Assembly (NCBI GenBank): GCA_027943245.1
Contig: JANDJZ010000181.1
Coordinates: forward strand, 1-64,000
DNA: 64,000 nt
Reading direction: 5' to 3'
Source of the DNA: Acanthamoeba sp. SK_2022b
Lineage: Eukaryota; Discosea; Longamoebia; Acanthamoebidae
Made by a program: the position numbers and the translations under genes. Shown here one piece after another: positions 1 to 64,000 of this stretch; positions within the stretch are counted from its first letter, which is position 1; each line of letters starts with the position of its first letter. A model generated the notes under the pieces. It made no database searches and was not told the DNA's origin. It saw only the letters and a program-made list of their open reading frames with translations.

Positions 1-2
1 CC

Positions 3-622
3 CCGGGCGATCAGGCACGGCTGGTCATTCCGCTGGCGAGCGTGAAGGCTTTTCTCGTGGACGCACAGAAGAACACCGGCAAGAAGTGCGTATCCCCTCC
101 CCGTTTCGGTGGGAACACCACACATTCACAACAACAACAACAACAACAACAAAAAAAACAAAAAACAAAAAACAAAAAAAAAAAAAAAACAAAAACAAAT
201 TACATCATCTTTAATGTCTCGCTTCGGTGTCGACGTTTTCGGTGGTGCGCCCAGGCATTCGTTCGGTCTGCAGTGCAAGGACGACAGGATCTACTACTTG
301 GCTACGAGGAGCGCCGAGGAGCTGCTGCCGTGGCTGCAGGGCGTGCGGAAGGAGCTGCGGCGGATGGCCGAGACCTCGCCGTCGGCCGTAAAGGAGATCG
401 TGCCCACGGCCGAGCCCACCAACACGACGCCCGATACCAAGAAGGCCAAGGAGCGCAGCAAGCGCGACGAGAGCAAGCCGAGGGAGAAGAAAAAGTTCAC
501 GCCCGAGAAGTCCAAGGAGGGCAAGACCAAGGACCGCAACGGCACCTTCTCCGGCCTCTTTGCCAAACTCAGCTCCATCGCGGCGGGCTCGGGTGACGAC
601 AAGGTAACCTTGCAACCCGCCC

Positions 623-686
<64 letters not shown>

Positions 687-2951
687 CGGCGTCTGACGGC
701 GGTTGGGGCGTGCCAGGCGTATAAGGCGCTGGACGAGGAGTTCCTGAAGCAGATGAAGGAGAGCGGTGGCGAAGAGGACAAGGCGCCAACGCAGCAGCAG
801 CTCGACTCGCAGAAGGTCCATATATTCAGTCACATGAACAAGGTCTTCAGGTACGGATGGCCCGCCGGCCCGCCGCGCTACCTGTGTGACCCTAATGGTC
901 CCGGGCGTCGGGCTCACCCCTCCCGTGACGTGCACGCGGTGTGATACGCAAGCCTCTATGCGCATCCGTTGGGCAAGCTCGTGATCGACTTCACGGACGA
1001 GTTCGTGCGACACAAGGACCGCATCCTGTCGGCTAGGCCATCGACCGCCCTGGCCAAGATCACGCAGGAGATCCAGACATTCCTCGGTACTCGGCCGCTT
1101 CTTCCGTTTGGTCACCAAGTCGCTTCGGCAGCTCGCTCATTAGCCCACCCCCCGCCATTTCATACGCGCCAGACCGGCTGCTTGTGACGGTGGAGCACTA
1201 CTACGGCGGAGAGATGGCGCACGTGGAGCAGTTTGGGCACACCGCGCGCCTGGCCGCGGAGCACTGCGTCTTCTCGTTGCTCTACGACATCGTCTACCCC
1301 GTGTACACCAAGAGGGTACCCTCCTCCCTATGCGTGCGTCGTGCGTGTGGACCGGACGCTAATGCGGTAGGTCCACTCGACAATCGCAGTACATTGCCGA
1401 GGATCGCAAGTTCACGCAGAAGATGGCCGAGTTCGCCGACATCACCACGCCTGATCTGATCGACAACCCCAAGTTTTGGCTACTCGATGACAAGAAGGGT
1501 AAACCGCACCCGCACGCACCATGACTCGTGCAAACACTGGCGCCCACTCGCGCTCTCCTGACTTTGATCTACGACCACCGTCCTTTCTCCGTTGTTGCAG
1601 GCGAAGAGACTCGATCGGGAAGTGAGCCCTACCAAAAGGCGATCAACATGATGGCCGCCATCACCGAGCTGGCCACGCCCGTTGGTACGCGCCCTAATGC
1701 ATCACTCTGGCGAGTCGACGTTCGCCAACAAAGCTTTGGGGGGGGGGTGAACAATACTACCGCGAGCAGCGAAGCTCAACTGTTTGGTCGACACCAGTCG
1801 CATCATCTGCGGCTGCGTGAACGAGTACTGGAGCAAGCGCGATCCTACTGGATCGGAAATCGCCGTGTACGTCTCTTGTCCGCTCTCTCGCTCGCTCGCT
1901 CCCCCTCTTTGAACTAACCTTGGGAGTGGATCGATCCACTGCTAGCTCCTGCGACGACCTCTTGCCGATCCTCCTGTACGTGGTCATCAAGAGCAAGCTC
2001 GCGACCATCCACACCGAGAGCATGTACATGCAGGACTTCATCGGTACGGCCGTACTTCGCCTCTCCTCTCCGTCCACCGCACACGCACGCGCAGCCCTGT
2101 GACTTTGACGCGCGTCGCGGTCTATAGGTGAGCGGGAGCAGATGCAGATCGAGGGCTATTCGTTGGCCACCTTCCAGGCGGCCTCTGCTGCGCTGCTGTG
2201 CCTGGAGCGGGATTCGCTGCGCAAGGAGGCCAGATCGGACGAGGCCGCGACGCCCACATCGGCGGTGGCCCCTGGTGGCGGCAGCTCGAACTCGAGCCCA
2301 CCGTCGGTCCCGTCGGTCCCCTCCACGCCGGCCTCGCCCCCGCAGTCCTCCTTGGCGGCGCAAGCGCACGCCGGTGGTGTCGCGTCAGAGATGTCATCGA
2401 CTGCCGCCGGGAACGGCGCGCAGTCGCGCGCCCACCGCGCGAGGCGAGCATCGTGGATCAGCTCGGTGCTGGCCCAGCAGGCCGCCGTTCCGTTGCAACC
2501 CGTTGTGGGCCACCGAGCCGGAATGGGCGAAGAGGAGGAAGAGGAGGGCGATGACGATTGGACGTTCTTCAAGGGTACCGCCGCAGGCTCGACGCCTCCC
2601 GTAGCGCCCAGCGCGCTGCTACGCCGACCGAGCAGTGCCGAGGAGGAAGACTTCATCGACTCCTTCCGACCACCACCGCCCTCGCAGGTCACTGGCAGCA
2701 CCAGGTCGGCTAAGAATCTGCTCATTGATTGGGGAGACAGCGATGGCAATGCGGGGCAGGCCAACAGCGCTGGCGACTCACTGACGACGGAGGAGAAGAG
2801 CGCAACGCGCGATGGAGAGGGAGCGGAGGAGCTCGGGAGTGACGATCCGACGACGAGCGACGGAGAGGAGGCAAACCAGAGCCATCTGACGAAGGCGGAG
2901 ACTGAGGAAGCCTTGCCCACAAACACGAGCACACCCGTGAGCGTGCCGTGA
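3..2951 (+). CDS. PH and VPS9 domain Rab GEF, 5' partial
   Basis: Multi-exon gene entering from the left edge. My exon model is 3-85, 255-603, 717-850, 953-1086, 1173-1315, 1390-1498, 1601-1684, 1770-1866, 1946-2043 and 2128-2951, with GT-AG junctions that keep frame. The N-terminal part ends a PH domain (IPLASVKAF, then IYYLATRSAEELLPWLQGV with the conserved Trp). The middle and end form a VPS9 domain: DDLLPILLYVVIKSKLA, a conserved Tyr in ESMYMQDF, and GYSLATFQAA. VPS9 domains activate Rab5-type GTPases, so the protein probably acts on early endosomes, recruited by its PH domain. A Ser/Pro- and acidic-rich tail of about 230 residues follows and shows no domain I recognise. The start codon lies outside the window. 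The Rab GEF role is inferred from the family. Confidence 0.85.
121..200 (+). repeat. CAA triplet and A-rich tract in an intron
   Basis: A run of CAA triplets followed by A-rich sequence, lying inside the first visible intron (86-254) of the PH-VPS9 gene. It creates low-complexity open frames that are not genes. Confidence 0.9.
625..685 (+). repeat. (GT)n microsatellite in an intron
   Basis: About 30 GT units inside intron 604-716 of the PH-VPS9 gene. Confidence 0.95.
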
Positions 2952-3091
2952 GTGGTTCCTTTGAAAAGAATTCGTCGGTTGATGGTTGGCCACTTTAATG
3001 GGTGAGGACCCTTGCATACCTCCTCACAAGGAATGCATTCCTCGCGTACCTTTTCGTTCTTGCTGAAATGTACACCCTCTTGTGGCCCACA

Positions 3092-4621
3092 TCAAACAAA
3101 GATAGAGGAGATCAGGGACAGAAGAGAGAATGGTGACACCAGCGAGGCCGCGCCCGTCACGGTGCCAGAGCCATCATGACTACCGGGGGCGGTGGCCATG
3201 ATGACGTCGAGCTTGTCCGTGCCCACGGAGGAGTATTTGCCGGGCACGTCGCCCGGAGTGATGAAGACGGCGTTGTTAGCGGAGGCGAGCGCCTCGCCGT
3301 GCGCCGAGTTTCTAGCACCGCCGTTCAGGGTCGTGTTATACCAGGTGTTGGACTTGACGTGGTAGATGTCTATCAAGTTGGACGGCGTGCGGGCTGAAAC
3401 TCCTTGAAATCCTTGGTAGGTTGTGGCCGCCTGGGTGGAGCCAACAGCGAAGAAGATGAAGTCCTCAGTTGCCACTGCGGTCATGTAGCCTACAGTTGTT
3501 CGCAGCCGTGTGAGTAGTGATGGCTGGGCTTGAAGCATATGAGAGAGGTGCATGTACCTCGGGGACCGCTTGGAAGTGCGGTCGTGGTGCGTTTTCCGGT
3601 GACCACGTCGAAGATATCTACTTGGTCGGTGAAGATGGCCAATCCCTTGTCCTTGTTGATGCCCGAGATGCCGCCAGCGATGACGACCTTGCCCTGGGCA
3701 TACGCTCCTGCCGCATAAACGCGGCCGACAGAAAGGCCAAATGAAGCGGCCTTGGCCTGTGGCCAGTTCACCACCGTTAGGAAGAGTCCGCCAGTAGAGT
3801 AGCACAAAGAGATGCCGAACCTGGATGTTACCGTTCTTGCCCACTGAGACGACGTCGATTGTGGTGAGGAATGTATCACCATCCATTCCGCCAACGAACC
3901 AGGCCGAGTCAGGCAATGTGATTCCAACCAAACCAGCCCTTGCTTGGCTCAACGTGAAGGATTGCGTGATGCTGTCGTTGGCCCTGATGGCCACGCCGAC
4001 TGCGACCAGGGTGAAAGAAGTCTTAGTTGGCCATGTACATAGAGATTTCAGAAGGATGGTGGTACCATCGCTGACCGTGTACTTCTGGCCACCAGCGAAA
4101 GCTGCCCACGTGGCGCCAACCGCAGCGCCAGCGGTATCGAAGGGACCGTCGGGCTAGTTGAAGTTTGTCTTAATGTCAATGTCCTCCCCAGCGGTCCAAA
4201 TGCTGCAGTTGTCCCTGCTAATCGTGTACTGCGTCACCACTCTAGCCTTCTCGGGCAGAGCAAAGACCCTGTTTTGCGCACGTGTGAGTGCCCCCTCCTG
4301 TAAGGTGCGTTGTGTAAGAGTGAGTCACGCACTTGTAACCGTTTCCAGGTGCAATGGTCAAGTCTTGCGCCGCATACTGGAAGCCAGCGCCGACAATTGG
4401 GGAAGTGGTAAAGGTGCCAGCATCGACGTCAATGTGGAGCAGGCGAGAGTTGTTGGGGGCAGCAAGCAACGCTGGCACGTTGCCGCACACGATTGCAGAA
4501 CTGTAACTCGCAGCGGAGCCGACCTTCAGAGCGAAGTTGTGAGCGGAGATCTCCCCGGAGGCCAGAGAGCAGGCGGTGGCTAGCAAGAAGGTAAGGGTGG
4601 CGAGTATGGCTAAGCACTTCA
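3092..4621 (-). pseudogene. Secreted kelch-like, GPI-anchor-like protein, interrupted
   Basis: Starts at an ATG at 4621 with a clear signal peptide (MKCLAILATLTFLLATACSL). Later segments read like kelch or galactose-oxidase beta-propeller blades: AWFVGGMDGDTFLTTIDVVSV, KVVIAGGISGINKDKG, DQVDIFDVVTGKRTT and SNLIDIYHVKSNTWYNTT. The C-terminus is a small-residue stretch followed by a hydrophobic tail, as in a GPI-anchored protein. A short intron is likely near 4260-4340. Frame is broken three times: a TAG at about 4152-4154 between two otherwise continuous segments, a frame change near 3810, and a second near 3490. Removing a 76-nt candidate intron over the TAG does not restore frame. Either this is a decaying gene or the assembly has indel errors. 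The cell-surface role is inferred. Confidence 0.6.
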
Positions 4622-5340
<719 letters not shown>

Positions 5341-5461
5341 GTGTGTGTACACTGGCTTCAGTGTCCAAGGGGTGGTGCTGGATGGAATCGCACCTGCAGC
5401 AGTCACTCCTGCCCATAAGTGGGGTAGGCCAAGGAAGACAATGGAAATTTCAGCTTCTCCA

Positions 5462-8341
5462 TCAAAGAAGCCTCAAGGCAGTGTCACCTCTGCCTCCACC
5501 ACCACCACCACCACCACCACCTGACCACCACCACCACCACGCAACCACTACCACTGCAGCACAAGCAACACCTTCCTTCACTTCTCTCTCTGCCTTTGCT
5601 TCATGATTGCTGCCACCCACGCTCACAACTGCACCTGCACCAGCAATGCCCAGACCGCAGAGACCGCCTGCACTCCAGTTGCTGCCATCTCCAGCTCCCA
5701 CACCATCATTGCTCCACTGCACCATCTCCTCATCAACCCTCTCCTGCCTCCAGCAGCAACAACCGCAGTACGTGGCTGCAGTCCCCACCATCTCCTCCTC
5801 CACCACCACTGCACACTTGCCACTTCTCCACTGCTATCTCAGATTCACTGCTCTCCTTGGCCTTGGTGTGGATGAGTTGCTTCATACACTTCTTATAGGG
5901 ATGGCCCTTGTAGCAGTCAGCCACAGACTCACAAATCTCTGTTTGCATGACTTTGAAGTGGCCACTTTGGCTAGGACGTTCTGGCCAAGGCAAATGTCCT
6001 TTTAGAGGGACCCAAGTGTTTTCTTGTCCAGCAGGTGGCACTGGGCGGTGTGAGCTTCTTGGTAGGCCTCCATGTAGGCATGAAGCTGTTCCTCCACACT
6101 GTGCCAGTAGTTGGTCAAAATATTCCAGAAGTCCTCTGCAAGAAAGGTGGAGGAGAGTGATAGAATGAACCCAATGCACATTGGGTTGGAAAAACAACAT
6201 TTCATCATGAAGTCAGAATGCATTTGCAAAAAAGCTGTAAAAGTGAACCCAATGCACATTGGGACAAACAGGGTGTGTACTTTTGCTAGTTGCTTCTGAG
6301 CATGTCAAGCGTAATGAGAGTCTTGCTGCTTGGAGCGTCAGTGTTGCACTTGTGGATGGTAAACCAATGCGCATTGGGTCAGGTGTGATACACATAACTA
6401 AAATTCAGCAACCACAGAACCCAATGCGCATCAGGTTCAATAAGGACATATATTGGGAGACCTACTCTATGACGCCAGGATGCTTGGTGAGGCTGTCAAA
6501 CATGGTAAAGTACTTGCTCAGGGTGCCTTCTGCCCTTCTTGCATGCACTGTGAAAATGGATTTGTTAACACTGTTAGAAGCTGTTTCATTCTTAGTGCTA
6601 CATACCAAGAACTCCAAAAGAGCTTTGTAGTTTGTAGGTTGGCCATGTGGTTTGAAGTGAGGCAAGCAGCTGGTCTTGTAGTAGTTGAACGCCTATTCAA
6701 AGGCGTTCAGGATGACTGAGCCGTGCACAATGACGAAGTTTTCAAAACCACAGATTCGGTTGAGAATGAGCCAGTTGAGGTGTCCCTCCACCTCTGAGCG
6801 TACAGTGTAGTAGTTGTCCCACAGCTCACGTCCAACAAGGCGCCAAACCACAACTCAATGGTTACAGTCCAGAGCCTCTGGATGTGATGTGAAATGAGGC
6901 GTGGTTTCAACCCAATGTGCATTGGGGTCAAATCCACACTATTGAGACAAGCACTAACATACTGAATTTGTGAGTCCTCCTGGTTGACCCACTCATCAGC
7001 ATTGAGGAAACATATTATGAAAGGCTTGGTGGTAACAAAGCCGCCCACCAACAGCACCTTGCAATAAATGACAAACTCCTGGCACCATGACACTGCAGTG
7101 ACACTCTGAACCACAACACCGGGTGTTGTAATGATGAGCACATGCCAAGGTTGCAAGTGAACAAAAGCTGTGGCGTACCAAACATGGCGCACTTGCTGAC
7201 CTGCAGGCTGCCTTGGTTGTGTTGACACAGCCATTGGGCGTGGAGCTCTGCAGGGTCAACCTTGGAGAATGTCATGTTGGGGTCGCTCAGGTCAAAAATT
7301 GAAGTATGGATGAATCATGGCACTGATGCACATAGGTGCCATTACAGATTAGTATTATATAACATTGTTGATATATGGCACCAATGTGCATTGGTTTGCT
7401 AAGGGTTCTATCAAATCTAAGAAGATTGGTAGAAATATGTACAACAACACAAATAAACACAATACTTTCTAAAAGTGATATCTGAACCTGATGTGCATTG
7501 GGACTTGGCCATACCTAGCTCTGCATCACTGAGGGTGAGCAGTTGGGATGCTCTTGCATGCTGCTCCATGTGGCCATGGTCAAAAGGCGTCACTTAGGGT
7601 GCAATGTGCTTCATCTGCCTATGTTTCTCCACTGGAACCTCATTGTCAATGATGATGACGTTGTGTTGCCTTCTGGCGGGTGACCCTGGCAACCTCCTCT
7701 TCTTCTTCCTTCTCCTCCTCCGCAGCCTCCTCCTCCACCTCAGCTTGCAGCACTCTCTTCCATTTTAGGGGCTTCACAGGCTTTCATGGCACAGATGGGC
7801 CTGCTTCTGCTGACCCAATGCACATTGGGGCATCTTGGCTTGCCATGCCAAACAGGGTTTCCTCCAGCTTCCATGGCATCAACAGGCTGGCCTGAGCTGA
7901 CCTGATGTGCATCAGGTCATCCTTGCCTGATTCAATAGACAAGGTGTCCTCCTGCATGATGTGCACAGGAGGTTTGTTAGCTGTCTTGATAAGTTGATTT
8001 GTGGATGAACTGATGTGCATTGGTACCTCATCAGACTTCTTTGCATCCTCCTCTCCCTACTCTGCCTCCTTCAGATCAACCTCCATCTCTCCCTTGGCCT
8101 CCCCATCCATGTGCAGCAGCTCCCCTGGTCTGCCTGCTGTGTCTTGTTCTCCCTGGGCTCCCCTGCAGAACTGGACTGATGCACATCAGGTTCACCTAGG
8201 ATTTTGTTGAGCTCTGCATCCAGGTCAACCTCTTTCTCCTCCCTGGCAGTCATTTCCAAGTACTTCTTCAAAGTACACAGGCACTCCTGCTTGGTGTTGT
8301 GTTTGTCAATCATCCACATCTCAACCCCAATGTGCATTGGG
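5462..8341 (-). CDS. Unknown island gene, copy 1 (multi-exon, probably decayed)
   Basis: I do not recognise this gene. Minus-strand exon-like blocks follow one another. First comes an acidic block with KKYLEMTAREEKEVDLD and ELNKILG (about 8.3-8.2 kb). A Glu-rich block follows near 7.7 kb, then FSKVDPAELHAQWLCQHNQ (about 7.25 kb), DEWVNQEDSQIQ (about 7.0 kb), HLNWLILNRICGFENFV (about 6.78 kb) and FWNILTNYWHSVEEQLHAYM (about 6.1 kb). Several junctions have good GT-AG ends, for example GTATGT at about 6.96 kb to ATCCAG at about 6.87 kb. Frame changes and stops remain, so exon borders are approximate. A partial second copy lies at 11.8-12.56 kb. Most of its introns carry the island palindrome. 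Function unknown; it may belong to the mobile elements around it. Confidence 0.4.
5497..5560 (+). repeat. Imperfect CCA triplet repeat
   Basis: CCACCACCA-type triplets, partly broken, at the left part of the island. On the minus strand they would extend a Gly/Trp-rich low-complexity end of the unknown island gene. Confidence 0.8.
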
Positions 8342-8617
8342 TTCTGGTCAAGTTTTCAGGAATATGCAGATCATTTAACAAAGTTTGTTTGCTTTAATTC
8401 ATATTGTGCCCTTTGATTAAACAACGATCTCTTTGCGCACATTGGTTCTGAAACTGATTTTTTAATTGGGCTAACCTGAGCTTAACAAACTCAATTCCAC
8501 CCAATGGCATTTACTCTCTGACTGTTGCTCAATGTTCATTAACAAGCCCAACCATTTCTAAAATTTTCGTGTAGTGAGAGTGCAGTCACCATAAACAAAA
8601 CAATATCCTGAGCTTGC

Positions 8618-9901
8618 ATGAAGAGGAACAACCAGGGGGGAGGCACCACCCAGAAGAAGAAGAAGCAGCGCAAAGCTAAGGAAGTGCCCTGGATGTAAGA
8701 ACACCCACTAGTACAAGCAATAGTGCAATTCTTTAAAGTCATTTTTTTTATAGGTGGGCAGAGAGAGCAGACCATCTCATGGACCATGGCTGGATAGCAG
8801 TCCAAACTCCTCTTCTCAAGCATGTCATAAAGTGTGAGGAACAAGCTGTATGTGTCAACATCCCTCACTCTGTGTCCCCTCACCAGCTCTTTGACCTTCT
8901 TTGGACCCACAAAATTCACACCCACATCCTCATGGCTACAGTCAACCAACTACACAGCTCCACAGCAATGACCATTCTACCTGAGATCAGCAAGTACTGG
9001 GGAATGGTCTGCATCTTTGCAGTCTATGGAGGACACTTGATTCGGCAGTTCTTTGCCACAGGAGACCACTTGATCCAATATCCTGGTTGGCAACATTCTC
9101 TGGGCCAAGCACATTTCCTATTCATCGGCAACCACCTCTCCTACTCCATCCCAACCATCCATCAGCTTCTCCAAGCTTCTTTCTTTCATCATCTACTTCC
9201 TGGCACCCACTTGTGCGTTGATGAGATCTGGGTGAAGTTTAAGAACAGATCTTGTCCAGATCTCAAGTTCAACGAAGGCTGATCAATGGGCCATGGAGTT
9301 CATCTCTCTCCACGACCTGAGTGGCTACCTTCTGGCTTTCACTCCTCCTCACAGCACCAAAACACCATTCAAGGCTCTCATCTCCCTCAGCTGCAAAATC
9401 AGCTCCACAGGACATGTCCACCACATCATTGCTGACACAAGGTTCTCGGCCAAGGCGCTACTTCAGATGGGCCTACTGTGCACTCTTGCATGCCAAAAGG
9501 ACCACCCTCAATATCTCTTCCAACATGGGCTGGGACACACCGAGGTCATGTTGAAGGGCAAGTTTGTCACAGCCACAACAAAAAGCAACAAAGCAGTCAA
9601 CATCATCTCCATGAACTTCACCTTGTCAGAGCAAGCCCAAGCCTCAGCCAAGGAAAGAAGAGCTCTTCTCACACTCTACAATGATACCAAACGTCCAGCT
9701 GACCACTTCCAGCAGCTCTACACAGCCTTCCACATCAATCACCATCATCAACAGTGGGAAGCCAACCTCCTCACTGCTTGGTTCAAGTATGCAGTGACAA
9801 ACACCTACATCATCCACAAACTGATGTCCTCCTCCCCTTTAACACATGAGAAGTTTGTTGAAGACCTGGGGATCTCACTCCTCTCTGCACCACATCAATA
9901 A
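8618..9901 (+). pseudogene. piggyBac-type transposase with one frameshift
   Basis: Exon 1 (8618-8694) encodes a basic N-terminus (QKKKKQRKAK). A 59-nt GT-AG intron (8695-8753) follows, then the main exon from 8754. Features of the DDE_Tnp_1_7 (piggyBac) fold appear in order. They are VDEIWVKFKNRS (first Asp), GYLLAF, IIADTRFSAKALL (second Asp), GKFVTATTKSNKAVNIISM, LYNDTKRPADHFQQLY (third Asp in PAD), and a Trp-rich block with YAVTNTYII. At about 9280 the frame shifts by one base: FNEG is followed by TGA, while another frame continues as ADQWAMEFISL. The rest is open to a TAA at 9901. Cut-and-paste transposase is inferred from the motifs. No terminal inverted repeats were found by eye. Confidence 0.7.
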
Positions 9902-10065
9902 ATGTTGGTGTCTATTTCACCAGAAAATGGTTGGGCCTCAAGGAATCAAAATGGATCAGATCAAAAAGGATATATGATCTTGGTGGAAGATTTCCTGTCC
10001 ACAACTCTGCTGGCCACATGAACACCAGTCCACCACCAACACACACTTGTGGCTAACTTCTTTTT
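9902..10065. other. Spacer between transposase and DUF7869-like copy 1
   Basis: Short AT-richer spacer. I see no gene or repeat in it. Confidence 0.4.
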
Positions 10066-11748
10066 TTGAGATTGTGGGTGACAGACTTCCTGATGGTGAC
10101 ATCCACCCCATTCCCTGTGCCAATCCTCACACTCATCCACTGTTCCCCTTCTTTCTTCTGTGCTATGCTGCAGCACATTCACTCACACTTTTCCTTTGTC
10201 AAGCTTCCTCGCAACTCTAGGCTTGGAAAATGTTCTGCTTGTATAGATTTTGCTCAGCAGCGATTGTGAGCAAGATCACCTGCTGCTGCAGCTGAGCTTC
10301 ATGCACAACGCCAGCAGCATCTCAAGCTCTCTGCTGCTGAGTGTACTGCCTACAAGATCTGGTGTCAGCAGGCCAAGCAACAGCCAAGTTCCCACATGAG
10401 CTCATAATTGACTACTCCAATCCCATCTCCCTGCCTTCTCGCATGCCTGTTCCCAAGTCATGGATGCATTATGGAAACAGGTTCACATACTCATTTGGAG
10501 GACTCATTGATCATCACCAGGGAAGATCTACCTCCATCCTCAATCACAGTGGCCCAAGGATTCCAACCTCACAATCTCCAATCTCTTTTCCCATATCCAT
10601 CATCGTATTCTCACCACTGATCCTTCCACTTGCCCCTCCATCCTCTATCTGCAGGCTGACAACTGTTGGTATGAAAACAAGAATGTGTTCATGCTGGGGT
10701 TCCTATCCTTGCTGGTGGCACTGGAAGAAGTTTATCTCAGCTTCATACCAGTTGGCCACACATTGATCAGCTTTTTCGATTGGACAGATCAAGCTAAAAT
10801 AAGCATCTCTCCACACTCCAGTGTACGCTTCCACCCCTGAATGAATGATGCACTGATGTGCATCGGTTTGTGTCAACTAAAATTCAGACCTGATGTGCAT
10901 TGGTGCTTGTGTATTGATTGTTGTGATGATTGCTCTCAGCCAAATGCAGGCCCTACTAGAACATGCCTATTCTAGGGAAGGCGCCGCTCCAACTTTTCAT
11001 CACATCAACACTGTTTGGGATTGCCAAACAGCCCTCACCTCAACGGACGGCCTTGATGGACACTAAGTTCCACATGTGTTCCACTTCTTCAGGGATGCTG
11101 ACCGTATCTGAGTGTTGAGAAATAAGGCAAATCAGACTGAAGGTGCATGGTCTGAACCTGTAAAGCTACTCAGATCAATTCCCAAAGGTTTACAAACAAT
11201 CTTTTGATCTACCATTTTGTGGGTGAGCTCTCCTCAACAACACCAAAACAGGCGCTCCATACAAAATCCTTGCCCTTACCCTCTGATGTCATTCAAGACC
11301 TACATGACAACTGCCAGGAACCTCCATTCACTGCAGCTGAGCTTGGAGAATGGGCTAATATCTTTGAAATGCATGAAGCAAGCCTGTCATCATCAGACCC
11401 AGTCTGTTATACTATCTCCCCCCACACCCTCAACTTGCTGCGCCACAGGACAGCTCACTCACCCAACTGCAAACTCATGTGTGCCTTGTGCAGAGCAGAA
11501 CTGCACCAACTGTAAAAAACTTCAACTTTGCCCCTGGCCTCTGGGTTGCTGTACACGAAACAACTGATGACTTCTGGATTGGCAAAATCATCTCAGTGCA
11601 GCACTGTTGTTTGCAAGTGCACTGGTGGATCTCCTCCAATGGTAGATGGAAAGATCAGCATGTGCCCCATGGTTCTGTTCTTGCATGTGGTTTTCCATTT
11701 GATGACAAAGCAGGGGTGTCTCAAGATACCCTGACTCTGATCATCTGA
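10066..11748 (+). pseudogene. DUF7869-like island protein, degraded copy 1
   Basis: A degraded paralogue of the gene at 14.6-16.3 kb. Recognisable blocks are RLGKCSACIDF, DYSNPISLPSRMPVPKSWMH, GGLIDHHQG, LQADNCWYENKN, FLSLLVAL and a shortened GHT block. The C-terminal block is NFAPGLWVAVHETTDDFWIG. Introns sit where they do in copy 2: 10821-10939, then one near 11.2 kb. It carries several stops and frame changes (for example near 10267 and 11064) and a deletion in the HTHEDID region, so it is not expected to make a functional protein. Intron 10821-10939 contains two palindromes. Confidence 0.65.
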
Positions 11749-11782
11749 AATTTGTCATTACTCTTCACCTGTGAATAGACCA

Positions 11783-12560
11783 TCATCTGGTGCTCCAGTC
11801 CACATGTACATGTAAAGTACCTTCAATCTTGCCATCATGTACACCATATTTAAAAAGTGACATTGTTACTATTTTCCAAACACTCCAGAATGAACTTTTG
11901 CTAGTTCCTTCTGGAAGCCACTTCAGGTAGTGGGCAAGAAGGTGCTTCATCTGCTCCCTGGTGAGAATTCTAAAGCTACCAGAATTGAGCAGGTCAAGTG
12001 TAATGAGAGTCTTGCCACTCACAGAGCATTGTTGTTGAGCTTGCAGATGTACCTGCATGGTGAACCAATACACATCAGGTCAGGCGTGAGACATAAAAAA
12101 ATCAACAACCACAAACCCTCTGAGGTACGTTGAGAAAGTGGTCAAGGCCCAGGGTGCCCAGCCCTTCTGCATGCACATTCAGAAGTGCAACATACCAAGA
12201 ACTCTGAAAGAGCATTGTAGTTTGTAGCTCAGCCACGTGGTTTGAAGCATGGCAAGCAGCCAGTCGGGTAGTTGAAGGCCTTTTCAAAGGCAACTGAGCC
12301 ATGGGCATTTACAAAGTTTTCAAAACCACAGATACGGTCCTGAATGAGCCAGTTGAGGTGGTGTCCATCCACCTCAGAGTGGGCGGTGTAGTCCCACACC
12401 TCATGGCTGACAAGGCGTCAAACAACAACTCAATGGTTACAGTCCAGGGCCTCTGGATGTGGTGATGTGAAATGAGACCCAATGTGCATCAGGGACAAAT
12501 CCACACTAATGTGACAAGTGCAAACATACCAAATTTGTCCAGGTCCTCCCAGTTGACCAG
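11783..12560 (-). pseudogene. Unknown island gene, partial copy 2
   Basis: A partial duplicate of the unknown island gene at 5.5-8.3 kb. Shared coding blocks are HLNWLIQDRICGFENFV and KTLITLDLLNSG. The introns are also similar, including a palindrome at the same place in two of them (12478 matches 6911, and 12064 matches 6363). Block LTREQMKHLLAHYLKWLPEG is clearer here than in copy 1. It has an in-frame stop near 12.23 kb and lacks both ends of copy 1. Function unknown. Confidence 0.5.
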
Positions 12561-12584
12561 CAAGCATTTTTTATGGTAAAGGTG

Positions 12585-12880
12585 GTGCATGAGCACTGTG
12601 TATGTGTACGCGATGGTAGAGCAGAGAGAAATGGCAAGAAGACCATCACATGCCCACATGACCAGATGGCAGGCTTTTTTGTGGTGACAGAGGTGCGTGA
12701 GCATTGCATTCACATATGCAATGGCATGGCAAGCATAAACCCCAAGAAGGCCATCAGCACCACATGCTCATACAGGACCAGATGGCAGGTTGTGACGTGT
12801 GGTGAAGAGGAGCTGCATGAACACTGCACATGTGGACACTATGGTTGCAAGTAAGCGTGTGTGTGGTGAAGGAGGTGCAC
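12585..12880 (+). repeat. Imperfect tandem repeat with Cys-rich reading frame
   Basis: Units begin at 12585, 12693, 12813 and 12875 (spacing 108, 120 and 62 bases), each opening with a GTGCRTGARCAYTGC-like start. The plus frame 12573-12854 reads as repeated EHC, then a Gly, then KK.I...C segments. It may be a small Cys-rich protein or just a non-coding minisatellite; no family is recognised. Confidence 0.6.
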
Positions 12881-13183
12881 TGGCAAAACCTTGATGCCAT
12901 GCCATCAATGAAGCAGCTCTCACCTGCATATGCATGACAGTGCAGCATCAAGAGGTGAAGGAGATGAAGAAAGAGAGCCATTGTGTTCTGTGTGCAAGCA
13001 GCAGCAGCATTTGGGTAGACAGCTGTCATGTTTCTTCAAGGTGCCACTGACAGTCACCAGTAACCAGCCACCATGCTGCAGAATTCATGAAATCTTGATG
13101 CTCATCACTGAGTAAGGGTGATGGGGACTGGATGACTGACCTTGTTGACTGCTTCTAACTAGACATCACTACTGAAACCACCA

Positions 13184-14650
13184 TTACTGCTGTGACCTCC
13201 ACAGTAGTGCACCAATGCACATTGGTTTGCTAAGGTGAGAAGTAGTGGGAGTGGGATAAACATAAGGAGTGAGGAGAGGGTGCTGTAAGTCATTGAAGTA
13301 TGTGGTGATCTGCTGTAGTGCTGCATCATCAACAGACCGAGCAAGGAAGTGCATGGCCCAAGTTGAAAAATCCTTTGCTGGATATTCGTGGGTCAGGGGC
13401 TTGTGTGTGAAGGGCAGAAGGTACCAGTAGCTCTGGGTGAGGGCGGTGGGAAGCATCATGCTGAAGGTAGGATGAGCATCGTAGATGGTGTGGATGTGCT
13501 CTTCGGGGAGGTCTGGGAGGGTAATGCTGGTGGCAAGGTAGTGATAGAAGGATGAGTGGATGAGCACCTTGTTCTCCACAAGGATGTTGAGGCTGGCAGG
13601 AATGGCTCGAGAGTCTTCCCTGGTGACCGGTGGAAGAGGGATGTGGGAGAGGTAGCATGTTGGAGCAGAGAAGGGGGCAGGGGATGTCTCGCTGTCGGCG
13701 ATGGGCTTCCAGATGGTGGAGAAAGGGCAGTTTGCATGGGTGAAGAGGAGGACGAAGAATCCACTGGTGTGGGGAGGGGCTGGTTCGTCAGAGGAGTAGG
13801 CAATCTTGGTGAAGTAGCAGGTGATTGTAGTGCGGTAGACCAGCTGGGAGTGGGAGTCAAGCTCGTTGATGGTGTTGGCGAGGTGCTGAGCACTGCTGGT
13901 GAGATAGATGCCGATTCCGAAGTCCTTAGAAAGACAGCTAGCCGCATTGTCAAGGTCAAGAGTGACATCACCTGTCGAGATGCCAAGGTCATGGATGTAG
14001 ATGGAGACCTGAGGGAGGAGGGAGGTGTGGTTGGTGAGTTGAAGTTACTTCCAGCATTTCTGTGTTATTATATTATATGATCTGACGCGTGTCGGATTGG
14101 CAAGGTGTACAATATCAAGAGAGCATACCGGTTGCTTTTCGATCTCCAAGCGGGACTTTACCATCCGGGATACCACTTGCTGCAGATTCATGCTGTGTGT
14201 CTCAGCTCTCTTTGTGATTGCTCGCTTGGCAGCCTTTTTCTTTTCAAGCGCTTCAGCTTTCTCAGCTTCAGTCAGCTTGGAGGTCGTAGCCTTGGAAGGC
14301 CCTGAAAGGTGCAGGAGGTGTGGCTTAGATCAGAAAAAGTTGAATGACTTGGAGAGGAATAGGGTACCTGTTGTCGTAGTAGGCATAGGTGGAGTTGGAA
14401 TTGGGGGCAGCTCTGTGGTAGTTTTGGTTGGAGAGGGAGGTTGGACTCGGAGTGGGGGTGAGAAGATCTCTTGGCTTTGAGTCTGCTCCAACTCCTCTTG
14501 CGCTTCTTCACCCAGGTGTTCAGGAGTTGAAGGAATGAACTCCTGTAATGGGCAGAGTTACAATCATTATCAGTGAGCAAATAACTCATTGATGTAATAA
14601 GTGGGTCACTTACCTGTGATAGTGGGGTGTATCCACCCTCTCCTGCACCT
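13184..14650 (-). CDS. Unknown island gene X, copy 1
   Basis: Unrecognised protein. The model from the 5' end is: an exon ending GEGGYTPLSQ near 14620; an exon with TPEHLGEEAQEELEQTQ and a Pro/Thr-rich stretch (about 14543-14367); a basic coiled-coil-like exon (LTEAEKAEALEKKKAAKRA, about 14302-14129); and a long exon from about 14003. The long exon holds VSIYIHDLGISTGDVTLDLD, DFGIGIYLTSSAQHL, FFVLLFTHANCPFSTIW and LPDLPEEHIHTIYDAHP. Splice sites are good GT-AG pairs and frame holds over about 270 residues in the last exon, which argues for a real gene. A palindrome at 13211 lies near the 3' end. It is arranged head to head with DUF7869-like copy 2, and first exons may overlap around 14.6-14.8 kb. 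A fragment of a second copy is at 19.6 kb. Confidence 0.5.
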
Positions 14651-16295
14651 GTGGATATGCTCTGGCTGGCTTGTCTCAGAGCTCTTACAGGTAGCTCTTC
14701 CCCATGCACCCAGGTTGGGCAAGTGTACCACCTGTCTTGAATTTCAACAACTTCGTCTGCGTGCCAAGTCCACCTTGGAGGCTGAGGAGTATCATGCACG
14801 CCGGGCTGCTCACCTCAACTTAGCTGCATCTGAGCGACTTGCCTACAAGCGTCGAGCACACCTTGCCAGATCATGCCCCAGCCAGTTCAAGAGCCTTATC
14901 TTTGACTATTCAAATCCCATCCCCCTCCCCTCTCACCACCCCCTTCCCAAGAGTTGGATGCACTTTTCTCACCGCTACACTCTCTGTTTAGGTGGCCTGA
15001 TTGATCATGCTACTGGCAAGCACTTGTTCCACCACCCCCAGTTTGCTTGGCCAAAGGACTCCAACCTCATCATCACCACCCTGTTTAACCACCTGTCTAA
15101 CCACCTGGGTGCTTATGCCCCTGGCACTCCCCGACCTGACACACTCTATCTACAGGCTGACAACTGCTACGCTGAGAACAAAAACAGCTATGTCTTTGCT
15201 TTCCTGAGTGTGCTAACTGCTCTTGATATTTTTAAGGATATCTACTTCAGCTTCCTCATTGTTGGCCATACCCATGAGGACATTGATCAGCTCTTCTCTA
15301 CTGTTCAAACCAAGTTCCGAGCAACAAGCATTCACACACCACGGTGTGTTTCCTGCTCTGAGTTGCTGCCCTCTATGCCTGATGATATGGAGACTCACCC
15401 CTTACCAACACCTCCTTCACAAACAGCCAACTTGAAACCTTCCTACGCTCAGCTTACTCTGAGGAAGGTCCACTGCCCAAGTTCAGTGCCCTGGAACAGG
15501 TTTGGGATTGGAAATCATGGCTCTCCAACCACATGCATGGACTCTCTGGCCATGCTTCCCTTCATGTGTTCCATTTCTATAAGAATGCTGATGGCCACCC
15601 AGAGATGCAGGATAAGCCTTACCACTCCCAAGGTGAATGGTCTACACCTTACCAGCTCCTGAGCTCACTGCCCATTGGTACTGCTGCCTCCTCTGCCATT
15701 AGGGTCCCCTTTTATTGCACCTCCTCATTCCCTTCTTACCTTCCCCACAGGTGTACCATGGACTCTTCCACCACAGGCTCCTGATGATGAGGTCACATCA
15801 GAGCTGTTCTCCCATTGCTCTGAGCCACTCTTCACCTCCACTGAGCTTGCTGAGTGGAAGGAACTCATTGCCCAGCACAAAACCAGTGCTCAGGACACAC
15901 CCCATGCCATTCCCACCCTCTTTGATTCACTCACACCTCACACCTCTGCTGCTCAGATGACTGATAATGGGATCACTTGCTTTCAGACCCGTGTGCAAGT
16001 CTCTCAACGTCGACATCCACAGGATGCTCAGCACTTCACCTTCACCCCTGGCCTTTGGGTGGCCATTCGACCAAGTGAAGAGGAAACAATGGAGCAGTTC
16101 TGGATTGCCAAGATTACCAAGGTCAGCCGCACTCTTATCACTGTCAACTGGTGGCAACACCACAGGGATGTTTGGCAGGATCATGGCACCAGTAGCTCTG
16201 TATCCATGAATACTGTCCTTGCCTGTGGGTTCAACTTTGATCCAGAGAGAGGTGTTGACCCTGACACTCTCAAGAAAATATATGCCCACCTCTAG
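14601..16295 (+). CDS. DUF7869-like, RNase H-fold-looking island protein, copy 2
   Basis: The best-preserved copy. Coding probably begins at or before 14690, then runs through introns 15344-15428 and 15678-15750 to a TAG near 16293. Blocks in order are RLGKCTTCLEFQQ (a CxxC site), DYSNPIPLPSHHPLPKSWMH, GGLIDHATGK, LYLQADNCYAENKNSYVF, LIVGHTHEDIDQLF and FTPGLWVAIRP with FWIAKI, an SH3/chromo-like end. The DNC..NKN and GHTHEDID signature matches DUF7869 as I remember it, a family common in eukaryotic mobile elements. The conserved Asp residues suggest a DDE-type nuclease, but this is inference. It is more CpG-rich and less decayed than copy 1, so probably younger. Confidence 0.6.
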
Positions 16296-18000
16296 CTCTT
16301 CTTTCTCATCTCCTATCCCCACCAAAAGGTCTTTTTTTGGTCCATTTTGATAGTGCTGTACATTTTTCTATCCATTTGTGTCTCCAAAACTGTACATGCT
16401 CACAAAGACTTAGTGAAAAAGGGTCACTGTCCCCTTTTCATGAACACCAGGTTTTGTGTTCTATCCAACTTAAGTTTCAATGCTGGTGTGCAGACACCTA
16501 CAGCATGGTGCTCACAACAAATCCCATTGAGATGGGTGGGCTGATTTCACTGCTCACACATGAGCACAGCCAGTAGCAACTTCTACAAATGGTCACACAC
16601 TTTACCAAATGTGCGCTCCAAGACAGAAGGAGGAGTTCAACATAATGGTATGTTGTCTTCACATACACATACACATTGATATTGTCACCTTCATGTTGTT
16701 TTCTTTTATGTCTGCACCTATGTCTCCATCACATACACATACACAACCAACCAATGTTCTAATTTTCCATCACTACACATAGTGTTCCCTCCAGCACTCC
16801 ATCATCTTCATCAGTCAAGCAAACAAGTTCTACACTTTCAACACCAACTGTGACCTTAGTCAAGAACCTCCAAACTGCAGGCCTATGAGAAAAACAGTGC
16901 CATCAAGAAGTGGAGCCCCTCATGGACACCTCTTGTTCCTCAAGGCATTCAACCAAGTACCACTTATATTCTCATTTACTAATCTATGTGAGGGAGCAGG
17001 TTACCACTTCTACAAGTACCTTCGGCAGGCCTATACAACTCCATTTTCCCTGAAAAGCAGTACTCAACTACCATCCACTTCATGGAACTCTGAAAAGCAC
17101 AAGAAGCACCAGAAGAACAGCAGCAAGAAGGGAGAAGCACAGCAGCAAGAAGGGAGAGGACTCCTTCCCCTTTAAGGGACAAGGGTGCTAGGGGAAGCAA
17201 GTCCCAAAAGCGCCATTCAACTTCCTTATCCTCCTCTTCCTACAAGCACCAAGATATAGGAGGATCTGTTCAACAAAGAAGAGCCTGAGGGAGTTGAGGA
17301 CTTGGACCACAATGTTTAACTTGCACCTGGAAAAAAAACAGACTTTAGTAAGGTTCCTGATGCTGCAGATACATCAACAATTGTCCAGGTGGTGTGTGGG
17401 TGAGTTGTTAGTGTCATATCTTTCTGTTTGTCTGTTGTGGAGAGGGTTAACAGAGCCATTTTGCTGTGGGATTGGGTAAGGCGGGGTTTTCTGTTAGACT
17501 GATGGAAGGGCCTGGCTTGCTTTGGCTTAGAGAGCATGCTGGACTACAACCACACACATCTGCCAACAACCATCCACATAACCCTTCCCCCTACATCCTC
17601 ATCCACAAGATTGACAGGAGCAACATCAAGGAAGCAACAACTAAGGCCAAACTACTCGCCTACACATCAAGGAGAGCCTCTTTGAGAGATCTCTCACCAG
17701 ACTAAAAGAAGTGTAAAATGGTGACAGTGAGATTGGAGAGGGACCACTGGAGGTAACCAAGCAAGAGACCACTGCACTCAGGCTCCACTTCAAACTAGAC
17801 CAACTACCAGCAGTGCAGGCCCACAGAATCATGCCTGGCATGCATGGCACAATGCTGGTGGCTGCTGGTAAGAATGGTTGCGTATCAACTCAGTGAAACT
17901 CAGTTTCCAGTGTGGTCAATGGTGGTGTTTTCTGTGGGTATGTTGGAGATGGTTATGCAATTTTAGGGAAGTTTTCTGTGGGGGGCTGTGCAGGTTTTTT
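16296..18000. other. CpG-poor island spacer without a supported gene
   Basis: About 1.7 kb with very few CpG. Open frames such as 16885-17175 and 17294-17479 are short and lack recognisable motifs. I see no palindrome copy here. It may be decayed element sequence. Confidence 0.5.
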
Positions 18001-18009
18001 GGAGTTGGG

Positions 18010-18432
18010 TGTAGGTTTCTTTGGGGATGTTTGGTTTGATGAGGAAGGCTTGTCCACCTTGTGGGTCAGCTGGGACATTGAGGGACATTACGAAGTTGGA
18101 GAGGGTGAGCTTCTTCTTAAGAGCGAGTGTGTTGAGGATCTGGAGGGCGAGGTGGTTGGGCAGTGTGTACTTGTCAAACGCGGGGCAAAGTATAGGTCCA
18201 TTTCCTGTTCAGGTGTGATATTGTGTAGTAACCCATCCAGGGTTTTTTTTGTTTTTCTGTGTTTTTTTTCGTCTAGTTGTGCTTGTTTAGGTGAGTTGAA
18301 TATGATCGTGTTAGTGAGGTTGTAGTGGAGTGTGTTGTGAGTAGAGTGGTGAGGTTGTTTGTTTTTCACAACTCCTGTTTCCTGGAGTGAAGCCTCAAAA
18401 GATTTGGAGAATCTTGGATGCCAAGTGCACAC
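18010..18432 (-). pseudogene. Unknown coding remnant
   Basis: Minus-strand blocks YTLPNHLALQILNTLALKKK and PADPQGGQAFLIKP, plus NSPKQAQLDEKKHRKTKK with LDGLLHNITPEQEMDLY upstream, look like former coding sequence. They are joined by a frame change near 18.19 kb. No family recognised. Confidence 0.3.
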
Positions 18433-18585
18433 ACATGAAAATTTACATTATTTATTGTGTATTAGCACGTTTTATTTGTTGTGGCCTGCTCTTGCTGTGT
18501 GCACACACATGCATGCACACACATGCATACACAATGTCAGCAACACCATGGCCACACAAACAAAAGGTGCAGAAGGCACATACCA

Positions 18586-18933
18586 CTAGGACGTGTGCAT
18601 GGTGGAGATGTGGTTAGCAAGCCTGCCTTGGTACACATAGCTCTGCCCACAGTGCAGGCACTGAAGACGAGGCCAATCTATGGACTGGTGGCAACACATG
18701 TGGTTAGCAGATGGCAGCATTGAATAGAGCATGTGCGTACCTGTCTGAACACTTGCTTGTGGATATCGTGGCTGGAGCGTGGCTGTGTTGGAGTGGCTGA
18801 TGGCAAGGAAGATGATGGCGATGGTGATGACAACACAGATGATGATGATGACAATGGCAATGGCAATGGTGATGGCGATGGCGATGGTGGAAATGAAGGA
18901 GAGGGTGTGGTGAAGTATGGGGGTAGGGGCCAA
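18586..18933 (-). CDS. Small protein with one C2H2 zinc finger, doubtful
   Basis: The end of this minus-strand frame holds CLHCGQSYVYQGRLANHIST followed by MH, with C-x2-C-x12-H-x4-(H) spacing typical of a C2H2 zinc finger. The first part is a low-complexity Ile/Ala-rich stretch from a GAT-type repeat (about 18800-18900), so the true start may be further in. Possibly a remnant of an element-encoded DNA-binding protein. Confidence 0.35.
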   Translation of the reverse strand: MAPTPILHHTLSFISTIAIAITIAIAIVIIIICVVITIAIIFLAISHSNTATLQPRYPQASVQTGTHMLYSMLPSANHMCCHQSIDWPRLQCLHCGQSYVYQGRLANHISTMHTS

Positions 18934-18949
18934 AGCTGCAGAGGTTGCT

Positions 18950-19936
18950 GATTCTACAACCCCTTCTTCTCAGTGCAGATGTCTTCTGCCTCTGTCTTCT
19001 TGGGCTACCTCTGTACTTGCTCTTTCTTTATGTTGCTTTCTTCAGTTATGTTGTCTGACCTTCATCTTCATTCAGGGCACCTCACCTGTTTCTTCCCAAC
19101 TCTCTGCTTGGGTCAAGGGTAAGGAGAAGGCCACTGAAACTGCCCCAGGAACTCCAACAAGTAAAGGTACTGTCCTTTGGTGATTGTTTTTTTTTTTTTT
19201 TTGAACCTTAATGATTATACTATTCAGGAACCTTGTGCTACAACTCCTGAGTCCACAAGTCTCCAAACAGTCATAAGATGAAGGCAGATGCAGCTTGGCT
19301 TTCCAAGTTTGCCCCTTCTTTTTCAGAGCAGTATTGCCTTCATTGCGCTCAGACACAGTTTCATGATATTCCAGTATGTCTTCCTCCACCATTTTGTTGC
19401 CTTATAGCTGCCAGCTTGTGTGTGCCAACATGTATCTTGTTTTTGAACTGATGCACATTGGTTTTTTTTGGGACAGATGTGCATTGGTTTTTTTGGGACT
19501 GATGCGCATTGGGTTTTCAGGACTGATGTGCATTGGGTTTTCTTTGCTCCATGCATCACCTCTTCCATCCCAATGCGCATTGGGATTTTTACTCATTCAT
19601 TTTTTTGCTAACAGGTGACCATCTACCTCCACAATTGTGATTTACACTGGTGACTTGGAGCTCAATGTCAATGATGCTGCTGAGTGCCTCGACTTGAACC
19701 ATGGCACTGGTTTCTACATCACCTCTTCGCCTGAACATCTTGCTAGAGCCATCAACAATCTTTTGTCTGGGTCCACTTCCCTCCTACTCTTCCATGTCAT
19801 CCACTTCCACTACTCTCCCATCCTCTACACCAATACCATCTCCTCCCCTAGGATTATTTTCAGACTGATGGTCATGGCTGGTTTTCAGTCTGGCTTGAGT
19901 AAGTTCATCACCACTCAGAATAAAAGTTATGCTTGA
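18950..19936 (+). pseudogene. Island gene X, fragment of copy 2
   Basis: The block from 19616 (VTIYLHN, then after a one-step frame change IYTGDLELNVNDAAECLD, GTGFYITSSPEHLARAINNL) is clearly homologous to gene X at 14.0 kb. Downstream it diverges and stops at 19936. An upstream exon-like piece (GTSPVSSQLSAWVKGKEKAT, about 19075-19165) may belong to it. The frame break and early stop suggest a remnant. Confidence 0.45.
19448..19584. repeat. Cluster of five palindromes in an intron of gene X copy 2
   Basis: Five palindromes at about 19447, 19473, 19498, 19522 and 19569, spaced 26, 25, 24 and 47 bases apart and separated by T-rich spacers (for example GGTTTTTTTTGGGAC). The block sits just upstream of a 3' splice site (GCTAACAG) at about 19615, which precedes the gene X block VTIYLHN. 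It looks like local amplification of a unit of about 25 bases. Confidence 0.85.
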
Positions 19937-20705
19937 TCTTCCTTGTCTTGATGCTTGTACTGTGCTTATACTGGTGGGGTTATGGACAGGGAGAGGAGGC
20001 TGTCACATCATTCAGGTGGGTGTTGGTGCCTGCATGTGCTGCAAAGACAAACACATTCTTACAGCGCAAGATGAGTTTTGATTGAAGGTACACATAGTTT
20101 ACATTGACGGTCCCGTCAAGAGTGTTGGAGTATGGGGCTCAGTTGCCAGAAGATGACGAGGAAGAAGACGAGGAAGAAGACGAAGGGCTAAGCAGAGTCT
20201 CGGCTCGGCGCAGGCTAAGAGCAGACACGTTAACACGCTTACCTCGCGCCGTGCTGAAGCCTAACTCGAACCGAGCACTGCCCACCTCGCTTGCGCCCCT
20301 TGTTGTGTTGTTGTCGTCTTCATCCTGAGCTACACGTGCCTGGCGAGAAAATCAGCACGACTTTCTATCCGAGCTGGGGAGGAGCATGTACTCGTTTGCC
20401 GAAGGAGAGGTTGGAAGGAGTGCTTAGGTGATCGAAATTCGTGCTGCACATCGCCCTGTGCGATCGCTTATCACGCCCTTGTTCGAGCGGCTGGATACAA
20501 CATTCAATTTTATTAAGTGCGCGACGAGGAAACAGAGCAAGCTATGCATCGTACCGGGACGATTTCCATCAGGTTGTTGTCAACGCGTAGAGCGTAATTG
20601 TGAGCCATTTTTAAAAGCGACATTAGAATTCTAGGCACAATTCTTGGAACTAGAATTCAATCAATTCTTCTTAATATCAAGAATTGGGCTCGAAAAAACA
20701 AAATT
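19937..20705. other. Right edge of the island and downstream flank of the PLD gene
   Basis: CpG returns abruptly near 20.1 kb. The frame at 20104-20328 is dominated by a GAGGAAGA repeat and is not convincing. At 20662-20686 an 8-bp inverted repeat (CAATTCTT / AAGAATTG, 9-base loop) lies just beyond the stop of the leftward PLD gene and may be part of its 3' end. Confidence 0.4.
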
Positions 20706-22822
20706 TCAGTCGTCGTCATCTTCCGCATCGTCATCTTCGTCAACAACGCGCGGTCCGGTGACGGTGAAGAATTGGTAGGCCAGCCAGTGGTAGTTCTTTT
20801 CCCACAGCCCGCGCCCCTCCAATTCGTCCAGCGATACCTCCTTGCACGACCGTGCAATAAGCTCCTCGAACTGAAGCGCGCAGACAGACAGGCGGGCCAA
20901 CTGCGTTAGCAGCGTTCATAAAAGGGTGGCGTTTGGGGGGAGGATCCTACCCTGTCCTCGAGCTGGTGAGCAAGTGGCGGATCGAGGACGGTGACATTAA
21001 CCTCCAGATTTCGACTGCTCCAGGCATCGAGGTTGAAGGAACCGACGTAGGAGTAGATCCCGTCGATGCTGGCCATCTTGGCATGAAGCTTCTTGTCCCA
21101 CATTTCATAGATCTTGATTCCTCGCTTCAAGAAGGATGAATAAATATGTTGCTGCGCCGCCCTGATCGTCGGTGAGGCCAGGCAGAGCAAGAGAGTTAAC
21201 CACAACTTTGAATCGTCTAAGCCTTTCCGATGCGAAGGTACCTGATAAAGGGAATATCGCTATCGCCTGCGGTGATTATGCGTACGTCGGAGCCGTTGCG
21301 AGCGGCCCGAATGATTGCCCTCTGTTTTAGAAATGATCGAAGGCGCGCATGGCGTTGGGAAACTCCAATTGGTCAATGAGAGAATGCCTTCGATCGGGGT
21401 ACCTTGATGTTCCGGGGCGGGAGGAAGTACGGCGAGGAGAGATAGCAACTGTCGGTGGACGATCGAAGAGCTAACCGCAGAGCGCTCTGCACGTCCCTTC
21501 TCTGTCGTCGAATGTTGGATTGGAGCACCTGCACAACGACACGCGAGGCGCGGCGTAGTGGACACCACGCATGTCGTCAGCACGATCATGCCCGCTATGA
21601 GCACCTCTGGTAGGTGGGGCGACCAACCTGTACAAAGACTCCGTCGTTTGATCGCGGCAGGATTGGTCGCCGCTCCACAATCTGCTCTACCCGGTCGATT
21701 TCCCTGTGGCATATGATGTTATCGGGGCGAGGCAAACAGTGAACCTTCACTGGGCCTTGCCACGAGTGTGGGTGTGAGTGGAGTGAGAGAAGTACTCGAG
21801 CGGTATGTGCTCCTGGTTAGCGATCAGGGAGTTGAGGAACACGGTTTCCAGATCCTTCACGGCCGGGCCCTCCAGTTTGATGTGTGTGTCGCTAAACGTC
21901 TCTGCATTCGCGTCATCCCAACGGCCGTAGTGCGATGGTGTAAGACGCCATGATAATGAGAAACAGTAACGAGGATCGCGACCGCACCTTTCCCGAACGT
22001 GTTGAGGCCAGCGTAATCTTCCGAGACGTTCATCCCTCCTAAGAGAATAGGTCCAAGTCAGCAGCGAGAGAGGACAGTGAACACAATTTTAGAACCCGGG
22101 GAGAGAGGCGGCACCGCAGTAGCCGTGGTCGTCCACAATCAGGAGCTTTTGGTGGTTGCGGAAGGGCCCGTGCCGCCAGCTCTGGAATCGAGAAACGCGG
22201 ACCGGACCAAACTCGAGGCATGCTGTGAAGCAAAGACGAGGGTCAGTGAGCTACGACGAGACGGGAGGAGCCGTGAAGTGGCATACAGGCGCCGGCCTTG
22301 CGGAGAGGTGCAAGGAATTCGTTGTTGACGCTGCGGGAGCCGATGGAGTCATAGAGCAGTATCACGTCGCATCCGCGCCTCTTTGCTTGAGTGAGCAGCT
22401 CCACTGTGCGCTTGCCCACGCGGTCAGGCTCCAAGGTATACGCCGACCACCAGACCTTTTCCTTTGCCTGTAACACGGAGGGGGGCACAGTGTCAGATTT
22501 GTGTCTCACGTTATCGCTTTGCACATCGTGCTAGAAATGCACGTGCAGGTCGCATGGTGGGGCGTACTTGCTGGATGGCGTCCCATTTGGCACCAAATGC
22601 ATCGTCCCCGTGAGTGTAGAGGGTGATCTTGTTGCCGTCCGAGTGCCCACCCAGAGGCAGGAGGGTCTGCAGGGTAGGCTGCCAGCGCTGCGACACGATT
22701 TCCCAAAGATTGGCGGCGCGGTGCCACCGCTGGGCCAAGTAGGGCGAAAAAACCCTCCTTACCTTGTCGGCAATCTCCTTCTCGCTCATCTCGTGCACAC
22801 TGCACTGACCCCCTTCCTGCAA
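20706..22822 (-). CDS. Phospholipase D-type protein, cardiolipin synthase-like
   Basis: Two HKD catalytic motifs are visible: HQKLLIVDDHGYCGA (about 22.14 kb) and LHAKMASIDGIYSYVGSFNLD (about 21.1 kb). Other family blocks are WWSAYTLEPDRVGKRTVELL, CDVILLYDSIGS, GGMNVSEDYAGLN, FRDTHIKLEGPAV and SSPYFLPPRNI. The order and spacing fit cardiolipin synthase of the bacterial PLD type, which joins two phosphatidylglycerols or transfers a phosphatidyl group. At least eight exons are separated by short introns. The end is an acidic Asp run before the TGA at 20706. The start is uncertain: the ATG at 22822 is the first in frame of the N-terminal exon, but another ATG at 22916 lies in a different frame. 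A substrate other than cardiolipin precursors is possible. Confidence 0.8.
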
Positions 22823-22948
22823 TACGATCTTTTTGATTTACCGGGAGCGACCACCTTGTGTGGGGGCAGGAAATGCGAGGAAAATCGGGGATCGTGTGTA
22901 ACAAATATTTGATACATTCCCGTGATGGTGTAGAAAAAAAAATCCTCG

Positions 22949-23317
22949 CTAGCCCAAGGCCTTCATGGTCTTATACTCGACCAGGGACTTGATTCGGGCG
23001 GCCAGCCCATTCTCGACAAATACGGTATCGCCACGCACGATCATTGCCCTGTACAAGAGGGCCCACGCCGAGACGAGTTGGCGGAAGCCGCGCAAAACAA
23101 GGTCCGGGAGGAGTGCATGTACCTTTTTGGTCCTAGAGAGATGATGAGGATCCTGGTGCCGGGCTTGTACGGGCGCATAGACTTGCCACTCTCCATGGCT
23201 ATGATGTTCTTGACGACCACGCTGGCATGCTTCTCGGCATTCTGTTTGCAATTTATAAGCTTCACGGAGGCAAGGAGATAGACAGACAGAGGAGACAGAC
23301 AGACAGACAGACAGACA

Positions 23318-23395
<78 letters not shown>

Positions 23396-25187
23396 AGAAA
23401 GAGTTGGGGAGCATGCCTGAGCGAGCTTCTCTTCATCAACGTCGGCCACATCGCCCAACGCAAAGATGTTGGGATGACGCTCGACCTGCAGGTGCTCATT
23501 CACCTTGATGTGCCCCTTCTCAGACAGCAGATCGGCGCACTCGGCCCTCATGAAGTCGGTGTTGGGCACGAAGCCCACGCAGAAGTAGGCCATGTCGGTT
23601 TTGACTTTCTCTCCCTTTTACGGAGAACCGCGATGTTAGACACACAAGAGATGGGGGGGGTGCGGACTCACCTTGGTGGTGACCAGCGAATCGCCGTCAG
23701 AGCCCACCACCTTTTGATCCTTAAGGATGCGAACGTTGGCCGTCGATGAGAGGTACCGCTTGATGTTCTTATGAGCCCCTTTGCAACATCGCTCAAGCAT
23801 TTTCTTGCCCGAGTAAATGAGGGTCAGCTGCTTATCTGCAGCAGACAACAAGACTGTCAGCACACTCTTGCGGCCAAGTCGATTGCAATGAGGGAGAGGG
23901 CTCGAATGGCAGCGTCTGGTGGCGTACCTGGGCAGTAATGGATGATCTCTCCTGCAATCTCGATGCCCACCGGCCCAGCGCCAACGACGGTTATGTGTGT
24001 AGCTTTGAGCAGAGCCGGATGATATCTGTGGCGCGAGCGCATTGCGAGAGATGAGTGTGCGTGCGTGGTGTTAGTGCACGCCAATGAGCGCTGTCGACTG
24101 AAAAGCTTGCGAAGGAGGAGCGCATGGCTTACTCTCGGAGTGATGAGGGATGAAGAGGGTCGACGATGAGCAGTTGGTCGTTGCCCTCAACCGGGATTCG
24201 ATATCGGGAGCCAGTACAGATCACCAGGTAGTCGTAGGCCAGCGGCCCGTGGGACTTGAGCTGGAGAGTGTTGCCGTCGGTGTTCAGGCCCACGACTTCA
24301 TCGACCACGATCGTGCAGTGCTCCAGATACTGAAAGCATGGAGACGCGGAGACGTGGAGGTGAGATGACTGCTGATGTGACATTGAGCCGCAGTCATCGA
24401 GCCGAAAAAAGGGGGAGCGGTTGAAACGCACGTGCGAGTGCGGCGCGGAGACTTTGTCGAGGTGGTCGATGTCGCACACGCAGGCGGGAAGCGAGATGTT
24501 GCATATGAAGCTGTCTTTGTTGTCCACCAGCGTGACGTCGAACGACGACTGCAGCTTCATCGCTACCTTTCGGCCGGCAAAGCCGCCTCCCACCACCACG
24601 ACCTTCCTCCTCTCCGCGAAGCGGTAGAGCGCGTGCTCTCCCTGGCATACACACCACGGCCTGGTGAGTGAGATGGAGTCCGGAGAGAAAGACGGGAGGA
24701 ACAGTACGAGCGCGTGCTTGTCCTCCGCTCCTCCTGCCTCCTTCACCGGCACGACCACACCCTCCTCGAGGAGGCGCCGCACTAGCTCGAGAGCTGCGCT
24801 GCGATCGCTCGCGCTCGGCCAGTTCTTCATTACCCATTCGACTGCCTCAGCACCTGTGTGGTTCCCGATGGCGTCAGCCTACTGGCTTGCCCCCCCCCCA
24901 ACCAGGCGGACCCAAAATAGAAGTGCAAGCAGGGCGGCACCGATGAAGCAGTCGGCGTGAGAGCGCAGGAAGCCTTCGCGATGGTCTCGCACTGGGAAGC
25001 CTGTGCCAGGCCGGCGTACGGCCGCCACCAGCCTCATCCACTCTGTGAATCCGTCGCCCTCAATTTCAGCCTCGCTTTCCAGTCGTAGCTCTTCCTTGAC
25101 CACATCAATCTCTTCCTTGGCGGTTTCTATTTCGACTTCTTTGGCCTCTTCCGTCTCTTCCTTTGCGGTGCCCACCCCGACCTCCAT
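22949..25187 (-). CDS. DEP domain fused to FSP1/AIF-like NAD(P)H oxidoreductase
   Basis: Starts at 25187 with an acidic lead (MEVGVGTAKEETEEAKEVEI). A DEP-type domain follows: FTEWMRLVAAVR, HADCFIGAA, then across an intron EAVEWVMKNWPSAS and LELVRRLLEEGVVVPV. The oxidoreductase begins with RKVVVVGGGFAGRKVAMKL (FAD Rossmann site). A second site, ITVVGAGPVGIEIAGEI, fits NAD(P)H binding. ANVRILKDQKVVG, YFCVGFVPNT and PNIFALGDVADVDEEK (C-terminal FAD contact) complete the fold. The layout matches the Pyr_redox_2 family and most resembles AIFM2/FSP1, which reduces quinones. The DEP fusion is unusual and suggests membrane or GPCR/phosphoinositide-linked recruitment. One intron holds a long microsatellite. 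Confidence 0.8.
23281..23396 (+). repeat. Compound (GACA)n(CA)n(GA)n microsatellite in an intron
   Basis: GACA units pass into CA units and then GA units without interruption, inside an intron of the DEP-oxidoreductase gene. Confidence 0.95.
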
Positions 25188-25895
25188 AGCTGTTATGCCT
25201 CGTCGACATACAATTTTAGAACGGTTCTAAAAAGCCGCTTCCCCGCTTGCGGGACCTGACGCCCGCTCGTTGTCTTGCCCTTGCGTAACGTGGTCCGCGA
25301 GAACGACCGTAATCGCCAATGCCGAGGATAGTCGCCACAGCTACAGTGGCAATTCGCAGCAAGACGTAGCTTGCGCTGAAGCCGGGGGAAGAAGGAAGCG
25401 AGAAGGGTGCCTCGCGAGGCCTTTGGTGAGGAGAGAGGCAACCCGCGCAACGTATTAAGGCCGAGTAGCTCCGCTGCTTCGCATTATTTACGTGCATGAG
25501 CTCTGGCCAGGAGCGTATGAGCAAAACATCTCGTACACGCCGAGGGCTTCCTAGGCCTGGGCCGGCGCATAGTTGGTGTGCGTCGCTGCCCCTTAATACT
25601 GGGGCCACGTGGGGCAATAAAATCACTTATGCTCGCCCAACCAGCTGCTCGTGTCCCGAAAAAGCGGTAGAAACGGGAAGCTACGGGGCTGCACTCCGCG
25701 GCAAATAGACAACAGACCGCAACCACCCGGGGGACGAAGGCGGTACGTATTGACAGTCATTTCTTCCCACCAGCCGCACGCCAGCCGCCCCACCAGCTCG
25801 CTCACTTACCCCGGACATAGATCGACGTTGACGCAAGGAGTGGGTGCGGCAGTTCTCGAGACCTACGCACAACACACAGAAGAATTATAGCGAAG
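25188..25895. promoter_or_regulatory. Divergent upstream region
   Basis: A region of 708 bases between the starts of the leftward DEP-oxidoreductase and the rightward RhoGEF. I see no convincing gene. It should hold both promoters, but I recognise no specific element. Confidence 0.4.
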
Positions 25896-27537
25896 ATGTG
25901 GGGACAGTCTTCGAGGGGGTTCGACAGAAGGAACGCCTACTTCAGGCCCATAGAAGACGAAGAGCAGATGGCGTGTTCGTCGTCTTCCCCATCTGCTGCG
26001 TCGTCGCCCGTGTCGTTTTGGTCTTCGACTTCGACGGCTACCAAGTGCGATAAGCCAGCCGTGAGTGAGGACGATCTGCTGGCCTCTCTCCACGAGGAGG
26101 CCCTCAAGGACCGCGAGCGCATGAAACTCATCAACGAGCTTATCCTCTCCGAACGTGATTACGTTCAGGACCTTGAAACCATCAACTCCGTACTATTCTC
26201 CTCCCTTTTTGGGCGGCTCGCACCTGATCATCAGGGTCTCGATCGCGCCAGCCTTTGGTGGGGGGGGGGTGTAGCGCCACACCATAACTCACTTAATTGT
26301 CGACACTTGCCAGTTGTTTTTGCAGCCGCTGCGCAAGCGACGCATCGTGCCCGAGAACGACGTGGGGCAGCTCTTCTCGACTCTGCCAGCCATAATCTCC
26401 CTCAACAAGGCCCTTCTGGGCGCAGTGGTGGGTAGCTATACGCAAGCCGAGGCCTACAACCGAAGCATCGACGCCACCGTGGCGTCCCTGATGCAGAACA
26501 AGAGCGCGGGTGGCGGAGGCGGCGGTCGCGGGGGCTTCAGCGCCGTCATGACCGCGCGCGGCCTCATCAGCCTCGCGAGCGTCAAGCGCAAGGAGTGCCT
26601 CATCGCCGACGCCTTCCAGCAGATGGCGGGCTATCTGAAGGTGTATACGACCTACTCGACCCGCTTCGTGGACGCTGTGGCCATCATCAAGCGCCATAGG
26701 ACGGCCAACCCGGCGTTTGGAGCCTTCCTCGAGGAGGTCAAGGGCGCCCCGGAGTGCCGCGGCCGCGACATGAAGACCCTCATGCTGCGGCCGGTCCAGC
26801 GCCTGTGCCAATACATCACCATCCTCGACGACCTCGTGCGCAGTACCCCGCGCACCCACGGCGACTACGAGCTCCTCGCCCAGACCGCCGCCAAGGTGCA
26901 GGACACCGCGCGGGATGCCGAGGAGTCGCTCCTCACGCTCCAGATGGCCGCCAAGGATGCCGACGAGACCACCACCACCACGACCGCCCACACCACAGCT
27001 ACGCTCCGCGGCTCGAGGGGTTCATCCAACTACCGACGGCGGAAGAGCAGCATGTCCGAGGAGTCCTCCGCGCGAGTCGAGCGAAGGCGCGACAGCCTGG
27101 CCGAGATGCCCAACATCGAGCTGCTCGAGCCCAAGTCTGCCACTGCTGCTGCTGCTGCAGCGGGCGAAAACCGACGGCCTAAGCGACAGGTCAGCTGGCG
27201 GTTCAGCCTGAGCCGCTCGGCAGCTCTCTCGACCGTCGGCGGACACGCCCAGCGGTCGTTCTCGGTCGGTGACAGCGGCAGTGGTGACAACGGCGAGAGC
27301 GGAGAGTCCCTCCTGTCCCTCCTGCAGAGGGAAAAGCAGCAGCAGCCAACCGCCGGCCCCACCAAGGGCGGCAGCAGCGGCAGCGGCAACCGCAGGCAGC
27401 GAGGGCTCAAGCGGGGCGGCTCGCTCACCAACACGGGCAGCGCCAAGGCCCAGCCTCGACGGGTCAACTCCTCCGCCGCCCTCTGCCGATGCGAGAGCGC
27501 CACCGGGGTGACCTTCAAGGGCGGCCTCGTGTGTTAA
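25896..27537 (+). CDS. RhoGEF (Dbl homology domain) protein
   Basis: Two exons (25896-26189 and 26314-27537) joined in frame as LETINS + LFLQPLRKR. The DH domain runs from about residue 75 to 330. CR1 is MKLINELILSERDYVQDLE, then GLISLASVKRKECLIADAFQ, YSTRFVDAVAII, and CR3 KTLMLRPVQRLCQYITILDD. DH domains load GTP onto Rho-family GTPases and so act on the actin cytoskeleton at the cortex. The tail after residue 340 is Ser/Gly/basic and low in order. I find no PH domain after the DH domain, which is atypical for Dbl proteins. A 10-base G run and a Gly insert (GGGGGGRGG) inside the DH domain are odd but keep frame. Confidence 0.85.
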
Positions 27538-28098
27538 GCGTCTCTCTTCCATTTTTGTCTCTGCTCGTCTTCGCCGTGGCCTCGAGGAGACGCGAGGCCC
27601 AACCGCACGAAGCAACAAGCGCCCAGAATATGTACAAATACACCCGCGGGCAACGCCTCCGGTTAGGATGAACCCATAAAACAAAATACCACCCTCGAAC
27701 TCCCCTCCGCTATACCACTTCTCCGTCTCCTCCGTCTTTCCTGGCTCTTCTCGCAGGGGGTAGTCCACATCTCATCACCCTGTTGGTGCACTTATGCCGC
27801 CACACTTCACACCAGCTTCCGTCGAGCGTGAACCCCACGTGTCTGTCCTGTAAACCGGTGGCCCAAGTCTCCCGTTCGCCAACAAGCTCCCCTTCATTCA
27901 TTCTCCCACGCTACAGTGAGTGCCTTGATTGGGGGGGGGGGTGTAGGGAAAGAAAGAGCTAAAGGCAGGGGTCACTCGAACGTGCTTCCTCCATCCGGGG
28001 AGCACTGTACTTCATCATCACACATCTGTACATATCCCTTATCTCGTGTGTCGGTTGACTCCTGCCCTCTTGACCGCATGCGCACCAACGGCGCGTCT
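27538..28098. other. Convergent 3' region
   Basis: Between the ends of the RhoGEF (+) and GOSR1 (-) genes. It contains a G run at about 27931. A minus-strand frame at 27710-27901 (GFTLDGSWCEVWRHKC) has some coding character but no recognised domain or splice context. Confidence 0.4.
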
Positions 28099-29165
28099 TA
28101 GCTGCGGAGCCAGTAGAAGAGGAGGAAGCAGATGCAAAAGGCGATGAACGAGCCCAAGATGACCATGTCCTTGTACTTCTTCTTCTTGATCGAGCCCATA
28201 ATTGAGTTGATTCCCGGCAACGAGCCTGCAGAGCCGGATGACATTAGATACCAGCGGCACCACCAGCTCTGAAGTGATCAGTACCTCGCATGCCGGCGAG
28301 GGTAGCCAGCGTGTTCTGGAGCAGCGACCTTTGGCCAGCGAGCTGCTCTCGAGCCTCCTGTGCTTGGCTGGTCGCGCGCACCCGGACGCGGGAGGGTAAG
28401 GGCCACGAGGCGAGTGCCGAGAAGGGAAGGCCCCGTACCCAATGAGCTGGTCCGCGATGTGATCGATTCCGTGAATGCTGCCCCGCTCTCGCAGCATGTT
28501 CTCCGTTCGTGAGTTCATGCCCGTGTTCTTCTTGTACTCGCTGATGGCCACGATGGAAAGCACCATTGCATGACACAAGGCATGAGAAACAGGCCGATTG
28601 GCAAGCGCAGGGCAGCGAAGCAAAGAGGACTCCGCACAGCGAAGAAGTTTGAAACTTACCTGATGTCATCGCGCACAGAGAGCAACAGGTCGGCGTGCTC
28701 CCGTGTCTGCATGATGTTTGCCTACACGTGCCAAGTGAAGTTCAATCAACACTGCACAGTGCAAACAAGGAGGAAGTAGGGCTTACCCTGGTCTTCTTGT
28801 AATCAAGTTGAAAGTCGTGCAGCTTGCCTCGGTGATGCTGCAAAATGTGAGGCAAGGCCACGCTGGCGTCGCATCGGCTCATTTTATCGTTGATTTCAGA
28901 CAGCTGCGCGAGAGAAATCAGCAAGCTGCGGTGAGGCTGGGGGGGGGGGTTGGCGCTCTACTTTAAGCAGCAACTGATCAATCTCTAGGGCCATCGAGTT
29001 AGAGACATCTTCAGACCATGGGCTAGTGGTGAGGCTGTGATCTTCCTCTCGCAACAGGGTCGAATGCGCGAAATTGGCACCCAGCTTTGAGTAAGATACC
29101 AATTTGACATCTAGCATGCTCTCAATCTTGCGGGCGTCCTTCCTCAGTTCTTCCAGCGATGCCAT
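28099..29165 (-). CDS. GOSR1: Golgi SNARE GOSR1/GOS28
   Basis: Start ATG at 29165 (MASLEELRKDARKIESML). Exon blocks follow: SEINDKMSRCDASVALPHIL, HHRGKLHDFQLDYKKTR, ISEYKKNTGMNSRTENMLRE and HGIDHIADQLIG. The SNARE helix is AQEAREQLAGQRSLLQNTLA, followed by GINSIMGSIKKKKYKDMVIL and a single C-terminal membrane segment ending YWLRS. Heptad layout and tail anchor match the Qb-SNARE GOS28, which drives ER-to-Golgi and intra-Golgi fusion. About six exons, all short introns. It is head to head with PARP16, sharing a promoter region of about 145 bases. Confidence 0.85.
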
Positions 29166-29310
29166 TGTTCCCTCAACCCAACGCGTGCGTGAAGCGAGTG
29201 ATGTTGCTGTTCTCCGCCACGTCAGCGGTGTTTTTATATATATTTCTTTTTCAGTTTCGGGAAACTGAATAAAAAAACAATCACACAGAAAGTTCAACAC
29301 ACCGGTTGAT
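29166..29310. promoter_or_regulatory. Bidirectional promoter region, GOSR1 and PARP16
   Basis: A 145-base gap between two divergent start codons. It contains CCACGTCAGCGG (29217-29228), a CRE/bZIP-like ACGTCA core, and an alternating TA stretch (TTTTTATATATAT) just beyond it on the PARP16 side. Assignment is by position. Confidence 0.45.
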
Positions 29311-30800
29311 GGATAGGGCAGAGAGCGAAACAAGGCAGGTGCCGACTCCAGAAGCTGAGGAGGTGCTGCATAAAAAAGACCTGGAAGTACGTGTCAGCAG
29401 TCAGTTGGCTAGCAGGTATGCTGCACCTTCCAAAAAGAACGGTGGCTGGCGCTAGTCATCTCACCTCTCACGTCACGGCAGCATCTTAGGGTGTGATCTT
29501 CTGTTGAGTCTCTTTTTCACAGCACTTAACAGCTACAGACGAGCAACAATCTGTCAACCGTTCCCCACCTTCTTCTCGACAGGAGCTTTGCACGCAAAGA
29601 TCAGGGATTTTGATCAACTTGTACACTACCCCACCCCCACGCCTTTCATTGATCTTGACACTCACTCTGTGACATGGGATGCAGGTAAATATTCTGCAAA
29701 CGCTACCTCCCCTGAGAACACTTGCTGCTGACGAAGGTGCCCACATCACGGCCTCAACCAGCACTGGGCAACTTTCTTTGTTGGCTGATGTCTCTTTGTC
29801 ATGTAGAGGCTGTACGCAAGCTGCCGCTCAATTCGTTGCGACTCCTCGATTGGCTCTTCAGTCCTCCGGCTTTCCGCTTGAAACCGATCGCCGTAGACGA
29901 GGTGGCTGTTCCCCCTCTCTCTTCTATCGAACCTCAACCAGAAGTGATGTTGAGCATGTCAATTGATGTCGCCGCGCAGTTCAATGCCAGAACCTCCTTC
30001 CTCTCCGCGACTGCTCTGGCATCCAAATCGGGGTCACTGCCACAACACATCTTCGAAGTTGTCTACGGGGAGTCACCTTCGTCCTCCGTCTCAGGAGCAG
30101 GTACGCCGTCTCCATACCTTCCTTTCCACGAGTCGGTTGGTTCGCAAGTGCCAATCCTTGTCACTTGTGCAGCGTCTTTTGCTATAGAAGCCCTGCATCG
30201 ATATCGGTCTGTCGCCCAGAAGCACGGCACAGTGATAGGGTAGGGCACCCCCGACCCACGTCCCCTCTTTCTTTACGCCGCGTCCCGTCACTAGTCACAT
30301 CTGTTGATTGCCACGGCGCGTGTCAGGTACCACGCTTCGTCGCTGGAGAACTTCCACTCCATATTGTGGAACGGGCTTGACACCAAGTATGCGAAGGAGG
30401 GTCTCTTTGGCGAAGGTAAGACCGCAGCTCGACTCTGTCTATCGTGTGTTTTCCGTTTGCATGGCGCGCAAGGGAAGCTCACGCGATACAAACATCCATC
30501 AAGGGATCTACCTTTCGACCGACGCTTCCGTGTGCATGACCTTCTGGACATCCGCTCCTTCGTGGGAACGGAGCATCATTGGCCCACGAATAGGACTCAT
30601 TGCCGGGTGTGAGGTGAGTGTCTCTTCCTCTGTGAGTTTCTTCACCTAATCACTATGATCTCCCAGGTGGCCAATGATCCCGAGTACGTATCCCACGGCA
30701 AGCGAGAGACCAACAGCTCGCAATTGCCGGAGCAGTACCTCCTCTCCAAGAGTAACGATCACGTCCGAGTACGTTTGAAGGCCGGCCCTGCGCGCGCGCG

Positions 30801-30865
<65 letters not shown>

Positions 30866-31084
30866 CGTCACCGAGACTTTGGTGTTCTTACTTTGCGCAT
30901 GATGGCTGACCAGGTCAAGTATCTGCTCGTGCTCTCGGAAGCGCCCAAGCCCAAGGCGCCACCAAGGAAGATTAACAAGAACGCGCTGGTGATCTTCCTC
31001 TTCGTGCTCCTTCTCGCCTTCGTGGCCTTCCTACGTTCTCCCACCTGGAAGCGTCTTCGCAACAAGTGGCTCGCTCACTATTGA
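29311..31084 (+). CDS. PARP16: PARP16-like tail-anchored mono-ADP-ribosyltransferase
   Basis: Blocks match PARP16 in order: SLFFTALNSYRRATICQPFP, VRKLPLNSLRLLDWLFSP, FEVVYGESP, the catalytic YHASSLENFHSILWNGL, LFGEG then GIYLSTDASVCMTFWTS, IGPRIGLIAGCEVANDPEY, and HVRVKYLLVLSEAP. A C-terminal hydrophobic helix (NALVIFLFVLLLAFVAFL) with a short basic tail is the ER tail anchor. PARP16 modifies ER stress sensors and transport factors in animals. The first exon (ATG at 29311, MDRAESETRQVPTP) is a guess by position; an exon near 29.5 kb must contain the first conserved block. The usual His of the HYE triad is in YHAS. Confidence 0.8.
30790..30864 (+). repeat. (GC)n(CA)n tract in an intron of the PARP16 gene
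   Basis: Alternating GC units run directly into CA units, a strong candidate for Z-DNA. It lies between exons ending NDHVR and starting VKYLLV. Confidence 0.95.
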
Positions 31085-31258
31085 GTTGGCGCTATGCGCG
31101 TAGAAGAAAACATGCCCTGTTTTTTTGTATGCCCTTCGTAGTGACCTTCAGTGAAAACTGGGGGATCCCACAATGGGGTGCGACAGGCAAGAGGCACACC
31201 ATCAAGTAGCGCTCTCCTTCAATCATAAGCACAGGCAAAACCGCCGCCAAGGGTTGGG

Positions 31259-31462
31259 GGGTAGGTAACTTGCTCTCCCTCTGTCTAATATCAAACCCTC
31301 CTCCGCAAGGAGTACTGAGGGCCGCTGATATGGGAGAGCTATGATCGGAGACTGAAGCCTGTCAGTGCCTACCCGGGGGGTTCAACTCCCGACGGTAACC
31401 CTCACCTTTTGCCTCCAACAGGTCTACGCGTGGGCCTCGGCGTTTCCAGGCAAGTTTTTTTT
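31259..31462 (+). ncRNA. Candidate structured RNA with Pol III-type terminator
   Basis: Nested stems can be read directly: 31259-31265 with 31368-31374, 31272-31279 with 31332-31339, 31288-31293 with 31326-31331, 31296-31300 with 31317-31321, and CTCC-GCAA-GGAG at 31301-31312 closed by a GNRA loop. The 3' sides of two stems abut. A run of eight T at 31455-31462 could end Pol III transcription. GGTTCAACTCC (31379-31389) resembles a B box. An upstream segment at 31098-31104 pairs with 31424-31430, so the RNA may start near 31.1 kb. I could not match it to SRP, RNase P, MRP, tRNA or snRNAs from memory. Confidence 0.45.
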
Positions 31463-31524
31463 CTAGGAAATACAATCAATAAATAAAACAAATAGAAAAC
31501 CAATAAAGATCAGAAAGAGTTTAC

Positions 31525-32228
31525 ATGTCCTCCGCAGATCCCGTCAGTCTTGAGGCAGTGGCCGAAGAGCTGTTCATGAAGGTGAAGATTGCCGGCCGAT
31601 GTACGTATAAATGCAATATATCGCGGCTACCCACGTGAAAGCTTTCTTCCTACTGATTCCGGTGCCCTCCCAGTCACCGACGAGCTGTTGCTTTCGTACG
31701 CTCTCCTGTGTACTTCTCTCTCTTCTGTTGTGATTGACCCCCCACCCCGTCCTTTAGGCTCTATTTCGTGTTTGATGCGGTGCTGTTTGCTGCGTTGGAC
31801 ATCATCGACCGCAACCGCGTGGTGCAGGTCGTTGCCGCCCCCTCTGGCCGCAGTTACTATCAGGCACTCTCTGCCCCACCTACCGGTTTTTGCCTGTAGG
31901 GCCTGACTGTAGCTCGCCGTCCAGCTGGCGGGCCAGGGGAAGAAGTCTGGCAAATGGAGCGCCAAGTACATCTGCTTTAGCCACTACTGCTCGTGCCCCG
32001 CCTTCACCTACTCAGTGCTCAAGGGCGATCCGCGTGAGACGCCCTTCATGGTACGTGCAACAACTGTCCACTCGCCTCTTGCGCGACGATGTTAACTGCG
32101 GGGGCGTGTAGTGCAAGCACCAGCTGGCGGTGCGGTTGGCCCCATTGGTGGGCAAGTGCCGCAGGAAGGAGGTCACCGACGACCAATTCGCAGACGAGCT
32201 GCTCACCAACGGCCCCGCGCCAGTCTAG
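31525..32228 (+). CDS. ZSWIM7: SWIM zinc finger protein, ZSWIM7/SWS1-like
   Basis: A small multi-exon gene. It begins MSSADPVSLEAVAEELF, then DELLLS, LYFVFDAVLFAALDIIDR and VVAAPSGRSYYQ. The SWIM zinc finger is split by an intron: HYCSCPAFTYSVLKG (CxC) and CKHQLAVRLAPL (CxH). The end is VTDDQFADELL and a TAG at 32226. Length (about 140 residues) and block order match ZSWIM7/SWS1, part of the Shu-type complex that promotes RAD51 filament assembly in homologous recombination. The exon border after SYYQ is unclear: a GC-AG intron or a donor at ACCG-GT are both possible. Confidence 0.8.
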
Positions 32229-32379
32229 CGGCCTCGCGCCTCTGTTCTGTACATACGATATTGCAAGCGTCGCTGTTCATACACTCATGCACAGGCTCTG
32301 GACGTTGCGCGACTCGGGCCCAAGATGGTGAAGAAAGTGATGGCGGGCACATAACACATTTGCGCATGGCTGTCTCTTC

Positions 32380-34752
32380 TCAATAGAAGGTCAGCTGCAC
32401 GGTCCACGTGGCGGATTCCGTGGCCTTCTTCTCGCTGACATCCACGCGCCCATCCCCGCTAGCCGTGACGTTGCGGTCGATCACCTTGGACCGGATGACG
32501 AGCCTGTTCTCGCCCTGCACGAACCGCCAGAATCGCTCGGACTCGGTCACCGTCCGCGATCGCGCGTTCAGCGTCCCGCCAGCCACGCTGAATAGCCACA
32601 TTGCTTGTGATGAGCTTTCCGGGCGCTTGGCGGGCAGAGGGGTGAGGGGCAATCGCTCACCTCAGGTAGTAGCCCCACGAAGAGAGGAGGGTGAGCTTGC
32701 GTTCGTCGTCGTGGAGAGTCCACCGCTCCTGCGGGCCGGGCTCGCCGCAGGTCGCGAGCACCACCGTGCCGTCGGGGTTGGCCGACATATAGCGCCCACC
32801 CTCCAACTCCGACCGGAACGTGGCGTAGACCCCTTGGCCCAGCCCCCCCCCCACCCAACACAAAACGCCGTCAGCCAGGCAGCAGGGCTGGGTCCCGGGT
32901 CCGCAGCGACAGAGTTTGTGTGAAGTGCGCTACCGCTGGTGACTGGGAGGAGGCTCAGAGTCCACGAGTACGCCTTGTCCGACTGGGCCGCTACCGCGTC
33001 GCTGCCGTAACAAACAACGCACGAGGCACACTTCAGTCCGGAGGGGAGCATATGCGGGCGTTGTGCGTGCGTTTGGAACATACCTGTCGGCGCTACGAGG
33101 CACGGTGAGGTACTTGCCCAGGTGGGACTTGAGGCTGATCTTGTCGCTGACGATCATCACCTCGAACTCCTGGGGCTCGCCCCCCGCCGTCGGCACGCCT
33201 GTCAGCTTACCTGATGGCTCGCACGACAGGTAGAGGCCGTGCCGGTTCATTAACCTGGCCTTCTGCTGCGTCTGGATCATCGTCCACACCTCCTCGGGCT
33301 CCCCTGTGGTACCCCGCCGCGGGTCACTATGGCCCGGTGGCAGGGAGAACAGCTGGGCGCGAAGAGGGTGGCGGTTACCGGAGGTGTCGTCTTGGGCACC
33401 GGTCCAACACGACGTGAAGGCCTCACCACTCTCTCGGAGCCGCAGGAAGCGACCGTTGTGAGACATCAGGGTGACCTTCCTCCCTGCGCGCAAGGCAGTG
33501 AGATCGCTCTGTTGCCCCACAACTCCCTCCCGCAGACATGGCCCATCTCACTCACCTTGGCGCGCGCTGTTGGTGCTGTCAGGGTCGGCCTTGCTAGCTT
33601 GGTGGAGCTTTGTCTGGTCCTTGAGGACATACGGCTGCAGCAGCAGTGGAAAGCAGTGGGACCTGGTGACAACAAGGCAATGCCGGTCGGCGACTCCCGC
33701 AGTCGGACCGGGTGCTCTACAAGCAGGGGAAGGGAAGTGCAAGTAGTACCAGTCGCTCTTGAAGGTGAAGATGTCGATGCCGTGGTTGTCCTTTGGCCGT
33801 GGGCGCCACAGCGAGGCATCGCCATAGGAGCCTGTCCCACAACGTAGAACAACACGCTAGTGAGCGAGACAGCAGCAGTCTGCTGAGGGACTTCGTGTTG
33901 GTCTCACCGCCGCTGCCCGAGTCCCACCATGTTTGAGGGTAGACCCACTGGCCGCCTATCACCAACGACTTGTGTACGCATCTGCATGTCCCTCCCCAAT
34001 TAGCAACAACGAGTTCAATAGAACCGCTACCACGCATCCAGGGTTGCTCTCGCTCACCTCATCGAGTCCTTCGGTGGCTTCTGGTCGCTCTTGGAGTTGG
34101 TGGCAACGTCCCCCAACGCAACATAACCTGAACCCAAGGTCAAGCCATGGAGCGATGAGCAGTAGCTGATGCAGACAACCCTTGGAGCAAGGCGACGTGT
34201 GGACGGGGATGTTACCCGGAGGAGGGATAGGCCGCCAGAGCGACACGTAGCCGTACTTGCCTCCGGTCTTGCGGCTGTCCTGCACACGACCGCAGACCAT
34301 GGTCTATGAGCAGGACAGGGCAAGGAGGCGTCGGCAAGAACTCACCCAAGTCTTAACAAAGTCCACCGGCTTGACGAGCAGCTCGGTGTCGCCCTCTACG
34401 GCCTGCCGCACCACTATGCCCGCTTCGCGTGGTTCTTCGCTATGATGTGGCTCGGCGTGGTCGCCCAAGCAAAAATAGCCTTGACAAGATGGATCGAATT
34501 ACGATGTGTGACTTTAGCAAGAATGAAAAGCGAAACCTTTGGTTATTAGAGAGGAGAGGCCGTGGTACCGGGAGGAGCGACGACATGCCAGATGGAAACA
34601 TCGCCGCGCGAGCCGGTGCCGTGATCGTCCCACACCTTGGTGAACGAGGCACAGGGTATGACCTCCAATCTTGGACTCACCGATGCTTGCTGCCACCCTC
34701 CAGAACGGCCTCCTTCCTTCGAGGCCTGGTTCCCTCCATCTTCGTGCTCCAT
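32380..34752 (-). CDS. Vps62-like domain plus beta-trefoil (fascin-like) protein
   Basis: Starts near 34752. The N-terminal half repeats the Vps62/DUF946 pattern of D-GSG and W-P blocks: KVWDDHGTGSRGDVSIWHV, GYFCLGDHAEPHHSEE, YGYVSLWRPIPPPG, GYVALGDVATNSKSDQKP, WWDSGSGG and DASLWRPRP. The C-terminal half carries fascin/actin-crosslinker-like trefoil repeats: KVTLMSHNGRFLRLRE, KARLMNRHGLYLSCEPSG, KISLKSHLGKYLTVP, GRYMSANPDGTVVLA, and a last repeat ending TWTVQLTFY. About eight exons. The family gives no clear function. The trefoil could bind actin or carbohydrate. The pairing of these two domains in one gene is the notable point. Confidence 0.7.
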
Positions 34753-34975
34753 CGGGGCTGTGTAGCCTCGTCTATATTACGGCACCCCCCATTACATTTT
34801 TGTTGTAACTATTTGCAACTATCATGACGTTTGCAGGATAGCACCGGCGCGGCATCTTGTTTTGGGCTGATGACCACCCAAAAAAGGGCCGCCGCCCAGA
34901 GAGACGAAGAGCGTTGAGCCCTGATAGAAGAGGAAGGGAGCAAGCGAGCGAGTAGGGGCGAGCGGGCGTGCGAAG

Positions 34976-37751
34976 ATGGAAGGATATCTGGAGAAACAGA
35001 AGAAGAAGGGAAAGAGCCGCTCGAGATGGGTGAGGCGGTACTTCAAGACCATAGGTAATCATCTCTGCTACTCGGAAAAGAAGGAGCCCTACAAGGTCAT
35101 CGGCTCTATTCCACTCGACGAGACACAGTTCTTTCGAACCGATCCACGAGAGCCTCTCACAATCACACTGTCTGTCAAGGACGGCCGCTTCTACGACCTG
35201 CGGGCCGATAACGAGCATGAGGCAGTCGCCTGGCGCAACTTCTTCTCCTCCTTTGGCCTGCAGATCGGGCAATCCAACATGCTCTCGCCCCGCACGGAAC
35301 ACGGGCGAGATAAGGCCGCCACGGGTGTATTGTCGACGCCACAGATGGCCTTGGACAGCACACAAAATGGATTTTGGGGTACCCCTCCCTTCTTCCCATG
35401 CACTACATTGAGTCAAGTCATCTCCCCTGTAGAACTCACCCATTGTGATAAACAATTCTATTCACAGCATCTGTTGCTCCCCTGGCGCGCTCCCGCCATC
35501 CGCCGCGACAGGTCTCAGACCACCGAGGCACCCGCCAGCGGCATATGGCTGTCCCCCCCATGCAAGCCCTCCCGGCCCTCCACCTGGAGCGTGCGCCGCA
35601 AACCTCGGACTTGAGGGGGCAGGACCACGCGCGCAATGCTGACCCCGCTGTGGAGGACGGGCGACACACCAAGTCGCGCGTGCGAAGGATTACCATAACC
35701 AAGATCGAAGAGGCAAAGAAGCTCAACGTGACCTACGGCAATCTCGACGACGTGCTTCAACGCGTCGAGGAGGAAGAGCGGCGCAAGGAGGAGGCCACCG
35801 CTGAGCAGTTCCGAAACGAGAAGGAGATGCTGGCCCAGCAGGAGGTCGAGTTGCGGGGCAAGGACGAGCATCTGATGGAGATGCGGCGGGAGCTCCTGCG
35901 CATGAGTCAGCGACTCCTGCTCGTCGCCTCCCAGGCCGTCCAACCGAAGTCCGACGACAAGGCCTCGGTAGAAGATCCAGAGCGAAGAAAGGCAGAGGTC
36001 GAGGAGCAGAGGCTACGCGAAGAGGAGAAGAAACACGAGGAAGAGGAAGAAGGAGAGCGCCAGGAAGAGAAGGAGAGGAAATGGGAGGAGGAGGAAGCAA
36101 GAAAACGCGAGGAGGAGGCAGAAGGGAAGCGCCAGGAAGAGGCAGAAAAGCGACAGGAGGAGGAGGAGAAGCGCAAGGAAGAGGAGGAGGAGAGGAGGCT
36201 CAAGGAAGAGGAGGAGGAGAGGAAGCGCGAGGAAGAGGAGGCAGAGAGGAGGTTCCTCGAGCAGGAGCGCCTGCTGCTCGAAGAGGAGGAGCGGATATGG
36301 CGTGAGGAGGAGGAAGAGCACATGCGCCGGGAGCGGGAACGGCTGCGGAGGGAGGAGGAGGAGCGGCGGCATAGGCTCGAGGAGGAGCGGTTGCGAAAGG
36401 AGGAAAAGGAACGGCGTCGGAAGGAGGAGGAGGCACGGCTACGACAGGAGGCAGAAAGAATGGCCGCGGAGGCGGAGGAGCGCAGGCAGAAGGAGGAGCA
36501 GCTTAAACGGGAGATGGCCGACCTCGAGGAGCGGAGGCGCGCGCTCGAGCAGAAGCTTCAGCTAGAGGAAGAGGAGAGGCGCAAGAAGGAGGAAGAGCTC
36601 AGACGCAAGAAGGAGGACGAGGAGCGGCGGGAGCGCGAGTGGGAAGTGTGGAAGCAGCAGGAGCGGGAGCGTGTGCAGGCGCTGGTCGAGCAGGTCCGCC
36701 AAGAGGCTCGCGAACAGGTTACACGCCCTCACCGAGCTTGTTTTGATTTCTCTCCTCTCCCAAGTGCGTGAGCCGGTTTTTGACCGAGTTGGGGCGCAGC
36801 TGAAAGTGAAGCTGGCCCCGTTGCTGCCGTCTGGGTTCGAGAATCATGTTGCGGAGGACAACCCTAGGGCGACCCTTCTCGTTGCCATCAAGGGCGCCAG
36901 GGTCGCCAACCTCAACCACGTACGCATTGCGCGTGATATGTGTGCGCGCATGGTGCGTGTCTTGTGGAGCGATGCTAAAGGCTGATGTGCATCGACAGGT
37001 ACCGACAGCACCGGCGGCACCGGCCGCAGGCGCGGCAGCCGAAGGCGGCATTCGCGAGTCGCTCCTCGAGGCGCTGAACTCGCGTCGGTTTTTCATCCTC
37101 ACCGACGAGCAGAAAGCGAGAAGCTGTGATAACAGCGATGACGACGTCGAGGAAGAGGAGTGGACGGACGACTCGGAGGACGAGCCTTGGTCCAGCACGA
37201 CCAGCAGCCGACCAGACCTTGTTACCAGCAACCAAGGCTCCAGAGTTCCCGTGGTCGAGGGTGAGGACGACGGCGTCTCGGAGGAAGCCCCAGTGCTGGA
37301 CGGTCAAACCAGGGAAGGCGTCTCAGACGAGCCAGCGGCATTGCGCCCCGAGGAAGAAGCGCAAAAGCGAGAGGCGGTCGCTGGAAACAGCAAAGGAAGG
37401 GAAGAGGAGAGGGAGAAGGAAGAGGGCGAGAAGGAAGTGGGCGAGAAGCAAGAGGGCGAGAAGCAAGAGGAGGAAGCGGAGCCGACCAAGGCGGCGGAAG
37501 CAGTGGCGCCGAGCAGCCAGATCGAGCTCGAGAGTGAAAAGGAATCGGAAGGGGAAAAGGAGCCAGCAACAGGCTCCGAACGCACAGCCGGAGGAGCAGC
37601 CTTCGCTGTAAAAGAAGAGGCCAACGCCCACCAAACAGCCAAGGGAGAAGCCGTGACTGAGGAAAAGGACTCGCGAGAGGAATGCGCAATGAGGCCACGG
37701 AGGGCGCGCGTGCTCGTGCGGGAGTTGGTGAACGAGAACGCTAATAGCTAA
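34976..37751 (+). CDS. PH domain protein with long charged helix
   Basis: An N-terminal PH domain starts at the first residue: MEGYLEKQKKKGKSRSRWV, RRYFKTIGNHLCYSEK, GSIPLDETQFF and EAVAWRNFFSSFG with the conserved Trp. A Pro-rich linker follows, then about 270 residues made almost only of Glu, Arg and Lys (about 35.95-36.71 kb). This is a single alpha-helix or coiled-coil spacer. The next exons contain FDRVGAQLKVKLAPLLPSG and then an acidic, Glu/Lys-rich end closing with VLVRELVNENANS and TAA at 37751. The role is unknown; membrane lipid binding by the PH domain and a rod-like spacer are inferred. The very long reverse-strand frames here are artefacts of the GAG-rich composition. Confidence 0.75.
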
Positions 37752-37857
37752 GCACGCGAAGCACTGCAGCTAATTATTGTTTTATTATTTAGCTTTTAAT
37801 CATAAATATTATAAACTATAAATGGAAAATTGATTGGTGAGAGCTCTGGGAGGAGTT
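37752..37857. terminator. AT-rich convergent 3' end
   Basis: 106 bases between two stop codons facing each other, with AATTATT/TTTATTATT and AATAAT-like polyadenylation signals on both strands. Confidence 0.5.
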
Positions 37858-40800
37858 CTAGAACGGCTTCTTGTACGTGAGCAGGGTGCGGAAGGTGGCT
37901 CCGGGCATGTAGTTGGGCTTGTTCATTTCGTCCTCCTTCCTCTTCTCTAGCACCAGCTTCTCCACCGTCTTCTCGAGCGCCTGCACGACTTGGCCAGCCT
38001 GGCGGGGAGAGAAGAGCATTCACGACCTGAGTTGTAGGGGGGAGGGGAGGAAGGCAGTAGCGAGCGTGTGTACCTGCGGGGTAGTGAACACGAGTCGCTG
38101 GGGGTTCATGAGCGAGCCGGCGACAACGCCGAGGGTGTCGTTCTTGGTCGACGACCAGTTGGAGATAGCTGTGAAGAAGAAGAGCAAGGCATCAGTTATG
38201 CTGTCATGATACGCGTTTGCGATGGTACTTATGGCATCGTAGTAGTAGTAGTAGTAGTCGTACCCTTGAAGGTGGCGATGGCCAACGGCTCCTTTTGAGG
38301 CAAGCGGAGGATGATGAGGCCTTCACGGCTGATGCCAATCGCATTCGTTCCCGGGTATTGCTTGTTCTGCTCGCGGGGAGGTTAGAGTGCGAACGGCTGA
38401 GATGTGAGGGGAGAGAGCTGCTCACCTCGCAGAAGAAAATGGTGGCGCCGTAGTACTTCCACCTCCTTACGGTGGCGAGGTAGAGACCCTCTGCCGCCTG
38501 CACGGGCATCTCCTTATCGAGGTCCTCGAACTCGTTGTAGATGGCGAGCAGCCACTCGCTCTCCGTTTTCCTAATTTGTTGTGAGCGTAGGCAGCGTGAA
38601 AGGTAAGCATATATACATATAGATCAGGGGGCAGGGGTCGATGTACATTTGCAGGGCGAACGGGGGCAGGAAGCGGACGGCTTGCATGAACTCGTTGCTC
38701 TTGCTCACCATCGATGCGCGGCCCTTATCCTTGACGGTGCGTGACACTTGGATGAAGTACTGCAGCGCCGAGAGGTAGGCCGCCTGATGATGTCGATCAC
38801 CGCTTAGTCGGATTCAACCACCCGCCCACCCACCCACAGTCTCCCCTTTTTGAAATCGTGCTGCCAACAAGCGACGGTTTGACAAGCGTACCTCGCCTTC
38901 GGTGACGGGTTGCTTGCCTGAGTTCACGAGACCCATTGCCTGAGGAGGGGAATGTGTCAATAAGCAATGTTTACCACCAGTCCACCACCAACGGCAACTT
39001 CATCAACAACGACGAGGCAATTAAGCTGGACCTGGTGGCAGAGTAGATGGTTGGCAACGGGATCGGTGAGCTCGATCTGCGGATTGAGCGACATTGATTC
39101 CTGGAACACGAATTGGAGCGCCTCCTTGCCCTTGGTGTTGAGCTCAAACTTGGCCATGACATCGCAGATACTGTCACGCTCCTGCAGCAAATTGCCGATG
39201 GCTGCGAGAGGAGAAACCGATCGTCAGGCATCACGGCGAGTCATGCACGCGCACAATCAAGACGGAGAGGCAGACCTCCATTGAATCGCCTGGAGGCGTC
39301 CTGCTCGCTGCCCATGAAGGCGTAGAGCTTCCAGTCTCGCTTGGTCAGCGCGTCGGGCGTGAGTCTGAAGTCCTTGATCAGCTGCAACGTGGTGTCACGC
39401 ACGGTGGCGGCCATGTCCACCAAGACCTACGCGAGCACGGACAAGTCAACGGATAGGCGTGAGTTGGCTGTGAACGATGTGGGGACCCACATCCAACATG
39501 TGGGCGAGGCAGGCGCCTCGTACTCCCTTGGTGGCCGTGTCGTATGTCCACACGCGGACCTGAAACGGGCTGCCCAACTGCGAACGCACACATAGGCGCA
39601 AGTTAGAGAAGAGTATGAGCCAAGCATAGACGCAGGAGTGACGGTACGCGAATGGCCGCGAATTCGGCCTGCGAGGGAGCAAAGTAGCGCGCGCCCGCAG
39701 CTCGCAAACGGTCCAGACGGCTCACGCCCGCCGTAGCCAACCGCGCGATGTCCTATGTCGTAAAATATGTTAATAATAAATCCAAGCAATCTTTAAAAAT
39801 AAAAGTGGCTGTGAACCTGCGCGATCTTCTCGTCGTCGGTGGTGAGCTTCGTGTGCACGTGGAGGAAGTCGAGTAGGTAGGGCCCCAAAGTGCGTGAGGG
39901 ATTGAACAGACCGCAGCAGATGGAGATCAGCTCCATGCCCTTCACCTGGCTCGCCCTGATGGTGTATGTCTGTGTTTAGTCGATTTGCGTGGAAAAGAGA
40001 GGAGGGTTGAGGGAGGTACGGCTTGGGATGCTTGTTGGCCTGCCTGAGCAGCTGGCCAAAGATCTCGTCCCTGAGGTTTGGCTTGTCGATGCCCGTTTGG
40101 CAGACCTTGGACATCAGCTCTGGAAAACAGAACCACTATCAGAACATGCGGCGGCGGGAGGAGGAGGAGGAGGAGGAGGAAAGGTTAGCAATACCGTAAG
40201 CGCTCTTCTTTGATGGATAGTCGCCCATGTACTGCATGATGAGGATGGACAAGTCAATAGCGATCTTGGCCGTGGCCTCGTCGAAGTTCTTGTGGAGGGG
40301 ACACTTGAGCGGGCTGTCAGAGTAGCGTGACAGGATGTCGGCGGCAGTCGAGCCGGGCTTGGGGGTGATCTTCTCCTCCTTGGTGAGCTCGTCGATGTTG
40401 AAGTGCTTGGTGGCGTACTCCGCGAAATGATACCTCTTAACGCTGCTAGAGGGGAGATAGATCGTGTTCCTCCACGATTCCTCATTCGAGTTGGTCTGCT
40501 GGTAGAAGGCCTTGCTACTCTTCCGCGGCACGCCCTTCATTTCCGTGGGCTTCGCTACCGAGCCTGCGCCTATTCAAATTCGAATACAGACAACTGGCGT
40601 AAGTGGCCAGTCCAGTGAGTTGAACAACGTAAGCACTGCTTACCGCTACGCTCAGAGCCGTCGTCGCTGGTATGTAATGCTCCACTCTGTGGTGATTGGC
40701 AAGCCAGCTGAGTGAAAAGAATGCTCGCCATGACCAACACGAGGTGGCGGCGGAAGTGGCGTGTACCAAGAGGCGCTGCTTCAGGGATGGCGCGCGAGGC

Positions 40801-42144
40801 GAGTTGGCGTACTCCTCGACCGTGCTACCGGGTTTGAGGATGACGACCTCGACGTTATCCTTGGGGAACTGACCGACTTTGTCTGTGTGTTTGGTTTTGG
40901 ACGAGGAGTGCGGGCGTGAGTGAACACGTCCCTGTCCACCTCATCCCATCTCCAAGTCAGGCGTGAAGGAAACGCCGACTTACCGCCGAGCCTGCCCTTC
41001 CACCAACCGGAGGAGTCTCTGTTGATGAGGGTGATGACATCGTTCTTGTGGAACGAGAGCAAGCTCTTGTCACGCGGCAAGTAATCCACCAGAGCCCGTG
41101 CCACCCTGCATGATCATGTATAGAACTGTAGCGTGAGCAGGCGTGACCCAGAATACGATAGTGATTCGCCGTGCGGAGCGGAGGCGTACGAGGAGTCCTC
41201 ACGCAACCAAAACATGTAGTCTTCCAGGACGCTCGCCATTTCCACTCCCTACACAACACACATGCACACGCAATCTGTCAGCAAAAGCAATAGCCCTAAA
41301 TTGGAACCAAGAAGACCATACCTCCAGAGTAAGGAACTTCACCGACCCCAACTCGTACTTGGAGGTGACGGTGCAGGAGTTGACGGTGAAACTAATGTCC
41401 GTGATGTCCCAGAAGGGGATGTGCCGCAGCTTTTGCCTGGCCGACGACAGATCAACATGAACAGTTCTTTGATTAAAAACGGGCTAATACCGCTTCTGTA
41501 TATGGTGACGCGTACTGGGTGGCGGGATCGTAGATCATCAGCCCGGGAATGCCAATGCCGACCATGCACTCATCGGGCAAGTCCAAATCGGTCGTCTCCA
41601 GCTTCACGGCAGGGAATACGCTCTGCACGACAGAGAGGTTTGGTGAGACGAGAAGGGAGCTGCGGCAACCGGGGCCGGATGCTGCGAACCAAGCCGTAGA
41701 ACGGCAGCTCCTTCGCCAACCTCAAGTATTCCCTGAGAACTTTGTCACCGTCGTCCTGTTGTGGCGAGGATGCCCCCAGGGTCAGCAACAAGAAAGACCG
41801 AGCGTCGAGGTGACATCGGGGGGGGGGGGAGATGGGGCAGGGGCAGAGAGTCTCGAGAATATGCGCACCAACTTCATCCTCTTGATGCGGGCCACCTCGG
41901 TTTCGATCAGGATTCCCCATTCTCCCGCCGACTTGGCGATCAGGTGCGAAGGAGGCACAAGCGAAGAGACGCTGGATCCCAGGCAACGTGAGCGGTAACA
42001 ATGGTGGCGAGGAAATATAACGAACGTTGACAAACTACGTACATGCTGGTCGGGTTGGTCGCAAGGGTCTGCTGGGCGCCGTCGATGATCGCTTTGGCCG
42101 CGGCCAGCCCCGCCACGTGCTCTTCACGAATGGGCAGGCGTTCG

Positions 42145-42204
<60 letters not shown>

Positions 42205-43595
42205 AGTGCATCGGAGGGGTCAGATGAGTAGCACGGGCGTCATTGACGCTGAGTCCACGTGAGACGGATTATCACCTGATGATGTAGCTGTGCAGTTGGA
42301 ACACCTCGAGCCTGTTCTCAGAGGGATCGTCGGAGAGGTAGGCCGGGTCGAGCCACATCTTCTTCTTTAGGTACAGCTTCACTTCGAGGCCGTGCTTCTC
42401 GGCCTTGGCCAGGATATCAGCGATGAAGTCCGTGGGCGCAAGACTTCGCTCTGCGTTCGAGGAACCGAGGCACGAGCGTGAGCGAACGCGTTCGCAGGAG
42501 GACATGTGTGCGAGGGTAAGGCTATACCGAGCTTGCTCTGAGGATAGACCTCGTAAATGGCGAACTCCGAGGGGTCATTCAGCCGCACGGCCTTGGTCGT
42601 GAGCGGCGTGAAAACGTCGGCAGCCGTAGACACGGGGTCGATCTGTACCGCGGCTTCGCTTCCGCTGGGCAGCGTGAACCAAACTCGTATCTGCCTTCGC
42701 TCCTATTGACGCAGGCAAAGAAAAAAAAAAGGCCATTGTCACGGTCACAACCGTCTGTCTCAGCGAGGCGGGCCAAGGTAGTAATACCTTGTTGGCCTCA
42801 AGCTCGAGCATGGACGGGGGATACTGCCTGTTCTCCTTCTGCTTGACGCGGAAGGCCAGCATTTTGAGCTTGTCGTAGGCGTAGCGCGCGAATGCGCCGA
42901 GATCCGTCGGAATGGTGGAGGCCTCGAGCAAGAAGGCGCCCAGATAGGGAAGGAAGGCCTCGGTCGGCGGGAAGACACCACAGCACGCAGCCAGGATCTC
43001 CCAAGCGCGCAGCGTGCCCTCCCTAATGAGGAGAGACGACACAAATATCTAGTTGAGAACGGAGGGAGCACAGTGTGTAGGCGGAGTAACGTGCAGCAGG
43101 GAGGGGAGTTACTTGGATGGGTTCAGGGTGGCCTGCTTCATGATCTGCGCGTAGATCTCATTCCTGAATGCGGCGGGATGGGCGATACCAGCCACGAATA
43201 CGTCCTTAAGGACCGGATAACCCTCCTCGCCCTCGATGAAGCGGGTGATCTTGCGGAATAGCGTCAGCGACAGGTTGACGTAGTTCACGCTGCTGGTCTT
43301 GTGCAACGGAGAGTCGAGTTTCTGTTGCGGAACAGCGCATTAACAAATAAATCGCCTCCAAGCTCCAACAACGTGCGCGGCAAGACAAAGGACTGACATT
43401 AATACCTTGGAGTAGGCGCAGATCTGCTGCGTAGAGAACGACCTCTGTCGACGCAGCGAAAGGGCACTCTTGCGCTTGGCCATGTTGAAGTTGGAGCGCG
43501 CGTATTCCTCGAAAGAGTACCGGAGCAGATCGGCCTGGCTCACAATTTCGGGTATCTCCCTGCCACGACAGATTACAAACCTACGCTCGAAAAGC

Positions 43596-43656
<61 letters not shown>

Positions 43657-44816
43657 CGTACTCGTTTCCTTCCTTGCGGTGCATAGGAGTGTGCTGCTTG
43701 TTCTGCTGAAGCTTCTCGACGACACGCCTACGCAGGGAGGTCACGCGCGGCGATTCGTAGTACATGGCCGGCTTGACAGGCTGCAGGGAAGTGTTGAGGG
43801 CTGCCGCGTGCAGCACCTTATCGGCTTCCTGGCCGCTCTCGGTGATGGGCTCCATGGCATCGGTCTCCAGCACGATGTCCGGCAGCTTGTTCACCTCAAA
43901 CAGCACTGAGTCGGGGTCTCCCTGTGCCTCCCCCTGGGTCTGGAGCGCTCCAGACGACCCTTCGCTCTGCAACTGAGCACTGCGCTGTGCGTTGATCAAC
44001 TCCCGCTCCCGGAGCTTCTCCTCGGCCTCCTTCTGGCGTCGCAGCTCCTCCTCGCGCCGCCTGGCCTCCTCCAACCTCCTTCTCCGCTCGTACTCGGCCC
44101 GTCGCATCTCGTAGAAGATTCTACGTGCCAGGAATGCGCGGATGTCTGGTTTGCGCAAGGAGAGTTTGTTAAGGCAGGCAACATCTCCTCTAAAGCCCCT
44201 GAGCTTCTTGGCTTGGTGAATGCGTACAGGCCTGTATCTTAATCGCGGATGCTCTGTAATGGCAGTAGTAGTTGCGCACCCACACCATTCGCCACCTGTA
44301 CACAACCATGTCCACGTTCATACTGGGGTACTGGTGAAGCTGCGCAGGGCAGGGTCAGTGCGAAGAGGTGTACCAGCTCTGAATCTGGATTACACGGCCT
44401 CTCAGGGCTGCGCCCTTCGCTGATTCGAGGCGGTTGTACTGTGGTGTTTTTAATAAAAGCGATTAGAGATGGCGGTTTGAACATGCATGTGTGTTGTGGG
44501 CAGTCACCAACCTGGTCATCTTTCATGAAGATCTTGGTTCGACCAGGCTGCCAGGCGTCGCCAGGGGCTCCCAGTTTGTTCATGATGGCCACGCTGTGAG
44601 AGAGCATATCACCCTAGAACGTGGCAGCCAAGGATCGTGAGCCGAGAAGGCTGTGCAGATAGATTCGCCTGTGCACACGCAAGAGGGAAGCACACCGCAG
44701 CCGGCCGACCGCCTGTTTTGGACATCAACACGTGGTAGCGGGCGAGGAACTCCTTGGCAGGGAAACGAATAGGGTAGCCCATTCTGCGAATGCGAATAGT
44801 TTCCATCATCCCTGCG

Positions 44817-44880
<64 letters not shown>

Positions 44881-47800
44881 AGTCAGTCCACTGAGATGTG
44901 AGCTACCGCGGTACGGCCGGAATCGGACGAACCTGAGCTGAGCCAACACCATATCGTCGTCGAAGATACCGGCCTGCTTCAGAGTGTTGGGCTTGATGCA
45001 TCGCACATAGTGAGGCGATGTCGCGCCGAGCGTGGCCATCAGTTCGTTCAATTGGTTCTGACCATGATTAAGCATGAAGGGGTGAGGCACGTTGTTTGGA
45101 AGATCATTGAGGTTAAAGAGAGAAACCTTGAATATGGTGCCCACTGTGGCGGCCTTCCTGCCGGTCTTAGGATTGTCGATTTCGGCGGCTACGGGCGTGA
45201 AGATCGTCTTGATCAAATTCACCGAACTGTTGTGCAGCACACGGACCAGATCCTCCGGCAGCGTGTCCTTATTCTTGTCGAGGAACCCAGCCACCTCGTA
45301 CGCCACCTGCCGCGCTATCATGTTTATACTTCCTTTCTTTCGTGTCGTGGTGCCCCTCCCCCGTATGATGAGTGGAGCTCCGAACCTCTCCAGCGTAGTG
45401 CTTAATGATGAAGCTGGTGCGCGACTTCTTGGGCATTTCAAACTTGTTGTGCTTGCCGTGGTTGGTGGCAAGCTTGCCGAGGAAAGTCAAGTCGGTAGCC
45501 TTGGGGAAGCGGCACTCTTCGTCCAGCAGCGCGATGATGCCGGGGGGCCTGGTCAACATTTACGAGGTGAGCGACGTTTTCGTGAATTGCCGCACAGACT
45601 ACTGCTTACCTGACTTTTTCAATAAGATCGAGACAGTCTTGGTTATCTGCGTAGACGACAGCTGAGACGGGGATGCCCTCTGCTTGGTATTCCTACGTAA
45701 AACATGGTGTTGCATCCAGAACGAACCGAGTGAGTGATGTAGACGCGTGGGTGCACGGCACAACATGGGCCAAAAAGCACCTCTTGCTCCAATTTGAAGA
45801 TCGTAACGTTGAAGAAGTTCTGCAGCTTTTCATTGGCAAAGTTGATGCACATCTGTTCGAAGCTGTTGACCTACAGCGAGACAGGAAGGTGAGGAGAGCG
45901 CCAACGTGCGTGTATAATGCAGCTTCCCTTCAATCGAGAGGAGAGGAGAGGAGAGGAGAGGAGAGGAGAGGAGAGGAACCTTGAAGTTCTCGAAACCGAA
46001 AATGTCGAGCACGCCAATGAATGACTTGGTCAGCTTGGGCTTGTGGATAACCCGGTTGATCGACTCCACAATCCAATCGAACATGTAGCTGTACAGGGAC
46101 TACGCGAGCACAGGAGTATCAACAGGTCGACCCGCTTCAATTATGAATGCGATAAAGGCGAGAGAGAGAGAGAGAGAGGATACCTTAGCCAAGGCGTCGC
46201 GAGTATCGGTGGCCTGTTCAGGTTTGAGGTTGAGCATGATCTTCTGGCCCGATACAGCCATCGCCCGCGTGGTCAGGGCGCTGTTGAGTGCATCGGCCTT
46301 AACGCCAAGCAACCGGGCGACCACCTCCAGGTCTGATGTGCCGCAGCCAAACGCAGAGTCGCTTAGTTAACAGAGACTTCTTGGCCCAGCGCCAATTAAT
46401 GAAACCTCACCCACACACGTCGTCCATACACAGGGGGCGCTCATACCCTTAGGGTTCATGACCTTGGAAACTTCGCCGCCCTCGAACTTGATGTTGCCCA
46501 GACGCAAGATACCTGTGTAGAGATAGAAGTGAGCCTTGAACACAAGCAGAGAGAGAGAGAGAGAGGATCGAACCGGAGAGAATTCTGAACATCTGTTCTT
46601 CGGTTTCAGTGGGAATGTCCAGGGCGGACAGAGCCATCTGCAAAAGAGGAAGGGGCGTGAGATTGACTGTCGGCAACGCAGCGTTAGGGAAGGAAGGAAC
46701 TCTGGCGTACACGTAAGCGATCAAAGTCTTGCTCGTCGTGAATGTGCGGGACCGTGTGGCATCCGCTTTGATTTAGGTAGTGATATTCTTCGAGCGGCAG
46801 AAGGGACCAGGCCTCTGTCATGCGTGGGAGGGTAAGGCGACGTCCACGCCATGGGAAAAAAATCAAACAAACGTTGAAGGCGAACCTCGTTCGCTCGGGG
46901 TACACCCCTTGAGCAGTTGATAGAAGACGTGGTAGTTGCGTTCGCCCTCGGCTTGCGACACAAGGCGTGACTAAGGCGAGTAAATCGAGGTCAGCCACCA
47001 TGGCCTCTAATGAAGGCCAACAGCAAACATGCTGCATGGCGCTAACACCCATGTCACACGTACTCTTTCCAACAGATCTGCGCACGGGAAAGACCACGTC
47101 AGCACACGGGCTAATAAACAGCAGAAGGAACCTATTTTGGAGAAGCGTACAGTTGATGATCCTTGCTCCCACGATCTGGCCGGAGGCTCCGAAGTGGATC
47201 TCGATAAACTTACCCTGTGTGTGGGAGTCGAAACACATGGTTGCTGAGTGAGCACGGTAGTTCGCGAGCAATGGCAACCGGAATACGTACGAAGCGGGAG
47301 CTATTGTCGTTACGGACGGTTTTTGCATTACCGAAGGCCTCCAGCACAGGACTGCGGCACGATGAGTGATAAGGACAAGGTATGGTCACTCCGTGAGCAA
47401 GACGGGCGTACCTAGACTCGAGGATCATCTGCTCTACCTCCGAGTGCCGGTTGGTACGAGCAGCTAGGTATTGCAGAATAAGCTTCGTGGCCTCTGTTTT
47501 ACCGGCACCACTCTCACCGCTGCTCAGAAACGGTGTCGCATTAGCGTATTGGTTGCCACGATTGCCTATGGAAGGGGAGCGGGTCTGAACGAGTTCGCAC
47601 CTGATAATGACCGACTGGTTTTGGTTATCTTCGCGCATGTCGTGGTAGCAGCTCTCGGCCGTGGCGAAGATGTGGGGCGGCGGGCGGATCGATCCTGCAG
47701 CTCGACCGATGTACTCACGTACCACCTCTTGGCTGTAGATGGGAAGCTCCCGGTATGGATTGAGAGAAACCAGGATGGAACCCGTGTTGGTCTGAATCAA

Positions 47801-48031
47801 ACGTAGTAGAGGGAGAGGGGAGAGAGAGATAGATCATGATGCTCGTGAGAGGCCAAGAAGATGAGATTAATGAAGAGAGCAGAGGAGCAGTACGTAGATG
47901 AGATTCTTCGTGTAACGTAGCTTCAGGTTCTTCAGGATTCCCTCCTCGGAAAGATTGCCCATCTTTATCATGTCGTCGATGCCACTGCTCGTGAGGTTGA
48001 CATCGCTAACTACGTCGTCGCGCTCCAACAT
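37858..48031 (-). CDS. Class VII-like MyTH4-FERM myosin heavy chain
   Basis: The largest gene here, about 30 short exons from ATG 48031 to TAG 37858. The motor comes first: [29 protein letters not shown] (P-loop), [13 protein letters not shown] (switch I), [31 protein letters not shown] (switch II), [11 protein letters not shown] and TKIFMKDD. There are no clear IQ motifs beyond one possible. A short charged helix ([20 protein letters not shown]) follows. The tail has MyTH4-1 ([33 protein letters not shown]) and FERM-1. It then has an SH3 domain ([29 protein letters not shown]), MyTH4-2 ([17 protein letters not shown]) and FERM-2 ending LLTYKKPF. This order is that of myosin VII, which supports filopodia, adhesion and phagocytosis in amoebae. 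Microsatellites sit in several introns. Confidence 0.88.
42145..42202 (+). repeat. (GT)n in a myosin intron
   Basis: Alternating GT on the plus strand (CA on the coding strand), in the intron before the exon [10 protein letters not shown]. Confidence 0.95.
43598..43654 (+). repeat. (GT)n in a myosin intron
   Basis: Alternating GT, in the intron before the exon starting [13 protein letters not shown]. Confidence 0.95.
44822..44877 (+). repeat. (CA)n in a myosin intron
   Basis: Alternating CA, between exons encoding [10 protein letters not shown] and [11 protein letters not shown] of the motor. Confidence 0.95.
45940..45976 (+). repeat. (GAGAG)n in a myosin intron
   Basis: About seven GAGAG units beside the exon with [11 protein letters not shown]. 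Shorter GA runs lie in the introns at 46158-46180 and 46545-46567. Confidence 0.9.
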
Positions 48032-48405
48032 GATGATGACGTGAGGCTCCCCTCAAAGTTGCACCTTAATGGCAAGAGATGAAAGGTGGGGTCCGTGGAG
48101 CCACTGTGGTACACCTCTTTCGAGAAAGGTGGCCTGCTTGCCTTCTCCTCTCTTGAACGCAACTGTTCAAAAATATGTTTTTCGCATCGGTGGCAGCGCG
48201 AAAAGGTAGGTGCCTATTTGGGGCGAGTTACCTTGTCTGGCCGAGTTTGGGCTATGGAGCTAAGGGCGCGTAACGCGGAAAACGGAAGCATGCACTTACA
48301 TGACGGGTTAGCCTCATGCTTAGATAGATAATAAACTATAACAAACGTGGCGTTTTTCCATCGAAATTACATTACTAATAAGTTTGCAAAAAACTTAAAC
48401 TACCG
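48032..48405. other. Spacer between two leftward genes
   Basis: 374 bases holding the myosin promoter and, at its right end, the AT-rich 3' end of the histone-fold gene. I see no gene in it. Confidence 0.4.
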
Positions 48406-49965
48406 TTAAACACTGTTTGGTGGCCGCGGGGCACCCTGTGGGGGCACAGCTCCCGACGGCGTGCGCTGAGGCGGTGCATTGGCGAGCACGGCGGCTGCTC
48501 TCGTCCCGGGACCCGGCCGGGCGAGCCGCGCTGCTGGTCGACTGGGCGGTCGAGATGGGGGAGAGGGAGAGGGCGAAGGGACCTGAGTGAAGTGTGGAGG
48601 CAGCTTGCCTGTGGGCGGTCGAATGGAGGGCGGCAGGCCGGGAGGAAGCGTGGGGCCCGTGGGCGGCCGATGGGCGGGCGGCCGGCCGAGGGGAAGCGCG
48701 GAGCCAGATGGAGGCCGTGACGCAGAAGGCCCTGGAGGGGGTTGGCGTCCGGCTACCATTGACGTGGGCGCTGGCCCAAAGAGCGTGCCTCGGGGAGGGA
48801 GGCCCATCGCTGGCGTCGAGATGACGGGAGCTGCATAGGGCTGTGGTAAACGGCTAGTCGCTGCGGGGCTTAGCGCTGGCCTTGGCACCGCCGGCGCTGT
48901 GGCGGCGAAGGCAGTGGTAGCGGTGGTTGTGGCCACCGCGCCGGTGGGAGGTGGGAGGCGAGCTGGCGGGGTGGATGGCGGTCTGCCTCGGCCTCGCCTT
49001 GTGGGCGGTCGCGCTGGTGGAGGAGCAGCGTGGGATGGTGGCTTTGGCGTTGTGGCAGTGGCTACGGTGGCTGAAGGAGCGACTGCCGAAGTGATGGTAG
49101 GAGCAGAGGATGATGACGACGAAGATGATGAAGATGCGATAGGAGGAGTGGACAAGGTTGTCGATGAAACGGGGTTCGGCGGTGGCGAGTGCGGCAACGA
49201 GTCGGCGAACGATTCCGGCTCGCGTTTGGCCGCCTGCTTCTTGGTCTTGATGACGTCGATCTCTGGACGAGGCGGTACCACCTCGAGCAAGAAGTCGAGG
49301 TTGTCCCCCTGCGCTACCGTTCTCGCTGTTGGCAGGCATGCACGCACACGCACAAACACACGTGAGGAGCGGCAGCGCGAATGAGCACAAGAGGACCCGT
49401 ACCGACGTCACGGTAGTAGACCATCTTCCGTTGTTCGTGTTGCGTGTGCTCGTAGGCCTTTTTGATCAGCAGCTCGCACAGCAGCTCCTGCGCACCGCCA
49501 AACCACGTATACGTGTGACCATGAGCCAACACAACGGGTGAGAGCGAGAGGAGTTGGGCGGCGTACGGCCGAGCGGCACATAAGGAGAGCGGCATCATTG
49601 CTGATGAGCTTGACGTCCGGATCGGTCTTGAGGATGCGCTTCACCCGCGCTAGCGGCAGGGTGTTGAGGCAGCTCTTCTTTGCCTTGGTGCGCTTGACTC
49701 GCTCACCGCCCCTCCTGCCCTTGGCGGGCGTGGTGCCTTCCTCTTCCATGTGCCCTCGCCCGCCCTTCCCCACGCGCCCCTTTCCCTTCACGTCCCCCTC
49801 CTCTTCCTCGTCCATGTCGTCGTCATCTTCATCTTCGTCCAATTTCACCTCTCGAGATGCTTCGTGGCCGACACGATCGCTGGGAGGCAGTTGTGCGGCT
49901 AACGTTACCACCCCCTCCTCTTCCACCACATCGGTCGAGGTGTCCTCCACCGGATCCAGCTCCAT
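48406..49965 (-). CDS. Histone-fold (NF-YC/CHRAC/POLE4-type) protein
   Basis: Starts at 49965 with an acidic Asp/Glu-rich lead. It then shows a histone fold: LNTLPLARVKRILKTDPDVK, LISNDAAL, an intron, ELLCELLIKKAYEHTQHEQR, KMVYYRDV, an intron, and ARTVAQGDNLDFLLEVVPPR. These helices match the CBFD/NF-YB/HMF family, most like CHRAC1, POLE4 or NF-YC. Such proteins pair with a second histone fold to bind DNA in chromatin remodelling, replication or transcription complexes. After the fold comes a Pro/Ser/Thr-rich tail of about 270 residues, unusual for CHRAC1 or POLE4 and more like NF-YC. Exact class not decided. The start is only 66 bases from the divergent penta-EF-hand gene. Confidence 0.75.
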
Positions 49966-50031
49966 TTAAACAAATGCCGGCGGAAAAAGCTTTTCTTTTC
50001 TTAGAGTGGGAGGAAAGAAGTAACCATAAAG

Positions 50032-52312
50032 ATGAGCACGCCTCAGCAGCAGCCCTTGTTTGGGTACACAGCCACAACGTCCGGCGCTTCTGCCCCACCA
50101 GCAGGTACAACTATTCCTCGCGCCTCTCGTTACCTGCGTGCTCCACCTTTCTTCTTTCTTTTGGTTGACGCACTGGGGCAGGAGGTGGGGGTGGTGGCTA
50201 CTACGCCCCGGGTCAGCAGGCAGCAGCAGCAAGCTCTTCCCCCTGGAGCCAGCCTCAGCAAGCCTGGAACGGGCCTGGTGGCTCTTCTTCCTCAACTGCC
50301 TACCCGCCCCAGCAGCAGCAACAGCAGCCCGGCGGCGCGCAAGGACCTCAAGGAGGCGCTCCTGGGGCCTATACACCACACACCGCCGGCCAGCAACAAC
50401 CACCACAGCAGCAGGGCGGTGGCTTTCCTCAAGCCGGCCCACTACAACCGCAGCAGCAGCAGCAGGCGTGGAGCGGGGGACAGCAGCCCAGCTCGCCCGG
50501 CGGCGCGCTGGATGCAAGCAAGACCTATCCCTCATCGCCTCAGCCGGCGTGGCAGACGCCTGGCGGCCCTGGCCCTACCGGCGGCTCCTATCCTCAACAG
50601 CAGGGAGGACCCTTGCCCGGTGGCTACCCACCACAGCAGCAGCAACCGCAACAGCAGCCAGCGCAGCCACAGGGAGGCCCGCCCTACCCGCAGCAGCAGT
50701 CTGGAGGACCAGGAGGCTGGAACCAGCCGTCACAGGGAGCCCAACAGGGCTACCGCCAGCAGCAGCAACAGGGCGGGGGGTACCCACCCTACGGCGGATC
50801 CTTCCCTCCTCAGCAGCAACAGCAACAGCAGCAGCAACAGCAGCAACACCAACAGCCCGCCGGATCAGGCGGCTGGGGCCAGCAACAGCCTACCTACCCA
50901 CAGCAGCCACCACAGGCGGGCGGCTATCCTCAGAGCGGATGGGGAGGGCAGGCACAGGGGCAGCAGGGATGGGGCGGTCCCCCTGCGCCTGCCGGAGCTC
51001 AGATGCAGGGCGGTCCCGGCGGGATCACGCCGACATCGGCCACCGTCTACACCAAGACGACGACCTATGGCGCGGGCCCCGCTCCGGCCTACGGAGGACC
51101 GGCGCCCTATCCGCCGCAACAGCAGCCGCCCGCCTCAGGCGGCCCGTGGGGCGGGCTCGCCCCGGGCTCGTCCTCCTTTGCCTCTCTCCCGTCCAAGAGT
51201 TTTAACGTCACCCAGGGCTGGGTACCCACTTCACGCGCGCGCGCGTGCGCACACACAATGCCCTTGAAGTTAAATTTGACCAATCATGCGCGCGGGGGTC
51301 GCACTGGCAGCTCTCCTACTACGGGCAGCCATCGCCGGACGAGATGATGATCCTGCGGGAGTGGTTCAATGCGGTTGATCAGGACGGTCCGCGCCTGCCC
51401 CCTCCTCTTTTTCTTTTTTCTTTTTTGCCGTCGCTGGTTGGTCGTGTCATGGTGCGTCTCTCTTACTGGGACACAGGCAGCGGAGAGATCGACACGGAAG
51501 AGCTGCAGCGCGCGCTGGCAGCGAGTGGGGACAACTTTGACAAGCAAGCGCGTACGGACCGCCGCCCTTCTCGTTTCCGCATACACGTGGCTCCTCGCTG
51601 ACGCCTCCAAGCGCTGCTGCTGGGCATACAGTGGACCTGATGGTGTCCATGTTCGACGACACCGGGAGCGGCACCATCGACATCTCCGGTACGTGCACTC
51701 GCCTCCCTTCCTCTTCAAACGCCTCAGCGCTGATCGTTTCGCGTCGCGTGTCCGCGTGCGGATGAGTGCACACAGAGTTCATTTCGCTGTTTCGGTACAT
51801 CAACGCCATCCGGCAGGCCTTTGACTTCTACGACCCGCGCCAGACCGGTGCCATCGACCTCCCGCAAGTGGTACACACCAGCCTTGGTCTGTGAGGCCTC
51901 CTCTCTTCGCTGCCACGGCTTATCTTGGTCATGAATCCACACACACACACGCAGGGCGAGGCGCTCGGAAGAGCCAACTTCCAGCTGCCGCAGGTGACCG
52001 TGCAGGCGCTCTTCTTCAAGTTCGACAAGCAGAAGCGAGGACGACTCAACTTTGCCCAGTTCCTCGAGATGTCGATGTACCATTCCCTGCCACTCACCTC
52101 CTCACGCAACCACGCCAACAACGTTGACCGCAACAACGCGGTGGTGGGGGACAATGGTTGCGGTGGGCCTGTGATTTGGCCACAAACAACACAGGTATCT
52201 GGGCAACCTGCGCACGGCGTTTGAGCGACAGGCGTTCGGGCAGGAGAAGCTGCGCCTCGACTTGGAGGGCTTCACGTCGGTCATGGCCACCATCTACCAG
52301 CCGCAGCCCTGA
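50032..52312 (+). CDS. Penta-EF-hand protein, peflin/ALG-2-like, with Gln/Gly/Pro-rich head
   Basis: Starts MSTPQQQPLFGY and, after an intron, continues for about 330 residues rich in Gln, Gly and Pro with long Gln runs (about 50.2-51.2 kb). EF-hand exons follow: SPDEMMILREWFNAVDQD, GSGEIDTEELQRALAASGD, VSMFDDTGSGTIDISE, FISLFRYINAIRQAFDFYD, RQTGAIDLPQV, FFKFDKQKRGRLNFAQFLE, and a last hand ending LEGFTSVMATIYQPQP. This is the PEF layout of peflin/ALG-2, calcium sensors that act with ESCRT and ER-export factors. Loop residues DxDGSGEID and DDTGSGTID suggest the first and second or third hands bind calcium. The head is compositionally extreme and may phase-separate. It is head to head with the histone-fold gene. 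Confidence 0.82.
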
Positions 52313-52636
52313 CCGACACCATGACTCGATGGCGATGGTGGTTCTCCCCCATACCTCGAGAGCGCTCCGTCTTGTTACCCTTTTCAGACCCTCCCCGCCG
52401 CTCACCGACCCTGCTTCACGCCCTTGGCCTTCGAAGAAAACGCAGTGTTCGCGAGTCGTGCTGCCAGTTTAGTGCACTTTCACGCGCTTGCCTCGCACTC
52501 CCTCTCCTCCACGGCCTATGTCTTGAACGAGAGGGAGTAGAGAGACAGGGCACAGGTAGAGACAGAGAGAGGGGGAGAGGGCACGGCGGGCCGTGATGTG
52601 AGTCTCAGGGCCATTCGCTCTGTTTAGGGACTCGGC
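52313..52636. other. Convergent 3' region
   Basis: 324 bases between the ends of the penta-EF-hand (+) and hydrolase (-) genes, with a GAGAGAGGG-type stretch near 52560. No gene seen. Confidence 0.4.
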
Positions 52637-54326
52637 TCAGTGGATGGAAGGCACCGTCGGTCCGGCCGGTGTCCCCCACAATCCTTCCTCTCGCGCCTCC
52701 TTCTTCTTCACGCTCTCGCCGATGAACGTCGCCAGCTCCTCGTTGAATCTGAACGCGAGCCCCACCCCCACGTCACTTTCTCGCTTCGACGAGCAGCCGA
52801 CAAAGAGGGAGAGAGAAAGAGAGAGCAGATGCGGTACCGTTCTGGGCTCTCTAGGTTGAGCATGTGGCCAGAGTTCTCGATCACCACCATCTTGGCGTCG
52901 AGCAGTTCATGCAACATCTTGGTGTTCTGCGTTCGTACCATCTGTAGCGCCGCGTCGCTGTAGTGAGGCACAACACGCGCGCTAGAACGGCAGACAAGCA
53001 GCCGGCGAGGAAGCAATGGCGTGTGCACCACGCGGCATACCCGGTCTTCGGAGCCCACCATGAGAAGAATGGGGAAGGAGCTGGCCTTGAGCCTTTCCAT
53101 GCGTTCGTAGGTGATGTAGTGCCCCGTGACGGCGAACATGTGCGCCACGATGGAACTCATATGTACGTGTCGGTAGGTGTCCATGTGCCATTCAAACACC
53201 GTGTCCTCGTATTTCTTGAAACCAGCGATACCAACGATGAGCCACGTGTGTGGTGGTGTGGTGTGGTGTGGTGTGGTGTGGTGTGGTGTGGTGTGGTGTG
53301 GTGTGGTGTGGTGTGGTGTGGTGTGTGCATGTACCTTGAGGAACTTCTTGGAGTAGCAAAAAGGTAGGAGTGCCCTGACTTTCTCTTCCTTGTTTCGAGC
53401 AACCGCCCATCGCAGCATGTCTGGGACTGCACTCGTTGCAAACACACTGCAATGAGCGAGAGGGGGGGGGCAGCGTGGCAGCTTAAGCTTACCTGACGAG
53501 ATGGGCAACGCGACCGCATAGCGACCGCCGGCATGCGTCACGGCTGGTGCGCGCGCGCCAACGCGACATGGGGAGTGAGACAATCGTTTCAAGAAGCAAC
53601 GCCTCGAGAGAGGGAGAGGGAGTGGCCATACCCAGGGTGAGAGAGGCGATCCGTTTGGGCGATAGCAGGAGCGCGAGCTCCTGTGCGATCATCCCGCCCA
53701 TGGAAAGCCCCACGATGTGTACGTTGTCCCACTTCAAGTGGTCCAATAGCTCCTGTGTATCCCGCGCCAACATCGACGTGCTGGTTGTGTGCCGTCGACG
53801 CACATGCACCACGCATCTTAGTTAAGCAGAGCGAGCGCGAGAAGGAGAGGGAGCGATGGAGGGGAGGCACCTGGTGTAGAGGACGGAGGAGACCGAATCG
53901 CCGTGGCCTCGGTTGTCAAAAACGCAGACCTGATACTGTGGCTGCTCGGCAAAGTACTCCACCTGCGGCTCCCACGATTGGCGAGGCATGCAGAAGCCTG
54001 CAACCACAGGAAGAGTTTGGGGGGGGGGGGGCAAAGTGTCTGAGCACCACGCAAAGAGAAGAACATTCGATCCACAGCGGAAGGAAAGAGGAACCCATGA
54101 TGAAGAGTATCTTCTGTGGTCCGGTGCCGTAGAGTTCGTAGTAGATAGAGCACGGCAATCCGCGCTCGTAACCCACGGAGGCGGTGAGCACGTCCGCTTC
54201 CACGGGGGTCATCCCGCCGAAGCCTGCCCACAAAACAATTCAGCAAGCGATCATCGGCTGCGAATCTTGTACGAAGGGCAAGATGTACAAACCGTGTTGA
54301 TTTTCCTCATAAGAAGTGCCGAACAT
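52637..54326 (-). CDS. Alpha/beta hydrolase
   Basis: A short first exon (MFGTSYEENQHG, 54326) is followed by GMTPVEADVLTASVGYERGL, IYYELYGTGPQKILFIM, YQVCVFDNRGHGDSVSS and then the nucleophile elbow VHIVGLSMGGMIAQELALLL (Ser in GLSMGG). The acid lies in ILLMVGSEDRV and the His in VVIENSGHMLNLESPE. The gene is complete to a TGA at 52637. The fold and triad fit esterase/lipase/haloperoxidase-type alpha/beta hydrolases; the substrate cannot be told. About eight exons; one intron holds a GTGTG pentamer run and others hold G runs. Confidence 0.82.
53249..53325 (+). repeat. (GTGTG)n pentanucleotide repeat in an intron
   Basis: About 15 units of GTGTG (GTGTGGTGTG...), in an intron of the hydrolase gene. 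It generates long His-Thr-Pro frames that are not genes. Confidence 0.95.
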
Positions 54327-54656
54327 GATTAAAATGTAAAGGGAAAGTGATCACAATAAATAATAAAGTAATAAATCAGGGAAAGAGTGTTTGCTTGCGT
54401 AGTGACGGCCGGGTGTAGTTGTTTTGCGTTTGTTGTTGAAGATGGATAGGGTTACTAGGCTCAAGTCTCACAGGCCCTGTAGCTTTCCCGCTTCGCACAT
54501 GTTCATTCACCTCGCTTCGGGCGAATCGGCAAAATTTCCAGCGCCATGAGAGGCAATTTTCCAAAGCATTTGCCGTCTCTGTGGCCTACCCACAACCTCC
54601 CACGACACGGGCGAGATGGCCTCGAGAGCAAGCCCCCCTCCCCCGCGAGATGTCGC
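54327..54656. other. Upstream of hydrolase, downstream of the GTPase gene
   Basis: 330 bases between two leftward genes. No gene or specific signal recognised. Confidence 0.4.
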
Positions 54657-56719
54657 CTACGATGATCGCCGTGGGTTGGTAGCCCCACGGCCGCGGCCAC
54701 GTCCGCGTCCGGCTGGGCCCTGCGTTCTGTCGCGTCCGTGGCCACGCACGCCCCGCGGACCGCCTCGGCCGACGTCCCTGCCGCGCGCTCGCGTGCTGCC
54801 GCCTTGGTGTCTTGTGGGTTCTCCATCGCTCCTCGATCGTCCCCCTCGGCCTCGGCCCGCGCTGCCCCGTCGTGGTCGCTGCTGCGAGTGAGCGTCTTCT
54901 TCTGGTTGGTAGGCTTCGTAGTCGGGCAGGAGATCCGCCGGTTGTTCGGGCTTGGGCGGTTCCCTCACGCCAGCCATGAGGTTCGCGAGCTCGGTTCGAA
55001 TGGCGCTCAATCCCGTGGCATTCCATGAGCTCACCATCAGTATGCGCTCCAGCCCGTGGCGTCGCTTCTTCATTGCCTGGAGCGGGCAGCGGGGAGTGAG
55101 GGCCACACACATGTGCCCCTAGTTGTCATAAAGGAGTACCTGTTGTACAAGGTGGTAGCGTCTGGCAAGGTCTGGTGGGGTGACGAGATCGGCCTTGGTC
55201 ATCACGATCTGATATTTTCGCTTGGCCCTGCGCACACGGTGAATCAGCAGTGCGGCAAATGAGTGACGCTCACCTCGCAGTGGGGAAGACTGGAGGATAC
55301 TTCTCAAGCATGTCGATGAAGTCGAGGTCCGCAGGTTTGAAGCCGTGGCGTGCGTCGATCAACACGCATATCCGTTTCAGTGCTTTTCGGCTGGTCAAGA
55401 ACTCGCACATCTGGGAAACGATCTTTTAGACCATTGCGCAATGGTCACCAGCCACCGGGGGGGGGGGCTAGAGCAAGCTATTTGAACAACATACCAGCTC
55501 AGTCCACGCCTTCACTTTCTCTTCGGCAGCAAATGCGAAGCCGTATCTGCAGATGATGCCCGCGGACAACACCAAGGTGGTGGTTAATGAGGAGTCCAGT
55601 GACTGTCGGGCGAGTTGAGTCGAAGAGAGGACAAAGGGAGAGTGCCCTGGAAGATCGACCAGCGCTAGATGCTTGCCCACACGGTACCAGTTGATCTGTT
55701 GTGTCTCTCCGGGAGTGTCGGACACTCTGCACACCACCAGCGGTTTAACTTTAGGCCCAGCAACTGGATCGACGCATGCTTATCATCGCCCAAAACGCAC
55801 CTCACTTTCCCCTGAGCTGTAAGCGCGTTGATGAGCGAAGACTTGCCCACATTGCTTCTTCCTGCAAAAGAGAACGAAAGGCGAGATAAGCATGCAACTC
55901 TGATCAAAGACGGAGCGACGCGAGGCATGACAGGCAAACCGATGAACGCAATCTCGGGCAGGTCCTCCGGGAGGAAAGATTCTCTCGACGTAGCGCCGCC
56001 CAAGAAGGTGACCTTGCGTTCCCACAGCTATGGCCCATGGACATTGTACGCCATTGTGAGAACAACATGACATAACGAAGAAGGCGACAGGGAGTGTTGG
56101 GAGCCTACCTTGTCGGTCGCCGTTCTGGCCTTGGCCAGCTGCTCCTGGCGTTTGCCGTCGGTGATTGGGGGCGGCTCGTCCCTCCGCCTGCCTAGCTTGA
56201 GTCGGTTGATGTAATCCAGCACCTTGGTGGCCACACTCCGTCAGTTGCCATCACGCGCCAAGTGAGCGGGGAAGTGCCAGTACCTTGGAATCGACCGGAG
56301 TCATGCGGAAGATCTTGTTTTGGCTTAGCTCTGTGGTGGGCTTTTCTTTCTGTGGGGACAGGAGTCAGCTCAGATCTCTCAGAGCACAAAGGACTCCATA
56401 TGATATGTGGCGGCGGGGGTTCCACCTGGCGCTTGTGCCACTGCTCTCGTTCCCAGGCTAGCAGAGCGCGTGCACGCTTACTTAGTTGTCCATCTCCCTC
56501 TTTCTCAGTATTCTTGTGCAATTTCGGATCTTCATCTCGACCCTCGTGCCCGCGTCCGAACGTAGAAACTGAGCGTCCCGCGAGGACATATCTACCGAAT
56601 ATTGACGGAATACCCTGTGGGCGGAATGGCAGCACGGAGGAAATGAGAGTGGAGTGCGCGGAAGGAGGGACAAAGAATCGATTGCAGGCGAGCGTGGCTT
56701 GGACGCGCAGAGAACGCAT
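54657..56719 (-). CDS. GTPBP8: EngB/GTPBP8-like GTPase with RGG tail
   Basis: A basic, hydrophobic N-terminus (MRSLRVQATLACNRFFVPPS) looks like a mitochondrial presequence. GTPase motifs follow: IAFIGRSNVGKSSLINALTA (G1), VSDTPGETQQINWYRV (G2), LALVDLPG (G3), QIVMTKADLV (G4) and ILMVSSWNATGL (G5). Between them is RKALKRICVLIDARHGFKPA, typical of EngB. EngB-type proteins aid assembly of the large ribosomal subunit; a mitochondrial ribosome is the likely client here. After the GTPase domain comes a tail of about 90 residues full of RGG/RGR (for example RGRGGRSRS, GRGRGRGATN), absent from bacterial EngB. About nine exons. It is head to head with the M28 peptidase gene (137-base gap). Confidence 0.82.
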
Positions 56720-56856
56720 CCTCTCTTCAATCTTTCCTTCTTTGTTTTCTATGATCTTTTCTTTTACTTTTGGCCTCTCTGTGCCTCAGTCCGAAAAATA
56801 AAACGAATATCTTTCCATTTGTTCGGTGCTCCCGAGCTCCGACTGCCAGAGGGAAG
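56720..56856. promoter_or_regulatory. Bidirectional promoter region, GTPase and M28 peptidase
   Basis: A 137-base region between divergent start codons, T-rich on the plus strand (TTTTCTTTTACTTTTGG). No named element is recognised. Confidence 0.4.
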
Positions 56857-59342
56857 ATGGAGCATCTAGTTGGCGAGAGCGATCCGCTGCAGCGAGCAGA
56901 AGATGAAGAGGAGGAGATCAGTCTAAGCTCAGCAGAGTCATCCCGCAATAACAGCAGAGATGAGCTGGTGGCGAACAGCCCTACCACATCTCGGGAGCGA
57001 CAGTTGTCCGCGACAGAAGACTATGGAGAGGATTTGGAAAAGAAGCGCATCATAAACGAGGGACAGATGGAGGAAGATATGCTTGAGTTTGGTCACACCA
57101 CGAACTGCTACACGCTGTTCTTCCAGAACGCGGTGAGCTACTTCTACGACCATCGCCACCGGCTTCGTGGGGTGCTGCTTGCGAGCACGCTCGTCGCTGT
57201 GCTCCTTATTGTCGCCGTTCTCTTCATCTCCATCTACGATCCCGACGGCACCACCGAACGCAGCAGTACCTCCACCATCTTATTGACTCGAATATTTATG
57301 ATTATTTATTTATTTATTTATTTATTGATCATCAATTCGAACACTCATTTAATTTAATCTTATTGGAGGCGTAGTCCCCACTGTTCGATGTTTGAGGCCA
57401 ACTTTGTTTACTTTTGCCGATGTCCTATTGCACGTGCTCAGCGGAGGACATCCTCATCACCACTATCTCTGCGGGAATCATCCGAGAACACTTGCAAGAG
57501 CTTACCAAGGAGCCCCACGTCGCTGGCACCGCTGCCGACCACGCAAACGCCATCTACGTTAGAGACAAGTACGCACGCTCGAACAGCCTCCGTCTCGTCA
57601 TCATGCACGTGACGCAGCCGCTAACCCGCCTGCTCATTGACCACATGGCTGCTTCTACTCCTCATCCAATAGGCTGAAAGCATACGGTTTAGAGGATGTC
57701 AACATCGAAACAGTGCCCGTGTTGACAAACATGCCTGTGGAGAGGGTTGTCGAGATAGTGTATCCCGACAGCCTTCGCTTCAAGGCCTCACTAACCGAGC
57801 CGGCACGATTTCATCTCCCCTTTCGCTCATGCCCCGAAATGCTGCGAAAATCACAAAGCGATAGGACCTACCGCTCACGCCCGCATCGGCCCACCCTAGG
57901 CCGTTCCCCAGGACCCCAGGACGGAGAACCCCGACGTGGTGCCCACCTTCAATGGATTTTCGGCCGACGGCAACGTTACCGCCGAGCTAGTCTATGTCAA
58001 CTACGGCCGGGCGGAGGACTATGCCCTGCTGGCGCAACTGGTACCCCGTTACCCTTCTTAATCGCTCGCGATGGCCGTGGTCGTCTGTTAACAACGTTGC
58101 CCTGCATGGCTGCAGAACATCTCGGTGCGCGACAAGATAGCAATCGCTCGGTATGGCCACGGTTTTCGGGGGAACAAGGCTAAGCTTGCCGAGGTGGAAG
58201 GTAGGCGTGCTCGCCATATTGACAATGGCAGCTCTTTGCTCACTGGCGCTACGCCTCGACCCGCGCTCAGGTGCTGTTGGGCTGCTTCTCTACTCCGACC
58301 CGCACGATGATGGATTCGCCCTGGGTGAGGTCTATCCCAATGGTCCCTGGCGCCCGGCCGAGAGCGCCCAACGCGGCAGCGTCTGGCAAGGTAAACGCCT
58401 GCTTGCTTGCTGCTCATCACGCTCGATGCAATGGACTACCTGCTCGCCTTGATTCGCCGCTAACCATGCCCCCTCTCCCCGGCAGGTCAAGGAGATCCGT
58501 TGACTCCTGGCTGGCCGTCAACGCCTGAAGGCCCACGACTCGACATCACGCAGGCCTACGATGGAGATGACGCTAAGATGAAGGTACTGCTTGCCGCGTT
58601 TGCACTTTGTTATTTATTTTTGCTCTTACAATGCTTTTTCTTCTTATTATATTTTCTCCAAGCTCTTACCGTGTCCCTTTTCACGCAGGGCTATTCCACG
58701 TTGCCAAAGATACCCGTGCAGCCTCTATCATGGGCCGATGCGCTGCCCTTGCTCTCTGGGCTGGCAGGACCACTGCCGTCCGAGAGCTGGCGAGGAGGTC
58801 TCCCCCTCCCTCTGTATCACTGTGTTCATGTGGTTCCCCCACATGGACACACACAAACTGGAAAGCTAACAGCAATTGAAATCAACAGCGCTGAACGTAT
58901 CGTATGCCGCTGGCCCTGGTCCGGTGCGGGTGCACATGCAGCTGGGGTTCAACTACACCACCAAGGACATTTGGAACGTGTTCGGTAGCATCAGAGGCCA
59001 CGAGGAGCCCGACCGCTTGGTCATCATCGGTAAGCCATTCCGCTCCTCTATACATCAGACGCGACAACGACAATCATCCCGAGCCTTGGACTCTGATCAC
59101 GCGCAAACCGCAACAGGGAATCACAGGGATGCGTGGGTGTACGGAGCAGGCGATCCACATTCCGGAACTTCGACGATGCTCGAAATCGCACGCGCTCTGG
59201 CCATCTGCGTCGAAGGCGGCTGGAAGCCCAGGAGAACGATCATGTTCGCCAGGTACAGCCTTACCCACGCAGCTTTCGTTCCACACCGTGTACAAAACGC
59301 GAAGAACGGGTGCTGGCTTTGTGGTTTAGCTCATGTCCGTCG

Positions 59343-59395
<53 letters not shown>

Positions 59396-60609
59396 GCGCA
59401 GCTGGGACGGCGAGGAGTACGGTATCCTGGGGAGCGTTGAGTTCGTGGAGAAGCACGCCCATCTCCTTAACGCGCAAGCGGTGGCCTACATCAACGTCGA
59501 CTTTGGCGTCAAGGGCACCACCCAGCTGCAAGCTCTGGGTAAGCTGGAGCCCCTCTTTCTTGTTGCCATCGTTCGCTGTGCCACCTTCTCCCTCAAAGCC
59601 AACTCAACAAAATTTGTCGGGGGCTGCAGGCACGCCGAATCTGCAGAGCCTGCTTGCCCGTGTGGTGGAAAAGGTGAACATGCCCGACGGGCGCGAGGTT
59701 CGTGAGCTCTGGGAGAACGGACGGCTCGGCCCGCTCGGGGCCACCTCCGACTTCATGCCCTTCCTCCAGGTAGATCCGCCACCTCTCCCCACGCACGGGG
59801 GGTCTTCTCCCTGGCCCACACATGCAGTCGTTGAGCGTGCGCGGCCTTGATAAGGTCTCACGCGTGCTCGTGCAGGAAATCGGCATTGCCTCGATGGACT
59901 TGAGATTCATCGATCCCAAGCCGCTCATCGGCGTCTATCACTCGATCTACGACACTCCCTACTGGATAGAGGTACTTCTCTCCTCCTCGTTCTCCATTCG
60001 TTCGTCGGTGCGCTCCCTCCTGACCGCTGGGCTTCATTCACATAACACGCACGAATTCGACTGCGCCAGCACTTTGTGGATCCCACGTTCGAAATCCACG
60101 CCACGCTAGGGAAGCTGTTGGGCATCAGCCTCATGCGACTCTCGGGGGAGGACATTTTGCCCTTCGACTACATTCCCTACGCCACACTCCTGCAGTACTT
60201 GCTTCTTCACACCTCCCCCTGCTGCCGCAGGCTGACCTTTGCGCGCCCTCCCACCCTCTTCCCTTTTCGTCTTCGCAGGGAGACGATTGAACATGTGAAG
60301 GAGATCGCCCCCGAGCACTTGAACGAGTCCCTGACCGTTCTCGAGGAAGCTGGTGAGCGATTTAGGACCGAGGCGGGCGAGGTGATGCGATACCTCCACG
60401 ATCACGCTGGAGAGCTCAGGCGAGATGTTTTGGTGCGGCTTCGCCTTCAGCACTGCACTGTGCGCGTAAGTGCGATTCCTTAGGATAGTCGTCTATGGTA
60501 CACTGCAGGGCCTTCGCATCGTCAATGACAAGCTCATGCGGGCAGAGCGTGGGTTCATCGAGGCCAAGTAACCATTGCCCCCATTCCCCGTGCCGCTCGA
60601 CACGTATTG

Positions 60610-60648
<39 letters not shown>

Positions 60649-60676
60649 ACACACACACACCACACACACACACACA

Positions 60677-60714
<38 letters not shown>

Positions 60715-61021
60715 CAATCTCTTGCTTTCCCTAATCACCAGGGGCACGCTCGGGCGAGCTCTCTTGCGCCACGTCATCTACGCGCCAGCCCTGACCGACT
60801 CGTGCGCAACGCCCTTCCCCCTCCCTTACCCTGTCGTGTGACCGGCTTCTGACCACCTACTGCGCCTGTACTATGCTAGGGCTTCGGGAGAGCTGATGCT
60901 GCCGATCACTCATTCGATACGGGCCTCAGACTGGGACGAGGCGCAGTTCCAAATCCGCCGCACGGCCCAGATACTCGACTCGGTCGGGGAGATTCTTCGT
61001 GGTCGCCCCACCTTCGACTAG
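56857..61021 (+). CDS. M28 metallopeptidase, glutamate carboxypeptidase II-like type II membrane protein
   Basis: Starts MEHLVGESDPLQRAEDEEEE. One membrane helix (LRGVLLASTLVAVLLIVAVL) follows a cytoplasmic head of about 90 residues. Then the extracellular part has protease-associated and peptidase domains. Zinc site residues are visible in order: NHRDAWVYGAGDPHSG (His, Asp), SWDGEEYGILGS (catalytic Glu and zinc Glu), YINVDFGVKGTT (Asp) and GVYHSIYDTPYWIE (His). The dimerisation-like C-terminal part ends DSVGEILRGRPTFD. All zinc residues of GCPII/NAALADase are kept, unlike the transferrin receptor, so it should be an active exopeptidase on the cell surface or in a vacuole. About 17 exons. Several introns hold repeats, including (TTTA)n near 57310. 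Confidence 0.85.
57300..57326 (+). repeat. (TTTA)n in an intron
   Basis: About six TTTA units in the intron after the membrane-helix exon of the M28 gene. Confidence 0.9.
59343..59394 (+). repeat. (GT)n in an intron
   Basis: Alternating GT just before the exon encoding SWDGEEYGILGS. Confidence 0.95.
60612..60709 (+). repeat. (CA)n with CACCAC interruptions in an intron
   Basis: An almost pure CA run broken by extra C at three places, in an intron near the 3' end of the M28 gene. Confidence 0.95.
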
Positions 61022-62108
61022 ACCAATGTTCCTATTTGCCAAAGTGGAACCAGGCCTGGCAGCTTTTTCTTCTGGGACAGAGGCAGTAAATTGGGCTATG
61101 AAATCAGCAATGTGCATGCAAGCCCATAATGTGCCACATTCACACAATTCACAGAAACACTAACAATGTGCTTGATGGTTGGCCTCTCCTGATGCATGAT
61201 ATTCTCATCTCTCTTGTCACCCAAGCCCTGGTGTTCAGAAAACGAGCTGCTGGAGTCGTAACGTATTGGGTAGCGCTCGCGCTGAGGTGCTGTTGCCCTA
61301 CTAGAACAAGGATTGTTGTGGAGAGTGGGTGTAACGCTACAAAGGCCCATGTGGCGTCCAACCCTCCACCCCAAAGTGTCCTGACGAAGTGAGTCCCTCG
61401 AGGCGAGCGTGCTACGCAGCCTGGGAATGCGGGGACAATGTAACAAATGACTTTTGTGCACTTTTAACACACAAACTGTATAAAAACACACTTATGCCTG
61501 GCCTCAAAAAATAAAAAAAGAAGCTTAAAAGTCTATCCCCATTCCCTGGACCTTAGTTCAAATTGAAGTTGTGGCAGAATGTCTCAGAGGAACCCTTGCC
61601 TGGGTCTTCTCAACAGAGTGTTTGGAAAAAAGTAACAATGACTCTTTTGACTACTCAGCACATCACCAACACACACATAGATAGAAGAGCTGTTGGTGGC
61701 AGGCAGGTATCATATAATTGATACCATATGCTCATGCAGAGTATCCTTGAGAGTGGTGGATCAGGTGGAGCAGGAACAAGGGGACAGGGCCATCATGGAA
61801 TCATCACCATGAGCTCTTCACCCTTAAGGGTGATAAGAATCCAGCCATGTCTTGAATGGCCAACATTACACAGGTGACCCACCAGCACAAAAGAGATGGT
61901 GAAAAACAGAAGATATGGTTGTGCACCAGCCAGCAACAGTAAACCAGCCAATGCAAAGATCAAGCTGCAGACACATGGTACTTTTCCAAAATAACTCCCT
62001 TAGGGATAAATAAGGCATTTAGATTTATGTCCAGCTGGTATGTGTCCTCCAGAGTGGCAGAGAGAGCATGAGCATGAGGAAGAGGGAGGCAGAGCAAAAC
62101 GGGGGAAA
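61022..62108. other. CpG-poor block left of the 5S gene
   Basis: About 1.1 kb with no supported gene. From about 61.5 kb to the 5S gene I count no CpG at all, in contrast to the flanking genes. It may be decayed mobile DNA. No copy of the island palindrome is present. Confidence 0.5.
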
Positions 62109-62227
62109 AGGATACGGCACGGTGGATTCCCGGGTGGTCGCCCACCCCAGTACTAACACCGCCTGGCGCAGCTTAACTTCGCTGTTCGGATGGGAAGCGG
62201 TGCTTTCTGCGCAGTGTGGCCGTATCC
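62109..62227 (-). rRNA. 5S ribosomal RNA
   Basis: The minus strand reads GGATACGGCCACACTGCGCA at the 5' end and closes with GTGCCGTATCCT, so the two ends pair as in 5S helix I. Length is 119 nt. The internal parts CATCCGAACAGCGAAGTTAA and GGTGGGCGACCACCC are typical of 5S loops and helices. TTTT follows at once (62105-62108), a Pol III terminator. The sequence agrees with Acanthamoeba 5S as I remember it. Confidence 0.93.
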
Positions 62228-62931
62228 AACATTACTGTTTAACTCCTTTGTTGTCCACCACACCAGAGCCAATGTGTAGCAGCAAATTGGCTTGATTATC
62301 AGACTGTATGTCTGAGACAAGCAAAAGAGTTTCCTTAGGATTTATATGCTCACCACACTATTTCTCTATCAACTCTTGTGCACCACCTCTGAAGCTCCTT
62401 TTCAGATCAGGACTCTCCATCACTCATATGCTTGTGGTAAGTGTGGCTGAGTACAAGATTGCACAGGAGGACTGGTACCCTTTCAGGTGATGATGCTTCC
62501 TCTGGCATTTTGTCTGCTCACTCTCTCTTGAAGTGTGGAAACTGCAGCAACAAGCCTCTGCTGTCCTCTTGGCCCAGCCCCAAGAGGGGTCCAGGCAGCA
62601 GCAAGTATTGCTCCTGGAGGTTAACAAACTCAACAATTTGAACCAAGGGCCATCAATCTGATTTTGACTATGCTGATAGAGGTCAATTTCCAATTTAAAC
62701 TTTGTTCTATTGGGGATGTTCATGAGTACAAAACATCACAAAAAATTGGAGAGCTTTTAGCTTTGTGCCCAAGAGATGCAACCTGTTTCTTGGTGGTGCG
62801 AAAAACTTGGAGTTTTGGTGGTGAGGAAACAAGAAAGAATATAGTGTTTTCAGTGCTTTTTCGTTTTGGTGTCTCTCAGAGTGTAACAGAGAAGGAGAGC
62901 GAGGCAGGTCTGCCTTTTGTCTCGAACAACC
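62228..62931. other. CpG-poor block right of the 5S gene and upstream of the RNA ligase gene
   Basis: About 700 bases, nearly free of CpG until about 62.8 kb. No gene supported; the last part should hold the promoter of the RNA ligase gene. Confidence 0.4.
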
Positions 62932-64000
62932 ATGGAAGCTGGGCGGAGCAAGGTGCGACTACAGCTTGTTCCCAACACGGGACAAAAGAGCCGGGGTCTC
63001 CCTGTCGTTGTGGAGGGACCGACCTATGCAGCCATTGCCCAGGCTGCCCGCAACAAGCTACTCGCCCGCCGCGCTACCTCCTCACACAAAAACAGGCGCA
63101 GCCACGCCAACAAGAAGGGCAGTGTCGGAGGCAGCAGCGGCACTATCCGCCTCTTTCTCCAGGACGGGCGCGAGCTACAACCCCTCGGTGACGACGACAA
63201 CCAAGACGTGCTGCCACTAAAACAAGACACCGTTGTAGTCGTCTCCTCGGGCGAGGCCTATGTCTCCAGCGCTGGTAGACTCTTGGAGGATACTACGCCG
63301 ACACCTCGTCGTGCCGACACTGCTGTCGAAGGTGGCAAAGCGGAGGCAGCCACAACCTCAACGTCGCCTTTAGGCGCCAACACCGGCCTAACTCTTGGCC
63401 AGCTCGTAACTTCCCTCCTGGAGCAGTTACCATCGTTGCCGGTCGAAGTCGTGGCAGACGACTACGCTACCCTCAAGGAGGAGGAGGAGGAGGAGGAGGA
63501 AGACGTCGTTAACAACGATGGAAGGGGAACAGGTGGCATCAACGATAACGAAGGCTTCGGTCTTGGGCAGCTAGGAAGAGAAAACCTGAACGAAGCAGGA
63601 GAGGCGAACGCCGCAGCACCACGCGCCACCGCTGCTGTTGGAGCCACGGCGGCAGCCTCGCCGCATTGCAAGAAGGCTCCGGTGATGACAGCGTTTGACT
63701 TGGAGGGACCGTTTCCGGTGATGGAGGGCAACGTGCTGCCGCTGCTTCGGGAGGCCATCAAGGATTGCGACGACTTTGTGGTGGCCAACTGCGGCGACTA
63801 CCTCGCATTCGATTACCGGCGAGTAACGCGGGACACCTTCCCCGACCCGGTGCACGTGCCCAAGAAGAATGCACGCCTTCGATGGCTGATGGCAGCACGC
63901 CGTGAATGCCGTGGCCTATTGGTGTCGCAAGCCACAGGCTGCGTGGTCGCCCGCCGGTTCCACAAGTTCTTCAACGTCGATGAGCGGCCCGAGTCCGCAG
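62932..64000 (+). CDS. RNA ligase of the T4 Rnl1-like family, 3' partial
   Basis: An open frame of 356 codons runs from ATG 62932 (MEAGRSKVRLQLVPNTGQKS) off the right edge with no stop or clear intron. The last 100 residues contain EGNVLPLLREAIKDCDDFVV, DYLAFDYRRV and ARRECRGLLVSQATGCVVAR followed by RFHKFFNVDE, the ECRG...KFFN..E pattern of Rnl1-type ligases (motif Ia side). The KxDG lysine is not visible, because either it lies upstream in a diverged form or the domain continues beyond the window. The first 110 residues (TIRLFLQDGRELQPLGD, DTVVVVSSGEAY) look like a ubiquitin-like or CIDE-N/doublecortin-like fold. An acidic, Ala-rich linker follows. RNA repair or splicing is the likely role. 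Confidence 0.7.
   Translation, partial: MEAGRSKVRLQLVPNTGQKSRGLPVVVEGPTYAAIAQAARNKLLARRATSSHKNRRSHANKKGSVGGSSGTIRLFLQDGRELQPLGDDDNQDVLPLKQDTVVVVSSGEAYVSSAGRLLEDTTPTPRRADTAVEGGKAEAATTSTSPLGANTGLTLGQLVTSLLEQLPSLPVEVVADDYATLKEEEEEEEEDVVNNDGRGTGGINDNEGFGLGQLGRENLNEAGEANAAAPRATAAVGATAAASPHCKKAPVMTAFDLEGPFPVMEGNVLPLLREAIKDCDDFVVANCGDYLAFDYRRVTRDTFPDPVHVPKKNARLRWLMAARRECRGLLVSQATGCVVARRFHKFFNVDERPESA

Follow-up and report, generated by a model that had tools for sequence, protein, structure and literature searches.

We found that a 16-bp palindrome, which occurs in arrays in the genome of Acanthamoeba sp. SK_2022b, sits inside a clan of transposons with terminal inverted repeats (TIRs), where a MITE, putative introns and possibly coding sequence contain copies of it. 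What is likely to be new here is the location of these arrays within a TIR clan that has DUF7869 as its likely transposase. We consider it probable that the palindrome was a recognition site of this clan, its likely transposase being DUF7869, and that it was read by a putative symmetric DNA-binding protein. The sequence-only reading of this DNA had already suggested that a dimeric protein, or one of the transposon, used the word as a symmetric site; that suggestion is the best reading of the results and was strengthened by them, with the binding itself staying putative. To our knowledge, few systems with arrays of protein target sites along a whole transposon have been described, chiefly in plants, and no mention of DUF7869 was found in the literature searched. 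If the arrays belong to the DUF7869 element clan, they would give this family a candidate role. With three CpGs per site, methylation could be linked to binding and to mutation in a way open to testing, and the copies would document the loss, through silencing, of the control sites that an element carries.

The window, which is the whole stretch of 64,000 nucleotides analysed, was scanned with CCYRATGYRCATYRGG allowing up to two mismatches, and gave 21 matches, all between 6170 and 19584, whereas 100 dinucleotide shuffles of the window gave a mean of 0.76 matches in the same scan, with a largest count of 4. Adding a palindrome at 19473 brought the set to 22 copies; a 23rd copy, with AG as its right dinucleotide, is at 7322. 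By-eye recounting of the 22 copies gave a table identical to the earlier one: the left dinucleotide is CA in 12, TG in 9 and AG in 1, the centre is CG in 4, CA in 7 and TG in 11, and the right is TG in 16, CA in 5 and CG in 1. The core ATG..CAT was also near-constant, as had been stated, with a single exception (ATA, at 12064). The outermost pair differs from the proposed ancestor in 12 of the 22 copies (position 1 is A in 11 and position 16 is T in 7); these differences are not CpG changes and are missing from the earlier account. Spacing within arrays ranges from 24 bp up to a few hundred bp, and no palindrome from the scan of the window fell outside a CpG-depleted island. The features of the window are as follows.

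5831..20150 (edges approximate), no strand assigned: CpG-depleted island, whose 2-kb bins between 6 and 20 kb have observed/expected (o/e) CpG ratios of 0.09-0.26; it contains every palindrome from the window scan.
5831..8500, minus strand: Array B, a decayed transposon gene region with 13 palindromes.
Palindromes of Array B: 6170, 6248, 6363, 6420, 6911, 7322, 7380, 7487, 7814, 7901, 8009, 8175, 8326.
8737..9901, plus strand: transposase relic (DDE_Tnp_1_7) in two frames, which we take to be piggyBac-like; its PF13843 matches of 21.8 and 18.3 bits both fall under the cut-off of 22.4.
10341..11748, plus strand: DUF7869 gene, copy 1, decayed; PF25273 E 7.4e-21 (10511-10840), genome match 10541-10762.
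10823..10949, plus strand: putative GT-AG intron of DUF7869 copy 1, read from the sequence, with palindromes at 10852 and 10889, 37 bp apart.
11857..11884, minus strand: terminal inverted repeat facing inward to DUF7869 copy 1, with 3 mismatches to the TIR pattern.
11891..13226, no strand assigned: second B-type segment, with palindromes at 12064, 12478 and 13211.
14601..15662, plus strand: DUF7869 open reading frame, copy 2, 353 amino acids; PF25273 E 5.1e-37.
18951..19851, plus strand: Array C, with palindromes at 19447, 19473, 19498, 19522 and 19569.

Judged by reading frames, some Array B copies lie in putative introns and some in possible coding sequence. Paralogues of this array were found in C188, C24, C240, C94 and C306, and by coordinates only in C372 and C316; in C188 and C262 a B segment lies next to a C segment. 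The palindromes of Array C occupy a probable intron just 5' of an open frame at 19619, and the palindrome at 13211 sits at the end of an ORF on the minus strand (13184-14044). PF25273 was the only Pfam family over its cut-off among the 13 island ORFs scanned, with PF13843 just under, and no protein matched when the latter half of the piggyBac-like relic was used as query. A host exon had 11 matches, none of them named as eukaryotic, and for a myosin exon the best match was a myosin IE heavy chain, which is from an amoebozoan.

Searched genome-wide, MCYRATGYRCATYRGK had 259 copies and its reversed control none. When the left dinucleotide was left unrestricted, it was CA, TG or CG in 91 of 97 copies and TA in none; other dinucleotides are not as common as CA and TG, and the CpG reading withstands the test that the sequence-only reading set for it. 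With the centre unrestricted, 100 of 132 copies were tallied by eye, giving CA, TG or CG in 91, TA in 3 and others in 6. These tallies, together with CA/TG swaps between paralogues, bear out the claim that the three variable dinucleotides were formerly CpG. Between paralogues, palindrome positions were discordant in 339 of 876 CA/TG comparisons versus 207 of 3631 in the flanks, the pairs being non-independent and 65 gapped pairs and 93 ascertained partners having been dropped. A strict set of 122 pairs, in which the partner is not an exact site, showed 26, 15 and 40 swaps at the three CpG positions and, at the internal controls, 4 at TG (6-7) and 11 at CA (10-11); this set is weaker than the full comparison, 46 of its 122 centre cells being 'other'. 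Thus the signature of CpG decay (CpG lost, CA and TG gained, TA rare) is present at the palindromes. The statement that all variants are explained by CpG decay was nevertheless too strong, as positions 1 (A/C) and 16 (G/T) vary by non-CpG changes. Nor did descent from one perfect CCCGATGCGCATCGGG find support: the genome has 37 sites with CG at the centre, of which none is this exact string and only one, CCCGATGCGCATCGGT (C622:9073), has three CpGs, and each of the four combinations of outer bases occurs roughly as often as the others. The two outer positions vary independently of each other (Fisher p 0.47, over 191 sites that share descent), as do the left and right CA/TG states (p 0.36), with six copies with a non-CpG left dinucleotide and five further copies left out. 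Independence of the outer A/C and G/T suits the reading of half-sites by a protein, not RNA pairing or a cruciform.

The decay is island-wide and not specific to the sites. Local CpG o/e was at most 0.41 in 76 of the 77 copies examined (of 259), the exception being C215 at 0.70. The central CpG is retained in 11 of these 77 copies compared with 5 of 154 outer ones, in keeping with its GCGC context: across low-CpG bins GCGC is the best-kept of the 16 CpG contexts, at 9.2%, while CCGA stands at 1.8% and TCGG at 1.9%. There was thus no need to suppose that the central CpG was protected or methylated in a special way, and the idea was dropped. Methylation of the site itself, as had been inferred earlier, is likewise unsupported, since the whole island decayed and the sites obey its context rules. 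The genome encodes a DNMT1-like gene, which makes cytosine methylation in this organism plausible. In A. castellanii, methylation was not enriched on DNA transposons as a class (PMC12344493), a point against the explanation favoured here.

Association of the palindromes with the elements was seen in their positions, the positional tests using 228 sites because 31 of the 259 copies are missing from the list. Within 500 bp of 100 of the 103 TIRs (ACAGAGTGTTCAGAAAAAAGTAACAATG), 42 sites are on the side of the element and 6 on the side away from it, where 0.25 would be expected on either side. An inward-facing TIR was present within 2 kb downstream of 8 of 93 DUF7869 fragments (6 loci; 0.21 expected), 3 fragments had an inward TIR upstream and none had an outward-facing one. 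Eleven of the 228 palindromes lie within 200 bp of a DUF7869 fragment (0.26 expected), and palindrome pairs spaced by 37 bp recur at the same profile position in five DUF7869 loci, namely the window and four others. An alignment of 26 DUF7869 sequences showed conserved D, D and HEDID motifs, D187 and D227 being invariant and D102 nearly so; these may be the catalytic acidic residues of a DDE (RNase H-like) transposase. DUF7869 is likely to be the transposase of the TIR clan. Some observations sit less easily with the palindrome being a recognition site of this clan. A search of the PDB with DUF7869 gave no significant match (best E 0.042), only six DUF7869 loci have a listed downstream TIR, the DUF7869 copy 2 ORF has no palindrome inside, a site is present in only 8 of the 47 DUF7869 fragments that have an end near profile position 126, and 173 of the 228 sites have no detected DUF7869 fragment within 5 kb.

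Family A is a MITE by its shortness (~790 bp), matching 32-bp TIRs (91% identical), many copies (at least 43 matches to one part of the element) and lack of genes, its target-site duplication being ambiguous by eye. It has up to three palindrome positions; among 39 copies recruited by a site-free flank, at least 25 of 117 expected positions had a site within a 60-bp tolerance, which is roughly near the expectation of neutral decay. Non-CpG positions of the palindrome differed in 118 of 3008 comparisons between paralogues (3.9%) versus 10.9% in the flanks; as the query copy was chosen intact, neutrality would fairly predict around 5.5%, half of what the flanks show, and ascertainment affected part of the partner copies too. 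The present copies show no sign of selection, also a point against the recognition-site explanation.

VANDALs are Mutator-like elements. We suggest by analogy that, within the recognition-site explanation, the palindromes may have worked like the targets of VANC in VANDALs or of TNPA in CACTA (En/Spm) elements. An ancestral element would have carried many palindromes, later found in gene-less short derivatives, putative introns and possibly coding sequence, and a protein bound along the element might have labelled the element as self, so that it could transpose, be expressed or evade silencing. Once inserted, the elements would be CpG-methylated by the host, and random deamination would leave CA or TG in place of each CpG, the present sites being dead relics. 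The arrays, their position within TIR elements, the former CpGs, the decay of the whole island and the DNMT1-like gene are observed; methylation here, the binding, the dimer, the identity of the protein and its purpose are what we infer. The VANC targets of Arabidopsis resemble the present sites in being a short motif found many times in one transposon family, in non-coding sequence of introns, of intergenic stretches and of the ends, with tandem modules accounting for part of the copies, and VANDALs are also subject to DNA methylation (PMC5735166). Here too the motif is repeated in non-coding parts of the transposon, some copies being possibly coding. Unlike the present word, YAGTATTAY, the motif of VANC21, lacks CpG, and the paper nowhere uses the term palindrome (PMC5735166). 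The present elements also differ from VANDALs in having DUF7869 proteins, other TIRs and some possibly coding sites, and no VANA/VANC-type coding region was found by Pfam among 13 island ORFs. TNPA, a DNA-binding protein that the transposon encodes, likewise reads a short motif repeated in arrays, and the authors suggest that binding could be hindered by methylation of the GC-rich part (PMC2613891). These arrays are described there as subterminal (PMC2613891), whereas the present ones also lie in putative introns and gene regions; 42 of the 228 present sites lie within 500 bp inside a TIR, any protein binding there being putative, and the CACTA start is absent from the present TIR, which is of another kind. 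Some sites lie in possible coding sequence, unlike the described TNPA or VANC targets, which counts against the recognition-site explanation. A likeness outside transposons is HIP1, a densely iterated CpG-containing palindrome with methyltransferases recognising parts of it; it is a feature of cyanobacterial genomes (PMC4390886), whereas the present word was seen in one transposon clan and is decaying.

A tentative and rather improbable reading is that the transposon encoded an anti-silencing protein sensitive to methylation, which had the arrays as its targets and would be to this unrelated element what VANC is to VANDALs. With three CpGs per site, methylation would first block and mutation then erase the site, making silencing irreversible; such a mutational ratchet would have its steps readable in the copies. 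We regard it as unlikely that the palindrome was read by a transcription or silencing factor of the host, one that the transposons captured or with which the host finds them. Half-site symmetry fits any sequence-specific dimer, of host or transposon alike, but nearly all examined copies lie in CpG-poor, transposon-like DNA and none in the window is outside the island, although a host factor should also have targets of its own in ordinary DNA.

The flanks of the 77 examined copies fall into ten groups without detectable mutual homology, two of which contain 61 copies. It is improbable that the word has no function and was merely spread by segmental and tandem duplication in one repeat family before decaying: this would agree with the two large groups and the about neutral decay of present copies, but not with ten non-homologous groups carrying an identical 16 bp with symmetric halves, nor with its recurrence across putative introns, a MITE and open frames. 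An RNA hairpin acting in splicing, termination or editing of transcripts was disfavoured as quite improbable. The word is self-complementary and several copies are in putative introns; however, the halves vary independently, and 101 of 191 copies have the non-standard outer pairs A..G and C..T, left/right independence alone being weak evidence here because decay postdates function and copies share descent.

Rickettsia palindromic elements are tiny mobile palindromes, and a comparable micro-palindrome inserted many times into transposons would explain the ten flank groups, the copies within open frames and a 22-bp presence/absence difference against C24. Clean absence was in fact more frequent (2 of 451 aligned cases) than for control 16-mers (24 of 19952), though both cases are against one C24 segment; with only these two cases, no visible target-site duplication and the remaining copies common to paralogues, we disfavour this explanation as very improbable. 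Ten flank groups and so few clean absences indicate that the word was built into the element and is not itself mobile.

Remains of an endogenous giant virus, with the palindrome as a viral promoter motif, are a hardly credible source and were rejected: Acanthamoeba is known to have viral insertions that are methylated (PMC12210455, PMC12344493) and medusavirus, which infects amoebae, has a palindromic early promoter-like motif repeated near its genes, but that motif differs in sequence and lies ~40-70 bp upstream of viral start codons, outside transposons (PMC8557863), and the present elements have TIR and transposase anatomy. Of 28 stretches in viral contigs that matched the DUF7869 pattern none was confirmed, CCCAATGCGCATTGGG occurred in 7 stretches of viral contigs, none of 127 viral loci among the matches listed had more than one palindrome copy (120 of these loci came from the three-CpG 14-mer, which has at least that many matches), and the 13 island ORFs had no viral Pfam family (PHROGs covers viruses of bacteria and archaea only).

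Among sites with CA at the centre, the left dinucleotide was also CA in 108 of 180 (p 0.009), a mild same-strand excess beyond simple independent decay, which shared descent may explain.

The pattern CCYRATGYRCATYRGG, allowing up to two mismatches, matched the window 21 times, all between positions 6170 and 19584, compared with a mean of 0.76 and a maximum of 4 matches in the shuffled window. The 22 copies of the 16-bp palindrome counted in the sequence-only reading correspond to these 21 matches plus a copy at 19473, and a recount by eye gave an identical dinucleotide table; a 23rd copy, with AG as its right dinucleotide, lies at 7322. Across the genome (44.95 Mb, 1129 contigs) the strict form was present in 63 copies and a relaxed form (position 1 A/C, position 16 G/T) in 259, and the reversed control pattern gave no genome-wide match for either form.

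Four lines of result bear out the proposal that the three variable dinucleotides (left, centre and right) were once CpG. With the centre fixed as CA and the right as TG, the left dinucleotide of 97 copies was CA in 49, TG in 38 and CG in four, followed by AG (three) and CT, AA and AC (one each). With both outer dinucleotides fixed as TG, 132 copies were counted and, by an eye tally of the 100 listed, the centre was CA, TG or CG in 91 and a state other than these or TA in six. Mere tolerance of any pyrimidine–purine step would predict TA in approximately one quarter of copies; TA occurred in 0/97 left and 3/100 listed centre dinucleotides. Between paralogues, 339/876 palindrome dinucleotides that were CA or TG in both copies were discordant, compared with 207/3631 in the flanks of the same 376 ungapped pairs, which are non-independent and remained after exclusion of 65 gapped and 93 ascertained pairs; a stricter set gave a weaker signal in the same direction. 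Since a change from CA to TG needs two steps unless both derive from a common CG, these many swaps indicate a former CG, and in 171 additional palindrome comparisons CG was found opposite CA or TG. Finally, CpG o/e (observed/expected) was 0.09–0.26 in all 2-kb bins of the window between 6 and 20 kb, 0.47 in the 4–6 kb bin, which includes a long TG repeat, and 0.68–1.10 in the remaining bins; around exact copies in the loci examined it was ≤0.41 in 76/77 cases, the exception being C215 (0.70). A 273-bp TG dinucleotide repeat (5076–5348) adjoins the edge of this CpG-depleted island, and several shorter TG/CA repeats occur elsewhere in the window.

Contrary to the earlier claim, CpG decay did not explain all of the variants. 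Among 191 copies, position 1 was split between A (86) and C (105), and position 16 between T (99) and G (92); the two varied independently (p=0.47, rough owing to shared descent). With the same caution for shared descent, the left and right CA/TG states were independent in 180 copies (p=0.36), and a CA centre was accompanied by a left CA in 108/180 (p=0.009). Weighted by flank group, position 0 was A in 60% and position −1 was A or G in 93%. Nor was a single perfect ancestor recovered: the exact CCCGATGCGCATCGGG was absent among the 37 CG-centred copies genome-wide, which include CCCGATGCGCATCGGT (C622:9073), a copy with all three CpGs. RAMCCGATGC facing itself describes the word better than a single fixed ancestor does.

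Retention, CG/(CG+CA+TG), was determined for 148 low-CpG bins of the window and the loci examined, with the sites masked. It was highest for GCGC (65/710, 9.2%), with 1.8% for CCGA and 1.9% for TCGG; the GCGC figure is approximately tenfold that of CCGG (0.9%), so strong a neighbour dependence showing that methylation or deamination in this organism varies with sequence context. The palindromes kept the central GCGC in 11/77 cases and the outer CpGs in 5/154, matching the context prediction. There was thus no sign of site-specific decay, the palindromes following the context rules of the surrounding low-CpG DNA, and of the two alternatives offered earlier for methylation, site or island, it is the island that fits. 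The genome has a predicted methyltransferase available for this: PF00145 had 11 matches, and for one exon, at C265, all 25 matches listed were chains named DNMT1 (best E 2e-8). Strong PF00145 matches within long open frames on G000:C152, C44 and C231 may reflect bacterial contigs in the assembly or additional methyltransferases. In Acanthamoeba castellanii, CpG methylation is reported to be enriched on viral genes and on LINE/LTR elements, chiefly the young ones, with no similar enrichment for DNA transposons as a class, some insertions of which are highly methylated (PMC12344493, PMC12210455); this pattern would bear on the present genome by analogy only.

By single linkage, the 77 copies in the loci examined fell into ten flank-homology groups (31, 30, 3, 3, 3, 3, 1, 1, 1 and 1). 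Family A, a gene-less MITE whose copies have their ends in common, makes up most of the group of 30:

C172:9544–10338, approximately 790 bp: family A element with 32-bp TIRs (terminal inverted repeats) matching at 91%

In 39 other family A copies, found via a site-free flank, at least 25/117 expected positions carried a listed site (60-bp tolerance). With up to three mismatches the TIR pattern had 103 matches in the genome and its control none. Within 500 bp of 100 listed TIRs, 42 of the 228 listed sites lay on the inner side and six on the outer (0.25 expected per side), 34 TIRs having a site on the inner side and five on the outer. The large flank group includes a longer element, the segments of array B (5831–8500) and array C (18951–19851) being adjacent in C188 and C262, and C372 has 14 listed sites (9279 to 12351) approximately 1 kb inside an inward-facing TIR. 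G000:C188:46864–50418 contains two sets of the B and C segments, oppositely oriented about a point near 48.5 kb; this long inverted arrangement has palindrome arrays on both arms. An isolated TIR copy at 61613–61640 (+ strand, two mismatches of 28), outside the island in a 2-kb bin with o/e 0.68 and with no palindrome nearby in the window pattern search, is probably a remnant of another insertion.

The ORF 14601–15662 of the island matched PF25273 (DUF7869; E 5.1e-37), which has a decayed copy at 10511–10840 and 93 fragments in the genome; named relatives include those of lancelets, molluscs, corals, Vitrella and A. castellanii. In the alignment D102, D187, N188 and the stretch GHTHEDIDQ are invariant or nearly so, residues that resemble a DDE-type active site. 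Two further features were found:

8737–9901, + strand: relic of a piggyBac-like transposase, spread over two frames and neighbouring the DUF7869 copy within the island; each half scored slightly below the Pfam cut-off
13184–14044, − strand, and 19619–19936, + strand: an unnamed protein family represented twice, 20/40 residues identical (E 2e-11, single comparison)

The second half of the relic had no relatives above threshold in a protein search. The unnamed family, with no Pfam match over the cut-off, could represent a second gene belonging to the transposon clan and could supply the binding protein. An inward TIR lay within 2 kb downstream of eight DUF7869 fragments (six loci; 0.21 expected) and an inward one upstream of three, with no outward-facing TIR in the same count. 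Eleven of the 228 listed sites were within 200 bp of a fragment (0.26 expected) and 173 more than 5 kb from any. Forty-seven fragments begin or end near profile residue 126, eight of them (six loci) with listed sites there; five loci have a site pair 37 bp apart at this position, the pair in the window (10852 and 10889) lying within a 127-bp putative GT–AG intron read from the sequence (10823–10949).

A single minus-strand open frame of 90 codons contains sites 7814, 7901 and 8009 of array B, and in it the palindrome encodes forms of P/L-M-x-I. Sites 8175 and 8326 lie in another (94 codons), where the word at 8175 falls in a different phase, and other sites fall within putative introns. Because the word would be read in more than one phase and would also serve in introns and in a MITE without genes, we infer that it acts, if at all, at the DNA level. 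Most likely, the palindrome was formerly a recognition site for a symmetric DNA-binding protein belonging to the transposon clan.

No paper on DUF7869 was found, a search for GATGCGCATC returned only papers apparently unrelated by their titles and abstract openings, and titles and abstract openings on TIR elements with CpG palindromes, transposase binding sites and methylation held no such description. The TIR and gene content here does not support membership in CACTA or VANDAL, although the palindromes may act as the target sites of one of these families do. TNPA of CACTA elements binds subterminal arrays and methylation may hinder binding (PMC2613891), whereas the palindromes extend beyond subterminal regions. 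Their distribution resembles that of the sites targeted by VANC in VANDAL elements, which are found in introns, in intergenic stretches and in terminal regions and frequently form tandem modules (PMC5735166).
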